From Actinomycetes bacterium (lineage in GTDB: Bacteria > Actinomycetota > Acidimicrobiia > Acidimicrobiales > Ilumatobacteraceae): a stretch of 64,000 nt of DNA. Positions 1-64,000 of the stretch are shown piece by piece (within the stretch, counting starts at the first letter, position 1; each line of letters opens with the position of its first letter). The notes below the pieces were generated by a model, which did no database searches, was not told the origin of the DNA, and saw nothing but the letters and a program-made list of their open reading frames with translations. The position numbers were made by a program, and so were the translations under genes. The stretch is from positions 186,001 through 250,000 of the forward strand of contig JAIOPC010000014.1 in NCBI GenBank assembly GCA_021414085.1, given 5' to 3'.

Positions 1-6
1 GTAACT

Positions 7-843
7 ATGAGCGTGCTCACCACCGGTATGGTGCCTCGGATGCACGATCTCACCGGCACCGCCGGCGCCAACCACGACCAACGGGTCGGCGATGCATCGG
101 CACTGATCGCGGCAGACCCAAGCCGTGCGCTGGCCGCATTCGAAACTCTCGTGGCCGCCTCGGTGATGACCACGAACGTGACCGCCGACAAGGTGCTCGC
201 CTTCGATGACGCCAGCGAAATTCTTGACGCCCGCCGGATCGCGATCGCTGCCGAAGGTGGAGACACCGGCAGGGGATTGAGCAGGTTTGCTAAAGGCAGT
301 TGGGCACCGCGCCGCGAAGCCTTCGAGGATCTCTGGACGGACGGGAGGTCAGCGGTCTATGGAGCGGTCAACATAGGCGGCCCAGGAGCTGGATTCGGTG
401 ACTTCTGCCTCGTCATCGAGTCGCCGGACGTCGGCGCGACAGGCGTCGCGGTGTTTCCGGGCGACTCCGCGCAGCGCTATACCGACCCCGCTTCCGATGT
501 GGATGAGGGCGCGGTGCTTGACGAAGCCACGGCGTGGGACGACCGCGCGGCGCTGGCTGTCGTCGAGCGCGCCGACGATGTCCAGTCGCGCCCTAGCTCC
601 GAGTGGCCGACCGTTCTTTGTTCGCCCGACCGGTATCTGGAGACCGTTAGGTTGGGCGCCCTGCCGCTCTCAGCCATCGCGTCAGTGCGTCTTGCGTCCG
701 ACGAACGGTCGGAGCTTCGAAGCCTGCGCTCGTTGGTGGTTCGTGGTCAAACGGTAAGTCCGACCGACCGACGTCGGGCGGCGGCTTACGCCGCTCTCTA
801 TCGGTGGCGGCGTAGCCTTGGTGTTGCTATTGAGACGGTGTAG
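7..843 (+). CDS. hypothetical protein, first gene of ATPase-TPR cassette
   Basis: Protein of 278 aa, family not recognised. It starts at ATG 7, so its promoter lies outside the window. No signal peptide or membrane segment is visible. The middle (about residues 110-135) carries a glycine-rich stretch, GGPGAGFGDFCLV, followed by an acidic region; the C-terminus is Arg/Ala rich (TDRRRAAAYAALYRWRR). The next gene begins 9 nt after its stop behind a good Shine-Dalgarno (GGAGAAG), so genes 1-3 look like one operon. An effector or sensor role beside the KGGTGR ATPase is only inference from context. Confidence 0.7.
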   Translation: MSVLTTGMVPRMHDLTGTAGANHDQRVGDASALIAADPSRALAAFETLVAASVMTTNVTADKVLAFDDASEILDARRIAIAAEGGDTGRGLSRFAKGSWAPRREAFEDLWTDGRSAVYGAVNIGGPGAGFGDFCLVIESPDVGATGVAVFPGDSAQRYTDPASDVDEGAVLDEATAWDDRAALAVVERADDVQSRPSSEWPTVLCSPDRYLETVRLGALPLSAIASVRLASDERSELRSLRSLVVRGQTVSPTDRRRAAAYAALYRWRRSLGVAIETV

Positions 844-852
844 GAGAAGCAG

Positions 853-1356
853 ATGGTTCAGCCAACCCTGGTTGCGATGTCGCCCGCTGGTGACATCCTT
901 ATCACCAAAGTCATGGAGCGGTACTGGCTAAACCGGTCATTTGCGCGTGAGCCTCTGAACATTGAGGTGTCCGACGTCGCTCGGATTGCCAATCAGGCTG
1001 GCCTCGACGTTGTAAATCTCGAATTCGACTCGTGGGCGCAGCTGGAGGCTGCAGTCGACGAACGCGTTGAGCGGACGCCCTGCCCCGAAATCGACGCGTC
1101 GACTTGGGACGAAGATGAGATCGAGGATGCACTGGTGGAGGCCGATGAGCTCGTTGCTCGGGGTGATGCGGTCGGGGCTCGGGAGCTGCTGTGGTTCTTG
1201 TGCGATCTCCCGCAGGTTCTCGGCGACCGCCTGCTGCATAAGTCCATTGAGATTCGGTTAAGAAGGTTGGACAAAGCTGCACCCTTGTTTCAGTTTGCCA
1301 ACCCTCACAAACTTCCGGTTGAGCGAGCGTTAGAGCAGTTCCAACTGGCTGCGTGA
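853..1356 (+). CDS. hypothetical acidic protein, second gene of ATPase-TPR cassette
   Basis: Protein of 167 aa, not recognised. The start ATG 853 is set by GGAGAAG 6 nt upstream. It has no membrane segment; about residues 75-105 are strongly acidic (DEDEIEDALVEADEL) and probably helical. Its TGA overlaps the GTG start of the ATPase-TPR gene in a GTGA junction, which suggests translational coupling and a fixed stoichiometry with that protein. A small adaptor for the TPR protein is conceivable but unproven. Confidence 0.7.
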   Translation: MVQPTLVAMSPAGDILITKVMERYWLNRSFAREPLNIEVSDVARIANQAGLDVVNLEFDSWAQLEAAVDERVERTPCPEIDASTWDEDEIEDALVEADELVARGDAVGARELLWFLCDLPQVLGDRLLHKSIEIRLRRLDKAAPLFQFANPHKLPVERALEQFQLAA

Positions 1357-3830
1357 CAGTGCGGACGATCACGCTCTACTCGTACAAGGGCGGCACTGGT
1401 AGGACGTTGCTGGCCGCGAACCTGGCAGTATTCGCCGCACAGTTGGGTCGGCGCGTTGTCATCATCGACTTCGACCTTGAGGCTCCAGGACTGGGCTACA
1501 AACTTCCGGTCGCTCCAACTGACCGATGCGCTGGGTTGGTTGGCTGGCTGGGAGATGCCTTAGCGGCCGGGCAGGCACCTCCCGACTTGGATGGCTACTT
1601 GCTGTCTGTTGATGTCGGCCGGCGGCTTCATCCCGGCGGGTGGCTGCGATACATGCCCGCCGGTCGAGCTCCGTCGCTGAACTACTTCCAAGATCTTGAG
1701 CGGCTGCACTTTGACGCTCGCCTCAACGACGGTAGTGCGATCACGGCGTTGTTGGAGTTGCAGCGGCAGATCGAATCCGATCTCGGTGCCGAATTGTTAT
1801 TCATAGACGCACGGACCGGGATAACCGCATCGAACCGGGTGACCACACGGGTCCTTGCCGACGAGGTGGTCGTGCTGACACTGAACTCTGAGGAACAGCT
1901 TGGCGGAACGCGCAGTGTGCTGCGCAGCCTGCAACCGCTTCACTCGGTACGGACCGAGAATCCGATAAAGCTCCATGTTGTCGCATCGCGCATTGGGCCA
2001 CGCCCGGGCGGGCTAAGTCCGTTCGTTCGTACTGATGACGACGAGGAACAGGGCCGCCGAATCGTCGAGTTCCTGAACGAACCAGCCTCACCGTTGTCGA
2101 GTTCCCTGAGCATTGACCGCATCCACCTTTTGCACACGGAGATCAATCTGCTGCATCGTGAATACATTTCGCTCGCCGAGGTTGGCGACCACACGCGCAC
2201 CGCAACCCATATCGATTACATGCGCCTCGCCCGAGTGCTTCTCGGCGAAGACGTTTCTGCTGTAGCCGCAGAGATGTTCGAAAGTTACCGGGCCGCTGGG
2301 GATGCGGTAGGTCTGATGGAGACGGCGCGCCTGTTTGCCGACAAGGACGTGATTGTTGAGGGTGCGGCGGGCGTTCAGCGAGCGGACGCCGACTCTGCCT
2401 TGCCACCCACTCTCGAGCAGGTCGAGACTCTTAGAATCCTCGCAGCTGTAGATGATGGGCAACTCCCCGCGCTAGCGGTGGCGCTCGTGCGACTCGATAT
2501 CGCTTTGGGTGAACTGGGTCGTCGTGATGAGGGACTCGCCGCCATCGAGGAGGCCACCACCATGTACCGGCAGCTGGCCGAAGCCAACGCCACCGCCTAC
2601 CTCCCCGATCTGGCCATGTCGTTGAACAATCTGTCGGCCAGGTTGGGTGAACTGGGTCGTCGTGATGAGGGACTCGCCGCCATCGAGGAAGCCACCACCA
2701 TCTACCGGCGGTTGGCCGAAGCCAACCCAGCCGCCTTCAGCCCCAACCTGGCCACATCGTTGAACAATCTGTCCGTCGATTTGGGTGAACTCGGTCGTGG
2801 TGAGGAGGGTCTCGCGGCGATCGAAGAGTCCACCAGCATCCGCCGGCGGTTGGCCGAAGCCGACCCCACTACCTACCGCCCGCACCTGGCAACATCATTG
2901 AACAACCTGTCGAACCGGCTGGGTGAGCTCGGTCGTGGTGAGGAGGGTCTCGCCGCGATCGAGGAAGCCACTGCCATCCACCGGCGGTTGGCCGATGCCA
3001 AGCCCGCCCTCTATCTGCCGGACCTGGCCATGTCGTTGAACAACCTGTCGGGCAGGTTGGGTGAACTTGGTCGCGGTGAGGAGGGACTCGCTGTCATCGA
3101 GGAAGCCACCACCATCCGCCGGCGGCTGGTCGAGGCGAACCCCGCCGTCTACCTCCCCGACCTGGCTGCATCGTTGAACAACCTGTCGGGCAGGTTGGGT
3201 GGACTCGGTCGTCGTGAGGAGGGTCTCGCCGCCATCGAGGAAGCCGCCACCATCTACCGGCGGTTGGCCGAAGCCAACCCCGCGGCCTACCTTCCCGATG
3301 TGGCGATGTCGTTGAACAACTTGTCGGTCAGATTGGGTGAACTGGGTCGCCGTGAGGAGGGACTCGCTGCCGTCGAGGAAGCCACCGTTATCTGCCGGCG
3401 GTTGGCCGAAGTCAACGCCGCGGCCTACCTCCCCCGCCTGGCTGGTTTTTTGAATAACCTGTCGAACCGGTTGGGTGAAATGGGTCGACGTGAGGGCGGA
3501 CTCGCCCCCATCGAGGAAGCCACCACCATCTACCGGCGGCTGGCCGAAGCCAACCCAGCCGCCTACCTGCCCGACCTGGCCATGTCGTTGAACAACCTGT
3601 CCGTCAATTTGGGTGAACTCGGTCGTCGTGAGGAGGGACTCACAGCGATCGAGGAAGCCACCACCATTTACCGCCGGTTGGCCGAAGCCAACTCCGCCGC
3701 CTACCTGCCGGACCTGGCCATGTCGTTGGACAACCTGGCCGATCTGCTGGAGTTGGCCGAAGACGTGGCACGAGCGGGGAAGTACCGGGCCGAGGCCAAG
3801 GAGATTCAGGCACGGTTGCTCGCCGGCTGA
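1353..3830 (+). CDS. KGGTGR-motif ParA/MinD-like ATPase fused to tandem TPR-like repeats
   Basis: Protein of 825 aa, GTG start in a 4-nt overlap with the upstream gene. Residues 1-230 form a SIMIBI-type ATPase: a deviant Walker A (YSYKGGTGRT, Arg where MinD/ParA have Lys), then VVIIDFDLEAPG and a second acidic strand LLFIDARTG. Residues about 385-798 hold nine head-to-tail 46-residue units (consensus LGELGRREEGLAAIEEATTIYRRLAEAN, then AAYLPDLAMSLNNLS), like the TPR arrays of actinobacterial signalling and conflict proteins. The family is known to pair a KGGVGR-type NTPase with repeat scaffolds. A role in sensing or assembly for a conflict or regulatory system is inference. Cytosolic; no signal peptide. 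Confidence 0.85.
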   Translation: MTVRTITLYSYKGGTGRTLLAANLAVFAAQLGRRVVIIDFDLEAPGLGYKLPVAPTDRCAGLVGWLGDALAAGQAPPDLDGYLLSVDVGRRLHPGGWLRYMPAGRAPSLNYFQDLERLHFDARLNDGSAITALLELQRQIESDLGAELLFIDARTGITASNRVTTRVLADEVVVLTLNSEEQLGGTRSVLRSLQPLHSVRTENPIKLHVVASRIGPRPGGLSPFVRTDDDEEQGRRIVEFLNEPASPLSSSLSIDRIHLLHTEINLLHREYISLAEVGDHTRTATHIDYMRLARVLLGEDVSAVAAEMFESYRAAGDAVGLMETARLFADKDVIVEGAAGVQRADADSALPPTLEQVETLRILAAVDDGQLPALAVALVRLDIALGELGRRDEGLAAIEEATTMYRQLAEANATAYLPDLAMSLNNLSARLGELGRRDEGLAAIEEATTIYRRLAEANPAAFSPNLATSLNNLSVDLGELGRGEEGLAAIEESTSIRRRLAEADPTTYRPHLATSLNNLSNRLGELGRGEEGLAAIEEATAIHRRLADAKPALYLPDLAMSLNNLSGRLGELGRGEEGLAVIEEATTIRRRLVEANPAVYLPDLAASLNNLSGRLGGLGRREEGLAAIEEAATIYRRLAEANPAAYLPDVAMSLNNLSVRLGELGRREEGLAAVEEATVICRRLAEVNAAAYLPRLAGFLNNLSNRLGEMGRREGGLAPIEEATTIYRRLAEANPAAYLPDLAMSLNNLSVNLGELGRREEGLTAIEEATTIYRRLAEANSAAYLPDLAMSLDNLADLLELAEDVARAGKYRAEAKEIQARLLAG
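2505..3746 (+). repeat. nine tandem 138-bp repeats inside the ATPase-TPR gene
   Basis: The motif TTGGGTGAACT or a close variant recurs at 2505, 2643, 2781, 2919 and on to 3609, always 138 bp apart, giving nine in-frame 46-codon units. The copies are very similar at nucleotide level as well as in protein, which points to recent duplication or gene conversion. Copy number is likely to vary between strains. Confidence 0.9.
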
Positions 3831-3883
3831 GTTCTTTGTCGCTCACGGCTCAATTGTCCAGCGGCTCCGCAGACCGCTACCCC

Positions 3884-3889
3884 TAGGCT
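3884..3889 (+). promoter_or_regulatory. putative leaderless -10 element of gatCAB
   Basis: TAGGCT ends 8 nt before the GTG of gatC and no Shine-Dalgarno is present. The same arrangement (TANNNT 6-8 nt before the start codon) recurs in front of ilvD, gnd, the MFS gene and others in this window. Confidence 0.45.
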
Positions 3890-3897
3890 TCACCCTC

Positions 3898-4230
3898 GTG
3901 CCCGACCGTATAGTTAAGGACAAATCCGGTCCAGTACGCATTACGCCGGAAGCTGCCGCCAAAGTGGCGCACCTGGCGCGGCTTGATATCGCACCCGACG
4001 AACTGGTGCGGATGACGGCGCAGCTCGAGGGCATGCTCGAACACTTCGCCGATATCGATGCGCTCGACCTGTCGGCCGTCGAGCCGATGACGCAGGCGTT
4101 CCCATTGGTCAACGTGTTGCGCGCCGACGTGGTGCAGCCATGCCTCGATCGCGACGAGGTTTTGGCCGCGGCACCGGCCGCGGAGGATGGCCGCTTCCGA
4201 GTTCCGCCGATGATCGGGTCAGGAGCATGA
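3898..4230 (+). CDS. gatC: Asp-tRNA(Asn)/Glu-tRNA(Gln) amidotransferase subunit C
   Basis: About 110 aa, the small GatC subunit that stabilises GatA and bridges it to GatB. It shows the family pattern ITPEAAAKVAHLARLDIAPDEL near the N-terminus, then LEGMLEHFADIDALDLSAVEPM and VLRADVVQPCLDRDEVLAAAP. The start is taken as GTG 3898: TAGGCT lies 8 nt upstream, as for a leaderless transcript, and no ATG or GTG occurs before the ITPEAAAK block. Its stop overlaps the gatA start (ATGA), so the operon is gatC-gatA-gatB. Confidence 0.9.
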   Translation: MPDRIVKDKSGPVRITPEAAAKVAHLARLDIAPDELVRMTAQLEGMLEHFADIDALDLSAVEPMTQAFPLVNVLRADVVQPCLDRDEVLAAAPAAEDGRFRVPPMIGSGA

Positions 4231-5699
4231 GCACCCCATCCGCTCCGGCTACGACCGCAGCCGCCATAGCCGCTGGAGTGCGCGACGGTTCGCTGAAGGC
4301 AGCCGACATTGTCGAGCAACACCTCGCCGCCATCGCCACGCGCGAACCCGAGATCCACGCGTTCAACCTGGTGCTCGCCGACGAAGCGCGCGCGGCAGCG
4401 GCGCAGATCGATCAACGAGTCGCGGCTGGCGAAGATCCCGGTCCGCTCGCCGGCGTCACGGTCGCGTTGAAAGACAACATGTGCACGCGCGGGATTCCGA
4501 CGACGTGCTCCTCGAAGATCTTGGAAGGCTGGCGACCGCCGTACGACGCGACAGTTGTGAGCACCTTGCGCGACGCGGGGGCCATCGTCGTCGGCAAGAC
4601 GAACCTCGACGAGTTCGCGATGGGCAGCAGCACCGAGAACTCGGCGTTCGGTCCCACCCGCAACCCGCACGACACCAGTCGCGTGCCCGGCGGCAGCAGC
4701 GGGGGTAGCGCCGCCTCGGTTGCGGCCGGTTTTTCGCAGGTCAGCTTTGGTAGCGACACGGGCGGATCGATTCGCCAACCGGCTGCGCTCTGTGGTGTTG
4801 TCGGCGTCAAGCCCACCTATGGATACGTCAGTCGCTACGGATTGATCGCGTTCGCCAGCAGCCTCGACCAAATCGGGCCGTTCACCAACAGCGTCGAAGA
4901 CGCGGCGCTGATGCTCGACGTCATCGGCGGCCACGACCCGCTGGACTCAACCTCGATTCCGCAGGCGCATCCGTCGCTGCGCGACGCAATGCAGCAAGAT
5001 GTCGCCGGCTTGCGCATCGGTCGCATCACCGACCTGCCCGAAGGTGCCGATCCCGACGTCGTCGAGCGACTTGAGGTCGCATTCGACACGTTGCGCGCCG
5101 CTGGCGCAAAGATCGTCGACGTGCAGGTGCCCGCTTTCACGTTCGGGCTGACCGCGTACTACCTGATCGCCCCGGCGGAGGCGAGCAGCAACCTGGCGCG
5201 CTACGACGGCGTGCGCTACGGCATGCGAGTGGAAGCCGCCGACACCAACGCAATGTATGGCGCGACCCGCGCTGCTGGCTTCGGTGACGAGGTCAAGCGC
5301 CGCATCATGCTCGGCACTTACGCGCTCAGCGCGGGCTACTACGACGCTTACTACGGCAAGGCGTTGAAGGTGCGTCGCCTCATCAGCGACGACTTCGATC
5401 GCGCGTACCAGCACGCCGATGTGTTGCTGACGCCGACCTCGCCGAGCGTTGCCTTCCAGTTCGGTGCCAAGGGCGACAATCCGTTGGCGATGTACTTGTG
5501 CGACACGTACACGATTCCGTCGAACCTCTCCGGGCAACCAGGCATGAGCGTGCCGTTCGGCACCGGTGCACATGGCCTTCCCGTCGGCGTGCAAGTACTG
5601 GCCGGCACCTTGCAGGAGCCGACGATGTTCCGCGTCGCGGCCGCGCTCGAAGCCGCCGCGACAAAGGAGCGGGGTCTTCAAAACGGTGGTGTGCGATGA
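4227..5699 (+). CDS. gatA: Asp-tRNA(Asn)/Glu-tRNA(Gln) amidotransferase subunit A
   Basis: 490 aa, the amidase subunit that releases ammonia from Gln for transamidation of Glu-tRNA(Gln) or Asp-tRNA(Asn). The amidase-signature Ser-cisSer-Lys triad is visible: Lys in GVTVALKDN, Ser in the PGGSSGGSAAS signature, and Ser in GSDTGGSIRQPA. Length is normal for GatA. The start ATG 4227 has AGGAG upstream and overlaps the gatC stop; the far upstream in-frame ATG at 4140 lies inside gatC and is rejected. Its stop overlaps gatB (ATGA). Confidence 0.97.
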   Translation: MSTPSAPATTAAAIAAGVRDGSLKAADIVEQHLAAIATREPEIHAFNLVLADEARAAAAQIDQRVAAGEDPGPLAGVTVALKDNMCTRGIPTTCSSKILEGWRPPYDATVVSTLRDAGAIVVGKTNLDEFAMGSSTENSAFGPTRNPHDTSRVPGGSSGGSAASVAAGFSQVSFGSDTGGSIRQPAALCGVVGVKPTYGYVSRYGLIAFASSLDQIGPFTNSVEDAALMLDVIGGHDPLDSTSIPQAHPSLRDAMQQDVAGLRIGRITDLPEGADPDVVERLEVAFDTLRAAGAKIVDVQVPAFTFGLTAYYLIAPAEASSNLARYDGVRYGMRVEAADTNAMYGATRAAGFGDEVKRRIMLGTYALSAGYYDAYYGKALKVRRLISDDFDRAYQHADVLLTPTSPSVAFQFGAKGDNPLAMYLCDTYTIPSNLSGQPGMSVPFGTGAHGLPVGVQVLAGTLQEPTMFRVAAALEAAATKERGLQNGGVR

Positions 5700-7135
5700 G
5701 TCAGTACGACGGCCTCCCCGGTGATTGGCAGTTGGTTGTTGGGCTCGAGGTGCATGTCGAGCTGGCGACGGCCACCAAACTGTTCAGCGCTAGCCCCAAC
5801 CGTTTCGGTGACGAGCCCAACACCAACATTGATCCCGTGACACTCGGTTTGCCCGGCGCGTTGCCGGTGCTAAACGAGCAAGCGGTCGAGCTGGCAATGC
5901 GCATCGGCGCCGCGCTGAACTGCACGATTCAAGCGTGCACGTTCCACCGGAAGAACTACTTCTACCCCGACATGCCCAAGGCGTACCAGATCAGCCAGTA
6001 CGACCAGCCGCTGAACGTCGACGGTTATCTCGATCTGCCCAACGGTGTGCGCGTCGGCATCGAGCGCGCCCACATGGAAGAAGACGCAGGCAAAAGCACA
6101 CACGTCGGCGGCTCCGGTGGTCGCGTGCACGGCGCGACGTATTCGCTGATCGATCTCAACCGTGCTGGTGTTCCGCTGGTCGAGATCGTTAGTCGCCCCG
6201 ACATTCACAGCGCCGACGACGCACGCGCTTACGTCAACGAACTACGCGGCATTCTCGTGGCCATCGATGCCAGCGACGCGAAGATGGAAGAGGGCTCGAT
6301 GCGCGTCGACGCCAACGTCAGCGTGCACAAACCGGGCACTCCATTGGGCACTCGCTGCGAGATCAAGAACGTCAACAGTGTGCGCTCGATCGGCCGGGCC
6401 ATCGAGTACGAAGCGCGACGCCAGATCGACCTGATCGAGGGTGGCGATGTCGTGCGCCAGCAAACGCGCCACTGGGACGAAGGCGACGGGCGCACGCACA
6501 CGCTGCGCAGCAAGGAAGACGCCGACGACTACCGCTACTTCCTGGAGCCCGACCTGGTGCCGCTGGCGCCCTCGGCCGAGTGGATCGCGAAGGTGAAAGC
6601 TGCGCTGCCAATGCTTCCCGCCGCGCGCCGTGCTCGCCTTGCGGATGCCACCGGACAAGCAGCCAACAGTGAAGCAGTCACCATCGTCGTCGACCGCGGG
6701 CAAGACGACTACGTCCTCGCCATCGCTGCGGCAGGCGGCGATGCAGCCAGAGGCCTGGTTTACGTAAAAGAAGCTTTCGCCGATTCGCCCAAAGTTGCGG
6801 CAGCCGATGTCGCCGTCTTGACGCAAATGGAAGTATCGGGAGCGATCACCGCCACCCAGGCCAAGACGGTGCTGGCCGAACTGGTCGCGAAGGGCGGCGG
6901 CGACGCGGCCGCGATCGCAGCCGCGCACGGATTCGAGGCAATCGACACGTCGGCGGTCGAAGCGTTCGTCGATGAGGCGATTGCCACCGATCCCGACGCA
7001 TGGCAGAAGTTCTGCAGCGGCGACGCCAAGGCAATGGGTGCGCTCGTCGGTTTGGTGATGAAGGCCAGCAAGGGCAAAGCCGACGGCAAGGCAGTCTCGG
7101 CGTCGTTGCAGCAGCGCCGCTCCGATCACGGGTGA
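5696..7135 (+). CDS. gatB: Asp-tRNA(Asn)/Glu-tRNA(Gln) amidotransferase subunit B
   Basis: 479 aa, the tRNA-binding and kinase/transamidase subunit. Hallmarks are VVGLEVHVEL near the N-terminus, FHRKNYFYPDMPKAYQISQYD, and the HMEEDAGKS motif, followed by the GatB helical and YqeY-like tail (about residues 330-479). The start is ATG 5696 in an ATGA overlap with gatA. With gatC and gatA it forms the complete GatCAB complex, so the organism probably lacks GlnRS and/or AsnRS activity for direct charging (family knowledge). Confidence 0.97.
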   Translation: MSQYDGLPGDWQLVVGLEVHVELATATKLFSASPNRFGDEPNTNIDPVTLGLPGALPVLNEQAVELAMRIGAALNCTIQACTFHRKNYFYPDMPKAYQISQYDQPLNVDGYLDLPNGVRVGIERAHMEEDAGKSTHVGGSGGRVHGATYSLIDLNRAGVPLVEIVSRPDIHSADDARAYVNELRGILVAIDASDAKMEEGSMRVDANVSVHKPGTPLGTRCEIKNVNSVRSIGRAIEYEARRQIDLIEGGDVVRQQTRHWDEGDGRTHTLRSKEDADDYRYFLEPDLVPLAPSAEWIAKVKAALPMLPAARRARLADATGQAANSEAVTIVVDRGQDDYVLAIAAAGGDAARGLVYVKEAFADSPKVAAADVAVLTQMEVSGAITATQAKTVLAELVAKGGGDAAAIAAAHGFEAIDTSAVEAFVDEAIATDPDAWQKFCSGDAKAMGALVGLVMKASKGKADGKAVSASLQQRRSDHG

Positions 7136-7199
7136 TCCGTTTGCATATCGGCGGCGAATCAAGCTCCTGAAACACCCACCGCTATCAAAGGGGCCATCA

Positions 7200-7595
7200 G
7201 TGAGCGAAGAACAAAACATTGCAGCCGTCACCAAGATCTACGAGGCGTTCGGCAAGGGCGACATTCCGTACATCATCGATCAGTTGACCGACGACGTCCG
7301 TTGGTTCTCTCACGTCGATGCCGTCGCCCCGACAAGTGGTGATTGGTCCGGGAAGGCGAAGGTGCCCGGTTTCTTTCAGGCCATTGTCGCGACCGGAGAG
7401 GTGACGGCCTTCGTGCCGACCGAGTTCGTAGCGCAGGGCGACACCGTTGTTTCCACTGGTGACTTCGGGTTCGTGGCTGCGAAGACCGGCAAATCGGTGA
7501 ACTCGAAGTGGATCTTCATTTGGAAGTTCCGCGGCGGCAAGGTGTGCAGCTACGAGCAGTTCCACGACGGAGCACTGGCGAACGCCTTTCGCTAG
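7200..7595 (+). CDS. NTF2-like / SnoaL-like family protein
   Basis: 131 aa, a single NTF2-like (cone-shaped alpha+beta) domain: N-terminal helix EEQNIAAVTKIYEAFGKGD, then the typical LTDDVRWFSH strand and a C-terminal beta sheet ending in WKFRGGKVCSYEQFHDGA. Such proteins bind small ligands or act as isomerases/hydrolases; the substrate cannot be read from the sequence. The GTG start 7200 follows AAAGGGG. It stands alone between gatB and the MFS gene. Confidence 0.8.
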   Translation: MSEEQNIAAVTKIYEAFGKGDIPYIIDQLTDDVRWFSHVDAVAPTSGDWSGKAKVPGFFQAIVATGEVTAFVPTEFVAQGDTVVSTGDFGFVAAKTGKSVNSKWIFIWKFRGGKVCSYEQFHDGALANAFR

Positions 7596-7608
7596 ATAAC
7601 TTCCACAC

Positions 7609-8844
7609 GTGCCTTCCGCGTCGCTTGCTCCGTTCAAGTCCCGCGGGTTTCGGTTGATGTGGACCGGTGCGTTGGTGTCGAACACCGGCACCTGGATGGA
7701 ATCGGTCGCGCTGGGCTACTACGTCGCCCACACAACAGGAAAGGCAAGCTCAGCCGCGGTGGTCACCGCGGCTGGCTTCATTCCCGGAGCATTCGTCGGT
7801 CCCATCGGGTCGGCGATGGCCGACCGTCTTCGCCGGCGAAAGGTGTTGGTCGTTGGCAACATCGCGTCGGCCGTGATTGCGTCCGCGATTGCCATCTGGG
7901 TCGGCACGGGCAACGCTCACGCGGGTGGACTCGCTGTCGTGGCATTTCTCGCCGGCAGCGTTTCGATGTTCACCTTCCCCTCGTTCCAAACGACACTGCC
8001 CAACCTTGTGCCACGCGACCAGTTGGTTGCTGCCGTCGGGCTTTCGAACGCACAGTGGAACATTGGGCGCGTCATCGGCCCGGCGTGCGCGGCGCTGGCG
8101 ATCTCGATTGGCGACATTCAGTTGGCGCTGTGGTGCAACGCTGCCAGCTACTTGGCGGTGTGTGTGGCGGTTTCGTTGGTTCCGTTCAATCAACCGCCGG
8201 GTGAGCGGCGCCCGATCTTCGGCGCTCTTGCCGACGGGCTCCGGTTCGCGCGTAACACTCCGGCGATGCGGTCGATGTTGGTAGTGATGATTGCCACCAT
8301 CGCGATTGCATCGCCGTTCATCGCCTTTGTGCCGCTGATGGCCACCGAAGTGTTTGGGGGCCACTCCGCTGCCACATCGCTGCTGGTCACGTCGCAGGGC
8401 GTCGGCGCGGTGACTGCGGCGTTTACGTTGGGCTCCGTCACCAACCGTTGGGGCTTGCCCACGGTGATGATGGCGGCGGTGACGGCGTTGTGCCCGGCGC
8501 TCATCCTCTACGCCGTGGCTCCAACCCTGTGGCTGGCGGCCATCGCAATTGTCCTCGTCGGTCTCACCTATGGCTACTCGTTCACGTCGTTCATGGGCGT
8601 TGCGCAACAATCGGCGCCCGACGAGCTGCGCGGCAGGGTGCTGGCAGTGAACTCGTTTGTGCTGGGCATCATGTTTCCGATTGGGTCGTTGGTGCAGGGC
8701 CAACTGGCTGATCGGGTGGGTTTGCGGTGGATCACGGCTGGCTCCGCCGTTCTGCTGCTGGCGGTGCTGGGAGTTACCCGGCTGAAGCGCGGGCACGTAG
8801 GCTCGCCATCATGTCCAGGCCCACAGACACTCCCGTCGATGTAA
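7609..8844 (+). CDS. MFS transporter (EntS-like MFS_3 family)
   Basis: 411 aa, about 12 hydrophobic segments, with the MFS signature between TM2 and TM3 ([18 protein letters not shown]). The N-terminal [26 protein letters not shown] is typical of the EntS/MFS_3 exporter group, which extrudes siderophores or drugs; the substrate here is unknown. The GTG start 7609 has TAACTT exactly 6 nt upstream, suggesting a leaderless mRNA. Its 3' end overlaps the ilvD start by 34 nt in another frame. Confidence 0.88.
8798..8803 (+). promoter_or_regulatory. putative leaderless -10 element of ilvD
   Basis: TAGGCT is placed 7 nt before the ilvD ATG, inside the 3' end of the MFS gene. No Shine-Dalgarno is seen, and no leader peptide or attenuator like that of ilvB is present. 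Confidence 0.4.
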
Positions 8845-10520
8845 AACCGCGCAGCCGCGACGTCACCGACGGGTTCCAGAAAGCGCCGGCTCGCGCGATG
8901 TTGCGCGCGGTTGGCATGACCGACGACGATTGGGTGAAGCCGCAGGTGGCGATTGCCTCGTCGTGGAACGAGGTCACACCTTGCAACATGACGTTGCGCA
9001 AGCTTGCCGAGTTCGCCAAAGACGGTGTGCGTGCAGCCGGTGGCTTCCCGATGGAGTTCGGCACGATCACCGTCAGCGACGGCATCAGCATGGGTCACGA
9101 GGGAATGCGTGCTTCGCTGGTAAGTCGGGAAGTGATCACCGACTCGGTCGAGTGCGTGATGCACGCCGAGCGACTCGATGGCTTTGTCGGTCTCGCTGGT
9201 TGCGACAAAAGCATTCCGGCGATGCTGATGGCCGCGGCGCGTCTCGACCTAGCGAGCGTTTTCGTTTACAACGGCAGCACCATGCCCGGCCACCTCGACG
9301 GCAAGGCGCTCGACATCACCAGCGTCTTCGAAGCCGTCGGCGCGTGTGCGCTCGGGCACATCACCGAGGCAGAGCTCGGCGCGATCGAACGCAACGCGTG
9401 TCCGGGAGAGGGCGCGTGCGGCGGGATGTTCACGGCCAACACGATGAGTTCGATCGCCGAGGCGATCGGCATGTCGCTGCCGGGTACCGCTTCGCCGCCG
9501 GCGATCGATGGTCGCCGCGAAGTGGACGCACGTATGGCCGGTGAGGCGGTCGTCAATCTGCTGCGCCTGGGCATCACCTCGCGCATGATCATGACGAAGA
9601 AGGCGTTCGAGAATGCGATCGCCGTGACATCCGCGCTCGGCGGCAGCACCAATGCTGTGCTGCACCTGTTGGCGATCGCCAACGAAGCCGGCGTCGAACT
9701 CGCGCTTGACGACTTCAATCGCATCGCCGCCAAGGTGCCGCACATCGCCGACCTCAAGCCCGGCGGACGCTTTCACATGAGCGACCTTGATGTGGTGGGT
9801 GGTGTGCCGGTGGTGATGAAGCACTTGCTCGATGCAGGTCTGCTGCACGGCGACTGCCTGACCGTGACCGGCAAGACGATGGCCGAGAACCTGGCGGAGA
9901 TCAATCCACCCGCACCCGACGGAGTCGTGGTGTACCCGCTCGACAAGCCACTGCACACCGAGGGCGGCATCGTCGTGCTCACCGGTTCACTCGCGCCGCG
10001 GGGCGCGGTCGTGAAGGTCGCCGGGCTTTCAGCCGAACAGAAGCAGTTCGTGGGTAGTGCTCGCGTGTTCGACGACGAGAGCGACGCGATGGCGGCCATC
10101 TTGGCTGGTTCGATCGTGCCCGGCACTGTGCTGGTGATTCGCTACGAGGGTCCCAAGGGTGGGCCGGGCATGCGCGAGATGTTGGCGATCACTGGCGCGT
10201 TGAAGGGTGCCGGGCGTGGTGCCGATTGCGCGCTCATCACCGACGGCCGTTTCAGTGGTGGTACATGGGGCTTCTGTATCGGCCACGTTGCGCCAGAAGC
10301 TGTGGACGGTGGCCCGATCGCCTTCGTGCGCGATGGCGACCAGATCTCCATCGATGTGCATGAACTGAGCCTCGATCTGTTGGTCGACGACGGCGAAATC
10401 GCCAAGCGACGCGCTTCGTGGCAGCCAAACCCGCCGCGCTATACGACCGGCGTGTTGGGTAAGTACGCCAAGCTCGTGCAGGGCGCCGAGACGGGCGCTA
10501 TCACCAACACGCTTCCGTAA
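8811..10520 (+). CDS. ilvD: dihydroxy-acid dehydratase
   Basis: 569 aa; converts 2,3-dihydroxy-3-methylbutanoate (or -pentanoate) to the 2-oxo acid in Val/Ile/Leu synthesis. The cysteines expected to hold the Fe-S cluster are visible: NEVTPCN, the GCDKS loop and the [10 protein letters not shown] motif. The start ATG 8811 follows TAGGCT by 7 nt (probably leaderless) and lies inside the MFS 3' end. It is separated from ilvBNC by 9 kb. A hairpin follows at 10523. Confidence 0.97.
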
Positions 10521-10522
10521 GA

Positions 10523-10543
10523 CGGCAAGAGCGCTGCTTGCCG
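10523..10543 (+). terminator. hairpin after ilvD
   Basis: CGGCAAG (10523-10529) pairs with CTTGCCG (10537-10543) across a 7-nt loop, between the convergent ends of ilvD and the dsrE2-like gene. There is no T-run, so it would work as a weak or Rho-assisted bidirectional terminator. Confidence 0.4.
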
Positions 10544-10559
10544 AACGCAATATGACGAG

Positions 10560-11048
10560 CTAGGTGAAGATGATCTGGCCGCCAGCGGCGAGGTCGTAGA
10601 AATCGCCGACAGTGATGATGTCCTTCACTTGCGGCACAAAGTCGTCGCTGGTGAGGCCGAACATGTCGACCGACGCCTTGCAGGCGTAGAGGCCCGCGCC
10701 GGTGTCGGCGATCATCTCAACGAACTCGTGGATCGGAGGAATGTCGAGCTCCTCCATTTTCTTGCTCATCATGTGGGTTGCGAGTGCGCTCATTCCGGGC
10801 AGTGCGCCCATCAAAGTGGGGATGTGCATCGCCGGGTTACCGACTGTCGCCACCTTGATGTGATCGATCCGGTTGCGATGCACAGCATCGAGGCCGAAGA
10901 AGGTGAAGAACAAGTTCGCGTCCATCCCCTCAGCGCGTGCGCCGTTCGCCATGATCAATCCTGGGTAGATGCCCTCTAGCGATCCTTTGGAGATGATGAT
11001 CGAGACCTTCTTGATCTTCTCTGCCGTGAATTCCTCTGGGGTGTTCAT
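10560..11048 (-). CDS. DsrE2-like (DsrE/DsrF/DrsH superfamily) protein
   Basis: 162 aa. KKVSIIISKGSLEGIYPGLIMANGA with a conserved Cys late in the chain (GAGLYACKASVDMFGL) fits the DsrE2-type sulfur carriers that accept or hand on persulfide sulfur. The start is ATG 11048, which overlaps the TusE stop in a TGATG junction and has AAAGGA upstream; the ATG 9 nt further upstream sits directly on that Shine-Dalgarno. Last gene of the SQR-TusE-DsrE2 operon. It may feed sulfur from sulfide oxidation into transfer reactions (inference). Confidence 0.85.
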   Translation of the reverse strand: MNTPEEFTAEKIKKVSIIISKGSLEGIYPGLIMANGARAEGMDANLFFTFFGLDAVHRNRIDHIKVATVGNPAMHIPTLMGALPGMSALATHMMSKKMEELDIPPIHEFVEMIADTGAGLYACKASVDMFGLTSDDFVPQVKDIITVGDFYDLAAGGQIIFT

Positions 11049-11362
11049 CAGATACATCCTTTCGGCTTGGGGATTCCCGCGAGGCGAGCAGCAGTCTTAG
11101 CTGGGCCTTTCGGGAACAGTTCGTAGAGCTCCTTGATGCTGACGCCGGAGGCCTTGCCCAGCACACGAACCGTCGGGCCCGTGCCCTTCTCGGTGAACTC
11201 GCGGCGCATGAACTCGATGACTTGCCAGTGCTTGTCGGTGAGGGCGAGGCCGTCGGCTGTTGCCATCTCAGTCGCCATCTCGCGAGTCCATTGACTGGGA
11301 TCCTCGAAGAATCCTTCCGGGTTCAGCCGAACCTCAACACCGGTCATGGTTTTCGTTGTCAT
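11048..11362 (-). CDS. TusE/DsrC-family sulfur relay protein
   Basis: 104 aa, DsrC/TusE/RspA family: DGLALTDKHWQVIEFMRREF and a C-terminal flexible arm GIPKPKGCI with the conserved penultimate Cys (CysA). The second Cys found in true DsrC about ten residues earlier is replaced by Ala in TAARLAG, so it is TusE-like and cannot form the DsrC trisulfide loop. The start ATG 11362 overlaps the SQR stop (ATGA); the stop overlaps the DsrE2 start. Probable persulfide carrier between the SQR-like enzyme and DsrE2. Confidence 0.9.
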   Translation of the reverse strand: MTTKTMTGVEVRLNPEGFFEDPSQWTREMATEMATADGLALTDKHWQVIEFMRREFTEKGTGPTVRVLGKASGVSIKELYELFPKGPAKTAARLAGIPKPKGCI

Positions 11363-12642
11363 ACCAGTACCTCCTCGTTCGTAGTTGTCGTCTTGCCGTG
11401 CTCTGGCATGTCGGCTCCGATTCCGGGAATGTCGCGGCCCTGCAGGAGTGCGTGCCAGTACACCCACTGGAACATCAATTTGCCGAGGTGGTTGACCCGG
11501 CTTTCCTTCAGGAGCGGAACGCCGACAGCGGTCGGAAAGTGGCCAGGCAGCGGCTCGGTGTCGTAGTTGAAGTCGATCATCAGTGCCTTGCCGAAACCGG
11601 TCTCGATGAAGCAGTTGGCGTGACCGTCGTAAGACTCATCAAGCGGTTCGTGATTGAGGTAGCGAACGATGTTGCCGACGATCGCTTCGCCCTCAAAGTG
11701 CGTCACCGATCCGGCCTTCGAAATCGGCACGTTCGTGGCGTCGCCAATGGCGAAGACATTGCCCTTTGCAGACGATTGCATCGTGTGTGGATCCGTGGGC
11801 ACGAAGTTGAGCTCGTCGCCGAGGCCCGTGCTGCGGCCGACGTAGTCGGCACCGCTGTGCAACGGCACGACGACGGCCAGATCGAACGGAATCTCGCGAC
11901 CGTCGTAGCCAACGAGATGCCCTCCGCCCGCGGCGTCGTTGCCAACCACTTCGCCGGTATTGAACTCAGTGATCAGGTTGATGCCCTTCTCGGCCAACAA
12001 GCCACTGAGTGTCGCCGCTGCCACCGGCTTGGTGAATGCACCGTCAAGTGGGGTGGCGTAGGTGATGTCGACCTTGTCGCGGATGCCGCGCTCGGTGAAG
12101 AACCAGTCAGCCAGAAAGCAGAATTCAAGTGGGGCGACTGGGCACTTGATGGGCATGTCGACGACGTTGACCAGCAACTTGCCGCCTTCGAACGCGTCAA
12201 GGGCCGATTCGAGCGCAGTTGCGCCGGCGAGGTCGTAGAACGTGAACACGTTCTCGTTCCACCCCGGCCCAGTCAGGCCGGGTGTTTCGTCAACGGCAAG
12301 CATGGCACCAGTTGCGATCACGAGAGCGTCGTATGTCAGCTCACGGTCACCCTCCAGAACGACGGTGTCGCGGTGAAGGTCGACACGGTCAATGGAGGCT
12401 TCGATGAACTCAATGTCGTGATGCAGTTGCGCCACGCGGGGCCGCACGAACTCTTGTCGGTTGGCCAACCCGAACGGCACGAACAGCAGTGCTGGTTGGT
12501 ACACGTGGTGATTGTCCTGATCGACGACCACGATCTCGACCCTTTGGTCGTCGGCTCGATGGGACCGGTAATGACGGTGCAGGCGGTTGGCACACAAGGT
12601 GCCTCCCGTACCACCGCCGAGAATGACGATGCGCTTTGTCAT
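11359..12642 (-). CDS. sulfide:quinone reductase-like FAD oxidoreductase
   Basis: 427 aa, pyridine-nucleotide-disulfide fold. The N-terminal FAD-binding Rossmann motif is RIVILGGGTGGTLCANRL; a second dinucleotide-binding region is followed by AIGDATNVP. Two cysteines fit the SQR redox pair: KCPVAPLEF (about residue 170) and NCFIETGFGKALMIDFNYD near residue 350. SQR oxidises sulfide at the membrane and passes electrons to quinone. Co-transcribed with TusE- and DsrE2-like genes. Start ATG 12642 has GGAC upstream. A DosR-like palindrome lies about 50 nt upstream. Confidence 0.88.
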   Translation of the reverse strand: MTKRIVILGGGTGGTLCANRLHRHYRSHRADDQRVEIVVVDQDNHHVYQPALLFVPFGLANRQEFVRPRVAQLHHDIEFIEASIDRVDLHRDTVVLEGDRELTYDALVIATGAMLAVDETPGLTGPGWNENVFTFYDLAGATALESALDAFEGGKLLVNVVDMPIKCPVAPLEFCFLADWFFTERGIRDKVDITYATPLDGAFTKPVAAATLSGLLAEKGINLITEFNTGEVVGNDAAGGGHLVGYDGREIPFDLAVVVPLHSGADYVGRSTGLGDELNFVPTDPHTMQSSAKGNVFAIGDATNVPISKAGSVTHFEGEAIVGNIVRYLNHEPLDESYDGHANCFIETGFGKALMIDFNYDTEPLPGHFPTAVGVPLLKESRVNHLGKLMFQWVYWHALLQGRDIPGIGADMPEHGKTTTTNEEVLV

Positions 12643-12690
12643 GAGGCGTCCTTTCGTCCTCATTGTCGCCGCGCGACTATCGCTTCCTCA

Positions 12691-12704
12691 GGGCCGAAAG
12701 GCCC
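12691..12704 (-). promoter_or_regulatory. DosR-like palindrome upstream of SQR operon
   Basis: On the minus strand GGGCCTTTCGGCCC, flanked by TC and TGA, matches the mycobacterial DosR/DevR box architecture GGGACTWWAGTCCC in length and symmetry. It lies 49-62 nt before the SQR start. A related site (GGGACTTAAGGCCC) precedes the copper operon at 61384. It also folds as a hairpin, so a structural role is the alternative. Confidence 0.4.
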
Positions 12705-12709
12705 GACTT

Positions 12710-13066
12710 TTAGCGGTAGAGAGCTCGCCAGCCCACGAGTAGCAGGCCGGTGAAAATCGTCGCCACGATGATGAACGCCAACGCGGTGCCGTCGTTGAAG
12801 GCGAAGTGGCGCAGCAGCATGCCCACCACCACTGTGCTTGGCCAGATCACCATGCCCGTGGTCGTACTCGTTGGCGCTTTCCACGCCCGCGCGACAACCC
12901 ACCCAACGGCGAGCCCGATCAGGAAGGGGGTCGCGACACGCACGACACCCGCGACCGCTTCACCCTCATGATGGTTACGCCGACCGATGACCACGAATGC
13001 AACAACCGCGACGACGTCAAGCGTTGCGGCGAGAGCGACTCGCTTTGGACTCACTGATTCACTCAT
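12710..13066 (-). CDS. DUF3054 family membrane protein
   Basis: 118 aa with four hydrophobic segments (about residues 10-27, 43-61, 69-86, 94-113), matching the DUF3054 pattern: ATLDVVAVVAFVVIGRRNH, FLIGLAVGWVVARAW, GMVIWPSTVVVGMLLRH. Function of the family is unknown. The start overlaps the end of the flavin reductase gene by 8 nt, so the two are co-transcribed. Confidence 0.85.
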   Translation of the reverse strand: MSESVSPKRVALAATLDVVAVVAFVVIGRRNHHEGEAVAGVVRVATPFLIGLAVGWVVARAWKAPTSTTTGMVIWPSTVVVGMLLRHFAFNDGTALAFIIVATIFTGLLLVGWRALYR

Positions 13067-13577
13067 GCTGGCTGAACTCGCCCAGTTTGCCGCGGAAGAA
13101 CAACAGCGGGTTTGGTTCGGACTCCGGCGCGACGTGTTCGAGTTCGAGAACGCGGCCAGTCACGAAGTAGTGGTCGCCGGCCTCGACCACTTCTTCAAGC
13201 GAGCAATCGATCCACGCGATAGCACCATGCAATATTGGCGACCCGGTGGCTCGTGATGGCTGCCACTCAACGCCGTCGAATGGTTCCTCCACTGTCGTAC
13301 GCGCAAAGCGCCAACACAGCTCGCCTTGATCGGCGCCGAGTACGTTCACGCAGAACGATCCGCTCGCTTTGATCGCCGGCCAACGATCGGAGTGAACCAT
13401 CGGCAAGAAGCCGACCAGTGGTGGCTCGAGCGATACGGAAGTGAACGAGCCAATCGTGAGTCCGATGGGCACGCCATCGCTGGTACGCGCAGTTACTACG
13501 GTGACTCCGGTGGGGAAGTAGCCGAGCACCCGTCGAAACAGAAGTGGGTCGAGTTCGTCGAGTTCGTTGTCTGCCAC
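13059..13577 (-). CDS. flavin reductase family protein
   Basis: 172 aa, Flavin_Reduct domain (FMN-binding split barrel): RRVLGYFPTGVTVVTARTSDGVPIGLTIGSFTSVSLEPPLVGF is the classic N-terminal signature and DHYFVTGRVLELE the C-terminal one. These proteins reduce free FMN/FAD with NAD(P)H and often supply a partner monooxygenase; none is adjacent. Start ATG 13577. Divergent from the 5-FCL gene 53 bp away. Confidence 0.9.
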   Translation of the reverse strand: MADNELDELDPLLFRRVLGYFPTGVTVVTARTSDGVPIGLTIGSFTSVSLEPPLVGFLPMVHSDRWPAIKASGSFCVNVLGADQGELCWRFARTTVEEPFDGVEWQPSRATGSPILHGAIAWIDCSLEEVVEAGDHYFVTGRVLELEHVAPESEPNPLLFFRGKLGEFSQHE

Positions 13578-13630
13578 AGCAGCGACTGTAGATGAATCGG
13601 GGTCGCCGAGTTATGTGAGAAGGTTGCGCG

Positions 13631-14149
13631 ATGGACGACAAGCCCGCGCTACGCAGCCGAATGCGCATGGTGCGTGCGGCGGTCGCCGACCGTGTCGTGC
13701 GTAGCGTCGAACTGTGGGCGCTAGTGGCCCAACTGCCCGGGTATCGCGCCGCGACGAGTGTGATGGCTTTTGTCGGCATGAACAGCGAACCGGACACAGA
13801 GTCGTTGTTCGGGTTGATCGCGGCGGAGGGCAAGCGTCTGCTGCTGCCCCGCGTCGAGGGCAGCGAACTGGTGGTGTGCGCTGGCGATGGTCCGTTGACA
13901 ACCAGCTCGTTTGGGGTACAGGAACCGACTGGACCCGCGCTCGGACTGGATGTCGTCGACTTCGTGATCGTGCCCGGTCTCGCGTTCACGAAGGCGGGCG
14001 ATCGTTTGGGGTACGGCGGTGGCTTTTACGACCGCTTCTTACCGCGCGTGATGGCGCCGAATGCGGGCGTGTGTTTTCGCGAACAGTTGCTCGACGATGT
14101 GCCGACGCACGAAGGCGACGTACGCGTGCAACAAGTCGTGGTGGCGTAG
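13631..14149 (+). CDS. 5-formyltetrahydrofolate cyclo-ligase
   Basis: 172 aa. Converts 5-formyl-THF to 5,10-methenyl-THF with ATP. The family signature GDRLGYGGGFYDRFL (about residues 121-135) and the N-terminal basic helix KPALRSRMRMVRAAV are visible. Start ATG 13631 with AGAAGG 9 nt upstream. It ends 4 nt before the convergent Tat-protein gene. Confidence 0.93.
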   Translation: MDDKPALRSRMRMVRAAVADRVVRSVELWALVAQLPGYRAATSVMAFVGMNSEPDTESLFGLIAAEGKRLLLPRVEGSELVVCAGDGPLTTSSFGVQEPTGPALGLDVVDFVIVPGLAFTKAGDRLGYGGGFYDRFLPRVMAPNAGVCFREQLLDDVPTHEGDVRVQQVVVA

Positions 14150-14153
14150 CGCG

Positions 14154-15326
14154 CTAGAGGTAGTAGCCCGAGATATCGATGAGGAAGTGGGTGCTGCCGC
14201 CGCCGTTGCAGATGACGGTGAGTTGTCGGTTGGTGTTGAGGGTGAGCGTGACTCCGTTGGCGAGCGTTTGGCCAGCGTCGGACCAGTTGATGGTGGAAGC
14301 ACTCTCGACGGTGTTGCCGCCGGGGTTGATGGCGAGATAGCCGAAGCCGCCGACGGTGCCGGTGATGGTGACGTTCGCAGCTACCGCGGTGGCGCCGGTG
14401 GGGACGAGGTTCGGTGTCGTCACGTTGCCCGCGTTGTCGCGACCGTCCGCGACGGAGACGAGGCGGTTGTTGCCGGTTGCGAGCAGTCCGGGCGTTGGTG
14501 CGGCGGCACGTGAGTCGTACACGCGAGTGGGAGTGAGTGCGTGAAACGCACCAGCAGTACCCGGCCCGGCGAGCTTGCGCCACTTGCCGGGCGTGCCGGA
14601 TTCGTAGCAGAACCACACGTTGCCAGCGTCGTCGGTCTCTAGTGTGTTCAACGAGAACGGAGTCGCCCGGCTCGGGGGCGCAGTCGCACTAAACGCGCCG
14701 AGTTGGAGAGCGCCACGAGGACCTTGGCCGAAAACGCCCACCGCTCCGTAAGCCAAAACACCAGTCGCGCTGGCGCTGCTGCCCTGTACGCCGTTGCCAA
14801 CAACGCTGCGACCCCATACCCCAAAATTGTTTTCGCTCGAACCTTCGACCCCAACGCCCTCTGTGCTCGTGCCTTTAACACCACTGCTGTTGCCGTTGGG
14901 CCCGGTGTGGAGGCCGTAGACACCGGAGCCAACACCTGTGCAGTGGCCGGCGACGCCGTTGGTGAAGGCTGTGCTGGTCGCGTGGCCGAACACGGCGGGA
15001 CGGCCGAGGTCCGCGTGTGGCGCGGCGAGTCCCGTCTCGTAGCAGCCGAGCCCGTAAACCGTTGACGCAGCGGCAACCGCTATGCCAGTGGGCAGGGTCG
15101 CGGTGTTGGCAGAGACGCCGGCGAGCACCGCCGAGTTGTCGGTGGCGGCAACCGGATCGCTGGCGATCACGGTCGCGAGTCCACCGACGGCAGCCGCGCC
15201 GGCCAATCGCAACATGCTGCGTCGCGTCGTGACTTGTTCCGAGGGCTCCTGACTCTGGCCGCGGACTTGTGCTTCTAGTTCATCGATGCGGGCTCGTAGG
15301 GCGTTCAATTCGGCGATGTCGGTCAT
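14154..15326 (-). CDS. Tat-exported surface protein with GV-repeat and C-terminal beta domain
   Basis: 390 aa. A short coiled coil (IAELNALRARIDELEAQV) precedes a twin-arginine signal, TTRRSMLRLAGAAAVGGLATV, so the N-region is unusually long. Residues about 100-230 are Gly/Ser/Val rich with repeated GVxG turns, like beta-helical fibre proteins. Residues about 265-390 (RVYDSRAAAP, ATAVAANVTITG, GYLAINPGG, FLIDISGYYL) match a beta domain common on the surface of actinobacteria. Function unknown; extracellular. A 17-bp palindrome 35 nt upstream matches one before the neighbouring 61-aa gene, suggesting joint control by the nearby LAL regulator. Confidence 0.8.
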   Translation of the reverse strand: MTDIAELNALRARIDELEAQVRGQSQEPSEQVTTRRSMLRLAGAAAVGGLATVIASDPVAATDNSAVLAGVSANTATLPTGIAVAAASTVYGLGCYETGLAAPHADLGRPAVFGHATSTAFTNGVAGHCTGVGSGVYGLHTGPNGNSSGVKGTSTEGVGVEGSSENNFGVWGRSVVGNGVQGSSASATGVLAYGAVGVFGQGPRGALQLGAFSATAPPSRATPFSLNTLETDDAGNVWFCYESGTPGKWRKLAGPGTAGAFHALTPTRVYDSRAAAPTPGLLATGNNRLVSVADGRDNAGNVTTPNLVPTGATAVAANVTITGTVGGFGYLAINPGGNTVESASTINWSDAGQTLANGVTLTLNTNRQLTVICNGGGSTHFLIDISGYYL

Positions 15327-15360
15327 TTCGCCATCGTCGTCTAGACGGTCGACCGAGTCG

Positions 15361-15377
15361 TGAGTACCGGGTACTCA
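15361..15377 (-). promoter_or_regulatory. palindromic operator upstream of Tat-exported protein
   Basis: TGAGTACCGGGTACTCA is a perfect 8-1-8 palindrome ending 35 nt before the start of the 14154-15326 gene and touching the stop codon of the 61-aa gene. A sister site with the same TGAGT-N7-ACTCA frame stands at 15596, 36 nt before the 61-aa gene. On the minus strand both are followed by CGAC and then, 17 nt after the palindrome, a -10-like hexamer (TAGACG here). Confidence 0.6.
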
Positions 15378-15560
15378 ATCCGTCGCTCGGCGGTACTCGC
15401 CGGTGCGGTTGAGCGATGCGTCTAGTGCCAGTTCCAGTCGGCGAAGCTCTCCGGCGTCGAGGTTGAAGGCGCGCAGCGCTTCCACCGGGTTGCGACGAAT
15501 GGCGTCGGCGAACGATGGATCGCTAGTGAGTCGTGCGAATACGTCGGCCAACGCGGTCAT
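15375..15560 (-). CDS. small helical protein, Os1348/LigA-like
   Basis: 61 aa: a single helical domain with the pattern FARLTSDPSFADAIRRNPVEALRAF then LDAGELRRLELAL. This resembles small Os1348/NHLP-clan or LigA-type domains; homology is tentative. ATG 15560 is chosen; a GTG 9 nt upstream is possible. It lies between the LAL regulator and the Tat protein, with a 17-bp palindrome 36 nt upstream. Role unknown; it could be a regulator partner or a precursor-like peptide. Confidence 0.65.
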   Translation of the reverse strand: MTALADVFARLTSDPSFADAIRRNPVEALRAFNLDAGELRRLELALDASLNRTGEYRRATD

Positions 15561-15595
15561 GGCTGCCACCAAACCACAGTGCACACGTTGGGTCG

Positions 15596-15612
15596 TGAGT
15601 GTTCGATACTCA
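15596..15612 (-). promoter_or_regulatory. palindromic operator upstream of 61-aa protein
   Basis: TGAGTGTTCGATACTCA shares the outer TGAGT/ACTCA arms and the 17-bp length of the site at 15361. It ends 36 nt before the ATG at 15560. On the minus strand it is followed by CGAC and, 17 nt on, TGTGGT. It lies in the gap after the LAL regulator gene. Confidence 0.55.
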
Positions 15613-15631
15613 AAGCACCCATCAAACGCCG

Positions 15632-18259
15632 TTACGAACGATTGAGTACCTCGGCGATCTGGTCTCGTGCGTCGACGCCGAGTTTGATGAATATGCGGTA
15701 GATGTGGTTCTCGACTGTTCGTTCGCCGATCACCAACTGCGTCGCGATTTCTCTGTTCGTCAATCCCAGGGCCACGAGGCGCGCCACCTCGCCCTCGCGC
15801 GGCGAAAGCGGGCCAGCGTCGCGGCCGGCCAACAGTGGCGTGCGCACTGTGCCGCACAGCGCGAGAAGTCGGCCCGCCATACCGTCCAATCGCATGGACT
15901 CCTTGGCCGCTCCGCTCGAGCGCGCCACTCGAGCGCCCACGGCAGCGGCTTCGGCCGCATAGAGCACGGCGCCCAGTGACTCAAACGTTGCAACTGCAGC
16001 TTCCAGGTCGCGAACCGACTTCGACCGGCACGCATGAACGAAGTCGAACCGCGCGGCAGCGAGTCGGGCTCTCGGTCGCGGCCAGTTGTCCAAACCATCC
16101 ATGACATCGAGCAGTTCGAGCCGTGCTGCCTCGTGCCATGCCTCGGCAACATGTGTCCACTGCTCGTGCCTCGTTGCTCGCTCGATGGCCTCGGCGAGAG
16201 CCTTGGCGGCCGTCGCCCGATTGCCGCTGGCCGCAGCCACCCAGGCGCGACCGATATCGAGCAGAACCTCGTTGAGGTGAAAGCCCGACATGTTGTAACC
16301 CTCGAATCGTCGCAACGTTGCGAGCGACTCCTCGTTGCGACCCAACTCGGCTTGAGCGCGCGCTAGTCCGGCCGAGCACCATCCAGCGAAACCTTGTAAC
16401 CCGACCCCGACCCAACCGCGTTCCGCTTCGGCGAGGTAGCGACTTGCCTTCACTATGTCGCCTCGTATCGCGAGCGCCTGCCCACAGAGCATCGCGGCCC
16501 ACGCCCGTACCTGCATGGAGGGTTGCCGAATCGTGCTCGCGTACCCTGCCTCGGCGAACTCGGCTGCAGCCGCGACCTCGCCGCCGTGCAACATCGCAAC
16601 AAGTTGGATCGCGAGATGCAGGTTGGTGTCACCAAGGTGTCCGACCTCGTTGTCGACTCCCGACGCGACCGCAGCCACCGCTGCACCGCACACTTGCATC
16701 GCTTCATCGATGCTGTCGCCGTTGATCCCGGCGTTGCCAACCGCGATTGCGGCTACTAGGCGCACCGACATGTACGGATGGTCGATGAGCGGGCGACATA
16801 GACGCCACGCTTCCGGTAGATCGCCGTCGAGCATGGCGAAGACACCGCGCTGCGCGTCGAGAAAGTCGTGCCACGGCCCAGCGGGGAGGTCGGTCTCGTT
16901 GAGGTAGGCGGTGGCCGCTTGCTGACGCGAAGTCCACCACAATTCCTCGGCGACGCGTAGTCGCATCGCGGCTTGCTCCCACGGCGCGAGCGCGTGGTCG
17001 GCCGCGTCCTTCAATACATCGATTGCTTCGTCGTGGCGCCCGATCTCAGCGAGGCACCACGACGCGAGTAAGGCCGCTTCGATCTGTCCTCCCCGCCGGT
17101 AACCGACCTGCGCCAGCTCGGCCGCAAGGGGGCTGTCACCCATTGCGACTGCGCCACGGGCTGCCGTCAGCAGTTTCTCGGGCGCGATCTCGACCTCGCC
17201 ACGGATGTGCCACATCGCGTCTCGGATGGATTCGGCCGTTGCTGGTGATGGCTCGCCGCCTGCCGCGATGGCGTCCATTGCTAGGGCCAACTTTTGATAG
17301 ATGCGCATGCGCGCGAGCGCACCTAGCCGCGCACGGGTCAGCTCGCGATACAACGGGTGAGTCACGTCGAGTTGCAGCGGCTGCGACCCCTCTGTTGGCA
17401 GCGCTTTCACGACTTGCTTGCGTTCCAAGTGCTCGAGAGTGTCGCCGTCGACAATCTGTTGCACCAGCCTGTGTGGTAACTGGCCGGCGATCGCAAATAG
17501 TTCGAGTGCGCCGCGCTCGTTGGTGCTCAGTGGCGCCAAGCGGGCGAGTACCACCTCCTCAAGTAGCGGTGTTGCCGCCAACTCGCCATCGAAGCTCCAC
17601 AGCCGTTCGAGTCCGCGCAGTGTGCCTGCCGCCAACGAGCCTTCGACGAGTTCGCGCGCGTACATGGGGTTGCCTGCGCAGGCAGTGATCAGCAGTTGAT
17701 GCGATCTGCCGTCCAGCGTGCCGCCGAGCGCATGTTCGACCATGGTGGTGATGTCGTCGTCGGACAGTGGCGGTACGTCGATGGTTGCGACATCGGCTTC
17801 CTGTCGCAGCCGACTGACGGCCGCGGGCAACTCGCTGGTGGTTCTCAGCGTGCCCAGCAATCGCACATGCCCGGTGAGCAGCACTTGTTGCAGCACCGCC
17901 GCGCTGGCGTCGTCGAGCAGATGCATGTCGTCGACGACGAGAAGTGGATCGCCAGCTCCTGCTCTTCCGTCGGCACCGAGCGAACGCAAGACTGCGCCCA
18001 CGATGTCGTCGGTGGACTCGGACGCGATGAGTGCTGCAAAGGGTGCCAACGGCAAGTGGGCTGAAGCCGGGCTGGCTGCAACGCGGTGAACAACGACGCG
18101 CTTCGCGAGCATCCGCGTGGCCACCTCGCCAGCCAGGCGCGTCTTACCCAGGCCGGCCGCGCCAGCGAGAATGATGTGGTGGCCGGAGTTCAGTCGCTCA
18201 AGTGTCTTAACGACGAGCGCCTCGCGACCAACGAACGGCCAATTACGCGATGCTGCCAC
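15632..18259 (-). CDS. LAL-type LuxR family transcriptional regulator with AAA/STAND ATPase
   Basis: 875 aa, the large ATP-binding LuxR (LAL) architecture. The N-terminal NTPase has Walker A GAAGLGKT (about residues 33-40) and Walker B LLVVDDMHLL; a long helical, TPR-like middle follows. A C-terminal LuxR HTH carries LSPREGEVARLVALGLTNREIA and GERTVENHIYRIFIKLGV (about residues 812-870). Such proteins activate nearby genes on sensing a ligand; none is identifiable here. Two matching palindromes just downstream are the best candidate targets. 36 bp separate it from the inositol synthase gene upstream. Confidence 0.93.
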   Translation of the reverse strand: MAASRNWPFVGREALVVKTLERLNSGHHIILAGAAGLGKTRLAGEVATRMLAKRVVVHRVAASPASAHLPLAPFAALIASESTDDIVGAVLRSLGADGRAGAGDPLLVVDDMHLLDDASAAVLQQVLLTGHVRLLGTLRTTSELPAAVSRLRQEADVATIDVPPLSDDDITTMVEHALGGTLDGRSHQLLITACAGNPMYARELVEGSLAAGTLRGLERLWSFDGELAATPLLEEVVLARLAPLSTNERGALELFAIAGQLPHRLVQQIVDGDTLEHLERKQVVKALPTEGSQPLQLDVTHPLYRELTRARLGALARMRIYQKLALAMDAIAAGGEPSPATAESIRDAMWHIRGEVEIAPEKLLTAARGAVAMGDSPLAAELAQVGYRRGGQIEAALLASWCLAEIGRHDEAIDVLKDAADHALAPWEQAAMRLRVAEELWWTSRQQAATAYLNETDLPAGPWHDFLDAQRGVFAMLDGDLPEAWRLCRPLIDHPYMSVRLVAAIAVGNAGINGDSIDEAMQVCGAAVAAVASGVDNEVGHLGDTNLHLAIQLVAMLHGGEVAAAAEFAEAGYASTIRQPSMQVRAWAAMLCGQALAIRGDIVKASRYLAEAERGWVGVGLQGFAGWCSAGLARAQAELGRNEESLATLRRFEGYNMSGFHLNEVLLDIGRAWVAAASGNRATAAKALAEAIERATRHEQWTHVAEAWHEAARLELLDVMDGLDNWPRPRARLAAARFDFVHACRSKSVRDLEAAVATFESLGAVLYAAEAAAVGARVARSSGAAKESMRLDGMAGRLLALCGTVRTPLLAGRDAGPLSPREGEVARLVALGLTNREIATQLVIGERTVENHIYRIFIKLGVDARDQIAEVLNRS

Positions 18260-18295
18260 GGCGCCAGACGCTACGGCATTGACCGCGTGACGTGA

Positions 18296-19624
18296 TCAGA
18301 CTTCGTCGTAGTACTCGCGGCCGAGGTGGGTGATTTGGTCTTCGCCCATCATCCAGCGCAAGGTGTTCTCAAGCTTGCTCTGCTGCACGAACAGGTCGTG
18401 CTCAGCGTGCAGGCCCGGCGCCACCATCGGTGCCTTGTAGTAGAAGCTGAGCCACTCCTGGATTCCGAAGAGGCCGGCGCGCTGCGCGAGATCGCTGAAC
18501 AGCACGAGGTCGAGCGCGAGCGGTGCGGCCAGGATGCTGTCGCGGCAGAGGAAGTCGATCTTCAACTGCATCGGGTAGCCGAGCCAACCGAACAGGTCGA
18601 TGTTGTCCCAGCCCTCTTTGTTGTCGCCGCGCGGCGGGTAGTAGTTGATGCGCACCTTGTGGTACACGTCGCCGTACAGGTCGGGGAAGGTGACGGGGTC
18701 GAGGATGTGCTCGAGCACACCGAGCTTGCTCTCTTCCTTCGTCTTGAAGTTGTCGGGATCATCGAGCACTTCACCGTCGCGGTTACCGAGGATGTTGGTG
18801 CTGTACCAGCCCGAGAGGCCGAGCATGCGCGAGCGCAGCATGGGACCAATGACGGTCTTGATCAGCGTCTGGCCCGTCTTGAAGTCTTTGCCGCTGATGG
18901 GCACCTTGCGCTCGATGGCGAGATCGCGCAGCGCAGGAACATCGACGGTGAGGTTCGGCGCACCGTTTGCGAACGGAACGCCTTCCAGGATCGCGGCGTA
19001 GGCATAGAGCATCGAGGGAGCGATCATCTTGTCGTTGGCGTCGATCGCCTTTTCGAAGGCTTCGATCGTGAGGTGCTGCGGCCCAATCTCGATGAAGATC
19101 TCGGTGCTTGCGGCCCACAGCATGACGACGCGGTCGACTTGCTTCTCTTCCTTGAAGCGGTTGATGTCTTCGCGAATGCGGTTCAGCATGTCGCGCTTGT
19201 TGATCGTGTGCATCGTGTTGTCGGCGTCGATGCGCTTGACGTACTCGCGGTCGAAGGCGGCGGGCATCGGGCGAACGTCGCGCAGCGCCTCGCTGATCGC
19301 TTCGATGTGCTTGCCACCCTCAAGCACGCCGGCACGGGTTGCGGCCACGTAGGCATCGTCCGGGAACGGATCCCAGGCGCCGAACACGATGTCGTCGAGC
19401 GTCGCGATCGGCACGAAGTCCTTGATCAGCGGGCTGCGGTTGTCGGTGCGCTTGCCGAGGCGGATGGTGCCCATCTGGGTGAGGCTGCCGACTGGGAGCG
19501 AAACGCCGCGCTTCACCAGTTCGACACCGGCGATGAGCGTGGATGCCACGGCTCCGAGGCCGACAGTGAGCACGCCAAGGCGGCCATTGGCAGGAGCGAC
19601 GGTGGGCGAAGGCGGTGTAGTCAT
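18296..19624 (-). CDS. inositol-3-phosphate synthase
   Basis: 442 aa. Converts glucose-6-phosphate to 1L-myo-inositol 3-phosphate (NAD-dependent), the entry to phosphatidylinositol and mycothiol. Seen: N-terminal Rossmann GRLGVLTVGLGAVASTLIAGV, the conserved SGKDFKTGQTLIKTVIGPM block, LGLSGWYSTNILGNRDGEVL and KVRINYYPPRGD. The start is ATG 19624, with TAGCCT 7 nt upstream (probably leaderless); a longer in-frame N-terminus to 19714 has no family homology. Divergent from the ilvBNC leader. Confidence 0.96.
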   Translation of the reverse strand: MTTPPSPTVAPANGRLGVLTVGLGAVASTLIAGVELVKRGVSLPVGSLTQMGTIRLGKRTDNRSPLIKDFVPIATLDDIVFGAWDPFPDDAYVAATRAGVLEGGKHIEAISEALRDVRPMPAAFDREYVKRIDADNTMHTINKRDMLNRIREDINRFKEEKQVDRVVMLWAASTEIFIEIGPQHLTIEAFEKAIDANDKMIAPSMLYAYAAILEGVPFANGAPNLTVDVPALRDLAIERKVPISGKDFKTGQTLIKTVIGPMLRSRMLGLSGWYSTNILGNRDGEVLDDPDNFKTKEESKLGVLEHILDPVTFPDLYGDVYHKVRINYYPPRGDNKEGWDNIDLFGWLGYPMQLKIDFLCRDSILAAPLALDLVLFSDLAQRAGLFGIQEWLSFYYKAPMVAPGLHAEHDLFVQQSKLENTLRWMMGEDQITHLGREYYDEV

Positions 19625-19680
19625 GGGTCCGAGGCTATCGGCACCAGTTCTTGGCTCATGTAGCCAGTCGTGAAGTGAGG

Positions 19681-19709
19681 TTGCATCCGGGTGGTGGGAG
19701 TGCCAGACT
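19681..19709 (+). promoter_or_regulatory. promoter of the ilvBNC leader
   Basis: TTGCAT (19681) and CAGACT (19704-19709) are 17 nt apart, and CAGACT ends 7 nt before the ATG of the leader peptide. This predicts a transcript starting at or next to that ATG, as known for the leaderless ilvB leader of Corynebacterium. Confidence 0.55.
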
Positions 19710-19716
19710 GACATCG

Positions 19717-19767
19717 ATGCGTGCCCAAATCACCACCCCTAGCATTCTCGTAGTACTTATCGTGTAG
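19717..19767 (+). CDS. branched-chain amino acid leader peptide of ilvBNC
   Basis: A 16-codon ORF encodes MRAQITTPSILVVLIV, with seven Ile/Leu/Val codons in a row at its end. A GC-rich hairpin starts at its stop codon (19767-19775 with 19786-19794), and an intrinsic terminator follows before ilvB. Ribosome stalling when branched-chain aminoacyl-tRNA is scarce would favour readthrough: classic attenuation, known upstream of ilvB in actinobacteria. Confidence 0.85.
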   Translation: MRAQITTPSILVVLIV

Positions 19768-19794
19768 ACGTACGCCCACATAGCCGCGTGCGTC
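19767..19794 (+). promoter_or_regulatory. attenuator pause hairpin
   Basis: GACGTACGC (19767-19775) pairs with GCGTGCGTC (19786-19794), nine pairs with one G-U and a 10-nt loop. It begins at the last base of the leader stop codon, the usual place for a hairpin that a translating ribosome can mask. Confidence 0.6.
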
Positions 19795-19796
19795 CC

Positions 19797-19827
19797 AGCC
19801 TCCCAATCGGGAGGCTGTTGTGTTTTT
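19797..19827 (+). terminator. ilvBNC attenuator terminator
   Basis: AGCCTCCC (19797-19804) pairs with GGGAGGCT (19809-19816) over an AATC loop, followed by TGTTGTGTTTTT. It is a Rho-independent terminator lying before ilvB, so it acts as an attenuator rather than ending a gene. Confidence 0.85.
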
Positions 19828-19875
19828 CGGGGCAATTTCAGTCGTCAGCAAGTCGTGAGCCAACAAGGAGTAGTC

Positions 19876-21620
19876 ATGAAGATCACCGGGGCCCAGGCCC
19901 TTATCAGAGCGCTGGAGATGGAACGCGTGGAAACCATCTTCGGGCTGCCCGGCGGCTGCATTCTGCCCGCGTACGACCCGTTGCTCGACTCGCCGATTCG
20001 CCACATCCTCGTGCGCCACGAGCAAGGCGCTGGCCACATGGCCGAGGGCTACGCACACGTGACTGGCCGCCCGGGCGTCTGCTTGGTGACGAGCGGGCCG
20101 GCTGCCACCAACATGGTCACACCGTTGATGGACGCGTACATGGACTCGATTCCGATGGTGTGCATCACTGGCCAGGTGCCGACGACCGCGATCGGCACCG
20201 ACGCATTCCAGGAATGCGACACGGTTGGCATCACGCGCAGCACCACCAAGCACAACGAATTGGTGATGACGGCGCAAGACTTGCCGATGGCGGTGCGTCA
20301 GGCCTTTCACATCGCGACCACCGGCCGACCAGGCCCGACGCTGATCGACGTTCCCAAGGACGTGCTGACCAACTCGATGGATTGGTACTGGCCCTCCGAC
20401 GAAGAAGTGATCGACAGCCTCCCCGGTTACCGCCCGACCACCAAGGGCGACCCGGCGCTCATCAAGGAAGCGGCGAAATTGATTCTCGCCAGCGAGCGGC
20501 CAGTGCTCTACGCGGGCGGCGGCATCCTGAAGGCGCGTGCCGCCGAGGCGTTGCGCGAGCTGGCCGAGCTCACCGGCATTCACGTCGTGACCACGTTGAT
20601 GGCGCGCGGCGCGTTCCCCGACGATCATCCGCTGTGTCTTGGCATGCCCGGCATGCATGGCAACGCGACAGCTGTCACCGCCATGCAGCGCAGCGACCTG
20701 TTGGTCGCGCTTGGTGCACGCTTCGACGACCGGATCACCGGCAAGATCCCGGCGTTCGCGCCGGAAGCGAAAGTGATTCATGTCGACATCGACCCTGCCG
20801 AACAAGGCAAGGTGCGTAAGCCCGATGTGCCGATCGTCGGAGACTGCAAACTGGTCATCGAAGAACTGATCAAGGCAATCAAAGACTTGCTGCAGGGTGG
20901 CAGCACCCAAGCCGATATCGGCGCGTGGAAGAGCCGCATCAGCGGGTGGCAAGAGCAGTTCCCGTTGCACTACGAACCGAGCGAGCCCGGCGAAGCGTTG
21001 AAGCCACAGTTCTGCCTTGAGCAGTTGCGCGACAACGCTCCGGAGGGCACGATCCTCGTCAGCGGCGTTGGTCAGCATCAGATGTGGAGCAGCCAGTACT
21101 GGAAGTTCAACGAGCCCTACACGTGGGTGAACTCCGGTGGCCTCGGCACGATGGGCTTCTCCGTGCCCGCCGCGATTGGTGCCAAGGTTGGCCAGCCTGA
21201 TCGCACGGTGTGGGCTGTCGACGGCGACGGCTGTTTCCAGATGACCGCGCAAGAGTTGGTGACAGCCAGCGTCGAGCGCATCCCGATCAAGGTGGCGATT
21301 CTCAATAACAGCTACCTCGGCATGGTTCGTCAGTGGCAGGAGATGTTCTACGAAGAGCGCTACAGCGAGGTGTACCTCTCGCCGGAAGTGCCCGACTTCG
21401 TGAAGTGGGCGGAAGCGATGGGTTGCGTTGGTATTCGTGTGGATAGCCCCGAAGAAGTGCAGCCGGCTATCGACAAGGCGAACAGCGTCGACGATCGCCC
21501 CGTTGTCGTCGACTTCCGAGTCGACGCTCGCGAGAAGGTGTTCCCGATGGTGCCGGCAGGTTTCAGCAACGACGACTTGCTGCTGCCCGGCACCCAGCAA
21601 GCAAACCGCGGAGCGCTGAA

Positions 21621-21624
<4 letters not shown>
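19876..21624 (+). CDS. ilvB: acetolactate synthase large subunit
   Basis: 582 aa. ThDP-dependent condensation of pyruvate with pyruvate or 2-oxobutyrate, the first common step to Val/Ile/Leu. Seen: [14 protein letters not shown], the catalytic Glu in [14 protein letters not shown], a central FAD-type domain ([13 protein letters not shown]), and the ThDP motif [15 protein letters not shown] through [12 protein letters not shown]. The start ATG 19876 has AAGGAG 5 nt upstream; GTG 19855 is in frame but lacks a site. Overlaps ilvN (GTGA). Confidence 0.98.
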
Positions 21625-23175
<1,551 letters not shown>

Positions 23176-23181
23176 CCCACA

Positions 23182-24177
23182 ATGATCGTGCGCGACGACC
23201 TTGCCGAGGCTCACCGCCTCTCGCTCGCGCATGTTGCTGCACCGGGCGCGCGACTGACTGGCGCGCGGCGGGTGCAGATCGCTGAAGTCGCGCGCGATGC
23301 CTACCTTGCGGTCGATCCGTCGCCGCCGTGGGTGCGACCATTCGGAGATCCCATGCTCGATGTCGCCTATCGACTTGCGCGTCACGCGGGCACGATTACC
23401 CAGCAGTGGTACGAGCAGACGATCTCCGACGGGCTGCACCCGCTCGAGTTCGTGGAGGTCGTCGGCGTTGTCATCTCGACAATCGCACCGATCGCATTCG
23501 CTCGCGGTGCAGGCTTGCCGTTGCCGACACTTCCATCGCCAGTCGCTGGCGAATCGACCGGTCGCGAGGCCGCCGAGCTTGCCCCGGCGACGTTGAACTG
23601 GGTGCCGGTCGCCGCTCCCGCGGACCAGGTCGCGTCGGTGGTGCAAGCGCTCAGCTCGTTGCCCGACGAGTGGGGCAACCTGTGGCGGCTCGCCGGCGCG
23701 CAGTACATGAGCGATCGGCAGATGGACGATCCGTTGTGGAACCGCGGCACGCTCAGTCGGCCGCAGATGGAGCTCGTCGCTGGTCGCCTGTCGCGAATAC
23801 GTGAGTGCTTCTTTTGAACGACTTCACACGCGAGCATGCTCAGTTGGAGCAGCACCGAATCTGGAAGCCCGGCCGACATCTCGGTGATAGCCGATGGTGA
23901 GGGCGACGCGGGTGTGCCACATGGTGCCGAGTTGGTCGCGTTTACGGAAGCGGTCGCCGGAGTGGACGACGCTGTGCTGGTCGTTGCGCGTGCGGCATTG
24001 GTTGCCTGTGCCGGCGAGACGTTCATGATCGATGCCGCGGCGGTGGTGGCTAACTTTGAAATGATGACTCGCGTAGCCGACGGAACTGGCGCCCGCTTTG
24101 CCGAGGCAGGGGCGGCGCAGCGTGCCGCAATGGCTGACAAGCTGCATATCAATGACTTCACATCGGCTCGCAAGTGA
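23182..24177 (+). CDS. AhpD-like (carboxymuconolactone decarboxylase fold) candidate selenoprotein, TGA at codon 212
   Basis: Two ORFs in one frame, separated only by TGA 23815-23817, together give 331 residues. Around the TGA the reading is ECFF-U-TTSHASML: Cys209, Sec212 and His216, exactly the CxxCxxxH active site of AhpD (Cys130, Cys133, His137 in M. tuberculosis) with the second Cys replaced by Sec. A SECIS-like hairpin with GU in its loop lies 17 nt after the TGA. The 3' part ends in a GTGA overlap with the esterase gene, supporting translation to the end. The N-terminal half resembles a first, degenerate AhpD-fold repeat. Expected function is thiol-dependent peroxidase or disulfide exchange. 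The alternative is a nonsense pseudogene. Confidence 0.72.
23834..23853 (+). promoter_or_regulatory. SECIS-like hairpin downstream of in-frame TGA
   Basis: GC (23834-23835), a bulged A, then TGCTC (23837-23841) pair with GAGCAGC (23847-23853). The 5-nt loop AGTTG contains the GU dinucleotide found in bacterial SECIS loops. The loop is about 25-29 nt past the TGA, within the bacterial range. A bulge on the 5' side also fits the E. coli fdhF pattern. Confidence 0.6.
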
Positions 24178-25001
24178 AACTTCGCTGCGCTGTCTCGTTA
24201 CTTGCGTTGTTCGCGGTTTCTGTTTCGTGTTCACAGGGGATTGAGAAGATGGCTAAGGAAGGGATAGATCACCCGCGACTCATCACGTATGGCGACGACC
24301 GTTCGCAGTTCGCCGACTTGTACCGGCCACCCGGTGCGACTGCGCCGTTCCCAGTCGTGGTGCTCATTCATGGCGGGTTTTGGCGCGCGCAATACGGGCT
24401 CGATCTCATGCATCCGCTGGCAGAAGACCTTCTCGCGCGCGGCTACGCAGTGTTGAACATCGAATACCGACGCGTCGGAATCGGCGGCGGCTATCCGGAA
24501 ACACTGCTGGATGTCGCCGCGGCGATTGACGCGCTCGCCACAGAGTCAGCGGAACTCGATCTCGACAACGTTGTGATCATCGGTCACTCCGCCGGTGGAC
24601 ATTTGGCGCTGTGGGCGGCTGGCCGGGCAGAGCTCCCAGCAGGCGCTCCGGGCGCTGATCCGGTCGTCGTGCCGCGACTCGCGATCGGGCTCGGCCCAGT
24701 TTTCGATCTTGTTGCAGCCGACGCGGCGACCTTGGGTTCCTTTGCGGTCACTGAGTTCATGGGCGGAACGTCGGGCGAGCTTCCAGACGAATACGCAATC
24801 GCCACTCCGTCGACATCGACGGGCGTGCGCTTGGCTGTGGTGCGTGGTGAACTCGACGACATCGTGCCGGCGCAATTCGCGGTGCCGACCCCCATCGGCG
24901 ATGTCACTGTTGTCGACATCGCCGATGAGGATCACTTCGACCTGATCGATCCCGCGTCGAACTCCTGGGCTGCTGTGATCGAGTTGTTGACCCGAACCTA
25001 G
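24174..25001 (+). CDS. alpha/beta hydrolase lipoprotein (esterase-like)
   Basis: 275 aa. A lipoprotein signal with lipobox-like SVSCS at residues 17-21 precedes a hydrolase fold: oxyanion motif HGGFW, nucleophile elbow GHSAGGH (Ser near 139), and late Asp/His in GELDDIVPAQF and DEDHFDLID. This is the BD-FAE/HSL-like group that hydrolyses esters; substrate unknown. Start GTG 24174 in a GTGA overlap with the AhpD-like gene, implying coupled translation. Probably anchored outside the membrane. Confidence 0.85.
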   Translation: MKLRCAVSLLALFAVSVSCSQGIEKMAKEGIDHPRLITYGDDRSQFADLYRPPGATAPFPVVVLIHGGFWRAQYGLDLMHPLAEDLLARGYAVLNIEYRRVGIGGGYPETLLDVAAAIDALATESAELDLDNVVIIGHSAGGHLALWAAGRAELPAGAPGADPVVVPRLAIGLGPVFDLVAADAATLGSFAVTEFMGGTSGELPDEYAIATPSTSTGVRLAVVRGELDDIVPAQFAVPTPIGDVTVVDIADEDHFDLIDPASNSWAAVIELLTRT

Positions 25002-25011
25002 AACGACAGCG

Positions 25012-25497
25012 CTAGGCGAGTAGTTCGTCGATCTGGCTGAGGGCACTGCGCATGCCTTCTTCCATGCCCATGTCCATCATCTCGCTCATTTGAGCCAGCG
25101 ACGACCACCGCGACGTGATCGTCATGACTGTCCCGCCGGTGCCTCGCTCTGTCAATGACACCACGACCGTCGTTGTCGGCATGTCTGGTTTGTGCACGCC
25201 ATCGCCGTCGGAGAAACCATCGCGAAACTCAAGCGTCTTCGGCGCGTCAATCGAAATGAACTGCCACCATCCCCAGAGGCGTTCGCCTTCCGGACTGGTC
25301 ATGTAGTAGTTGACGTCGCCCCCTGGCTTCAGATCGAAGTCGACGAAGGTTGCCGGATAAGTGGGCGGTCCCCACCAACGCTCCAGCTTGCGCGGGTCTT
25401 CCCACAGCTGCCACACGCGATCGACGGATGCGTCGTACTCGACCGTGACGATCATCGTCAGGTCGTCTTGGTTCTTCTCAATGTTGGCGATAGTCAC
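25012..25497 (-). CDS. SRPBCC/AHSA1 family protein
   Basis: 161 aa. Helix-grip SRPBCC fold of the AHSA1-like type: VEYDASVDRVWQLWEDPRKLERWWGPPTYPATFVDFDLKPGG is diagnostic, with the C-terminal helix GMRSALSQIDELLA. GTG start 25497 overlaps the ArsR stop (GTGA). ArsR plus AHSA1 pairs are very common; the ligand is unknown. Confidence 0.92.
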   Translation of the reverse strand: MTIANIEKNQDDLTMIVTVEYDASVDRVWQLWEDPRKLERWWGPPTYPATFVDFDLKPGGDVNYYMTSPEGERLWGWWQFISIDAPKTLEFRDGFSDGDGVHKPDMPTTTVVVSLTERGTGGTVMTITSRWSSLAQMSEMMDMGMEEGMRSALSQIDELLA

Positions 25498-25853
25498 TTC
25501 TTGGTTCCCTTCCTTGGAGACTTGGGTTCGTTGAGCAGGTCGCCGAATCGGTCGATGCGGCCGCGCCACAGTTCTTCAAAGTGATCAAGCACGCGCGCGG
25601 CTTCGCGAACAGTGGCGATGTTCGCGCGCACGAGTTGCTCGCGCCCGCTGCGTTGCTTGCTGACGATCTCCGCACGTTCGAGCACCGCAACGTGCTTCTG
25701 CACAGCGGCGAAACTCATCGAGTAGCTGGCCGCCAGCGTCGACACCGAGCACTCGCCCTGCAGCACCCGCGTCACGATGTCGCGTCGCGTGCTATCGGCA
25801 AGCGCCTGGAACATCCGGTCGATGTGCTCTTGGTTTCGAGTTTGTACAACCAT
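25494..25853 (-). CDS. ArsR family transcriptional regulator
   Basis: 119 aa winged helix: IDRMFQALADSTRRDIVTRVLQGECSVSTLAASYSMSFAAVQKHVAVLERAEIV is the ArsR/HTH_20 signature. No Cys-rich metal site is seen, so it probably does not sense metal. It is coupled to the AHSA1-like gene. A perfect 8-4-8 palindrome overlaps its start codon, suggesting autorepression. Confidence 0.92.
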   Translation of the reverse strand: MVVQTRNQEHIDRMFQALADSTRRDIVTRVLQGECSVSTLAASYSMSFAAVQKHVAVLERAEIVSKQRSGREQLVRANIATVREAARVLDHFEELWRGRIDRFGDLLNEPKSPRKGTKK

Positions 25854-25863
25854 TCGGTTGTAC
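25844..25863 (-). promoter_or_regulatory. ArsR autoregulatory palindrome over start codon
   Basis: GTACAACCATTCGGTTGTAC is a perfect inverted repeat of 8 bp with a 4-bp spacer. The ArsR ATG (25853-25851) lies within it, so a bound dimer would block transcription or initiation of a nearly leaderless mRNA. Confidence 0.6.
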
Positions 25864-25872
25864 GTTACCAGA

Positions 25873-26109
25873 TCAGAAGAGAGCGGGCAACGCGATTGCC
25901 AAAACCAAAACCATCACGGCGGCCAGCACGAAGTACCAGCCCTGCCGTGCAATCGTTCGCCGATGCGCACGCGTCCGCCTGTTGCCGGTCTTTAGGTTGC
26001 GTAGAAAGGACCCAGCAGCCCGGATTTGACCCTCGGGTGTGTACAGCTCGCCCGGCCGAGATGTCGCCGCTTGCCAGTCATCACCCGAGCGATGGGGTGG
26101 TTGTGTCAT
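25873..26109 (-). CDS. small membrane protein
   Basis: 78 aa. A hydrophilic, basic N-terminal part (RNLKTGNRRTRAHRRTI) is followed by one C-terminal membrane segment, WYFVLAAVMVLVLAIALPALF. ATG 26109 is preceded by GGATGAG, 12 nt after the PAC2 gene stop, so it is probably co-transcribed. Not recognised; likely a C-tail-anchored inner membrane protein. Confidence 0.55.
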   Translation of the reverse strand: MTQPPHRSGDDWQAATSRPGELYTPEGQIRAAGSFLRNLKTGNRRTRAHRRTIARQGWYFVLAAVMVLVLAIALPALF

Positions 26110-26121
26110 AGCTCATCCAAC

Positions 26122-27004
26122 TCAGTCATCGCGCTGCTCACGGAGAAACTTCTCGAACTCGGCCGCGAGATCGTCGGCGCTCGGGATGGCAGCTTCCATC
26201 CGCCTGTCATACTCGTTTTCGAGCATGTTCACATATTTCGCCGCTGCCTCATCCTCGGCAACCGCCTCGTCGTGTAGGCCGCGCCAGCGCATTGCGTCCT
26301 CGGCCAGCGAGCCATGTGGAGCCGAGATGCCGAGCACGTGTTCCAGGTGGCCCAACAGTGCCTCCGACGATTGCGGATGCTTGGCGTTGCCGAGGTAGTG
26401 CGGCACGCCCACGCGCAATGAGACGGCCCGGAATGCCGGCGCGATCGAGACGTTCCTGCAGTACGCCGACGAGACCGGTGACACCCTGGTACTTCGGACG
26501 GCCGAGGCCGAGCGCTCTGGCTAGTCCGACAGTCGTGCTGCTGCCGGTCACCTGCGGTGGGCGTGAGTGCGGCACCGCCTCCGGCGCGGCTCCGACAGTC
26601 ACCACCACTTCGCAGCCGAGCGCAGTCGCCACTTCGATGATCGCGTCGGCGAAGGTTGCGTAACGCAGGTGCGGTTCGACCCCAGCAAGCAAGACGAGGT
26701 CGTGCGCGCATCCCGGAAAGCGCGCGACGCGAAACTCGTTCTCCGGCCAATGGATCTGACGTTCCTCGTCGTCGTCGAATGCGACGTGGGGCCTTTCCTG
26801 GGTGAAGTCGAAGAATGGGTCGGGGTCGATCGCGGCGACAACGGGCGTGATGCGATCAGCGGCCAAGGTCTCTACCGCATCGGTAGCGACCTCCGCGATG
26901 TCGAACCAACCGCGCAGCGCAAGCACCATGATCGGTCGATTGAGCTTCCCAAGGTCTTCGAAGGCCGTGGTGAGCACGTTCACGATTCCAGTTTGCCAAT
27001 TCAT
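26122..27004 (-). pseudogene. PAC2 family (proteasome assembly chaperone-like) protein, frameshifted
   Basis: The N-terminal part (RPIMVLALRGWFDIAEVATDAVE, then TGLVGVLQERLDRAGIP) is in one frame. The rest (AVSLRVGVPHYLGNAKHPQSSEALLGHLEHVL and an acidic helical tail, ending at 26122) is in another. Removing one C from the CCC at 26427-26429 joins them into a normal-length PAC2 protein. The downstream frame keeps good coding character and an intact stop, so the lesion is recent or a sequencing error. The N-terminus is uncertain: ATG 27004 is used, but GTG 27046 or a GTG just inside are possible. Divergent from the aminotransferase gene. Confidence 0.75.
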
Positions 27005-27039
27005 AGGGCCGATCAACAGCCCCCACGTAGAATCGGTTC

Positions 27040-28278
27040 GTGACACGAGCCGTCAACCGAACCGCTAACCGAACGTCTGCCCGGCTTGCCAGCATCGCCG
27101 AGTCGGCAACGTTGGCCGTCGACGCGAAAGCGAAGGCCTTGCAGGCGCAAGCGGTGAAGGAAGGCGGCGAGAAGGTGATCGGCTTCGGAGCCGGCGAACC
27201 CGACTTCCCGACACCAGAGAACATCGTCGAGGCCGCCGCGCGTGCTTGTCGCGACCCGAAGTGGCACAAGTACACACCGGCAGCTGGCTTGCCTGAGCTG
27301 CGCGAGGCGATCGCTGCCAAGACGCTGCGCGACAGCGGCTTTGAGTGCAAGGGCAGTCAGGTACTGGTTACCAACGGAGGAAAGCACGCGGTCTTCACCG
27401 CCTTCGCCGCGCTGTGTGATCCGGGCGACGAAGTGATTTGCCCCGCGCCGTACTGGACGACCTACCCCGAATCGATCACGCTCGCGGGTGGGGTGCCGGT
27501 CGTTGTGCAGACCGACGAGCACAGCGGCTTCAAGGTGACGGTCGAACAACTCGATGCCGCACTCACGCCGCGCACGAAGGCGCTGCTGTTCGTGAGCCCC
27601 GACAACCCGAGCGGCGCGGTTTACACACCCGACGAAGTGGGTGCGATTGGTCGCTGGGCCGTCGACAACGGCGTGTGGGTGCTCACCGACGAGATCTACG
27701 AGCATCTGGTGTTCGGCGACAACAGGTTCGTGTCGATGCCGACCGTCGTTCCGGAACTGGCCAACCAGTGCCTAATTGTCAACGGCGTCGCGAAGACCTA
27801 CGCGATGACGGGCTGGCGCGTCGGCTGGCTCATCGGGCCACCCGACGTGATGAAGGCCGCGATCAACTTTCAATCGCACAGCACGTCCAACGTCAACAAT
27901 GTGGCGCAGGCCGCCGCCCTCGAAGCCGTCAGTGGTGATCTGTCGGCAGTGGCAATGATGCGCGAGGCGTTCGCCCGTCGCGCAGTCACGATGCACCGCA
28001 TGCTGAACGAGATCCCTGGCGTGAACGCGATCGTGCCGCAGGGCGCCTTCTACTGCTATCCGAACTTTTCGGCTCTGCTTGGCAAGCCGCTCGGCCCCAA
28101 TGGCACCGTGTCGAACAACACGCTCGAACTCGCCGACGCGATTCTTGGCCAGGCGAAGGTCGCCTTTGTGCCGGGCGAGGCGTTCGGTACACCTGGCTAC
28201 GCGCGGTTTAGTTTCGCGATGGCCGACGACGACATGCAGGAAGGCATTCGCCGCATTCGCGAATGGGTGGTTGCGTGA
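27040..28278 (+). CDS. class I/II pyridoxal-phosphate aminotransferase (aspartate aminotransferase-like)
   Basis: 412 aa, fold type I, subgroup I-gamma Asp[60 protein letters not shown], the PLP Lys in [16 protein letters not shown], and a late Arg in [12 protein letters not shown]. Transfers the amino group from Asp to 2-oxoglutarate. GTG 27040 has TAGAAT 6 nt upstream, so it is probably leaderless. Stop overlaps the next aminotransferase gene (GTGA). Confidence 0.93.
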
Positions 28279-29447
28279 CGCAACCGGCGTACGACTTCGA
28301 GTCGATCTCGCTCGAGTGGTTGCACTCGAAGCCGGGAGCGAAGTGGCACCGCACGCCGGATGCAATTGCGGCGTGGGTCGCCGACATGGATTTCGCGCCC
28401 GCCCCAGCCATCACGGCGGCGCTGACGGGAGCGATCGCGACTGGCGACCTCGGCTACCCCGACTGGCGCAGCATTGTCGGCGAATCTGGCGCTACCGACG
28501 CGTTCGTCGATCGCTGCGAGCGGCGCTACGGCTGGCAGATCAACGCCTCGGACACCCGCGAGTTCAACGATGTGGTGCAGGCCATCCAGCTCGTGCTGCA
28601 TACGTGCACGTCGCCCGGCGATGGCGTGGTCGTGCACTCGCCCACGTATCCGCCGTTCCTGAACAGCATCGAGACCACTGGTTGTCGGCTGGTACCGATC
28701 CCGGCGCAGCGCACAGAGTCGTCGCCCACTGGTTGGGCGTTCGACTACGACGCACTGGAGTCGACGTTGCGTGGCCAGCCCGCAAGAGTGTTGCTGTTGT
28801 GCCATCCGCAGAATCCCACCGGGCACGTCTTCTCCGACGACGAGTTGAGGGCGCTCGCCGCGCTTGCCGAGCGCCACGACTTGCTGATCATCTCCGACGA
28901 GATTCATGCCGACCTCACGTATTCGCCACACGTTCATCGCCCGATGGCATTGTTCGCGCCCGATCGCACCGTCAGCATTCACGCGGCATCGAAGGCGTTC
29001 AATCTGGCGGGCATGCGCTACGCAATTGCGCACTTCGGTTCACAAGTGGCGCGCAAAGCTGCGAACGCGCTGCCGGAGCATTTGCTAGGCGCAACCAACC
29101 TGATGGGCGCGGTGGCGGTGGAAGCAGCCTGGCGCGACGGCGATGAATGGTTAGCAGCCGTCCTGGCGCACCTCGATCGTCAGCGGCTGCTACTCGCGGA
29201 GCTGCTTGCCGAACATCTGCCGCAGGTGAAGTACGTGCCGCCCGCGGCGACGTACTTGGCCTGGCTCGATTGCCGGGCGTTGCCTTACGGCGACGATCCG
29301 TCGATCAAGTTCCTTGAGCGCGGTGTGCGGTTGAGCGAAGGTCCCAACTTCGGCAGCGAAGGAATAGGTTTCGCCCGCTTGAATTTCGCCACCAGCTCGA
29401 CGGTGCTCCGCGAAATCGTCGCGCGCATGCGTCCCCTCGCGGCTTAG
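28275..29447 (+). CDS. MalY/PatB family PLP enzyme (C-S lyase / aminotransferase)
   Basis: 390 aa. [18 protein letters not shown] at the N-terminus, [35 protein letters not shown], and the PLP Lys in [13 protein letters not shown] are typical of MalY/PatB beta-C-S lyases (cystathionine beta-lyase activity in several members). GTG 28275 overlaps the previous stop; the reading upstream to 28263 lies inside that gene. Ends convergently over the cobO stop. Confidence 0.92.
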
Positions 29448-30016
29448 TAGTCGATGCCGCGTTTGGCGGTGATGCCTGCAGCGTAGGCGTGCTTGATCTC
29501 GCGCATTTCGGTCACGGTGTCGGCGACATCGATGATTTCCTGCGGTGCGTCGCGGCCGGTGATTACTAGCGAGACGTGCTTCGGACGGTTGACGATCGCG
29601 GCGACGACGTCGGCCGTTTCGATCCAGCCCCAGGTGCACAGATAGGTCAGCTCGTCGAGGATGACGAGGTCGTGTTTGCCAGCGGCAATGACGGTCGCAG
29701 CTTGGGCCCACGACTCGCGAGCGAGCGCGATGTCGTGATCAAGGTTCTCGGAGTCCCAGGTAAAGCCGGTGCCGAGTGTGTGCCAGTCGACGCCGAGTTG
29801 CAGGCCAATCGTTTCTTCGCCGACCTTCCACTGGCCGCTCTTCACGAACTGCAGCACGGCGACATTCCATTGCCGCGCGACTGCGCGCAGCATGACCCCG
29901 AACGCAGCCGAGCTCTTGCCCTTGCCATTGCCAGTGTTGACCAGCACCAGCGATTCAGCGCGCCGAAGCCCATCCGGTCGCGGGTCTTCCTCAAGTGGTT
30001 TCGTCGTGTCAGTCAT
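29444..30016 (-). CDS. cobO: cob(I)yrinic acid a,c-diamide adenosyltransferase
   Basis: 190 aa, CobA/CobO/BtuR type: P-loop LVNTGNGKGKSSAAFG near the N-terminus, VLQFVKSGQWKVGEE, and the Walker B-like HDLVILDELTYLC. It adenosylates corrinoids to give the AdoCbl form. ATG 30016 is preferred over an upstream extension. Divergent from the cobalamin-riboswitch btuFCD operon, which fits a cobalamin-salvage locus. Confidence 0.94.
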   Translation of the reverse strand: MTDTTKPLEEDPRPDGLRRAESLVLVNTGNGKGKSSAAFGVMLRAVARQWNVAVLQFVKSGQWKVGEETIGLQLGVDWHTLGTGFTWDSENLDHDIALARESWAQAATVIAAGKHDLVILDELTYLCTWGWIETADVVAAIVNRPKHVSLVITGRDAPQEIIDVADTVTEMREIKHAYAAGITAKRGIDY

Positions 30017-30048
30017 GAAGGTTGCGAGCATATGCAATTGCGGCGCTA

Positions 30049-30305
30049 AGGTTGCTTCGTCTCACCGCGCAAGCGATGGGATGCATGGTGTTCAGCGAAG
30101 CCGGTGAGAACCCGGCACTGTCCCGCAACGGTGGTTCGAGTCTTCCTTTCGGGGAAGCGCACGACGAGTCCGGTCGCCTGGGTTCCATGTCCGTAACCCA
30201 CACCCTCGAGGCAAGGGCGGTTCGCGGCGGTTTCGCCCGCCGGAATCCATCTTGTCCTCCTGAAACCGGAGGACGATCTCCTCCGGAGAAACGGAGGATT
30301 GATCC
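30049..30305 (+). ncRNA. cobalamin riboswitch with expression platform
   Basis: The core AAGCCGGTGAGAACCCGGC, then CTGTCCCGCAACGGT and a B12-box-like GAGTCCGGTCGCCTGGG, match the cobalamin aptamer (about 30049-30215). The rest up to the btuF start contains two mutually exclusive hairpin sets that hide or free the btuF Shine-Dalgarno. It fills the 289-bp gap between cobO and btuF. Confidence 0.92.
30254..30298 (+). promoter_or_regulatory. Shine-Dalgarno-sequestering switch hairpins of btuF
   Basis: State A: GTCCTCC (30254-30260) pairs with GGAGGAC (30268-30274), and TCCTCCG (30279-30285) with CGGAGGA (30292-30298), burying the Shine-Dalgarno GGAGG 7 nt before ATG 30306. State B: CCGGAGGA (30266-30273) pairs with TCCTCCGG (30279-30286), which frees it. 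This is translational control. Confidence 0.7.
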
Positions 30306-31202
30306 ATGAAAAGGTTCAGTTCATTAGCCGCGCTGACGGCGTTGCTACTTACATCGGCCGCTTGCGGCGACAGCAGTGAGAACGACAACAAACCCGAGAG
30401 CTCCGACAGTTCAACGGCGGCGGAAACAAACGACGCACCAAAGGCAATCATCAGCCTTTCGCCGTCGTCGACCGAGCAGCTGTTTGCGATCGGCGCTGGC
30501 GATCAAGTGATCGCGGTCGATGAGTACAGCGACTACCCGGCACAAGCCTTGGAGTTACCGCACGACCTCTCTGGCTTCGAGCCCAACGTTGAGGCGATCG
30601 CCGCGTTGAAACCGGACCTCGTCGTGATGGAGAGCACCCAAGTCCAAGAGCAACTGGAAGCACTCGGCATCAACGTCTTTGTCGCACTCGCGCCCGCCAC
30701 GTTCGACGATCTGTACACGCAGATCGAGCAACTCGGCGCGGCGACCGGGCACGTCGGTGAGGCCGCGGAACTGGTCGGCCAGATGCAAACTGATGTCGCG
30801 GCGGCGCTGGCTGCCGTACCCGCACCGGCCGAGCCGTTGTCGATCTATCACGAGCTCGACCCGACCTACTACACCGTCACGAGCGGGATCTTCATCGGTC
30901 AGGTGTACACGCTGTTCGGCCTTACCAACATCGCCGACGGCGTCGAAGCTGGCAACGACTACCCGCAGCTGAGCGCTGAATACATCATTGCGTCTGCGCC
31001 CGACGTGATCTTTCTGGCCGACACGAAGTACGCCGGGGAATCGGCGGAGAGTGTTTCCGCTCGCGCGGGATGGGATGTAATCCCGGCTGTCGCCAACGGC
31101 AATGTGGTTGCGATGGACGACGACATCGCTTCGCGGTGGGGCCCTCGCATCATCGACTACATCAAGGCAGTGTCAGCCGCGCTGGCACTCGTTTCGGCAT
31201 AG
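30306..31202 (+). CDS. btuF: cobalamin ABC transporter substrate-binding lipoprotein
   Basis: 298 aa. The lipoprotein signal ends in a lipobox (TSAAC, Cys20), then comes an acidic Ser/Thr linker. The BtuF/FecB-like fold starts at AIISLSPSSTEQLFAIGAGDQVIAVDEYSDYP, with the usual backbone pattern NVEAIAALKPDLVVMES and AWRAG-like SARAGWDVIPAVANGNVVAMDDD. Captures vitamin B12 outside the membrane. The preceding riboswitch and following BtuCD genes fix the substrate. Confidence 0.93.
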   Translation: MKRFSSLAALTALLLTSAACGDSSENDNKPESSDSSTAAETNDAPKAIISLSPSSTEQLFAIGAGDQVIAVDEYSDYPAQALELPHDLSGFEPNVEAIAALKPDLVVMESTQVQEQLEALGINVFVALAPATFDDLYTQIEQLGAATGHVGEAAELVGQMQTDVAAALAAVPAPAEPLSIYHELDPTYYTVTSGIFIGQVYTLFGLTNIADGVEAGNDYPQLSAEYIIASAPDVIFLADTKYAGESAESVSARAGWDVIPAVANGNVVAMDDDIASRWGPRIIDYIKAVSAALALVSA

Positions 31203-31210
31203 GAATGCCA

Positions 31211-32188
31211 ATGACGACGAACCGTCGCGGGTGGGTCTGGCTGCTCGCGGCCACGCTCCTGCTCGCGGCGGCCGTCGTGCTTGGTGTGATGGTCGGGCCA
31301 GCGGGCTCGCTGTCGGCCGCGAACTGGAACATCATCTGGAATGTGCGCATGCCGCGCGTTGCGCTCGCAGCCATTGTCGGCGCGATGTTGTCACTCGCTG
31401 GTGCTTCCTACCAGGGCGTCTTCCGCAACCCGCTCGTCGATCCGTATCTCCTTGGTGCCGCCGGAGGTGCTGGTCTCGGCGCGACGATGGTGATTGCGTT
31501 CGGTCGTGCGGCGACCAGCGATTGGTTTGTCGACCCACTTCCGCTGGCGGCGTTTCTGGGAGCGATCGCGGCCGTCACCGTCACGTACCTTGCCGGCGCG
31601 GCATTTGGTTCGATGCGCACTTCGACGTCGCTCGTTCTCGCAGGTGTCGCGGTTGCCTCGCTGACATCTGCGATTCAAGCCTTCGTGCTGCAACGGTCTA
31701 GCGACGGTGTGATTCGTGCGGTGTACAACTGGCTGCTCGGCTCGTTGGTCAATGCCAGTTGGCACGACGTGCGGTTGGTGTTGCCCTACGTCGTGGTGAG
31801 CGGAGCCGTGCTGCTGGCGCACCGGCGCCACCTCGATGTGTTGCGCGTCGGCGACGACGAAGCGCTCACCCTCGGGCTCGACGTGCGACGGGTGCGCATC
31901 ACTGTCGTGGCGGCGGCGACGATCGGCACGGCTGCGGTGGTCAGCGTCAGCGGCCTCATCGCGTTTGTTGGCATCGTCGTACCGCACGCTGTACGGATGG
32001 TGTGCGGCGGCTCGTATCGGCGAGTGCTGCCGATCTCCATCGCCGTCGGCGCGGCGTTCCTCATCCTCGCCGATATTCCGGGCCGCATGTTGCAGAACCC
32101 GGCCGAGACACCACTCGGCGTTGTCACCGCCTTCTGCGGTGCTCCGTTCTTTATGGTGTTGCTGCGCACACGACGGGCAACCGTATGA
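31211..32188 (+). CDS. btuC: cobalamin ABC transporter permease
   Basis: 325 aa, FecCD/BtuC family with about 10 membrane segments: NVRMPRVALAAIVGAMLSLAGASYQGVFRNPLVDPYLLG is the family signature, and SGLIAFVGIVVPHAVRM is the coupling-helix region. ATG 31211 has AGGA 6 nt upstream; ATG 31205 is the alternative. Stop overlaps btuD (ATGA). Confidence 0.95.
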   Translation: MTTNRRGWVWLLAATLLLAAAVVLGVMVGPAGSLSAANWNIIWNVRMPRVALAAIVGAMLSLAGASYQGVFRNPLVDPYLLGAAGGAGLGATMVIAFGRAATSDWFVDPLPLAAFLGAIAAVTVTYLAGAAFGSMRTSTSLVLAGVAVASLTSAIQAFVLQRSSDGVIRAVYNWLLGSLVNASWHDVRLVLPYVVVSGAVLLAHRRHLDVLRVGDDEALTLGLDVRRVRITVVAAATIGTAAVVSVSGLIAFVGIVVPHAVRMVCGGSYRRVLPISIAVGAAFLILADIPGRMLQNPAETPLGVVTAFCGAPFFMVLLRTRRATV

Positions 32189-32967
32189 GCGAGCTCTTGT
32201 TCGGCGACCTCAGCGTCAGCTACGACGGCCGCGTCGCGGTGCACCCGCTGACGCTCGCTGTGCCATCGGGTGGCTGGCTGTGCCTGATCGGCCCCAACGG
32301 CGCGGGCAAATCGAGCGTGTTGCGTTCGGCGTGCGGACTGGTCGCCCACGGCGGTTCGGTAACTGTCGCCGGTGTCGACACCGCAACCATGTCGACACGG
32401 CGCCGTTCTCGCGCGATCGCATTTGTACCGCAGGTGCCAGTGTTGCCCGCCGATATGACTGTTTATGAGTACGTGCTGCTGGGGCGCAGTCCCTTCATCA
32501 GCTACTTCGGTGTTGCATCTGCAAGTGACCGGGCGGCGGCCGCAGAAGTCTTAGGTGAACTCGACCTCGCCGATTTCGCGCAGCGGCGACTGGAGACACT
32601 CAGTGGCGGCGAGCGACAGCGGATTGTTCTCGCCCGAGCGATCGCACAAGGGTCGCCCGTCTTGCTGCTCGACGAACCAACGAGTGCGCTCGATATCGGG
32701 CATCAGCAACAAGCGTTGGAGCTTGTCGATCGCATGCGCCGCGAGCGCGGGCTGACGGTGGTGTCGGCGATGCACGACTTGACGCTCGCCGGGCTTTACG
32801 CCGATCGACTGGCGTTGCTGCACGAAGGCGGATTGGTAGCGCAGGGCTCGCCCGCGGAAGTGTTACGTGCCGAGATTCTGAGCGAGTTTTATGGCGTCAG
32901 CGTGCGCGTGCACTACGAAGACGACGGCACCGCAATCGTGATTCCCAACCGCCGCACTCGTGTCTAG
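32185..32967 (+). CDS. btuD: cobalamin ABC transporter ATP-binding protein
   Basis: 260 aa. Walker A GPNGAGKSS, Q-loop FVPQ, ABC signature TLSGGERQRI, Walker B VLLLDEPTSALD and switch His in SAMHDL. Powers BtuC. ATGA overlap with btuC. Ends convergently, with stop codons overlapping the FMN-binding protein gene. Confidence 0.96.
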   Translation: MSELLFGDLSVSYDGRVAVHPLTLAVPSGGWLCLIGPNGAGKSSVLRSACGLVAHGGSVTVAGVDTATMSTRRRSRAIAFVPQVPVLPADMTVYEYVLLGRSPFISYFGVASASDRAAAAEVLGELDLADFAQRRLETLSGGERQRIVLARAIAQGSPVLLLDEPTSALDIGHQQQALELVDRMRRERGLTVVSAMHDLTLAGLYADRLALLHEGGLVAQGSPAEVLRAEILSEFYGVSVRVHYEDDGTAIVIPNRRTRV

Positions 32968-33872
32968 GCGATCGCAGTGATGCCAGCGGCGCGAGCTTGG
33001 TCGATGGCCGATTGCAGCGACTTCTTGTAGGCGTTGCTGGTGTAAGTCGCACCCGAGACGCTGTTGATCTGGGCGCTTTGTGCCGCCAACACCTCGTTGC
33101 GCAATGTGGGCAGCGCGCGGGCGTTGATGCGCACGCTTGTGCCGTCGCCATCGGGGTAGGCAACCACAGCGACTTCGCTGATCCCACCGTTCGTGAATTG
33201 CAATTGCACCTGCACGGGGCCGTACCGCGTGTCGATGACGTCGCCGTTGAAAGCCTGAACGACCGGAACGACCGGGGCGGCAATCGTCGTTGGTGCGACC
33301 ACGACGGTTGTGGCCGAGTCGACAACGGGGGTCGTCGCCGGAACTGTGCTGGGCGTCGCGGGTGCGGCGCCGGTGGTTGCGACCGGGACCGCGGTCGGGA
33401 GAGCGGCGAGAGCCTGGTTGGCGGCCTGCGTCGTGTTGATGTCAGCGAATAGGTAAACCAGACCAGCGGTGGTCGCGCAGCTCAGTGCGAGCGCTCCGAA
33501 CTTGGCTACCCGGGCGGGCCGCTTGCGACGAGCCTGCTTTCCTGCCAGTGGCCGTGCGGTTTGGCCGGCAGGTTGCCGCGCCGCCTGTAGCGCAGCGAGC
33601 CGTGCCGCTTGCGGTGAGGCTGGCGGTGCTGCTGGTGATGCTGGCTGCGGGGCGTACTGCCGTGCTGGCTGCGGCGCCGGTTGCGGTGCGTACTGCCGTG
33701 CCGCTTGCAGGGCGTATTGCCGTGCGTTGAGTGTGGCAGTTGGTGGGGCGAACTGTCGCGGGCTGGTACCGGTTGGCACCTGTCGGTTGTTGGTGCCTTG
33801 CCGCTCGCGCTCGAGACGCTCGAGACGTGCCAGCAGCGGGTCTCCTGGGGGAAGTATCCGGCGATCACTCAT
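32964..33872 (-). CDS. FMN-binding domain protein, membrane-anchored
   Basis: 302 aa. A Gln/Ala/Pro/Arg low-complexity cytosolic region (repeats like ARQYAPQPAPQ, residues about 40-105) precedes one membrane segment, FGALALSCATTAGLVYLF, then a Thr/Val/Pro linker. The C-terminal FMN_bind domain (DVIDTRYGPVQVQLQFTNGGISEV to SGATYTSNAYKKSLQSAI) carries SGAT, the ApbE flavinylation motif whose Thr holds FMN covalently. The domain is predicted extracytosolic. ATG 33872 chosen over an upstream TTG. Downstream of a ferric-reductase-like membrane protein, a likely electron partner. Confidence 0.88.
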   Translation of the reverse strand: MSDRRILPPGDPLLARLERLERERQGTNNRQVPTGTSPRQFAPPTATLNARQYALQAARQYAPQPAPQPARQYAPQPASPAAPPASPQAARLAALQAARQPAGQTARPLAGKQARRKRPARVAKFGALALSCATTAGLVYLFADINTTQAANQALAALPTAVPVATTGAAPATPSTVPATTPVVDSATTVVVAPTTIAAPVVPVVQAFNGDVIDTRYGPVQVQLQFTNGGISEVAVVAYPDGDGTSVRINARALPTLRNEVLAAQSAQINSVSGATYTSNAYKKSLQSAIDQARAAGITAIA

Positions 33873-33936
33873 GCCCCCATACAAGCGAGGCAATCTCAGA
33901 GCGGCGTGAGAGGAATATTGGAGCCAGCTGTGAATT

Positions 33937-34482
33937 TCAGCCCTGGTGGGTGCGGTTCACCAGCAACGCCAGGACGCGCACCCCAAGGGCGTAGACCGCC
34001 AACGCAGCCGTGATCGCCAACCCGGCCTCAAACGCCAACGTGGTTGCATCGATCCCGACCTGAAACGCATGCAATCCGGCGAGGGCGACGCCCACCACTG
34101 AAGTGAGATGTACCAAGCGCCAAAGCCGCGGGCGCAGGCGCTTACGAGGCCACGATGTGAAGACCGTGATTGCGAAGGTGTACGTCGCAATCACACCCCA
34201 CGTGATGGCCCAACTCGCGTTCTTGGCAGTGCCTGGTACGAGGACTTGCAGCAGCCCGATGCCAGAGTTGCGATCGAGGTAAGAGGCGACGATATGCACC
34301 ACCGTAAATACCAGCGTCGTGCCCCCAAGCCAGTTGTGCAGATCGAGCCACCAGGCTGGCCGACGTCGTTCGCCGGTGTTGCGCGACGAGAAGAAGAAAC
34401 CGAAGACCAATGCCGCCACCGCGAGAACCGTCGCAACGATGCCAGTCGCACGCGTGATGTACCACCATTGAGTGTCGGTCAA
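33937..34482 (-). CDS. ferric reductase-like transmembrane protein
   Basis: 181 aa with about five membrane segments and paired histidines suited to two hemes: LHNWLGG, VVHIVAS, LVHLTSVVG and LHAFQVG. This is the ferric reductase-like (FRD/MsrQ-type) heme b domain without a flavin domain. It starts at TTG 34482 in a TTGA overlap with the histidine kinase stop. It would move electrons across the membrane, perhaps to the adjacent FMN-binding protein. Confidence 0.85.
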   Translation of the reverse strand: MTDTQWWYITRATGIVATVLAVAALVFGFFFSSRNTGERRRPAWWLDLHNWLGGTTLVFTVVHIVASYLDRNSGIGLLQVLVPGTAKNASWAITWGVIATYTFAITVFTSWPRKRLRPRLWRLVHLTSVVGVALAGLHAFQVGIDATTLAFEAGLAITAALAVYALGVRVLALLVNRTHQG

Positions 34483-35918
34483 CTTGCGTCCTCTGATAGC
34501 GGGAGACGAATGGTCACAACCACACCCTGCCCAGGCGAAGAGTTCAGAGTAACCGTGCCGTCGTGGGCGGCGACGATTGCTTTCACGATGGACATTCCCA
34601 GTCCGGCACCGCCAGTCTGACGGGATCGCGACGAGTCGACGCGGTAGAAGCGCTCGAACACCAACGCTGCCTCTTCCGCCTCCATACCCGGCCCGTTGTC
34701 GCTAACGGTGATGATCGCCTCGTTTGTCTCGGTGTGCAGGTCGATTGCCGAGCTGGTTCCTACGGGTGTGTGTGCGCGCACGTTGGCGAGCAGGTTGTCG
34801 ATCACCTGTCGCAGCCGGGATGCGTCGCCGGTGATGGTGACAACATCGGAGACTCTGAGTGCCACGGGAAACTCGGGGGCCACTGCTCGCGCCGTTCCGA
34901 CGGCCTCGACGAGTAGCGCGGCCAGATCGACCGGCTCCTGTGTCAGCGGTCGACCCTCGTCCAGTCGAGCTAGCAGCAGCAGTTCTTCAACGAGCCCATT
35001 CATGCGGTTCGTTTCGCTGGCGATGCCGTGTATCGCGCGATCAAGGTCGGCCGGATGGTTACGTGCGCCACGTTCAAACAACTCGCTGTATGCGCTCACC
35101 GCCGCCAGCGGCGTGCGCAACTCGTGCGACACATCAGCCACGAACCGACGCAGTCGCTGCTCTGAAGCTCGCAGGTCGGCTTCGACTCGGTCGCGTTCCT
35201 CGAACGCGCCGTCGATTCGATCAAGCATCGTGTTCAGTGCCTTGGCGAGTCTGCCGACCTCCGTGTCGGCCTCGGCGCCGGGTGCTCGGTGGCCGAGTTG
35301 CCCCTCCTCGGCGATAGCCAACGCTGTCTGTTCGACGCTGCGCAGCGGCTTCAGACCAGCACGAACCAGGAACCATCCGCCGACGATCGCCACGATCAGG
35401 GCTCCCGACGCAACGACTATTTCGATCAGCAACAACTGCCGTTGCGATTCTTGAACTTCGTGCATCGGTTGGCCAATGAACAACGTGCTGCCGTCGCTGA
35501 GAAGCGCAATTCGAAGCCTCAGCTCGTCGCTTCCTGAGGTGGTGGTGACCGTTCGAAACACCGCAACATCGCGATCGTCGGTGGGTGACGTGGTCGGCCA
35601 ATCGACGTCGATTTCATCCAAGGCGACGGTGTCGGATTCATGTCCCGGCACGCGTGCCGGGATGAGAAGTTGGGTTGCGCCATCGGGGTCTTGGATTGCG
35701 ACGAAGATCCCTGGCGCGGTCTGCGAAACGAGATACTCCAGATCCTCGTCGCCGGCCGCGACGACCTCCTCGATGGGTTCGTGGGCTCGCTCGAGGGATT
35801 GATCGAGTTGGCGCAGCTGTGCTCGCGAGAACGCGGTATAAGTCGCGATTCCTGCGAGCGTCAGCGCGACCAAGGCGACAACGGCGATGGTGCCCACGAG
35901 TCGAGTGCGCAGCGACAC
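34479..35918 (-). CDS. two-component sensor histidine kinase
   Basis: 479 aa. Two membrane segments (about 8-30 and 165-187) flank an extracytoplasmic sensor of about 135 residues; then HAMP, HisKA with phospho-acceptor His in VADVSHELRTPLAAV, and HATPase motifs VIDNLLANVRAHT (N-box), SDNGPGM (G1) and GGAGLGMSIVKAI (G2). The GTG start abuts the response regulator stop. Signal unknown. Confidence 0.95.
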   Translation of the reverse strand: MSLRTRLVGTIAVVALVALTLAGIATYTAFSRAQLRQLDQSLERAHEPIEEVVAAGDEDLEYLVSQTAPGIFVAIQDPDGATQLLIPARVPGHESDTVALDEIDVDWPTTSPTDDRDVAVFRTVTTTSGSDELRLRIALLSDGSTLFIGQPMHEVQESQRQLLLIEIVVASGALIVAIVGGWFLVRAGLKPLRSVEQTALAIAEEGQLGHRAPGAEADTEVGRLAKALNTMLDRIDGAFEERDRVEADLRASEQRLRRFVADVSHELRTPLAAVSAYSELFERGARNHPADLDRAIHGIASETNRMNGLVEELLLLARLDEGRPLTQEPVDLAALLVEAVGTARAVAPEFPVALRVSDVVTITGDASRLRQVIDNLLANVRAHTPVGTSSAIDLHTETNEAIITVSDNGPGMEAEEAALVFERFYRVDSSRSRQTGGAGLGMSIVKAIVAAHDGTVTLNSSPGQGVVVTIRLPLSEDAS

Positions 35919-36638
35919 TCAAGCCTCCGTTTCGCCTTCGCGGAGCACGTAGCCCACGAGACGAATGGTGTGAATGAGAGGTGGCCCCAACCGGTTGATC
36001 TTCTTGCGCAAGTAGCTGATGTAGGTCTCCAAGATGTTGGAGTCGCCGTCGAAGTCGTAATGCCACACGTGGTCGAGAATCTGCGTCTTCGACAGCACCC
36101 GCTGTGGATTCATCAAGAAGAACCGCAGCAGGTTGAACTCGGTAGCGGTCAGCTCGATCGCTGTCCCGGCGCGCGTTACTTCGCGCGTGTCGGGATCGAG
36201 CACGACGTCGGCGAACTGCAGTTGGTTGCCGGTGGGAGCGGCTGCTGCGGTCCGCTGCAAGATGGCGCGCACGCGCACGACGATCTCTGCCAGCGAGAAC
36301 GGCTTGGTGACGTAGTCGTCGCCTCCGGCGGCGAAACCGGCGATCTTGTCGTCGAGTGCATCACGCGCGCTGAGGAATAGCACCGGAATGTCGAGCCCAT
36401 CCGCTCGGATACGCCGGGCCACCTCCAGGCCGTCGATGTCGGGCAGCATCACGTCCAGCACGATCAGATCGGGGACGCTGGTCTGCGCTTGCGTAAGACC
36501 GTCGCGACCAGTGCGTGCCTCGAGCACCTCGAAGCCTTCGTAACGCAGCGCAGTAGCGACCGCGTCGATGATCGACGGTTCGTCATCGACGACAAGAATT
36601 CGTCTGGCGGCGGTCGTCACGACTTCAGTCAACACCAC
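35919..36638 (-). CDS. OmpR/PhoP family response regulator
   Basis: 239 aa. The receiver has VVDDEP acids, phospho-acceptor Asp in LIVLDVMLPD and Lys in YVTKPFS; the C-terminal winged helix has ELTATEFNLLRFF, LSKTQILDHVW and YISYLRKKIN. Similar in build to mycobacterial TrcR/TcrX-type regulators. GTG start 36638. Upstream direct repeats spaced 11 bp look like its own binding site. First gene of the RR-HK-FRD-FMN operon. Confidence 0.95.
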   Translation of the reverse strand: MVLTEVVTTAARRILVVDDEPSIIDAVATALRYEGFEVLEARTGRDGLTQAQTSVPDLIVLDVMLPDIDGLEVARRIRADGLDIPVLFLSARDALDDKIAGFAAGGDDYVTKPFSLAEIVVRVRAILQRTAAAAPTGNQLQFADVVLDPDTREVTRAGTAIELTATEFNLLRFFLMNPQRVLSKTQILDHVWHYDFDGDSNILETYISYLRKKINRLGPPLIHTIRLVGYVLREGETEA

Positions 36639-36671
36639 CGGTGGGAGATCGCCAGCTGATCCTCGGCATTC

Positions 36672-36689
36672 TCAGCTGGCTCTTAGCTC
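36672..36689 (-). promoter_or_regulatory. OmpR-type direct repeat upstream of response regulator
   Basis: On the minus strand GAGCTAA-GAGC-CAGCTGA: two related heptamers with an 11-bp period, the usual half-site spacing for OmpR/PhoP dimers. It lies 34-51 nt before the start codon. CCAGCTGA (36652) with TCAGCTGG (36672) also makes an inverted repeat. Confidence 0.45.
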
Positions 36690-36696
36690 TGCTGTA

Positions 36697-38124
36697 TCAG
36701 TTTGCCGGCAAGTACCAGGTGTCGCCTTTGAGGATTCGGTCGGCTTCGGCCGGGCCCCACGAGCCGCGGAAGTACGGATGTACCGCCGTGCCAACGCCGC
36801 CTGTGGCCGTACCGGCGGCACTGTCGAGTGCTGGTTGTATGACTCGCCACGTTTGCTCGACGATGTCTTCGCGCGCGAATCGGCGCGGTTCGCCGGCGAG
36901 GGCATCGCCGAGCAGTCGTTCGTATGCCTCGCGGCGCTCACCCAAGGCGGCGGCGAAATCGACTGCCACATCCACCTGCTGACTGTCGAGATGTTGTCCG
37001 GGTGTCTTGGCCTGCAAAGTGAACGTGACGCCATCTTGTTTGCCGAGGCGGAAGCGGACAAGGTTGCGCTCGGGCGTTGGGCCGCCTGCCTCATCGAACA
37101 GCAGGCTCGGAGGTTCGCGAAACTCGACCACTACCTCAGTCGCGTTTGCCGTCAGTCCCTTGCCGCAGCGCACGAACCACGGCACGCCAGCCCAGCGCCA
37201 CGAATCGATTTCAAGTTTGGCGGCTACGAACGTTTCAACAGTCGAATCCTGCGCAACGCCTTCTTCCTCGCGGTAGCCCACGTACTGTCCGCGCACCATC
37301 ATTGCCGGATCGATTGGACGCATCGCCGCGAACACTTTCGCCTTTTCGTCTTGCAGGAAGCTGCTCTCCGGCCCGACCGGGGGCTCCATCGCGACCAGCG
37401 CCAGAACTTGCAGCAGGTGGTTCTGCAGAACGTCGCGGATTGTGCCGACACCGTCGTAGAACGATCCTCGACCCTCGACACCGATCGTTTCGCTCATCGT
37501 GATCTGCACGCTGCGCACGTAGTTGCGGTTCCATACGGGCTCAAGCAACGTGTTGCTGAAACGGAACACGAGCAGATCTTCCACGCTCTCCTTGCCGAGG
37601 TAGTGATCGATGCGGAAGATGCGCTCTTCGGGGAAGATCGTGTGCAGCGTCGTGTTCAATTCCTTCGCGCTGGCGAGGTCGCGGCCAAATGGCTTTTCGA
37701 CGACGATGCGACCGCGTTCGTTGAGCCCTACTGAGGCAAGCGACTGTGCGACAGTCGGAAACATCGTTGGCGGGATCGCCATGTAGAAGACGGCGTGCTC
37801 GCTCTTGTGTTTCTTCAGGGTTCTCGCGAGCGTTGCCCAGGTTTTGGGGTCGGCGTAATCGCCTTGGATGAGGTCGAGGCGCGCCAGCAGGCTGTCGATC
37901 ACGGCTGCCTTCGCGTCGGGGATGGCGGCGAGCACGGAGTCGTGCGCATGTTGGCAGAACGCGGCGTCGCTCCAATCGCTACGCGCAACGCCGACGACCG
38001 GCACGTTCAGCGTGCCGTGATCTTCCATGCGGTACAGCGCGGGGAACAACTTGCGCTTGCTCAGATCGCCAGTGGCGCCGAACAATACGAGTGCATCGGC
38101 GATTGGTTGCGGACCAGCGCTCAC
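36697..38124 (-). CDS. zwf: glucose-6-phosphate 1-dehydrogenase
   Basis: 475 aa. NADP-binding GATGDLSKRKLFPALY at the N-terminus, catalytic motif RIDHYLGKESVEDLLVFRF, and the C-terminal RGSWGPAEADRIL. Oxidises glucose-6-P to 6-phosphogluconolactone. GTG 38124 overlaps the gnd stop (GTGA), so zwf is the second gene of a gnd-zwf operon for the oxidative pentose phosphate branch. Confidence 0.97.
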   Translation of the reverse strand: MSAGPQPIADALVLFGATGDLSKRKLFPALYRMEDHGTLNVPVVGVARSDWSDAAFCQHAHDSVLAAIPDAKAAVIDSLLARLDLIQGDYADPKTWATLARTLKKHKSEHAVFYMAIPPTMFPTVAQSLASVGLNERGRIVVEKPFGRDLASAKELNTTLHTIFPEERIFRIDHYLGKESVEDLLVFRFSNTLLEPVWNRNYVRSVQITMSETIGVEGRGSFYDGVGTIRDVLQNHLLQVLALVAMEPPVGPESSFLQDEKAKVFAAMRPIDPAMMVRGQYVGYREEEGVAQDSTVETFVAAKLEIDSWRWAGVPWFVRCGKGLTANATEVVVEFREPPSLLFDEAGGPTPERNLVRFRLGKQDGVTFTLQAKTPGQHLDSQQVDVAVDFAAALGERREAYERLLGDALAGEPRRFAREDIVEQTWRVIQPALDSAAGTATGGVGTAVHPYFRGSWGPAEADRILKGDTWYLPAN

Positions 38125-39152
38125 TTCTCGCCCTTTGCCTTGTCGTGAACTTCGCTGTGGCCACCGAAGCCGGCGCGCATGGCGGACAACACCTTGTGCG
38201 CCACATCGCCGCGATCGCGTGAGTAGAAGCGATCCCAGAGGGATGCGGCGAGTGTCGGCACCGGCACGCCTTCATCAACCGCGGCGTGAATCGTCCAGCG
38301 GCCTTCACCGCTATCGCTGACTCGACCCTGGTATTCGGCCAACTCGGGGTCGGCCTGCAGTGCTTGCGCGGTGAGGTCGAGCAACCAGCTACTCACAACG
38401 CTGCCCCGGCGCCACACCTCGGTGACGGCCGCGAGATCGATGTCGTAGCGGTAGTACTCGGGGTGAGTGAGCGGGGCGGTCTCGGCATCCTGTGCGCGGG
38501 ACTCGCTGCCGATGTTGGCCTTCGCCAACACGTTGAGCCCTTCGGCGTAAGCTGCCATCAACCCGTACTCGATGCCGTTGTGCACCATCTTCACGAAATG
38601 GCCGGCGCCGCTTGGGCCGCAATGCAGCCAGCCGCGTTCCTCAGTGGTGGGCTTGCCTGTGCGACCGGGCGTGCGTGCCGCGGCCTCGACGCCTGGCGCC
38701 AGCGCATCGAAGATCGGAGCGAGCTCCTTTACGGACTCATCCGGACCGCCGACCATCAGGCAATAGCCGCGCTCCAAGCCGAACACCCCGCCGCTGGTGC
38801 CGACATCGACATAGTTGATTCCCTTGGCGGCGAGCGGCGCGGCGCGATCGACATCGTCGCGGTACCACGAGTTACCGCCGTCGATCAGCGTGTCGCCGGG
38901 CGACAGCAACGGCTCGAACGCGGCGATCGTGTCGGCGACGAATGCGGCGGGCACCATCAACCAGATGTGGCGCGGCGCCTTCAGCGCGTCGACCACTTCC
39001 TTTGGGGTCCGCGCGCCACGCGCGCCCTCCTTTTCCATCGTCTCGACGGCCGCCTTGTTGACGTCGTAGGCGACACATTCGTGGCCGGCGAGTTGCAACC
39101 GGCGAACCATGTTGGCGCCCATTCGCCCCAACCCGACCATTGCGATCTGCAT
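38121..39152 (-). CDS. gnd: 6-phosphogluconate dehydrogenase, decarboxylating (short form)
   Basis: 343 aa, shorter than the 470-aa dimeric type. Rossmann motif AMVGLGRMGANMVRRL, then DGGNSWYRDD, DVGTSGGVFGLERGYCLM, and the catalytic Lys region GAGHFVKMVHNGIEYGLM. Short forms are often NAD-linked (family knowledge). ATG 39152 has TACCTT 6 nt upstream, so it is probably leaderless; the reading further upstream lacks homology. Confidence 0.94.
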   Translation of the reverse strand: MQIAMVGLGRMGANMVRRLQLAGHECVAYDVNKAAVETMEKEGARGARTPKEVVDALKAPRHIWLMVPAAFVADTIAAFEPLLSPGDTLIDGGNSWYRDDVDRAAPLAAKGINYVDVGTSGGVFGLERGYCLMVGGPDESVKELAPIFDALAPGVEAAARTPGRTGKPTTEERGWLHCGPSGAGHFVKMVHNGIEYGLMAAYAEGLNVLAKANIGSESRAQDAETAPLTHPEYYRYDIDLAAVTEVWRRGSVVSSWLLDLTAQALQADPELAEYQGRVSDSGEGRWTIHAAVDEGVPVPTLAASLWDRFYSRDRGDVAHKVLSAMRAGFGGHSEVHDKAKGEK

Positions 39153-39174
39153 GGTCACAAGGTAGCCAGCCGGA

Positions 39175-39180
39175 TACCGT
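39175..39180 (+). promoter_or_regulatory. putative -10 elements of divergent gnd and MDMPI promoters
   Basis: TACCGT on the plus strand ends 8 nt before ATG 39189. On the minus strand TACCTT ends 6 nt before the gnd ATG at 39152. The whole divergent gap is only 36 bp, so both transcripts must be leaderless or start inside it. Confidence 0.4.
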
Positions 39181-39188
39181 GAGCGGTC

Positions 39189-39836
39189 ATGAACGCAATC
39201 GAACGCGACGTTCGCGGTGCCACCGCCGCGCACGCCAATCTGCTAGCGGCGCTGCAGTCGCTCACCGACGAGAAGGCGCGGTCGGCATCGGTGCTACCCG
39301 ATTGGACGGTCGGCCATGTGCTCACACACATCGCGCGCAACGCCGACAGCTTCCTCTTAATGGTCGACGCGGCCAACCGTGGCGAGGTGGGTTCCCAGTA
39401 TCCAGGCGGCCTCGATCAGCGAAACGGCGACATCGAAACAGGCGCCAATCGTTCCGCGGCTGACTTGGTTGCAGATGTGGCCACGGCGATCGCCCGCCTT
39501 GAGACAGCTTGGGCAGCCACCGGTCCACAGGGTTGGGAGGGCACTGGCCAGACGTTGCTCGGCCCGGTGCCGATCAACGCGCTGCCTTTTCGCCGTTGGC
39601 GCGAGACAGTTGTGCACCATGCCGACTGCGGCTTCACCAGCGAGGGTTGGCGCGACTGGCCAACTGAGTATGTGCGCTTGGAACTCGAGCAAATGACGAT
39701 GTTGTGGGCGAGTCGTAAGCCGATGGGGATGACGACTCTGCCCACGCAGGCCTTGGCGGTCGACGACCGTCATCGGCTGGCGTGGCTGATGGGTCGCGCG
39801 GCGATTGATGGCCTGACACCAGCGGGCATCTACTGA
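39189..39836 (+). CDS. maleylpyruvate isomerase family (mycothiol-dependent, DinB-like) protein
   Basis: 215 aa. Four-helix DinB/MDMPI fold: LPDWTVGHVLTHIARNADSF carries the first metal His, and RRWRETVVHHADCGF the HxxxD-type pair; LAWLMGRA is near the C-terminus. The family performs mycothiol-dependent isomerisation or conjugation, consistent with inositol synthase in the window. Stop overlaps the copC-copD gene by 1 nt (TGATG). Confidence 0.88.
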   Translation: MNAIERDVRGATAAHANLLAALQSLTDEKARSASVLPDWTVGHVLTHIARNADSFLLMVDAANRGEVGSQYPGGLDQRNGDIETGANRSAADLVADVATAIARLETAWAATGPQGWEGTGQTLLGPVPINALPFRRWRETVVHHADCGFTSEGWRDWPTEYVRLELEQMTMLWASRKPMGMTTLPTQALAVDDRHRLAWLMGRAAIDGLTPAGIY

Positions 39837-41458
39837 TGGGACGAATTGCACGCCTTGCCACAGCTGGGGCCTTGCTCGCCGGTGCTCTGTTGTTGGGCTC
39901 GTCGTCGACTGTTTTCGCACACGCGTCGCTGCAGTCGAGTACGCCAGCGTCGAACAGCGTGCTGGAAGAGTCGCCGACCGCGATCGTGCTCGAGTTCGAC
40001 GACTCGATCGAAGTAGCGGTCGCCAGCGTTGAATTGTTCGATGGCAACGGCGACGCGATTGCAATCGATCCACCGCGGCAAGGCGACGACGACACGATCG
40101 TCACCGCGTCGGTTCCAGCGCTTGCAGACGGTCTTTACGCAGTCATTTGGCGGGTCACCTCCGCCGACGGGCATCCGGTCGACGGCTCATTCAGTTTCCA
40201 GATCGGCACCAGCAGTAGTGACGTGACTGGCGACGAGTTGATCAACCAGGTTCGCGCCGGCGCCCATTCGCCCGCCTCTGTGCGTTGGGCGTACGGGATC
40301 GCGCGTTTCTTGTCCGTACTCGGCGCTATTGCGCTGATCGGTGTCGGCGGCTGGTTGCTGACTGGTGCCACGGCTGTCGGCGACCGCGCCATCGCTCGGC
40401 GGTGGTGCCGAGTTGCGGCCGGCGTGTTCCTGTTCGGCTCGGCGATGGCGTTCGCACTCTTTGGCGTGCAGGCGACCGCCGGCTCCATCGGTGACGCGTT
40501 CGACCCAAGCGTGTGGAGCAAGGTCGCCGGTGTCGACACGGGTCGCGCGTTGTTGTTGCGCCTTGTGTTCGCCGGCGCGCTTCTGGCACTCGCGATCGTG
40601 TGGGATCGCCGCTCGCAGGGCTGGTGGCGCGGTGGCGCCGCGGCTGGCAGTGTGCTCGGCCTGGCGACGTTCCCGCTCGCCGGTCATCCGAACTCGTCGC
40701 ATCCGCGCCTGCTGTGGTTCGCGGTCGATCTTGTCCACCTCGGCGCAATCGTGGTTTGGATTGGCGGACTGTTCATGTTGTTGCTCGCGGGACGCGAGCT
40801 GCTCGCAGCCGCACGCGGCGAGCGAATCGCTCGTCGATTCTCGGCAACGGCCGCGGTGTGCGTGCCGCTCATCGTCGCTACCGGCGTGTTGCAAACGTGG
40901 AAGTTGGTTGGCGGTTTCGACGACGTCGCCGTAACCGACTGGGGACGCATTCTGCTGATCAAGGTCACACTGGTTGTGGTCTTGTTGGCGGTCGCTGGCG
41001 TCTCGCGTTGGCTGCTGTTGCACGACGGGTCGAGCTCGATCCGTCGCACCGTTGTCGTGGAGGCTGTGGTTGGAGTAGTGGTGGTTGCTCTCGCAGCCGG
41101 AATGGTTGGGTTGCCGCCAACTCCTGTCGTCGCGGCACAGCCGTTCGCGGCGCGAGTGGTGAGCGAGGGAATGATTGTGGAGCTCAGCGTTGGCCCCGGC
41201 GCTGTCGGTCGTAACGAACTTCATGTCGTGATTACGCCACCTGGTGGGTCGATCGTGCCGGTGATCGCTGCTGCTGCGCGCGTGGCGCTTCCCGACGAAG
41301 CCGTGCCTGCTGCACCAGTGCAACTGGTAGCGGAGGGAGTCAACCACTACAGCGGCTTTGTCACGTTTCCGCGTTCAGGGGATTGGACCCTTGATGTCAT
41401 CATCGAGGTGACGCCGGGGCAAACCGTGCTGGTCAAGCGGACAGTTCCAATTCCGTAA
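39836..41458 (+). CDS. CopC-CopD fusion, copper resistance/uptake protein
   Basis: 540 aa. After a signal peptide the mature N-terminus begins with His (FAHASLQSSTPASNSVLEESP), the CopC copper ligand; a second conserved His is in SADGHPVDGSFSF. Residues about 150-430 hold eight or so membrane segments of CopD (AGHPNSSHPRLLWFAVDLVHLGAIVVWIGGLF). The C-terminal ~100 residues form an extra extracytoplasmic beta domain. Binds copper outside and probably moves it inward. Confidence 0.92.
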   Translation: MGRIARLATAGALLAGALLLGSSSTVFAHASLQSSTPASNSVLEESPTAIVLEFDDSIEVAVASVELFDGNGDAIAIDPPRQGDDDTIVTASVPALADGLYAVIWRVTSADGHPVDGSFSFQIGTSSSDVTGDELINQVRAGAHSPASVRWAYGIARFLSVLGAIALIGVGGWLLTGATAVGDRAIARRWCRVAAGVFLFGSAMAFALFGVQATAGSIGDAFDPSVWSKVAGVDTGRALLLRLVFAGALLALAIVWDRRSQGWWRGGAAAGSVLGLATFPLAGHPNSSHPRLLWFAVDLVHLGAIVVWIGGLFMLLLAGRELLAAARGERIARRFSATAAVCVPLIVATGVLQTWKLVGGFDDVAVTDWGRILLIKVTLVVVLLAVAGVSRWLLLHDGSSSIRRTVVVEAVVGVVVVALAAGMVGLPPTPVVAAQPFAARVVSEGMIVELSVGPGAVGRNELHVVITPPGGSIVPVIAAAARVALPDEAVPAAPVQLVAEGVNHYSGFVTFPRSGDWTLDVIIEVTPGQTVLVKRTVPIP

Positions 41459-41464
41459 GGCTCG

Positions 41465-43288
41465 TCAGCCGGCGATTTCCGCGCAGTTCGATTGCGCCTC
41501 GCTCGAGCCGACGAACGCGGCGAGCAAGTCACTCGCTTGTCGACTCAGTTCGCCGTTCGCGCCGCCGGGTAGGCCGCTTCGCCACTGCGTGAATGTGTCG
41601 TGATATTCGGCCGACGGACACCACGAGGCGCTTGCGCCGACGTTAACGATTGGTGGCAGCGGATGTGACGCGTCGATCCTGCCGTCGGCGATCCACTGTT
41701 GAAACAGTCGCGAGATCGCGTCTGCGCCGGCGAGTGTGAGCGCAACGTCCATCGTGCGCTCGGCGCTGCGCCGCACTCCGGTCGGGTCGGGCTGACCGAG
41801 GTACGCGTTCAGTTGGTTGCCCAACGCCGTGAGTGCAAAGCCGGTGGCGATGCCCACGAGCGGGCCGCCCGGGAGAAAGCTGCTCGCCACGCCGACGACG
41901 GTCCACATCAGGTTGAAGCGCTCGTCGGTGCTCGCGATCTCGTCGTCGACGCGCTCATTGACGGACAGCTGTAACACCAGATTCAACAGTTCGCCCACTT
42001 GGTTGGCCGCGGTCATGTCGTGTTTCGAAAGCGAATCGAGAAAGCCGAGATGGATTCGCTCGGCATCGGCTGCCAACTGCTGCAGCGCTTGCTCGTCGTG
42101 CAGCGCCACGCGCAGTGCGGCGGCCTTTGCTCCGGCCGACGCGTCCCAGTCGTCGTTGCTCATCGTGAACTGCGTGAGCCATGGTGCGGCGAGGTTCCCC
42201 AGGAATGCTCCGTACTCGCCTGGATGCCCGTCGTTGTCGAACCCCGATCGCTGATACGGATCGGTGCGGAAGTAGTCGAGTATCGCGAGCACCGCGCGAC
42301 CTGCGGCATCGGATGTGGTGTTCGTGGGATCAGTTCCAACAAGTATCACTTGGTAGGCCAAGTCGGGGTCGTTCAGCGTCTCGAACAGAATCGCGGGCCG
42401 CCGCGCTGCGAGTTCGGTGAACCACACACACGCGGCGGGATTGTCGAGTAGCAATGGCAACAGCACATCGGCGGCGTTCGGGCCCGGGCCGACTTGCCGG
42501 TCGATCGTCGTCGGGGCAGTTGAGTCGTTCTTGAGCGCGAGCCAGTTCGTGAGCAACTCGTGTGCGAGCGTTGCAACCGTCATCGCGTCGGGGCGCAATG
42601 AACGCACCATCAGCGCCTGCACATATGGATCCACGTCGTCAATCGGGGGCAGCAGCACATCGAGGGTGGCGGACTTGCCAGCGGTGAGTGCGCCGGGTGC
42701 CAGGGTCGTTGTCCAAACCTGCATCAACCCGTCGAAGACCGTCGCGATTTCTGGGCGCCCAGCGCGCGCGTATTCAAGACCCAGCACGTCTGTGACGGTC
42801 TTCCACGAATCGAAGTTGGCAAGGAACTCCGCGCTCAGTGCTCGATTGCGTCCGATGATCTGCAGCTGCTGCGTCAGCCAGCGCAGTTGCTCGTGATCCC
42901 GAGCCAGGTTCAGAAGATCTGCACTATTCAGCATTGCGCCGAGCGCGCGTGCTTCGGCTGCGGTGACCACGGTTGGATCGTCGTTCAGCGGGTCGCGTTG
43001 CACCGCCCACCCATAGCCGTCGGCCATGACATTGATCAACGCGTTTTGCAGGTTGTCGGTGAGCCCCGCGAAGTACCACCACGCGCGCGTCAGAGCCGTG
43101 TTGTCCAGGATCTGAGCGATCAGGGGTAGCCACACGAGCTCGATCTCGTTGCGGATGCTGGCAACCGATCGCATTGCGTCTACCGCGGTCGGATCACCGC
43201 AGCGAATCGCACGCAGCTCTTCGACTGCTGCGACCAAGTGGTGCTTGAGGTAGGCAACGCGTTCGGGGTCGTACGCGAGCAGCCCCAC
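41465..43288 (-). CDS. large hypothetical protein, partner of WXG100-like protein
   Basis: 607 aa, mostly helical, without a signal peptide. A glycine-rich hydrophobic stretch at about 475-500 (SSFLPGGPLVGIATGFALTALGNQL) could insert in a membrane. A loop YQRSGFDNDGHPGEYGAFLGNLAAPWL resembles large helical proteins (DUF6571-like) found beside WXG100 proteins; this is tentative. GTG start 43288 overlaps the stop of the small upstream gene (TAGTG), so the two are translated together. No recognisable toxin domain at the C-terminus. Confidence 0.7.
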   Translation of the reverse strand: MGLLAYDPERVAYLKHHLVAAVEELRAIRCGDPTAVDAMRSVASIRNEIELVWLPLIAQILDNTALTRAWWYFAGLTDNLQNALINVMADGYGWAVQRDPLNDDPTVVTAAEARALGAMLNSADLLNLARDHEQLRWLTQQLQIIGRNRALSAEFLANFDSWKTVTDVLGLEYARAGRPEIATVFDGLMQVWTTTLAPGALTAGKSATLDVLLPPIDDVDPYVQALMVRSLRPDAMTVATLAHELLTNWLALKNDSTAPTTIDRQVGPGPNAADVLLPLLLDNPAACVWFTELAARRPAILFETLNDPDLAYQVILVGTDPTNTTSDAAGRAVLAILDYFRTDPYQRSGFDNDGHPGEYGAFLGNLAAPWLTQFTMSNDDWDASAGAKAAALRVALHDEQALQQLAADAERIHLGFLDSLSKHDMTAANQVGELLNLVLQLSVNERVDDEIASTDERFNLMWTVVGVASSFLPGGPLVGIATGFALTALGNQLNAYLGQPDPTGVRRSAERTMDVALTLAGADAISRLFQQWIADGRIDASHPLPPIVNVGASASWCPSAEYHDTFTQWRSGLPGGANGELSRQASDLLAAFVGSSEAQSNCAEIAG

Positions 43289-43569
43289 TAGTGCTGCCCG
43301 ATCAGCCGCGCTCGCGCCTCGAGTTCGTTGGCCAGTCGCTCGAGTCGGCGCGCCTCAATGATGAGCCCGTCGGCTTGCGCCCCCAACGTGATCGGGATTC
43401 TGCGCAGTGCTTCGTCGCACGATTGTGGTGATGGCCCCACCCAGGTGTCGGATCCGGCTGAGCGGTAGCAATCCAACACGCGCGGCGCGTTCAGTCGCTG
43501 CGCGAGCGATCGCAAGTTAGACGCGCGCATGCGTAGCTGATCCGCGGACGCAGAACCTGTGAGTGTCAT
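43288..43569 (-). CDS. small WXG100-like helical protein
   Basis: 93 aa from ATG 43569; longer forms from GTG or TTG to 43677 are possible. Two helices (RMRASNLRSLAQRLNAP and LIIEARRLERLANELEARAR) flank a turn DTWVGPSPQSC, like the WxG hairpin of ESAT-6/WXG100 proteins. Size and coupling to a large helical partner support this; no type VII secretion genes are in the window. Confidence 0.6.
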   Translation of the reverse strand: MTLTGSASADQLRMRASNLRSLAQRLNAPRVLDCYRSAGSDTWVGPSPQSCDEALRRIPITLGAQADGLIIEARRLERLANELEARARLIGQH

Positions 43570-43695
43570 CTGAAGTAACTGGGCACGCCCCGCCTTCACC
43601 ACCGGCAACACCGCGTTTGAACGCTGCCGCACGCATACCGCGCGGCAGCGAACAAACGGGACGATCGCCCGCGTCAAGGCGGCGGTGAGATCGCT

Positions 43696-44142
43696 CTACG
43701 GAACGACGAGTTGGCGGATTACTAGGTGGTGGGGGAGGTTGGTGGTGGCGTCGATGAAGCCGGCGCCCTCAACCTCGAAGCCGTGACGCATGTAGAAGTC
43801 CAGTGCAGTGTCGCGAGCCCGTGCCCACACCAGGCGTGCGCCGGTCGTCGTCGCCCGTTGGCAACCGGCCTCCAGAAGTTTGCCGCCGAGCCCAGTGCCT
43901 TGCAGTTGCCGTGCGGTCGCCATGCCGCGCAGCTGGATAGCTGGTTGATCGTTGTGCGGGCGCGGAATCCACGTCGAGACTGCGACCAACTCGCCAGCCA
44001 CACGGAGCCCAAGGTGGAGAGCACCCGGATCGGAGTCTTCGGCGAACGAAACTTCCTTGGTCGGCGTGTCGTGACGCAGCACCGCGAGCCGCAAGGGATG
44101 CGTCTCCTCAGCGGAGAGTTCGACGACCTCAACGGCGCTCAT
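43696..44142 (-). CDS. GNAT family N-acetyltransferase
   Basis: 148 aa. The acetyl-CoA-binding motif A is LRGMATARQLQGTGLGGKLLEAG (Q-x-x-G-x-G type), followed by ALDFYMRHGFEVEG. Substrate unknown. ATG 44142 overlaps the thiQ stop (ATGA), so it is the last gene of the TPP-riboswitch operon. Confidence 0.92.
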   Translation of the reverse strand: MSAVEVVELSAEETHPLRLAVLRHDTPTKEVSFAEDSDPGALHLGLRVAGELVAVSTWIPRPHNDQPAIQLRGMATARQLQGTGLGGKLLEAGCQRATTTGARLVWARARDTALDFYMRHGFEVEGAGFIDATTNLPHHLVIRQLVVP

Positions 44143-44762
44143 GTGCCCATCGTGACAGTTCGGTCGGCGATCACGGCGGCTTCTTCCGCGTCGTGCGTCA
44201 CAAGGAGTGCCGTTGTGCCAGTTGCGCGCAGCAGCGCAGCCAGATCAATCGCGAGACGATCGTGTAGCTCGCGGTCTAGCCCGGTGAGCGGTTCGTCGAG
44301 CAGCAACACGACTGGTTTCGGCGCCAGCGCACGTGCCAACGCAACTCGCTTCGCCTCGCCACCGCTCAGCCGATCGATGTCGCGCTCACCGAAGCCATCA
44401 AGCCCAACGAGCTGCAACAGTTCCGTGACGCGACCGGCGATCGCCGTTCGGGACTGATGTTGCATTCGTAGGCCGAACGCGATGTTGTCGGTGACTGACA
44501 TGTGCGGGAACAATTGCTCGTTCTGGAACATCAGGCCGATGTTGCGCTGATGCGTCGGCAGCGCCGTGATGTCCTTGCCGTCGAGCACAACGCTTCCCGC
44601 GTCGGGTCGGAGTAGACCGGCAACCACGCGCAGCAGCGTGCTCTTGCCCACTCCCGATGGCCCGACTAGCGCCACGACCTCGCCGCCAGCCAGTTCGAGC
44701 GACATCCCTTCGAGCACCGTGATTTCGCCAAAGCGAACGGTGATGTCAACGACTGCGAGCAT
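44139..44762 (-). CDS. thiQ: thiamine ABC transporter ATP-binding protein
   Basis: 207 aa, compact ABC ATPase: Walker A GPSGVGKST, Q-loop LMFQNEQLFPHMSV, signature RLSGGEAKRVALARAL, Walker B VVLLLDEPLTGLD, switch His in LVTHDAEEA. Energises the ThiP permease. The assignment to thiamine rests on the TPP riboswitch, thiN and thiB in the same operon. Overlaps thiP by 17 nt. Confidence 0.9.
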   Translation of the reverse strand: MLAVVDITVRFGEITVLEGMSLELAGGEVVALVGPSGVGKSTLLRVVAGLLRPDAGSVVLDGKDITALPTHQRNIGLMFQNEQLFPHMSVTDNIAFGLRMQHQSRTAIAGRVTELLQLVGLDGFGERDIDRLSGGEAKRVALARALAPKPVVLLLDEPLTGLDRELHDRLAIDLAALLRATGTTALLVTHDAEEAAVIADRTVTMGT

Positions 44763-46392
44763 CGAACAGCCCCTCCTGCTCGGCTGCGCCGACCACGATG
44801 ATGATCACCACAGCCGTGACGACCAGCAAGATCGTTGCCAGCGCGAACCCCTGCGCACGCGGCAACTCGCCCGCCCGGCCGAGCAACCGTGCAATTGCGA
44901 TTGGCATCGTCTCGGTGCCGGCTCGGGTGAGGATCGTCGTTGCGCCGAATTCACCGAGCGAGATGGCTGCTGCCAGCCCACTCGCGGCTACTAGCGGACG
45001 CAGCACGCGGCGAACATCGATGGCCAGCCACGCTCGCGTCGGGCTGGCACCGAGCGTGGCGGCGACGGCGCGTTGGTCGCTCGGAATTGCGCGCAGCACC
45101 GGCAGTAAAGCGCGGACTACGAATGGGATCGCTACCAAGGCGTGCCCCAACGGAACCAGCCACCAACGTCCGCGCCAGTCGAACGGCGCGGTGTCGAACG
45201 TGATGAGTAGTCCGAGGCCAACAGTTACCGCCGATGTGCCGAGCGGAAGCATGAGGCCGATATCGAGCAGCGCGCCGCGACGACCAGCGGCTGCAATCGC
45301 GAGCGCGGCGAGGCCGCCGACGAGTGCCGCGATGACAGCGGCCACGGCGGCGAACCGCAGCGAGGTGAGCAATGAGGCGATCGGGTCGACCCCAAGGCTC
45401 ACACCTGGACGCACTTCTGCGGTGCCCAACTTGCGCCACGCCGCGAGAGTCCATCGATCGCCAAGTCGGAACGAGCGGCTAGCCATCACTAGCAACGGCA
45501 CCGACATCACGATCGCTATCGCTGCGCCGACGGTGAACACGCTCCAGCTTTCACGGCGCGATCGCGCGTGCCGCCAATGCGACGAACCGCCGAGCGCGTG
45601 CGTTCCCCTTCGTTGCGCACGCGCCGACCACCACACCACTCCGGCGAGAGCGAGTAGCTGCAGCATCGACAGCACGGCGGCGCCGTCGACGTCGCCGAGC
45701 TGTGTTGCGCGGCGGACGATCTCGACTTCGAGGGTCGGGTGCGCCGGGCCGCCAAGTAGACGCACGGCACCGAAGGATGTGAACGTAAAAAGGAACACGA
45801 CAGTCGCCGCCGCCCACAGCGATGGCCGTAGCAACGGCAACACGACGTGGCGCAGTACCTGCGCCGGCGAAGCACCGAGCGTGCGCGCGGCGGCGGTCAG
45901 ATCCGTCGGTAAAACAGCCCACATCGCCCCCACGAGACGCACCACAACTGCGACATTGAAGAACACGTGCGCAACGACGACGGCGCGAGCGGTGCCGTGC
46001 CAGCTGCTCGGCAACACAGCGAGAAACGCCGCCCCGACGACGACCGTCGGCAACATGAACGGCACGGTGACGATCGCCAGCAGCACGCGTCGTCCGACGA
46101 ATCGGTAGCGAGCAAGCACATATGCCGGGACGAATCCGATCGAAAGGGTCAGCAACGTGCTGACGACTGACTGCCATAGCGTGAACCACACCACTTCGGC
46201 GAGCCCCGGCAGGTGCAGCGCATCGCCGATCGAGCTCGGCCGGATGACCCGCGTCAGCAATGTCGTGAGCGGCCACGAGTACAGCCCTGCGAGCACGACC
46301 ACGGGCAGTGCCGCCAGCGCCGGCACTAGCCAGCGCGGCAAGGCGTTGGCACGCGTCAGCGCAGCACGATCTCGGTCCACCGGTCCTGCCAT
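44746..46392 (-). CDS. thiP: thiamine ABC transporter permease
   Basis: 548 aa, about 12 membrane segments in two BPD_transp_1 repeats, as in ThiP. The coupling EAA loops are visible: AARTLGASPAQVLRHVVLPLLRP in the first half and VAATLGASPTRAWLAIDVRRVLRP in the second. Overlaps thiB by 37 nt and thiQ by 17 nt. Confidence 0.92.
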   Translation of the reverse strand: MAGPVDRDRAALTRANALPRWLVPALAALPVVVLAGLYSWPLTTLLTRVIRPSSIGDALHLPGLAEVVWFTLWQSVVSTLLTLSIGFVPAYVLARYRFVGRRVLLAIVTVPFMLPTVVVGAAFLAVLPSSWHGTARAVVVAHVFFNVAVVVRLVGAMWAVLPTDLTAAARTLGASPAQVLRHVVLPLLRPSLWAAATVVFLFTFTSFGAVRLLGGPAHPTLEVEIVRRATQLGDVDGAAVLSMLQLLALAGVVWWSARAQRRGTHALGGSSHWRHARSRRESWSVFTVGAAIAIVMSVPLLVMASRSFRLGDRWTLAAWRKLGTAEVRPGVSLGVDPIASLLTSLRFAAVAAVIAALVGGLAALAIAAAGRRGALLDIGLMLPLGTSAVTVGLGLLITFDTAPFDWRGRWWLVPLGHALVAIPFVVRALLPVLRAIPSDQRAVAATLGASPTRAWLAIDVRRVLRPLVAASGLAAAISLGEFGATTILTRAGTETMPIAIARLLGRAGELPRAQGFALATILLVVTAVVIIIVVGAAEQEGLFDARSR

Positions 46393-47351
46393 TCTTCACG
46401 GTGCGCGGCGATCGCATCCGGCTCGACCGTGAATGGATCCGAAGGGATGATCGCAAACTGCGTGAACACGTCAGGGAGCACAACCGCCTCGTTCACCGGA
46501 TAGACGAACAGCGTGAGTGGAAGCTCGCGTTGAAAGCGCTCGCTGAGTAGGAACCGCACCAACTGTTCCGCTTCGCCTGTGTGGTCGCCGCCGCGCAGGA
46601 TGCCTGCGTACTCCTGCTGACGAAAGCACGTCTCGGCGCTGACTCCGGTCGGTGCGTCGGTGCGCGGCGGATCGGCGAACACAACTTCCGCAGGCGGGCT
46701 GCTGCCGTAGCTGACGACGAGTGGGCGGTCACCGGCGCTGCCTGCGGCACCGCTGAAGCGCTCGTAGTACGCGATGTCCCACGACTCGACCACTTCAACG
46801 CCGTTGCCGCGCAAGTCCGTCCAGTACTGCTCCCATTCGTTCTCGCCGTAGCGCGCAATGGTCGCGAGCATGAAGGCGAGACCTGGCGATGAAGCCGCCG
46901 GGTTTTCGACCACCAGCAGGTCGGCATACTCCGGCGCGATCAGGTCGTCGAGGGTGATGGGTGGTGCAATGTCGTGCTCGGCGAACCATGCGATGTCGTA
47001 GTTCACGCACACGTCGCCGTAGTCAACCTGTGCGATCGACTCGAAGATCTCAGCGTCCGTCGCCGCGGAGAGAAAGGTGTTGTCGACGCCCCACATCACG
47101 TCGCCTTCGGGGTTGCCTGCGGTGAGTGTCGCCTTGGTCACCATCGTTCCCGCGTCGCCGGCGGTCAGCAGTTGCACCTTGATGCCGGACTCTTTCGTGA
47201 ATTCGGCGAGTGCGTCGTTCAGCGGTGTTCCCGTCGTGGGAAACGAGTCGTACACCAGCATTGTGACCGTCGTCGGTGCATCGTCGTCGCCGCACGCGAC
47301 CAGCGACGTCGACATCAGCAATGACGCTGCAAGCAACATTCGTGTGTTCAT
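46356..47351 (-). CDS. thiB: thiamine ABC transporter substrate-binding lipoprotein
   Basis: 331 aa. Lipobox SLVAC (Cys20). ThiB-type binding protein: VTMLVYDSFPTT, FTKESGIKVQLLTAGDAGTMVTKATL, MWGVDNTFLSAATDAEIFES, VDYGDVCVNYDIAWF and NPAASSPGLAFML. Compared with usual ThiB, about 20 residues seem missing between FES and VDYGD. ATG 47351 overlaps the thiN stop. It captures thiamine or its phosphates outside the membrane. Confidence 0.92.
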   Translation of the reverse strand: MNTRMLLAASLLMSTSLVACGDDDAPTTVTMLVYDSFPTTGTPLNDALAEFTKESGIKVQLLTAGDAGTMVTKATLTAGNPEGDVMWGVDNTFLSAATDAEIFESIAQVDYGDVCVNYDIAWFAEHDIAPPITLDDLIAPEYADLLVVENPAASSPGLAFMLATIARYGENEWEQYWTDLRGNGVEVVESWDIAYYERFSGAAGSAGDRPLVVSYGSSPPAEVVFADPPRTDAPTGVSAETCFRQQEYAGILRGGDHTGEAEQLVRFLLSERFQRELPLTLFVYPVNEAVVLPDVFTQFAIIPSDPFTVEPDAIAAHREEWQDRWTEIVLR

Positions 47352-47998
47352 GGAATCACCACCGTGAGTACGCCCGTGCGCACCGATACTTCGGGTGTGC
47401 TGGTCGCTTCGTTGCTGACGCCACGAGCCTCGCTGGCGGTGAGCGTCGCATCGATGAGAGGCCAGCGGGCGCCGCTCGCGTTGACGCCAGTGCATGGTCC
47501 GTGCAGCGCAAGCAGCGAGAACTGCTGGCCAGGATCGAGTTCGAGGGTTGCACTCCGACCGGCGTGGAGGACTCGAAACTGCGTGGTACCGATGACTGCT
47601 CGCACTTGGTCGAGAACAGCGAGCGCTGGATGGCCGAGCGCTAACACGATGCCGAACAGGTGGTCGAGACGTTCGTCGATCGCGCTGTTTGATCCGCACA
47701 GCAGCAGCAGGTCGTCCACGTCGGGCACCCGCAACGCACGCGTGATCGCCAACTCGGTGTCGGTCAGGTCTTTGTCGGGTTCGTGTTCTTCAATCTCGGC
47801 TGCGTGTTCGTAGGCCCACATGCGCCCGGCGGCGGTGATGCTGTCGAGATCGCCGACCAGCACGTCGGGCACCAATCCGACGGCGACGGCGTAATCCAGT
47901 CCGCTGTCGGCGGCGACGATGAACGCGCCATCGCGTACTGCCTCAATGGCCAGCGGCGATAACGGCCCTGCGCCTGCCACAACGACTGCTTGCCCCAT
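47348..47998 (-). CDS. thiN: thiamine pyrophosphokinase
   Basis: 216 aa. AADSGLDYAVAVGLVPDVLVGDLDSI is the catalytic-domain signature, KDLTDTELAI the second acidic motif, and FSLLALHGPCTGVNASGARWPL the thiamine-binding beta domain. Converts imported thiamine to TPP with ATP. ATG 47998 follows GGAGGGAAG, which is the 3' side of the TPP riboswitch stem. Confidence 0.93.
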   Translation of the reverse strand: MGQAVVVAGAGPLSPLAIEAVRDGAFIVAADSGLDYAVAVGLVPDVLVGDLDSITAAGRMWAYEHAAEIEEHEPDKDLTDTELAITRALRVPDVDDLLLLCGSNSAIDERLDHLFGIVLALGHPALAVLDQVRAVIGTTQFRVLHAGRSATLELDPGQQFSLLALHGPCTGVNASGARWPLIDATLTASEARGVSNEATSTPEVSVRTGVLTVVIP

Positions 47999-47999
47999 C

Positions 48000-48100
48000 T
48001 TGCTTCCCTCCGCTGGCATTACCCAGATCAGGTTCTTGGGTCGGCGGCGGCAACCACCCTCTCAGCCTGCTCCTGCAAGCTCCCCTTCGGATGCAAGCAA
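48000..48100 (-). ncRNA. TPP riboswitch (THI element)
   Basis: On the minus strand GGGGAGC, then GGCTGAGAGGG, then ACCCAAGAACCTGATCTGGG and TAATGCCAGCGGAGGGAAGC match the TPP aptamer. TTGCTT and TCC on the 5' side can pair with GGA and AAGCAA on the 3' side, closing P1 over the thiN Shine-Dalgarno. The 5' part (48062-48100) lies inside the end of the EamA gene, whose TGA stop is part of the CTGAGA box. Confidence 0.93.
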
Positions 48101-49012
48101 CTCTAACGTCTTAGTCCGTTGTGTCTGCACCGTTATTGCGATCAGTCCGAGGATCACTAAGGCCATGCCAAGAATCTGAATGGCACGAATACTGCTGTCG
48201 AGTAACCACACCGACCACAACGAAGCCAGTGCGGGTTGCGACACCTGCAGCATGCTGATCACGCCGATTGGAACCGACTTTTGCGCGAAGACCATTAAGC
48301 CGTGGGCCAAAGTGCCGGTGAGGACACCCAAGATGACGATGAACACCCACGAGCGCACTGTGAAAGTGGTGAGCTCGCCGGGGAACGCGATGAGCCCAAT
48401 CGGAAGCGCTGCCAACGCCGCGATCGGCGTGATGTGCGACATCACAACGGCGACCGTGCGGCCCTGTCGCAACGCGCGACTGGTGAGCAGGTAGGTCGCC
48501 CACAGGCTGAGCGCGGCGCCGATCCACGCAATGCCACCCCACGAGAATTCTCCGTTCGGCGGAGCGTTGAACAACACGATCGCCAGCCCGACCATCGAGA
48601 TCGCTCCGAACGCGAGTGCACCTGGTCTCATTCGTTCCTTGAAAAAGTAAGCGCCGAGTGGCACCACGATCAGTGGCGTGAGCGCGCCGGTGAACTCGGC
48701 TGACGCGACGCTGGTCTTGGTGACACCCACGAAGAAGGCGGTGATGTTGACGCCGAACGCCAGCCCTGGAATGAGCGAAGCCTTGAGGTCGTCGAGTCTC
48801 AGCCACCGGTGCTCGCTAAACCACAGAATCGCCCACCAGATCAGCGAGCACAGGCACATGCGCCAAAATGCAATCGTGACACCGTGTGTGTGCGACAGCT
48901 TCACGAGGGTGGAACCCATGCTGAAGCAGAGAATGACTGCAACAAGAGCGAGCAAGCCGCCGGCGCGGCCGTGCCGATCCAGTTTCGGCCTCGTGAGCGT
49001 GAGCCGCGTCAC
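48062..49012 (-). CDS. EamA/DMT family transporter
   Basis: 316 aa, ten membrane segments in two EamA repeats (first about 20-150, second about 165-300): STLVKLSHTHGVTIAFWRM, FTGALTPLIVVPLGAYFFKERMRP, and MLQVSQPALASLWSVWLL. Substrate not readable; DMT carriers export metabolites. GTG 49012 overlaps the CDF gene stop (GTGA). Its 3' end contains the 5' half of the TPP riboswitch. Confidence 0.9.
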   Translation of the reverse strand: MTRLTLTRPKLDRHGRAGGLLALVAVILCFSMGSTLVKLSHTHGVTIAFWRMCLCSLIWWAILWFSEHRWLRLDDLKASLIPGLAFGVNITAFFVGVTKTSVASAEFTGALTPLIVVPLGAYFFKERMRPGALAFGAISMVGLAIVLFNAPPNGEFSWGGIAWIGAALSLWATYLLTSRALRQGRTVAVVMSHITPIAALAALPIGLIAFPGELTTFTVRSWVFIVILGVLTGTLAHGLMVFAQKSVPIGVISMLQVSQPALASLWSVWLLDSSIRAIQILGMALVILGLIAITVQTQRTKTLELLASEGELAGAG

Positions 49013-49935
49013 TCGGGCACTTGACGACGAATGTCTGGCTCGATGTAGACGGTGGTAGCGATCGGCACCGCGGCGCGCAGATCGGCTTCCACACCGTCGA
49101 TCGCCCGCGCCAGATTGGCGACGGTGAGGTCGTGATCAAACTCGATCTTGGTGGCCACCAGTAGTTGGTCGGGACTGAGGTGCATCGTGCGCAAGTGGAT
49201 GACACCGCGCACCTTGTCGCTGCCGGCGAGCGATGCGTTGATGGCATCGAGATCCTCGTCGCTAGCCGACTCGCCGATCAGCAACCCTTTCATCTCGATC
49301 GCAAGAATGATCGCGATGACGATGAGCAGTAAGCCGATCGCGATTGATCCGGCAGCATCCCACCGGGCATTGCCGGTTACTTCCGCCAGGGTGAGGCCAC
49401 CGAGCGCAACGATCAAGCCCGCTTCGGCGCCGATGTCTTCGAGCAGCACGACCGGCAGCTCCGGGGCTTTCGCCGTGCGAATGAAGTTCCACCATGTTCG
49501 TCCGTGGCGAATGTGGTTCGCTTCTTTGATCGCAGTTCGCAGCGAAAAAGTCTCAAGGGCGACCGAAACACCAAGAATGCCGAACGCGATGCCAGCACTC
49601 TTCACTTCGTGCGGGTTCGCGACCTTCTGAATTCCCTCGTACAACGCGAACAGGCCGCCCATGCTGAACAGCACGAGTGCGACGATGAACGACCAGAAGT
49701 AGCGCTCGGGGCCATAGCCGAACGGATGAGCGCGATCGGCAGGGCGCTTGCCGCGCTTGCCGCCGAATAGCAGCAAGCCCTGATTGCCGGTATCGGCGAC
49801 GCTATGGCCAGCCTCGGCGAGCAGACCAGCAGAGCCGGTCAACAAGAAGCCCGTGAATTTGGCGATTGCTATTCCGAGGTTGGCGAAGAACGCCGCGATG
49901 ATTGCCTTGCGGCTGCCGTCTTGCACAGGCGACAC
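49009..49935 (-). CDS. cation diffusion facilitator family transporter
   Basis: 308 aa, six membrane segments then a C-terminal ferredoxin-like cytoplasmic domain (about residues 215-300). GFLLTGSAGLLAEAGHSVADTGNQGLLL carries the Asp/His metal site of TM2; the second site is in VVLLEDIGAEAGLIVALGGL (Glu-Asp variant), as in the broad CDF group near ZNT9/YdfM. Likely Zn/Mn/Fe efflux. GTG start 49935. Confidence 0.9.
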   Translation of the reverse strand: MSPVQDGSRKAIIAAFFANLGIAIAKFTGFLLTGSAGLLAEAGHSVADTGNQGLLLFGGKRGKRPADRAHPFGYGPERYFWSFIVALVLFSMGGLFALYEGIQKVANPHEVKSAGIAFGILGVSVALETFSLRTAIKEANHIRHGRTWWNFIRTAKAPELPVVLLEDIGAEAGLIVALGGLTLAEVTGNARWDAAGSIAIGLLLIVIAIILAIEMKGLLIGESASDEDLDAINASLAGSDKVRGVIHLRTMHLSPDQLLVATKIEFDHDLTVANLARAIDGVEADLRAAVPIATTVYIEPDIRRQVPE

Positions 49936-49944
49936 GCTACCGAG

Positions 49945-51003
49945 TTAGGCGGCGGGCGTGGTCTTATCGACGCGGGGTAGCTCGATGAATGTGCGGCCTG
50001 GCGTCAGTTCGATCGTGGCGCCACTGTCGTCGGTGAGGGTGAACGGCAGCAGTCGATCAGCCCGCGTCCAGGTGCCGTGCACGTAGTTGCCGCCGGTGAA
50101 GACGAATGCCTCGCCTGTTCCGACGCTCTGTGCCTCGGGGCTTCCGGCGTTCTTGTAGACCATCGCCAGCACGACCACGTTGTTGGTCGTGACCACGCTG
50201 TCGGTGCCCGCGTCCTTGTGCACCTTGCCCTCTTGCATGCGCTCATAGAGGCCGGTGCCAGCGTTCCATGTCCAGTCGACCTCGTAGTTGTCGAGCTGGA
50301 TGTGTACTCCAGCGCTTGGAGCGCCGGCGACGGCTTCGGCAGCGTCGCGGTAAACGAACTGCTGCGCTGGTGCTTGCGACTCAGGTGGAGCCAGGGCCCA
50401 GATGTCGGCGGTCTTCGTGTACAGGTTGTGTGGCGCGGTGTGCACGTTGCTGCGGAAGTAGACGGGCGCGAAGTTCGGGCCCATGTTCACCAGATCGCTG
50501 CTCGCGATTGCGTTAGTTACCGAGATGTTGCCGCCGCTCCAAACGAACAGCGGTCCGTTCAATGATCCGAACAAGTTGACGTCTTGAATGCGGCCGCTGC
50601 GGCATGGCCCAATCGGGTCGCTATCGGTGCTTTGGAACACCATCGCGAACCGAGTGATGCCGTCATTCACGATCTCTTCGTACACAAGGTCGGCAGCGTT
50701 GAACCCGGTCTGCGGTATGGCACCAGGCGCATTGTCGATCTTTGCAACGAGTGCGGGTCGGGCGGCCGTTGCGCTGCCGTTGACCGGCACACCGGTGAGC
50801 GGGAACACAACTTCCGGGATCGTGGTGGTGGTTGCCAACACCGTCGTCGGGGGCACCGTCGATGCTGGTGCGACGGTGGGCGGAATCGTTGAAATGCCGA
50901 TTGTGGGAACTGGCGTCTCGGAGGAGGTTGAGCCGTCGCCGCCAGAACATGCCGCCGTCACCATGACTAGGGGCAGCAGGGAGAGAAGTTTTGAAAAACG
51001 CAT
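49945..51003 (-). CDS. DUF3048 (YerB-like) lipoprotein
   Basis: 352 aa. Lipobox TAAC (Cys19), a Thr/Pro/Ser linker to residue 65, then DUF3048: PLTGVPVNGSATAARPALVAKIDNAP, ADLVYEEIVNDGITRFAMVFQS, IGPCRSGRIQD, and the C-terminal barrel GTGEAFVFTGGNYVHGTWTR. Anchored outside; function unknown. CAGAAT lies 6 nt before its ATG, so it is possibly leaderless. Divergent from the membrane protein gene. Confidence 0.92.
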   Translation of the reverse strand: MRFSKLLSLLPLVMVTAACSGGDGSTSSETPVPTIGISTIPPTVAPASTVPPTTVLATTTTIPEVVFPLTGVPVNGSATAARPALVAKIDNAPGAIPQTGFNAADLVYEEIVNDGITRFAMVFQSTDSDPIGPCRSGRIQDVNLFGSLNGPLFVWSGGNISVTNAIASSDLVNMGPNFAPVYFRSNVHTAPHNLYTKTADIWALAPPESQAPAQQFVYRDAAEAVAGAPSAGVHIQLDNYEVDWTWNAGTGLYERMQEGKVHKDAGTDSVVTTNNVVVLAMVYKNAGSPEAQSVGTGEAFVFTGGNYVHGTWTRADRLLPFTLTDDSGATIELTPGRTFIELPRVDKTTPAA

Positions 51004-51056
51004 GCGTAGATTCTGCCACCTAGGACGCGAAAAGCTGCCGCGGCTACCGTTGCGCA

Positions 51057-52214
51057 GTGATTGCTGGCAGGGATTTGGTGCGTCGTGTTCCTGATAATCC
51101 TCTGACTCCGGCGTTCGTCGCCTTGCTTCTGGCTGCGCTGTTTGTCGTCGTGCGGTTGCTTTCGGTCGGCGATGGCAACTTCGGGTCGTTTGTCGGTGCC
51201 GGTGACCTGCTCAGCAGCGGCACGTCGCTTCCGCTGCAGCCAGGCGCTGGTTACGACGGCCAGTTTTACTATCGCATGGCCATCGAGCCGTTGAACTTCG
51301 ATGCCACAGCTGTCGGAGTCACCATCGATAGCGAACAGCGTTTGCAGCGCATCGGCTACCCAGCAATGGCGTGGCTCGTGTCGCTGGGCGGGCTGCTGTC
51401 CGTGACGTTCTCGCTGGTAGCGGTGAACGTACTTGGCCTTGCGCTCATCGCCGGCCTTGGTGGTGTCTTCGCGCAACGTCTTAGGCGACACGCTTTGTGG
51501 GGCCTTGCTCTCGCGCTCTACTACGGCCTGGCATTCACCCTCTCGAAGGATCTCACTGAGATTGTCGAGGTCTCCTTCTTGCTCCTCGGCCTGCTTGCCG
51601 CGCGTCAACAGCGATATGTGCTGGCGGCTCTTGCGCTCAGCGGGGCCGTACTTACCCGCGAGTCGTCGATGTTCTTTGTTCCCGCCGTCGCCGCGTGGCG
51701 GCTGTACACGATTGTGAGGAAACGCCAGCGACCGTCTGCGATTGACCTCACTTGGGTCGTGCCACCGTTGGCGTTTGGCTTGTGGCAGTTGGTCGTGCGT
51801 TCGGGTACTGGGCGTTGGCCCATCACGGTCGAGCGCCGCAACACGGTCAACTTTCCGGGGATGCCAATCGTCCGGGCACTGCCGGAACTCTTCGGATCGC
51901 TCTCCGTTCGAAGTGTCGTTCACCTGGCCGAGGCTGTGGTGCTCGTTTCGATCATCGTGTTCGGGCTGATCAGCGTGCGCAAGTCTCGTGCTGAACCCCT
52001 GGAGATTGCTGTCTTCATCGGCCTAGCCATCGCCTGTCTTTCCGTTGACGTTCGCGAGAAGGTCTGGACGATTCGCAGTCTGCGCATGTTTACCGATGCT
52101 TACGTGATGGCAATGGTCGTGCTGCTCGCGACCTCGCGTCGCCTTACATACGTAGTCGCCGCAGTTGGCGCTGTGTCGGTGACGACCTATGGCTATTTCA
52201 TCTTCAACCTCTAA
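51057..52214 (+). CDS. polytopic membrane protein, AZOBR_p60025-like (GT-C-like)
   Basis: 385 aa with about nine membrane segments. The loop after TM1 has PGAGYDGQFYYRMAIEPLNF, the hallmark of the AZOBR_p60025 cell-surface glycopolymer family, and ESSMFFVPAVAAW is later. This resembles GT-C glycosyltransferase folds; a lipid-linked sugar donor is plausible. GTG 51057 has TACCGT 6 nt upstream (leaderless type). Confidence 0.8.
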   Translation: MIAGRDLVRRVPDNPLTPAFVALLLAALFVVVRLLSVGDGNFGSFVGAGDLLSSGTSLPLQPGAGYDGQFYYRMAIEPLNFDATAVGVTIDSEQRLQRIGYPAMAWLVSLGGLLSVTFSLVAVNVLGLALIAGLGGVFAQRLRRHALWGLALALYYGLAFTLSKDLTEIVEVSFLLLGLLAARQQRYVLAALALSGAVLTRESSMFFVPAVAAWRLYTIVRKRQRPSAIDLTWVVPPLAFGLWQLVVRSGTGRWPITVERRNTVNFPGMPIVRALPELFGSLSVRSVVHLAEAVVLVSIIVFGLISVRKSRAEPLEIAVFIGLAIACLSVDVREKVWTIRSLRMFTDAYVMAMVVLLATSRRLTYVVAAVGAVSVTTYGYFIFNL

Positions 52215-52250
52215 CTCCCTGACCGACCTGCGGCCGATATCGTGGTTGGT

Positions 52251-52904
52251 GTGAGCCCGCTTACGTCACCTTTGTCGCCGATCGCGCCCGACACTTCGGC
52301 GCCCATCATCACGATCACGCCTGCTGCGCTCGCTGAACTAGTTGCGTTGCGCGACACCGAACCCGACGCCGACCGCCTCGGGTTGCGGCTCGAGATCATC
52401 AGCAAGCCGGGCGAAGAGTTTCGCTACGACCTCAGTTTCGAGGTGATCACCAAGGCCGCGTTCACCGACGAAGTGCGCACACACAGTGCCGATGGCGCAT
52501 CGCTGAAGGTCATCGTGCCTGCGGACAGTCGCGAGTTGCTGCAAGATGCCACGCTCGACCACACGTCGTCGGCGGGTCTTGTGGTGCGCAACCCAAACAA
52601 GCCGCACGCGCCGGTTGTCGAGGGTTTGGTTCGCGACGACGAGCTGAGCGCAGAGGTCGAGGCGATGATTTCTGCCGAGGTCAACCCTGCGCTCGCTAGC
52701 CACGGTGGTTTCGTCACGTTTGTCGGCCACGACACCGAAGGCACCGCCTATCTCACGATGGGTGGCGGCTGTCACGGTTGTTCGATGAGCAAGATGACGA
52801 TGCTTGATGGTGTGCAGACGATGATCGTCGAGAAGATTCCCGCAATTCAGCACGTGCGCGATCTCACGGATCACTCCAGCGGCGAGAATCCCTTCTACCA
52901 CTGA
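52251..52904 (+). CDS. NfuA-like Fe-S cluster carrier
   Basis: About 217 aa. The N-terminal half is a degenerate A-type (IscA-like) domain without its cysteines (ITITPAALAELVALRD to GLVVRNPNKP). The C-terminal NifU domain has INSALASHGG-like VNPALASHGGFVTF and the cluster motif GGGCHGCSMSKMTM. Delivers Fe-S clusters. GTG 52251 is chosen because TATCGT lies 7 nt upstream; GTG 52242 is in frame too. Confidence 0.9.
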   Translation: MSPLTSPLSPIAPDTSAPIITITPAALAELVALRDTEPDADRLGLRLEIISKPGEEFRYDLSFEVITKAAFTDEVRTHSADGASLKVIVPADSRELLQDATLDHTSSAGLVVRNPNKPHAPVVEGLVRDDELSAEVEAMISAEVNPALASHGGFVTFVGHDTEGTAYLTMGGGCHGCSMSKMTMLDGVQTMIVEKIPAIQHVRDLTDHSSGENPFYH

Positions 52905-52930
52905 CTTATCGCGTTGCGTAGAGTGTCGAC

Positions 52931-53479
52931 ATGACGTCTCCCGGCAAGTTCCTCTCCGCGGTCCTGATGAGTGCAGTCGTTGTCGGATGTAGCTCGACAT
53001 CGAAGACATCGACTGACACCGGCTCGACTACGACAACGTTGTCATCGACGACTGTTGCTGGTGCTGCGACCACAACGGCTTCGTCCGCGACCACTGCCCC
53101 AGCCACAACTCCGACGACGACGAAGGCCACCACGCCCACGACGACGAAGGCCACCACGCCGGCGACCACACCTGCAACAACGCCCGAGATCATTACGAGC
53201 TTCTCAGTCTCCAACGCAGGCTCATGCGCGGCACCTGATGTGAGCTTTGCTGGGCCTTCCCCGTCGGTCACCGTTTCATGGACCGTGGTCGGCGCCGACA
53301 GTGTGACTGTGTCGATGGACGGTGAGGGCGGAGTCTGGGACAACGGGCTTCCCCTGTCCGGATCGACGACGGTCCCGGCCTCGTGCGACTCCAACGGCCA
53401 CAACGTCCACAGTTACCACGTGATCGCCATCAAGGGCGGGCAGAAGGTCGCCAGCAAAAGTGCGACCCGCGGGGCCTGA
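52931..53479 (+). CDS. small lipoprotein with Thr/Ala-rich linker
   Basis: 182 aa. Signal peptide and lipobox VVVGC (Cys20), then about 65 residues of Thr/Ala/Lys/Pro linker with a duplicated TTTKATTP, then an Ig-like beta domain (SFSVSNAGSCAAPDVSF, SVTVSWTVVGADSVTVSMDGEGG) with a probable Cys pair. Exposed outside the cell; function unknown. TAGAGT lies 6 nt before ATG 52931. Confidence 0.85.
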   Translation: MTSPGKFLSAVLMSAVVVGCSSTSKTSTDTGSTTTTLSSTTVAGAATTTASSATTAPATTPTTTKATTPTTTKATTPATTPATTPEIITSFSVSNAGSCAAPDVSFAGPSPSVTVSWTVVGADSVTVSMDGEGGVWDNGLPLSGSTTVPASCDSNGHNVHSYHVIAIKGGQKVASKSATRGA

Positions 53480-53486
53480 TTTTCGG

Positions 53487-53537
53487 GCGAAGTGACGCGC
53501 CAAACGACTCACAACACCAGGTCAGCGCGTCACTTCG
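53487..53537 (+). terminator. long inverted repeat between convergent genes
   Basis: CGAAGTGACGCGC (53487-53499) pairs perfectly with GCGCGTCACTTCG (53525-53537), a 13-bp stem with a 25-nt loop. It fills the gap between the convergent lipoprotein and LysM genes. No T-run; probably a bidirectional terminator or part of a dispersed repeat. Confidence 0.5.
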
Positions 53538-53542
53538 ACGAT

Positions 53543-54889
53543 TTAGCAGGACCCCGGCATCGTCGTTGACGTGGCGGGTGGTGGCAGCGTCATCAGCGGT
53601 TCCGGCCAGGCGAAGCACGTGGTAACAGTCACGTCGGTGTCTTGCAGGATTGCGACGGTCGTAAGCGTGGTTTGGCCTTGCGCGATCTCGGCCAGCGTTT
53701 TGCCCGCGAGATCGTCACCGAGCAACACCACCACGCCGCTGCCCTCGGCCCAAGTGCCGGTCGTCAACAGCGGCACCTCGGGGCCGCTCGCTTCCACGAC
53801 GGCGTTCGCAAGAAAGACCGCCAGGGATCTGGCGACCGACAATGCAGCAGGATCGTCGGGGTTATAGATGATCTTGGTAACGGGCAGGTCGATGGTGCAC
53901 GTGTCGGGCGCGGTCATCGTGAAGGCTTCGTCCGTAAGCTGGACGGTCAGGTAGCGAGCAACACCTTCTTGGTTGCTGCAGTTGCCGACCTGAACCACCG
54001 TGCCGATCTTCGTGATGACGAACGTGGTGGTACTCAAGTCAAATGTCGTGAGTGTTGTGTCGCCCGGCAGCGTGGAGGCTGCGACGGGCAGGCAGTTGAC
54101 TTCTTGCAGAGCGTTGAGCACCGTCGTTGTTGTCCAGGCGGTCGGTTCGGGGAACGTGGTGCCGACGCCCGTCGTGTCGACGCCCGGCGTTGTACTCGCT
54201 GGCACCTGGCTCGGGAAGGGGATGTTGATCACGGCTCCGACAACGAAGGGGCCGTAACCGGGGACGTCGCGATTTGCTGCCTCCAACTCGGCGACTGTGA
54301 CCTGGAACATCTCCGCCACCGAGCCGGGATAGTCACCGGCTTCGATGGTGTAGGTGCCGCCGATCTGGGGATTTGTCGTTGTCGTCGAGTCGGTAGCGAC
54401 AGGGATTGCGAGTTGGAGGCCGACTTGGAACAGGCCGTAATCGACCGTGTTGACATTGGCCGCGTCCATCTCCGCCAGCGTCACGCCGAATGAGTTGGCG
54501 ACTGCAGTGGGATTGTCGCCTTCTTGCACTGTGTAGAAGAACACATCACCGACGTATGCAGTTGTGGTCATCGGCGCTGTGGGTGGAGGGACTGAATCGT
54601 CAACGCCAATGGGCCTACTCGTTGTCACGGCGTCGTTGCAGAAGATTGACGTCAACGTGTCGCCCCCGCCTTCGCCGACTGTTGTCTGGTTCGCGGATGA
54701 CCGGGTCGCCAGCACCGCGGCGCCGCCGACTCCGACGATCGCGCATGCGCCGAGCACGCTGGCGCTGCGTTGGCGTTGGTGGCGGCGAGCGCGGCGCTTC
54801 ACGTCGCGCAGCGACGGGCGCGACAACACGCTCGGTCGCTCCGCGAAGGTCGCGGCCAGCTCGCGGTCGATGTCTTCGAATTCGTTCAT
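53543..54889 (-). CDS. membrane protein with LysM-like repeats and LytR_C domain
   Basis: 448 aa. A basic cytosolic N-terminus of about 45 residues, one membrane segment (VLGACAIVGVGGAAVLATRS), two LysM-like modules (FFYTVQEGDNPTAVANSFGVTLAEMDAANV and GTYTIEAGDYPGSVAEMFQVTVAELEAAN), Thr-rich linkers, and a C-terminal LytR_C-like part (VARSLAVFLANAVVEASG to GSGVVVLLGDDLAGKT). It is predicted to bind peptidoglycan outside. ATG overlaps the ECF sigma stop (ATGA), so it may act as the sigma factor's membrane partner or target. Confidence 0.82.
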   Translation of the reverse strand: MNEFEDIDRELAATFAERPSVLSRPSLRDVKRRARRHQRQRSASVLGACAIVGVGGAAVLATRSSANQTTVGEGGGDTLTSIFCNDAVTTSRPIGVDDSVPPPTAPMTTTAYVGDVFFYTVQEGDNPTAVANSFGVTLAEMDAANVNTVDYGLFQVGLQLAIPVATDSTTTTNPQIGGTYTIEAGDYPGSVAEMFQVTVAELEAANRDVPGYGPFVVGAVINIPFPSQVPASTTPGVDTTGVGTTFPEPTAWTTTTVLNALQEVNCLPVAASTLPGDTTLTTFDLSTTTFVITKIGTVVQVGNCSNQEGVARYLTVQLTDEAFTMTAPDTCTIDLPVTKIIYNPDDPAALSVARSLAVFLANAVVEASGPEVPLLTTGTWAEGSGVVVLLGDDLAGKTLAEIAQGQTTLTTVAILQDTDVTVTTCFAWPEPLMTLPPPATSTTMPGSC

Positions 54890-55404
54890 CGTTGTACCTC
54901 AGTTCGTAAGCGGGTGAGTGCGCGGTGGAGTGTGGACTTGACGGTGCCCAAGGGCATGCCGAGGGTCGTTGAGATTTCGGCGTCGGTGAGTTGCAGCTCG
55001 TAGCGCAGGGTGACGGCGTTGCGTTGATTCGTTGGCAACCGGCGAACCGCGTCGAGCATGTGGTTGAAGCCCAACTCGCCGCTGTCTTCGGCGTCGCGTT
55101 GCGAAGTGGCATGCAACGCTCGAGCAAGACGACGGCGCCGCAACGCGCGTCGACAACCGTTCAACACGCTGACTCGTACATAGGCAACCGGGTTGTCGAC
55201 TTGCGCGTAACGTATGTACAACTGCGCGAACGCCTCTTGCACTACTTCTTCCGCCTTCTCTGGGAAGTCGACCAGCGCAGTCGCCATGCGCACCATTGCG
55301 TGATACTCGCGGTGGTAAAGCGTGTCGAACGGCGTGGCCGGTTCGGTGGCGGCATCGAACTGCACCACCTGAACTACCGGTATCGGTTCGGTCGCATGTT
55401 CCAT
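54886..55404 (-). CDS. ECF RNA polymerase sigma factor, SigE-like family
   Basis: 172 aa. Region 2: FDTLYHREYHAMVRMATALVDFPEKAEEVVQEAFAQLYIRY; region 4: RRLPTNQRNAVTLRYELQLTDAEISTTLGMPLGTVKSTLHRALTRLR. Matches actinobacterial SigE-family ECFs. Translationally coupled to the LysM/LytR_C membrane gene. Two GGGAAC hexamers upstream suggest autoregulation. Confidence 0.93.
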   Translation of the reverse strand: MEHATEPIPVVQVVQFDAATEPATPFDTLYHREYHAMVRMATALVDFPEKAEEVVQEAFAQLYIRYAQVDNPVAYVRVSVLNGCRRALRRRRLARALHATSQRDAEDSGELGFNHMLDAVRRLPTNQRNAVTLRYELQLTDAEISTTLGMPLGTVKSTLHRALTRLRTEVQR

Positions 55405-55435
55405 GTGGCTACAAAGAGTCGCCAGCTGGCCGAAC

Positions 55436-55457
55436 GGTTCCCGAGTGTTTTGTTCCC
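55436..55457 (-). promoter_or_regulatory. possible ECF -35 elements upstream of sigma gene
   Basis: GGGAACA and GGGAACC stand 15 bp apart on the minus strand. GGAACC followed 16 nt later by ACTCTT resembles an ECF promoter (GGAAC, spacer, CGTC-like). It is weak, but it is the only such pair seen in this gap. Confidence 0.3.
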
Positions 55458-55458
55458 G

Positions 55459-56628
55459 TCAGGATGCAGGGAGCGCGTTCAGTAGATCGGTGAGCAAGTC
55501 GCCTGGATCTTCCAGCCCAACAGAGATGCGCAACAGTCCTTGTCCGATGCCCATCTGCGCCGCCTCGGCGTCGGTGAGGCTGAGGTGCGTGCTGGTGCGT
55601 GGGTGACAGATGATTGTCTCGGGCCCACCCAGCGACGTAGCCACGTGCGCAAGGTGCAAGTTCTGCAGCACATGCTCGGCGGCAGCGCGGCCACCGGCGA
55701 GATCGATCGCAAGCACGGTGCCAAAGTGGCGCATCTGCCGTTTCGCCAGATCGTGCTGGGGATGTGTTTGTAGCCCGGGGTAATGCGCTGCGCTGACGGC
55801 CGGATGATCTTGCATCGACTCGGCTATGTGCAGGGCGCTCGCCGCCTGTTGATTTGTGCGCACGGCGAGCGTGCGAATGCCGCGCAACGCGTTGAACGCA
55901 TCGAACGGCGACGCGGTGGCGCCGTGCAGCACGCTGTACGACCAGATGTGATTCAACAGGTCGCTCTCGCCGCTGACGACACCGAGCGTGGCGTCGTTGT
56001 GGCCGTCGATGCCCTTCGTCGCCGAATGCAGCGATAGGTGAACACCATGCGCGAGTGGCTGTTGGCCAAGCGGTGTCGCGAACGTCGAGTCGACCAAAGT
56101 GATCGGGCCGCGTAGCGCGCCAATCTCGTCGAGGTCGACCATTTCGAGCAGTGGGTTAGTGGGCGTCTCGGCGATGACCAACATGGTGCGTCCCGGTCGC
56201 AACGCGGCAGCAAACTCGCCAGGCTTGGTGCCGTCGACGAAGGTCACTTCGATCCCGAAACGCTGACACGGCCCTTGCAGAAACGCGAGCGTGGCCGAGT
56301 ACAGCTGGCGTTGGGCGACGATGTGATCGCCAGCACTGCAGAGGGCGAGCACGACGCTGCTGATTGCGCCCATGCCGCTGGCGAAGGCCATCGACGACTC
56401 GGCGCCTTCTAGTGCGGCGACTGCTTCTTCGAACGAGCTCACCGTCGGGTTCGCGTAGCGACCGTAGAACTCGGTGGAACGAAGCTTCGTTGCGCGGCGG
56501 TTGGCGTCGGCAAGGTCGGTTGATTCCCACACGCTGCTTGCCCACAACGTCGGAGCCAACGCCCGACCGCCGTTGCTGCGACCGGCAGTGATGGCGCGGG
56601 TTGCGGGCTGCTGCGCGTCGTTCGACAT
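55459..56628 (-). CDS. transsulfuration PLP enzyme (cystathionine gamma-synthase/lyase family)
   Basis: 389 aa, Cys/Met_Meta_PP family. YGRYANPTVSSFEEAVAALEGAESSMAFASGMGAIS is the PLP phosphate-binding region; VDSTFATPLGQQPLAHG and the PLP Lys in LHSATKGIDGHNDATLG follow; SLGGPETIICHPRTSTH is near the end. Whether it is gamma-synthase, gamma-lyase or another cannot be told. ATG 56628 preferred over GTG 56637. Divergent from the MDMPI-like gene. Confidence 0.92.
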   Translation of the reverse strand: MSNDAQQPATRAITAGRSNGGRALAPTLWASSVWESTDLADANRRATKLRSTEFYGRYANPTVSSFEEAVAALEGAESSMAFASGMGAISSVVLALCSAGDHIVAQRQLYSATLAFLQGPCQRFGIEVTFVDGTKPGEFAAALRPGRTMLVIAETPTNPLLEMVDLDEIGALRGPITLVDSTFATPLGQQPLAHGVHLSLHSATKGIDGHNDATLGVVSGESDLLNHIWSYSVLHGATASPFDAFNALRGIRTLAVRTNQQAASALHIAESMQDHPAVSAAHYPGLQTHPQHDLAKRQMRHFGTVLAIDLAGGRAAAEHVLQNLHLAHVATSLGGPETIICHPRTSTHLSLTDAEAAQMGIGQGLLRISVGLEDPGDLLTDLLNALPAS

Positions 56629-56664
56629 GTGGCACACGTTACGACATCGCTCTACGCTGAGGCC

Positions 56665-57321
56665 ATGACGAATACTGGGACGAACGCCGCAACCAACCCC
56701 GACTTCGGTGCGCTGTACACCGCTGCTCGCCAGCGGATCACCGCTCTGGTCTCCAGCGGCGGCGTCGATTTGGACAAGATTGTGCCGTCAACCCCCGCGT
56801 GGAGGGTGCGCGATGTCATCGCTCACCTCACCGGTGTGACCGCCGACGCGATGAGCGGGAACATGGACGGTGCGCCGGGCGAGGCCTGGACTGAAGCGCA
56901 AGTGGCCCGTGGGCGCGACCGCGACCTCGCGGAACTGCTCGCCGACTGGGAGAAGTTCGGCTCGATGCTCGCCGACTTTCTTTCCAGCCCGGCTGGCGCG
57001 GCCGCGTCGGCAGCAGTGATGGATGTGCATAGCCACGAAGCGGACTTGCGTCATGCGCTGGGATTGCCATTCGAGTTGCCCGACGACTTCCTGTCGTGGG
57101 CAATTGGCGGCGTCCGCGACGGGTTCTACAAGGCAGTTGCCGAGGCCGATTTGCCGGCCATCACACTCAACGCTTCCGACGCCGAATGGTTCCGCGCGCG
57201 TCTCGGTCGCCGCACGGAAGCGCAAGTGCGTGCGTACGACTGGTCGGCGGATCCGACTCCATATCTCGACACGTTCTTCATGTTCGGCCCGGCCGAGCTT
57301 GCGAGCGGCGAACACTTGTGA
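56665..57321 (+). CDS. maleylpyruvate isomerase N-terminal (DinB-like) protein
   Basis: 218 aa. TPAWRVRDVIAHLTGVTADAM gives the first metal His, and MDVHSHEADLRHALG the HxxxD-like site. The second mycothiol-type DinB protein in the window. ATG 56665 has TACGCT 6 nt upstream, overlapping a TGAGG Shine-Dalgarno-like run. Stop overlaps the VOC gene (GTGA). Confidence 0.85.
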   Translation: MTNTGTNAATNPDFGALYTAARQRITALVSSGGVDLDKIVPSTPAWRVRDVIAHLTGVTADAMSGNMDGAPGEAWTEAQVARGRDRDLAELLADWEKFGSMLADFLSSPAGAAASAAVMDVHSHEADLRHALGLPFELPDDFLSWAIGGVRDGFYKAVAEADLPAITLNASDAEWFRARLGRRTEAQVRAYDWSADPTPYLDTFFMFGPAELASGEHL

Positions 57322-57680
57322 TCGGAAGGCTCGACGAGGTGGTGATCGATTGCCACGCGCCCATGCGCCTCGCCGAGTTCTGGCAACACGTACTCGGTGG
57401 CTACATCGTCCGGCAGAGTCACGAGTGGGTCGCATTGGAACCGACGACCGGAATCACGGTGTCGTTTCAACTCGTCCCCGAGAGCAAGGTTGCGAAGAAT
57501 CGAGTTCACCTCGACATCGATGTCATCGATCTCGACGATGCAGCGGATGCAGCCGTCGCAGTCGGTGCTCGTCGTATTGGTGAGGTCGTGTACGACGAGC
57601 ACGGTGGCTTTCAGGTGATGGCCGACCCGGAAGACAACGAGTTCTGCTTCGTCAACGGCCCAACCGCAATCACCGCCTAG
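57318..57680 (+). CDS. VOC/glyoxalase-like protein
   Basis: 120 aa. VIDCHAPMRLAEFWQHVLGGYI and RVHLDIDVIDLDDAADAAVAVGARRI with the ending MADPEDNEFCFV are the actinobacterial Glyoxalase_6 (VOC) pattern. Metal-dependent chemistry unknown. GTG 57318 in a GTGA overlap with the DinB-like gene. Stop overlaps convergently with the DMFase-like gene. Confidence 0.9.
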   Translation: MIGRLDEVVIDCHAPMRLAEFWQHVLGGYIVRQSHEWVALEPTTGITVSFQLVPESKVAKNRVHLDIDVIDLDDAADAAVAVGARRIGEVVYDEHGGFQVMADPEDNEFCFVNGPTAITA

Positions 57681-59221
57681 CTGAGCCGCCGCATCACGTT
57701 GCTGGTGACTTGCGCGACCAGCGGATCGTCAAGGCCGTACACCCAATCGGTGCTGCCGATCGTCGCCACCGTGCCGCCTGCTTCACCGGCTGGTTTGCAT
57801 GTCAGCATCACCGCGTTGCCGTATCGCGCGCGTGCAAGCGAGTCGTCGTCGAGGTTGCCGTAGATGCGTTCGGCGATGAACTCGAGGTCGCACTGATCGC
57901 CGAGCGCGGCAATCGACGCGGGATAGTCGCCCTCGCCGAGGTTGGATGACGGCGTGAATGCGACGACCTCCGTTTGTGGAGGCAGCACGTAGCCCGACGG
58001 AAACGGAGTCGCGATCGGGAGCTGATGATCATCGAAGCCGAGTCGGCAGCCAACGGTTTCGTATCCGACGACGCCTGCGTCGCGACCGAGTTGATCGCCG
58101 TAGCGCAAACCGGTTTCTTCGAACATCCAATGATCGTGGCGGTAGATGGTGAACGCTCCCGACCCGCGGGGTGTGGAGAGACCGAAGCGGCTGTACAAGC
58201 CGAACGCCGAGCCGGCGCCGAGGAAGGTCCACTCCGGTCGCTTCACTACTGGATCACCCCACATGCCGCTCATCGATCGCTCGGCGGCGGTGCCCATCAC
58301 GGGGTCGACCTTGTGCGCGCTGTACTTGTGGCACACCATCGATCGACCGTCATCCTCAAGACGCACCTGCCAGAACATCGTGTTGCCCGAGAAGCTCGCG
58401 TAGTTGCCGCCACCGGCGACGTGCGCCTCTACTGCATCGCGTTGTGCAGCCGACCAATACTCGTCGTGGCCAGCACCGACGACCAACGTGTAGCCGTCGA
58501 GCGCTGTCGGGTCGAGCTCGAGATCGCTAGAAACCGCGCAGTGCAGGTCGATGCCCGCGCGCTCCGCCCACTCGACGAAACGGCGCTCGTAGGTGTGCCA
58601 CCCAGCTGAGCTCATGTAACCCGGGTAGCCATGTTGCTTGCGGAACTGCTGATAGGCGGCGCCGTCGGTGTCGGGCTGTTCGCCAAACGGCACCGGCGGA
58701 CTCTTGCGGTCGTCGCGTTCGGTGTGCGGCCGCACCAACAGGCCGCGCCCGAATGGCCGGTCGAACGAGACGCGATTGCCGCCGGTGTAGAGGCTGCGAC
58801 CACCCCAGTTGTTGTAGGCGTTGTACGTGTTGGTCGCGATGACGAGCAACGCTGCGCCCTCGCCGCGCGCTTCCACTGGCGCGCGTACTACGAACATCGC
58901 GTGACCGATCGCCCGATCCGGCGGTGCACCGTGTGCGCGCAAGGTGATGAGGTACATCCCGCTGCGCCACTCGGCCGCGACCGGAACGGTGACCGCAACC
59001 GGCCAACCGCAACCGTCCGAGTCGGCGTTGTCGGGCGTGTCGTGCACGGCGCCAGTCAAACCGGCGGCAGACCACAGCACGTCGCCGCCCCACCGACGAA
59101 CGTCGATGTCGTAGTGATCCGCGGAACTCCACACGTGCACACCAACATCGTCGCCAGGGAAGTAGCTCAGCTGATCGCAGTACGCCTCAACCGCGTCGTA
59201 ATGGGTGATGTCGTCGGCCAT
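57677..59221 (-). CDS. N,N-dimethylformamidase beta subunit-like protein
   Basis: 514 aa, cytosolic. N-terminal beta-sandwich (about 1-115), then the DMFase beta-subunit-like C-terminal domain: LLVIATNTYNAYNNWGGRSLY, YEFVEWAER-like RRFVEWAERAG, VVGAGHDEYWSAAQRDAVEAHVAGGGNYASFSGNTMFWQ. True DMFase opens amide bonds using an Fe site; the substrate here is unknown and no alpha subunit is seen. ATG 59221. Confidence 0.82.
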   Translation of the reverse strand: MADDITHYDAVEAYCDQLSYFPGDDVGVHVWSSADHYDIDVRRWGGDVLWSAAGLTGAVHDTPDNADSDGCGWPVAVTVPVAAEWRSGMYLITLRAHGAPPDRAIGHAMFVVRAPVEARGEGAALLVIATNTYNAYNNWGGRSLYTGGNRVSFDRPFGRGLLVRPHTERDDRKSPPVPFGEQPDTDGAAYQQFRKQHGYPGYMSSAGWHTYERRFVEWAERAGIDLHCAVSSDLELDPTALDGYTLVVGAGHDEYWSAAQRDAVEAHVAGGGNYASFSGNTMFWQVRLEDDGRSMVCHKYSAHKVDPVMGTAAERSMSGMWGDPVVKRPEWTFLGAGSAFGLYSRFGLSTPRGSGAFTIYRHDHWMFEETGLRYGDQLGRDAGVVGYETVGCRLGFDDHQLPIATPFPSGYVLPPQTEVVAFTPSSNLGEGDYPASIAALGDQCDLEFIAERIYGNLDDDSLARARYGNAVMLTCKPAGEAGGTVATIGSTDWVYGLDDPLVAQVTSNVMRRLS

Positions 59222-59260
59222 GCGCGAACGCTAACCCGCGCGGTCGCATCGCGCGGTTGG

Positions 59261-59650
59261 CTAGTCCGTTACCTCGATCACGAATTCGCCGTCGGGGTTC
59301 ACTGCGCAGATGCCGGACAGCCTTCCTGTGTGGGTGAAGCGCATCGCAAGCGTCTGCAATGCGTCGACGTAGAACGGCCCGATGTCGTAGCCGCGAATGT
59401 CCTTGTTGGTGATGCGGATCGATTCGCCGACTTTGACTTGCAGAGTCTGCGGCATGATCTCGATGATCTCGCCGCTGTCGATGCTGCGGCCGGTGCCGAA
59501 CGGCACGGTGTACTCGTAGGTGGCCTGTTCGTTTGCTCCGAGCGGCGCCGTTTCAACGTTGCCGGCCTTGTCGTCGGCTTGAGCACAGCCGACACTCGTC
59601 GCGGAGGCGAGCAACAGCAGCGCGGCGGCGAACAGCGGTCGACGCTTCAT
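59261..59650 (-). CDS. cupredoxin-like lipoprotein
   Basis: 129 aa. Lipobox SVGC (Cys22), then a cupredoxin-like beta barrel: GEIIEIMPQTLQVKVGESIRITNKDIRGYDIGPFYV and the late GICAVNPDGEFVIEV. Typical His ligands are missing or shifted, so copper binding is uncertain. ATG 59650 overlaps the SCO1 stop (ATGA). Last gene of the copper-delivery operon. Confidence 0.8.
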   Translation of the reverse strand: MKRRPLFAAALLLLASATSVGCAQADDKAGNVETAPLGANEQATYEYTVPFGTGRSIDSGEIIEIMPQTLQVKVGESIRITNKDIRGYDIGPFYVDALQTLAMRFTHTGRLSGICAVNPDGEFVIEVTD

Positions 59651-60255
59651 TGCACACTCTCGCTGAGCAAGATTTCCAGATCGGTGGCGATGCCGTCGGA
59701 GCGGATACCAAACGGCCAAGTGAGAACCACTGTGCCATTGCTGTCGACTACGTACATGGCCCCGCTGTGGGTTACCTCAACGTCACCGTCGGCGGTTTTC
59801 GTGACCGAGTAGCTGGCGCCGAACGCGTGGGCGGCGGCCTGCAGTGCATCTGCGTCATCGGTGCGCAGCGCGTGCGCATTGGAAACGAAGCTCTGCAAGT
59901 AGCCCGTGAGAATCTCGGCGGTGTCGCGCTCGGGGTCGATGGTGACCATCGCCAGGTCGATCTTGTCGGCGGGGTCACCCAGTTGTTTGAGAGCGTTCCT
60001 GACCTCGGTCAGCGTGGTCGGGCACACATCGGGGCACGCCGTGTAGCCGAAGTAGACGATCAGTAGGTGTTCATCCCTCGCCACGAATGGAAAGTCAAGA
60101 TCGCTGGCCGAAGCGTCGGGCAAGCTGAAGGAGGCGACGTTCGGTGCCGGGTCGAGTTGATAGCCGCTGAGCGTCCGCTCGGGCGTGTCGCTTCCGCACG
60201 CGGCGAAGAGCAACGCACCTGCGGCGAGCAAGATGGCACGAGGTAGTGCTGTCAT
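59647..60255 (-). CDS. SCO1/SenC family copper chaperone
   Basis: 202 aa lipoprotein (lipobox FAAC, Cys20). Thioredoxin-like fold with the CuA-assembly motif YTACPDVCPTTL (CxxxC) and distal His in VTHSGAMYVVD. Delivers copper to the CuA site of cytochrome c oxidase subunit II (family knowledge). Coupled at both ends with tlpA-like and cupredoxin genes. Confidence 0.94.
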   Translation of the reverse strand: MTALPRAILLAAGALLFAACGSDTPERTLSGYQLDPAPNVASFSLPDASASDLDFPFVARDEHLLIVYFGYTACPDVCPTTLTEVRNALKQLGDPADKIDLAMVTIDPERDTAEILTGYLQSFVSNAHALRTDDADALQAAAHAFGASYSVTKTADGDVEVTHSGAMYVVDSNGTVVLTWPFGIRSDGIATDLEILLSESVQ

Positions 60256-60755
60256 GTGGTGGCTCCTGTTGGCTCGATGGGGAAGTACTCCGCGATTGCC
60301 GCCCGCAGTTCGTCTGCTGTGAAGGCACCTTGGTGGACCTCGAGCAAGTTGCCACGAGCATCGAAGAACCCGGTTGCCGGAAGGCCGGTCACCAACAGCG
60401 CGCTCGAAAGCGCGCCGTCAGGATCGGTGAACTGGGGATACCCCACCCCCAGGTCGGCAGCGAACGCGGCAGCGTCCTCGGGTGTGTCGAAGACGTTGAC
60501 GCCGATGATTTGAATGGTGTCGGCGATCTCGTTTGCCACTTGGTCGAACGCGGGCATCTCCTTCACGCATGGAACGCAGTTGGTTGCCCACATGTTGACC
60601 ACAAGTGGCAGTCCGCTGAAGTCGGCCACCGAGGCGCTGCTGCCATCGCTGGCTGTGAAGGTCACATCGTCGACCGCATCACTTGCACGGTCGCTGCACG
60701 CCGTCATCAGCATCGTCGCGACACCGAGCGTCGCCGCGATCACGGAGCCCCTCAC
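60252..60755 (-). CDS. TlpA/ResA-like thiol-disulfide oxidoreductase
   Basis: 167 aa lipoprotein (MTAC, Cys20). Thioredoxin fold with active site WATNCVPCVKEMP and cis-Pro in TGLPATGFF. Would reduce cysteines of SCO1 or CuA or of cytochromes outside the membrane. GTG 60755, 2 nt after the PCuAC stop; its stop overlaps the SCO1 ATG. Confidence 0.93.
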   Translation of the reverse strand: MRGSVIAATLGVATMLMTACSDRASDAVDDVTFTASDGSSASVADFSGLPLVVNMWATNCVPCVKEMPAFDQVANEIADTIQIIGVNVFDTPEDAAAFAADLGVGYPQFTDPDGALSSALLVTGLPATGFFDARGNLLEVHQGAFTADELRAAIAEYFPIEPTGATT

Positions 60756-60757
60756 GA

Positions 60758-61324
60758 TCAGGGTGCTTCGTCCAGCACCGGCACGTCGATAGTCACTTCG
60801 CCCGCGGTTTCGAAGACGAGCGTCACCTGAATTGTTGTGCCGACTTCCAGTGGCTGCACTAAGTCGAGCAGCATGATGTGATATCCGCCCGGCTCTAACG
60901 CAACCGCAACCCCTGCGGGCAGGTCAATGAACTCGACGGGACGCATTGTCATCTCGCCGTCGCCCATCGCCATGGTCGTGTCAGACCCCATCGCCATCGT
61001 CGTGTCAGACCCCATGGCCATGGTCGTATCGGTGGCTGCGTCGGCCATCACCGTCTCGTGAATCTCAACCGTGCCGGTGATGCTGGGATCAATCTTGGCG
61101 GCGACGAGCTTGTCGTCCACGGGACTTGTGATCGTGAGGTACACCGCGCCGGCGGTCGCCATCGCTGGGCTAGTGCGCGCCCATTGGCCTTCGACTGTGA
61201 TGTCAGGCGTGGTGGCCGACGAGGACTTCTCATCATCACCACAACTGGCGAACGAGAGCGCGCTCAACGCGCAGAGGCCGATTATGGAAACGCGGCGGGT
61301 GAGGGGGTGAAGCGTGTGGTTCAT
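60758..61324 (-). CDS. copper chaperone PCu(A)C with Met-rich repeat insert
   Basis: 188 aa, signal peptide with a Cys near 28 (SFASCGDD). PCuAC fold: GQWARTSPAMATAGAVYLTI, copper ligands His/Met in VEIHETVM, then after an insert MTMRPVEFIDLPAG and GGYHIMLLDL. The insert is three copies of TDTTMAMG-like octapeptide adding six extra Met residues. ATG 61324 with AGG upstream. First gene of PCuAC-TlpA-SCO1-cupredoxin operon; a DosR-like box is 59 nt upstream. Confidence 0.9.
   Translation of the reverse strand: MNHTLHPLTRRVSIIGLCALSALSFASCGDDEKSSSATTPDITVEGQWARTSPAMATAGAVYLTITSPVDDKLVAAKIDPSITGTVEIHETVMADAATDTTMAMGSDTTMAMGSDTTMAMGDGEMTMRPVEFIDLPAGVAVALEPGGYHIMLLDLVQPLEVGTTIQVTLVFETAGEVTIDVPVLDEAP
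60966..61030 (-). repeat. three 24-bp tandem repeats in the PCuAC gene
   Basis: Units of 24 bp containing CCATGGCC/TCGTGTCAGACC-type sequence on the plus strand encode DTTMAMGS three times (last copy ends GDG). The copies are nearly identical, so slippage or recent expansion is likely. Confidence 0.75.
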
Positions 61325-61382
61325 AAACCTGAGTATCGCTCGCACGCCGAAGCCCCCATGGGTGACCTGCTTCTCTTTTCTG

Positions 61383-61398
61383 AGGGCCTTAAGTCCCT
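61383..61398 (-). promoter_or_regulatory. DosR-like palindrome upstream of copper operon
   Basis: On the minus strand AGGGACTTAAGGCCCT, symmetric except for one base pair on each side. It fits the DosR/DevR box GGGACTWWAGTCCC in length and core. It lies 59-74 nt before the PCuAC start. The remaining gap (61325-61521) shows no gene. Confidence 0.45.
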
Positions 61399-61521
61399 GT
61401 CACCGGTCGGCTTCTGTGTCAGCGCATAAAGCGACACAACTTCTGTGCGCTGGCACTGAGTCGGGACCCGGCGGAGTTCGCAGGATTTCCGGCCCCTGAC
61501 TCGGCCATCGCGGCCTGAGTG

Positions 61522-63249
61522 TTAGTGGCCGGCGCGCAAGAGGCGGCCTGGGGTGGCGCCGGTGAACTGGTCGTGATCGACCGTTCGCACTCCAGCTACC
61601 CACGTGCCCACGTAGCCGCTCGCCTTTTGCACCAAGCGACGGCCGCCCGCGGGTAGGTCGTATGCCATGCGCGGTGATTCGAACGACAGCCGGTCGTAGT
61701 CGATCAGGTTCATGTCGGCGCGCATGCCGGGTGAGATCACGCCGCGATCGCCGAGCTTGTAGAGCGACGCAGTCTGCGCGGTCTGGCGATGCACGATGTG
61801 CTCAAGGGACAGCTTCGGCCCGCGTGTGCGATCACGCGTCCAATGCGTGAGCATGAACGTCGGCATGCCGCCGTCACAGATCGCACCGCAATGTGCGCCG
61901 CCGTCGCTGAGACCCATGCGCGTGTGCGGATGGCGCGTCACGGCTTCGGTGAACGACAAATCGCCGTAGCTGTAGTTGAAGAACGGCGCGTAGACCATTC
62001 CGTTGCCGTCGAGCGACGTCAACTGATCGAGTAGCACTTGCATCGCTGGCACCTTGGTGCGAGCAGCGTGCGCGGCGATGCTGTTCTCCGCGGCAGGCTC
62101 GTAGTCGATGTTCGCATCGTCGACACACCAGATGTTGCCGAGGTTGTTGATGATTGCCGACTGGAACATGCCGCCATCGTCGGGCACGTCTTCGATGATT
62201 CGACGGCGCCGTTCGGGCTCGGCAAGCGCAACGAGTCGCTCGGGAAGCGGCAGCGCTGCCACTTCCTGATACGCGGGATGAAACATCAGCGGGTGAATGC
62301 TGCCCTGCAAGCAGTACAGAATGCCGATGCTGCGACCGGCGACCTGGGCCACGATGTCGAGTCCGTCGTTGTGAGCCTCGTCGAGCAACCGCAACACATC
62401 GCGCCACAGGTCGGGTGCCTTGTTCGGTTGATTCAGGTTGACGCTCACGGTGCCACCAGTCAGCGCAGCAACTTTGCGCATCCACGGCCACTCGTCCACC
62501 GGCACATGCGCGTGGTCGGGCGCAAACTGGAACACCCCTTGACCGGCGGCGAGCGCGGCGGCGATTCCCATGAGTTCGCGTTCGTCGGCGTTTGTGCCCG
62601 GCACCAACTCGCCGTCTTTCGCCTTATGAATCGGCGTGCGCGACGTGCTGAAACCAAATGCGCCGGCGCGCAACGCCTCCGCAACGAGTCGTGCCATTCC
62701 GGCAATGTCGTCGTCGGTCGCCGTTTCGTTGGCCGCGCCGCGATCACCCATCACGTATGCGCGCAGTGGTCCGTGTCCGATCAGCGAGCCGATGTCCATC
62801 ACGCGCGGCAATTGCTCGAGCACATCGAGGTACTCGGGATAGCTCTCCCAGCCCCACTTCAAGCCTTCGGTTAGCGCGCTGCCGGGGATATCTTCCACGC
62901 CCTCCATCAACTGGATCAGCCACTCGTGACGATCCGGTGCCGCCGGCGCAAAGCCAACGCCGCAGTTGCCCATGATCGTCGTCGTGACCCCGTGCCATCC
63001 GGAAGGGGTGACGAATGGATCCCACGTAGCTTGCGCGTCGTAATGCGTGTGCACGTCGACGAAGCCGGGTGTCAGCAACAGCCCGTCAGCATCAACGGAT
63101 CGCTCGCTGCGCCCGATCGTTCCCGCTGGTTCGACCGCGGTGATCGTGTCGCCGTCAACGGCAACATCGGCCGCTCGGCCTGGTGCTCCGCTGCCATCAA
63201 CTAGGAACGCATTGCGGATGACGAAGTCGTTCGACTTTGCGGTGCTCAT
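61522..63249 (-). CDS. N-acyl-D-amino-acid deacylase-like amidohydrolase
   Basis: 575 aa, amidohydrolase superfamily (D-aminoacylase-like subgroup): DGLLLTPGFVDVHTHYDAQATWDP carries the metal HxH, TTTIMGNCGVGFAP the Cys that bridges in D-aminoacylase, HAHVPVDEW further His, and LSDGGAHCGAICDGGMPT the catalytic Asp region. Hydrolyses N-acyl amino acids or related amides; exact substrate unknown. ATG 63249 overlaps the upstream phosphatase stop (ATGA). Confidence 0.9.
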   Translation of the reverse strand: MSTAKSNDFVIRNAFLVDGSGAPGRAADVAVDGDTITAVEPAGTIGRSERSVDADGLLLTPGFVDVHTHYDAQATWDPFVTPSGWHGVTTTIMGNCGVGFAPAAPDRHEWLIQLMEGVEDIPGSALTEGLKWGWESYPEYLDVLEQLPRVMDIGSLIGHGPLRAYVMGDRGAANETATDDDIAGMARLVAEALRAGAFGFSTSRTPIHKAKDGELVPGTNADERELMGIAAALAAGQGVFQFAPDHAHVPVDEWPWMRKVAALTGGTVSVNLNQPNKAPDLWRDVLRLLDEAHNDGLDIVAQVAGRSIGILYCLQGSIHPLMFHPAYQEVAALPLPERLVALAEPERRRRIIEDVPDDGGMFQSAIINNLGNIWCVDDANIDYEPAAENSIAAHAARTKVPAMQVLLDQLTSLDGNGMVYAPFFNYSYGDLSFTEAVTRHPHTRMGLSDGGAHCGAICDGGMPTFMLTHWTRDRTRGPKLSLEHIVHRQTAQTASLYKLGDRGVISPGMRADMNLIDYDRLSFESPRMAYDLPAGGRRLVQKASGYVGTWVAGVRTVDHDQFTGATPGRLLRAGH

Positions 63250-64000
63250 GCGAGCATCTTCGCGCAATCGTGCAGCAAGCCGTTCGACGAGATCGCAGTG
63301 TTGCTCTCGAAGGTGCGCACACCCTTGCGGTCGGTGAATGTGCCGCCGGCTTCCTCGACGACCACCATTACCGCCGCCAGGTCGTAGGGCTGCAGGCCGA
63401 CGGCGTCGACGGCCAGATCAATTGCACCTTCTGCCACCAGCATGTGCTGCCAGAAGTCGCCGAAGCCGCGCGCTCGGTACGCCTGTTGCTGCAGCTGCAC
63501 CAGCTGGTCGGTCAATCCCAACGCATCCCAACCCTTCGAGAACGTCACGCTGACCTGCGCCTCATCGATGCGGGAAACGCTCGATACCTGGCAACGGCGC
63601 CCATCGGCGAAAGCGCCCAGCCCTTTTGCTGCCCACCATTTGCGATTCATCGCGGGTGCCGACACGACGCCCACAAGCGGACCGTGGTCCGCGTGCGTGA
63701 GCGCGATCAGCGTGGCCCACACAGGAATACCGCGCACAAAGTTGGAGGTGCCGTCGATCGGATCGACAATCCAGCGCCAGGGGCTGTCTGCGGCGCCCAC
63801 CAATCCATGCTCTTCACCGAACAAGCCGTGTGCGCCGCGCTCGGCGAGCACGAGCCCCGCGATTGCCGACTCGGCATCACGATCTGCCTCGGTGACCTCG
63901 GTTTGGTTCGCCTTCCAATCAAGGTTGAACGAACGGTTCGTGTAGTGCGGCAACGTGATTGCGTCGGCGGCGTCGGCAAGCCGTAGCGCGAAGTCGAGTT
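63246..64000 (-). CDS. histidinol-phosphatase/inositol monophosphatase family protein (5' end outside window)
   Basis: At least 250 aa seen. The frame stays open to the window edge (LDFALRLADAADAITL), so the TTG at 63953 is not the true start. IMPase motifs: VTEADRDAESAI, FGEEHG, WIVDPIDGTSNFVRGIPVWATLIAL and the C-terminal GAIDLAVDAVGLQPYDLAAVMVVVEEAGG. Mg-dependent phosphatase; HisN-type histidinol-phosphatase of actinobacteria is the closest fit. Confidence 0.88.
   Translation of the reverse strand, partial: LDFALRLADAADAITLPHYTNRSFNLDWKANQTEVTEADRDAESAIAGLVLAERGAHGLFGEEHGLVGAADSPWRWIVDPIDGTSNFVRGIPVWATLIALTHADHGPLVGVVSAPAMNRKWWAAKGLGAFADGRRCQVSSVSRIDEAQVSVTFSKGWDALGLTDQLVQLQQQAYRARGFGDFWQHMLVAEGAIDLAVDAVGLQPYDLAAVMVVVEEAGGTFTDRKGVRTFESNTAISSNGLLHDCAKMLA

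Follow-up and report, generated by a model that had tools for sequence, protein, structure and literature searches.

A conserved operator-promoter layout linked to LAL regulator genes in Ilumatobacteraceae

A 64,000-nucleotide stretch of an Ilumatobacteraceae genome (the window) contains two palindromes that are probably the operators of a single LuxR-type activator, most likely the LAL protein encoded next to them, with mostly leaderless mRNAs. The operator-promoter layout is conserved and linked to LAL genes; which protein binds, that it activates, where transcription starts, and what the targets may do are what we infer from sequence. The regulon is new, while its activator is of a known kind, and none of the literature matches listed concerned this motif or regulon.

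Both operators are perfect TGAGT-N7-ACTCA palindromes on the minus strand. Operator 1, TGAGTACCCGGTACTCA (15361-15377), has perfect 8-bp arms and lies 34 nt before the ATG of a gene for a 390-aa Tat-type exported protein (14154..15326, minus strand; A of the ATG at 15326). Operator 2, TGAGTATCGAACACTCA (15596-15612), lies 35 nt before the ATG of a gene for a 61-aa small protein (15375..15560, minus strand; A of the ATG at 15560). The two are 235 bp apart, and their distances to the start codons are nearly equal. Bases 1-3 of operator 1 form the stop codon of the 61-aa gene, and operator 2 is located after the stop codon of the LAL gene (15632..18259, minus strand). The original prediction of two matched palindromes before two genes was borne out, as was the CGAC following each; its distances of 35 and 36 nt were each one nucleotide too long. 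The 17-mer of operator 1 recurs unchanged 34 nt before genes in G001, G022, and G596. A possible distal half-site, CGAGTACC (15392..15399, minus strand), was found 22 nt upstream of operator 1 with one mismatch. It was kept out of the main claim, as an exact TGAGT at this offset occurred at only 7 of 38 collected sites (one in G001 and three each in G514 and G589).

Across the organism's own 3.2-Mb genome, perfect TGAGTN7ACTCA was detected four times, and a backwards-pattern control not at all. Besides the two operators at the locus, one match precedes a lipoprotein-like gene on contig 12, and one lies on contig 10 (G000:C10:207711), with a dnaK-like gene on one side and the end of an alcohol-dehydrogenase-like gene on the other (both named by eye). 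The latter was first taken as a fourth operator, but was rejected as a terminator fold (z -5.5). Allowing up to one mismatch gave 52 matches against 43 in the control, suggesting that degenerate matches are mostly due to chance; spread over the 31 allowed words, the 43 control matches lead us to estimate that chance alone would yield about 1.4 perfect ones in a genome. Two near-sites with an intact core (C9:36343 and C17:6928) were rejected, since both lie inside genes. When the core GAGTRN5YACTC was required at operator distance from an ATG, only the two operators were recovered, and the control yielded none. Random occurrence across this genome, which would have counted against the original prediction, was thus not observed.

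The palindromes would each be followed by a weak -35/-10 promoter, with the mRNA starting at the ATG. Before the Tat-protein gene, a -35-like hexamer, ACGACT (15356..15361, minus strand), overlaps the last base of operator 1 and is separated by 17 bp from a -10-like hexamer, GACGAT (15333..15338, minus strand), at -12 to -7 of the ATG. The 61-aa gene is preceded by the -10-like hexamer TTTGGT (15568..15573, minus strand). Related sites carry a conserved T 28-29 nt after the palindrome, which here is the last base of GACGAT and of TTTGGT (28 nt in the latter case, as at other sites). A strict sigma-70 consensus scan of 15250-15750 found no promoter, and the promoter evidence is comparative; of the earlier claim of a -10-like hexamer 17 nt on, the position stands by virtue of the conserved T, whereas the hexamer itself escapes the strict scan.

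The comparison was based on a set of 38 sites. Oriented core matches were collected from loci of 17 genomes, 100 in all; we excluded 54 for which no start codon at 33-36 nt opened a reading frame of 40 or more codons, as well as six of the remaining matches with GTG only and two near-duplicates. As sites were selected with an ATG at 33-36 nt, the spacing within the set is by construction, and the set retains doubtful members such as L085 (plus strand), L089, and L100. A T at -7 was present in 30 of the 38 sites, compared with 18 in the best column of 2000 shuffles, and in 21 of 22 sites with a 34-nt spacer. GAC occupied positions +2 to +4 after the palindrome (-33 to -31) in 21/38 sites, and the -10 box showed A at -11 in 19/38 and T at -12 in 16/38. 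Shine-Dalgarno-like 4-mers were found in just 4 of the 38, in line with the absence of a Shine-Dalgarno sequence that characterizes leaderless promoters. With the transcription start placed at the ATG, the palindrome centre falls at -43, and the -35/-10 bases are conserved. At the contig-12 site and a few hand-picked others, a -10-like hexamer was found at the same place despite a more distant ATG.

The proposed activator is 875 aa long and contains an N-terminal P-loop ATPase domain (AAA_16, PF13191; residues 8-127, 33.0 bits against a cut-off of 32.6) and a C-terminal GerE/LuxR-type helix-turn-helix (PF00196; residues 817-870, 53.6 bits against a cut-off of 23.5). Complete orthologues, 44-68% identical, were found in four other genomes (G001, G022, G514, and G589), and in all four a counterpart of operator 2 lies 34-35 nt before the orthologue of the 61-aa gene. 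The motif also precedes the readable Tat orthologues (G001, G514, and G589), so that it did not prove absent upstream of orthologues, the outcome that would have counted against the original prediction. Six genomes with LAL orthologues together contained 20 places with the core and an ATG, compared with one in the control. In G298 and G391, the LAL gene lies beside the small-protein gene, yet no perfect palindrome was found anywhere in the genome; one half-site is kept in G391, 35 nt before a GTG (counted by eye). A search of a genome contig collection returned one distant LAL relative, 31% identical, from Lentzea aerocolonigenes. LAL-like genes were detected at 48 places, 30 of which had loci, and 10 of these 30 carried sites (12 perfect and 6 core) in their flanks, which reached up to 1.5 kb. 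Five of the 10 are the own locus and those of the four orthologues; leaving them out gives 5 of 25. The fetched flanks of the other 20 contained no site, although for G012 the sequence ends before the end of the LAL gene.

Among 221 genomes of the family, the operator with an ATG at 32-37 nt was detected in 26 (52 places) and was absent from 195; a reversed-pattern control gave 15 places in 15 genomes. LAL relatives at E ≤ 1e-25 were present in 30 of the 221, and 17 of the 26 operator genomes contained one (Fisher p 2e-11, with related genomes treated as independent), compared with 2 of 15 for the control (p 1). Among the 52 genomes of at least 3.0 Mb, a LAL relative was found in 17 of 18 with a site and in 12 of 34 without (p 3e-5, relatedness ignored). 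The spacer was 34-35 nt at 36 of 42 places in LAL genomes and at 3 of 10 elsewhere, so that two of six possible values hold 36 of the 42, a measure less biased than the 38-site set. GAC after the palindrome showed the same division, with 23/42 against 0/10. The equal geometry noted in the original prediction is thus conserved to within a base or two across genomes, and tends to co-occur with a LAL relative. No operator with an ATG was matched in 13 of the 30 genomes with a LAL relative, and 9 of the 26 operator genomes, namely eight small ones (1-2 matches each) and G522, had no LAL relative at this threshold. The bare palindrome occurred 30 times in ten genomes, against 9 for the control; in G526 it was not enriched (3 matches against 5). 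Within a sample of the order, the operator with an ATG was sparse (17 of 397 genomes; 24 places, against 3 in the control).

The 390-aa protein consists of an N-terminal helical stretch, a twin-arginine signal (RRSMLRLAGAAAVGG, identified by eye), glycine-rich repeats, and a C-terminal IDxxGYY domain. Its orthologues in G001, G514, and G589 are 43-68% identical. No Pfam or NCBIfam match was found at E ≤ 1, and its structure model was too poor for use (mean pLDDT 37.5). The 61-aa protein is predicted to be all-helical (mean pLDDT of the model 75), and over its N-terminal helical part it weakly resembles Os1348/NHLP and SonA-type RiPP precursors (best E against SonA-type chains 0.013). It scored below the cut-offs of the Os1348/NHLP families, however (NF038399, 28 bits against 40; TIGR04509, 14.9 against 34), and the nine neighbouring genes scanned contained no RiPP modifying enzyme. 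It also differs from these precursors in G022, where a membrane helix joins its domain to further outer domains, SH3-like ones among them. A simple hydrophobic-segment test was passed by 23 of 38 targets and 57 of 195 background genes (p 3e-4), at a cut-off that we set ourselves and that two Tat orthologues fail and one small protein passes. Across genomes, the targets would be mostly exported proteins and the small RiPP-leader-like protein. The small regulon first envisaged as controlling a surface protein does appear to include the Tat-exported protein, but the targets also seem to comprise lipoproteins and exported proteins of other kinds. Within the own genome the regulon looks small, probably covering the 61-aa protein, the Tat-exported protein, and the contig-12 lipoprotein-like gene, whose transcript would have a leader. 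The gene upstream encodes myo-inositol-1-phosphate synthase, and inspection of the window by eye revealed no palindrome ahead of it; in G001, the synthase gene shares one operator with a lipoprotein gene, 32 nt before the synthase ATG.

We propose that the regulator's GerE domains, as a dimer, would recognize the TGAGTR half-sites of the 17-bp inverted repeat, which lie one helical turn apart. With the repeat centred near -43 and overlapping a poor -35 element (NGAC), the dimer would assist RNA polymerase in initiating from a weak -10 box ending in T at -7. For most targets, transcription would begin at the start codon or beside it, and this would account for the constant 34-35 nt between operator and ATG. 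This arrangement resembles that of a LuxR-type activator on the lux box. The lux box overlaps the -35 element. Its inverted repeat is centred ~42.5 nt ahead of the transcription start (PMC7585371), compared with the inferred -43 here, and the two regulators share a GerE-type DNA-binding domain. The lux box measures 20 nt, however, against 17 bp for TGAGTA-N5-TACTCA, and the regulator here has an ATPase-type N-terminus, with no acyl-homoserine-lactone domain matched in a domain profile search. Leaderless actinobacterial promoters are described as having a TANNNT-like box ~12 bp before the start codon (PMC3160421); the -10-like boxes here lie at a similar distance, but are weaker, as if an activator were needed.

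Two readings accept the palindrome as a real operator and assign it differently. Another regulator, such as one of the other LuxR/LAL paralogues or the 61-aa protein itself, might be the binder, with the LAL gene linked for a different reason. In favour of this, sites occur in G522 and further genomes that lack a LAL relative at E ≤ 1e-25, and some genomes have several LAL-like genes; since our LAL search scored at most four candidates per genome, other paralogues could be the binder. However, none of the other window genes scanned was recognised as a regulator, and the adjacency of the LAL gene to sites recurs at the loci described above, making this a minor, if real, possibility. Alternatively, the LAL protein could act as a repressor, blocking polymerase at -35. 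The overlap with the -35-like element would allow this, and the characterized LAL protein SCO6993 of Streptomyces coelicolor is described as repressing antibiotic regulators (PMC9628970). As the poor quality of both hexamers suits activation, and the lux box is centred at nearly the same distance (PMC7585371), we regard repression as unlikely.

The remaining two readings deny the palindromes a role as operators. Their positions at the stop codons of the 61-aa and LAL genes could suggest that they terminate transcription or form mRNA hairpins where genes end. Their folding was no better than that of shuffled sequences, however (z -0.38 and -0.34, unlike the contig-10 palindrome), no terminator or stable hairpin with a T run was found, and in G001, G514, and G589 the operators lie between divergent genes; we rejected this reading as very improbable. 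Chance alone is hardly credible: it would supply the expected one or two perfect matches per genome, whereas place, spacing, and flanking promoter bases are conserved in other genomes. An activator binding at -35, with the adjacent 875-aa LuxR protein as the candidate, as originally proposed, is supported by the conserved layout and the co-occurrence with LAL relatives, while its binding and activating roles stay predictions.

These findings outline a concrete operator-promoter code for a LAL regulator, in which operator, -35, -10, and ATG keep a fixed register. No such code came from at least one footprinted LAL protein, SCO6993: its sites are likewise palindromic, but the authors of that study could not predict a consensus site (PMC9628970), whereas here one strict consensus recurs before exported-protein genes. 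Sequence would then predict the sets of exported proteins that are turned on jointly in such bacteria, and it becomes possible to test directly how a LuxR-type ATPase, a RiPP-leader-like small protein, and exported proteins are linked. It is conceivable, though quite doubtful, that the 61-aa protein, besides being a target, acts as a signalling partner for the LAL ATPase, its helical domain binding the regulator and setting its activity, and carrying an outside signal to it in the G022 fusion. If so, a peptide-leader fold would serve as the sensor in a feedback loop controlling exported proteins.

Both palindromes of the window lie on the minus strand, upstream of genes on that strand. Operator 1 (TGAGTACCCGGTACTCA, 15361-15377) ends 34 nt upstream of the start codon (ATG) for a Tat-type exported protein of 390 aa (14154-15326), and operator 2 (TGAGTATCGAACACTCA, 15596-15612) ends 35 nt upstream of the ATG of a 61-aa protein (15375-15560). 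The original prediction gave these spacers as 35 and 36 nt; the near-equal distance before the two starts holds, as does the CGAC following each palindrome. The upstream gene on the same strand (15632-18259) encodes an 875-aa LAL regulator, in which an AAA_16 domain is combined with a GerE domain at the C-terminus. When the genome (3.2 Mb, 18 contigs) was searched, as had been proposed, TGAGTN7ACTCA was matched perfectly four times, against none for the reversed control pattern, and two of these matches are the ones at this locus. Allowing up to one mismatch gave 52 matches and 43 for the control, so that only strict matches are informative. A third perfect match, on contig 12, lies upstream of a lipoprotein-like gene. 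The match on contig 10 (locus L002, 5712-5728) was rejected as an operator, being a terminator-like hairpin (z -5.5).

Relatives of the LAL protein at 44-68% identity were found in five others of the 221 family genomes searched. One of these (G012) is cut by a contig edge before the C-terminus; the complete ones belong to G001, G022, G514, and G589. All four of the latter genomes carry an operator upstream of the small-protein orthologue, with a spacer of 34 or 35 nt, as expected if the motif is conserved before orthologues. The small protein itself was matched in 3 of the 61 genomes of a first search, its own included. Both G514 and G589 have a changed outer base at one palindrome end (ACTCT or ACTCG). 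Their small and LAL genes are convergent, a second operator precedes a divergent lipoprotein-like gene (spacers of 34 and 36 nt), and the Tat orthologue, which is located before the LAL gene, has a separate operator with a 35-nt spacer. G001 contains 8 perfect palindromes against 1 for the control. The seven of the TGAGTA form are located on two short contigs, all with a 34-35-nt spacer. They precede a pair of lipoprotein-like genes, a third gene that is related to one of this pair (39% identity), the small gene, and the first 26 codons of a gene at a contig end, whose protein start resembles the Tat orthologues. Also among the seven are the separate operators, both at 35 nt, of two tandem Tat-protein paralogues (L042, 1340-3525), of which the second is truncated by the end of the contig.

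Across the 221 family genomes, TGAGTRN5YACTCA with an ATG at 32-37 nt was found at 52 places in 26 genomes (reversed control: 15 places in 15 genomes). LAL relatives at E<=1e-25 were present in 30 of the 221 genomes and in 17 of the 26 with sites (Fisher p 2e-11, with genomes taken as independent and relatedness ignored), compared with 2 of the 15 genomes in the control; when restricted to genomes of 3.0 Mb or more (52 in all), the association gave p 3e-5, again ignoring relatedness. Genomes with a LAL relative held 42 of the 52 places, with a 34-35-nt spacer in 36 and GAC in 23; the corresponding numbers for the other 10 places were 3 and 0. With the ATG at 38-67 nt, 89 places in 45 genomes were counted against 48 control places (summed from a table), or about 3 per value over 30 spacer values, compared with 39 places in the two values of 34-35 nt. 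Flanks were fetched for 30 of 48 LAL-like places, and 10 of these 30 contained a site; leaving out the window's locus and its four orthologues, this was 5 of 25. In a sample of the order, matches at 34-35 nt occurred in 17 of 397 genomes (24 places, against 3 for the control).

The promoter layout was described from an alignment of 38 non-redundant sites with an ATG at 33-36 nt and a frame open for 40 codons or more; they come from 15 of the 17 genomes whose loci were scanned. T was found at -7 in 30 sites, including 21 of the 22 with a 34-nt spacer, while the best column across 2000 shuffles reached 18; A at -11 and T at -12 occurred in 19 and 16 sites. GAC forms bases 2-4 after the palindrome in 21 sites, which with a 34-nt spacer places it at -33 to -31, as in TTGACA, with 17 bp between this hexamer and the -10 element. 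SD-like 4-mers were present in 4 of the 38 sites. This layout resembles that of leaderless promoters, for which PMC3160421 describes a TANNNT box about 12 bp upstream of the start codon. Sites with a more distant ATG, such as that on contig 12 (63 nt), retain a similar hexamer (there CACGAT), with its end 28 nt past the palindrome; the constant spacing between operator and ATG would therefore be a property of the promoter rather than of translation. If transcription starts at the ATG, the palindrome would span -51 to -35 and have its centre at -43, near the 42.5 nt given for the lux box (PMC7585371).

Among the 38 targets, 23 were scored as exported or membrane-bound in a simple test, versus 57 of 195 background genes; the predicted targets are thus mostly exported-looking, lipoprotein-like proteins included, together with the small protein and a family of 162-aa proteins that recurs. 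Members of this family (start MPIPSPEQYRQTY or similar) were seen behind the same operator at L083, L086, L097, and L099, in genera g18 and g21, and a Pfam scan of one member gave no match. At 9 of 20 site loci from other genomes, the gene behind the site encodes a domain that resembles the Tat protein's C-terminus by blastp (E<=1e-3); at one of these (L093), the domain-bearing gene starts elsewhere than at the 36-nt ATG. The Tat protein had no Pfam match at E<=1, and of ten other targets 6 had none at E<=0.1 and 4 had matches only below the curated cut-off.

The small protein, all-helical by prediction, weakly resembled the Os1348-type precursor family (28 bits, cut-off 40) and SonA-type RiPP precursors (best E 0.013). 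Os1348 itself, a precursor of 85 aa, has been linked with antibiotic activity (PMC7726476). No RiPP modifying enzyme was found among the nine neighbouring genes scanned. Linkage of the small gene to a LAL gene extends to G298 and G391, from other families of the order, where the perfect operator is absent; their LAL genes (L024 and L025, 37% and 31% identical to that of the window) adjoin an Os1348-like small gene. In G022 (L006, 7994-9025), the small RiPP-leader-like domain forms part of a fusion protein that also has a hydrophobic segment and outer domains (labelled by eye). An SH3-like stretch (also by eye), a linker rich in threonine, and a domain in common with a lipoprotein-like gene of G001 (39% identity) were noted in it.

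Longer-arm operators of a sister type (TGAGTAG-N3-CTACTCA and variants) were also seen before exported-looking proteins in other genomes (L047, L049, L050, L090), and upstream of a LAL gene at L090 and of a gene that is LAL-like by eye at L049.

Judged from sequence, the palindromes are conserved and would serve as operators in a small regulon whose promoters share one fixed layout. The proposal of a small regulon under the adjacent LuxR protein is upheld as far as operators and layout are concerned, and this LAL protein is likely, as the candidate, to be the one that binds and activates at them.
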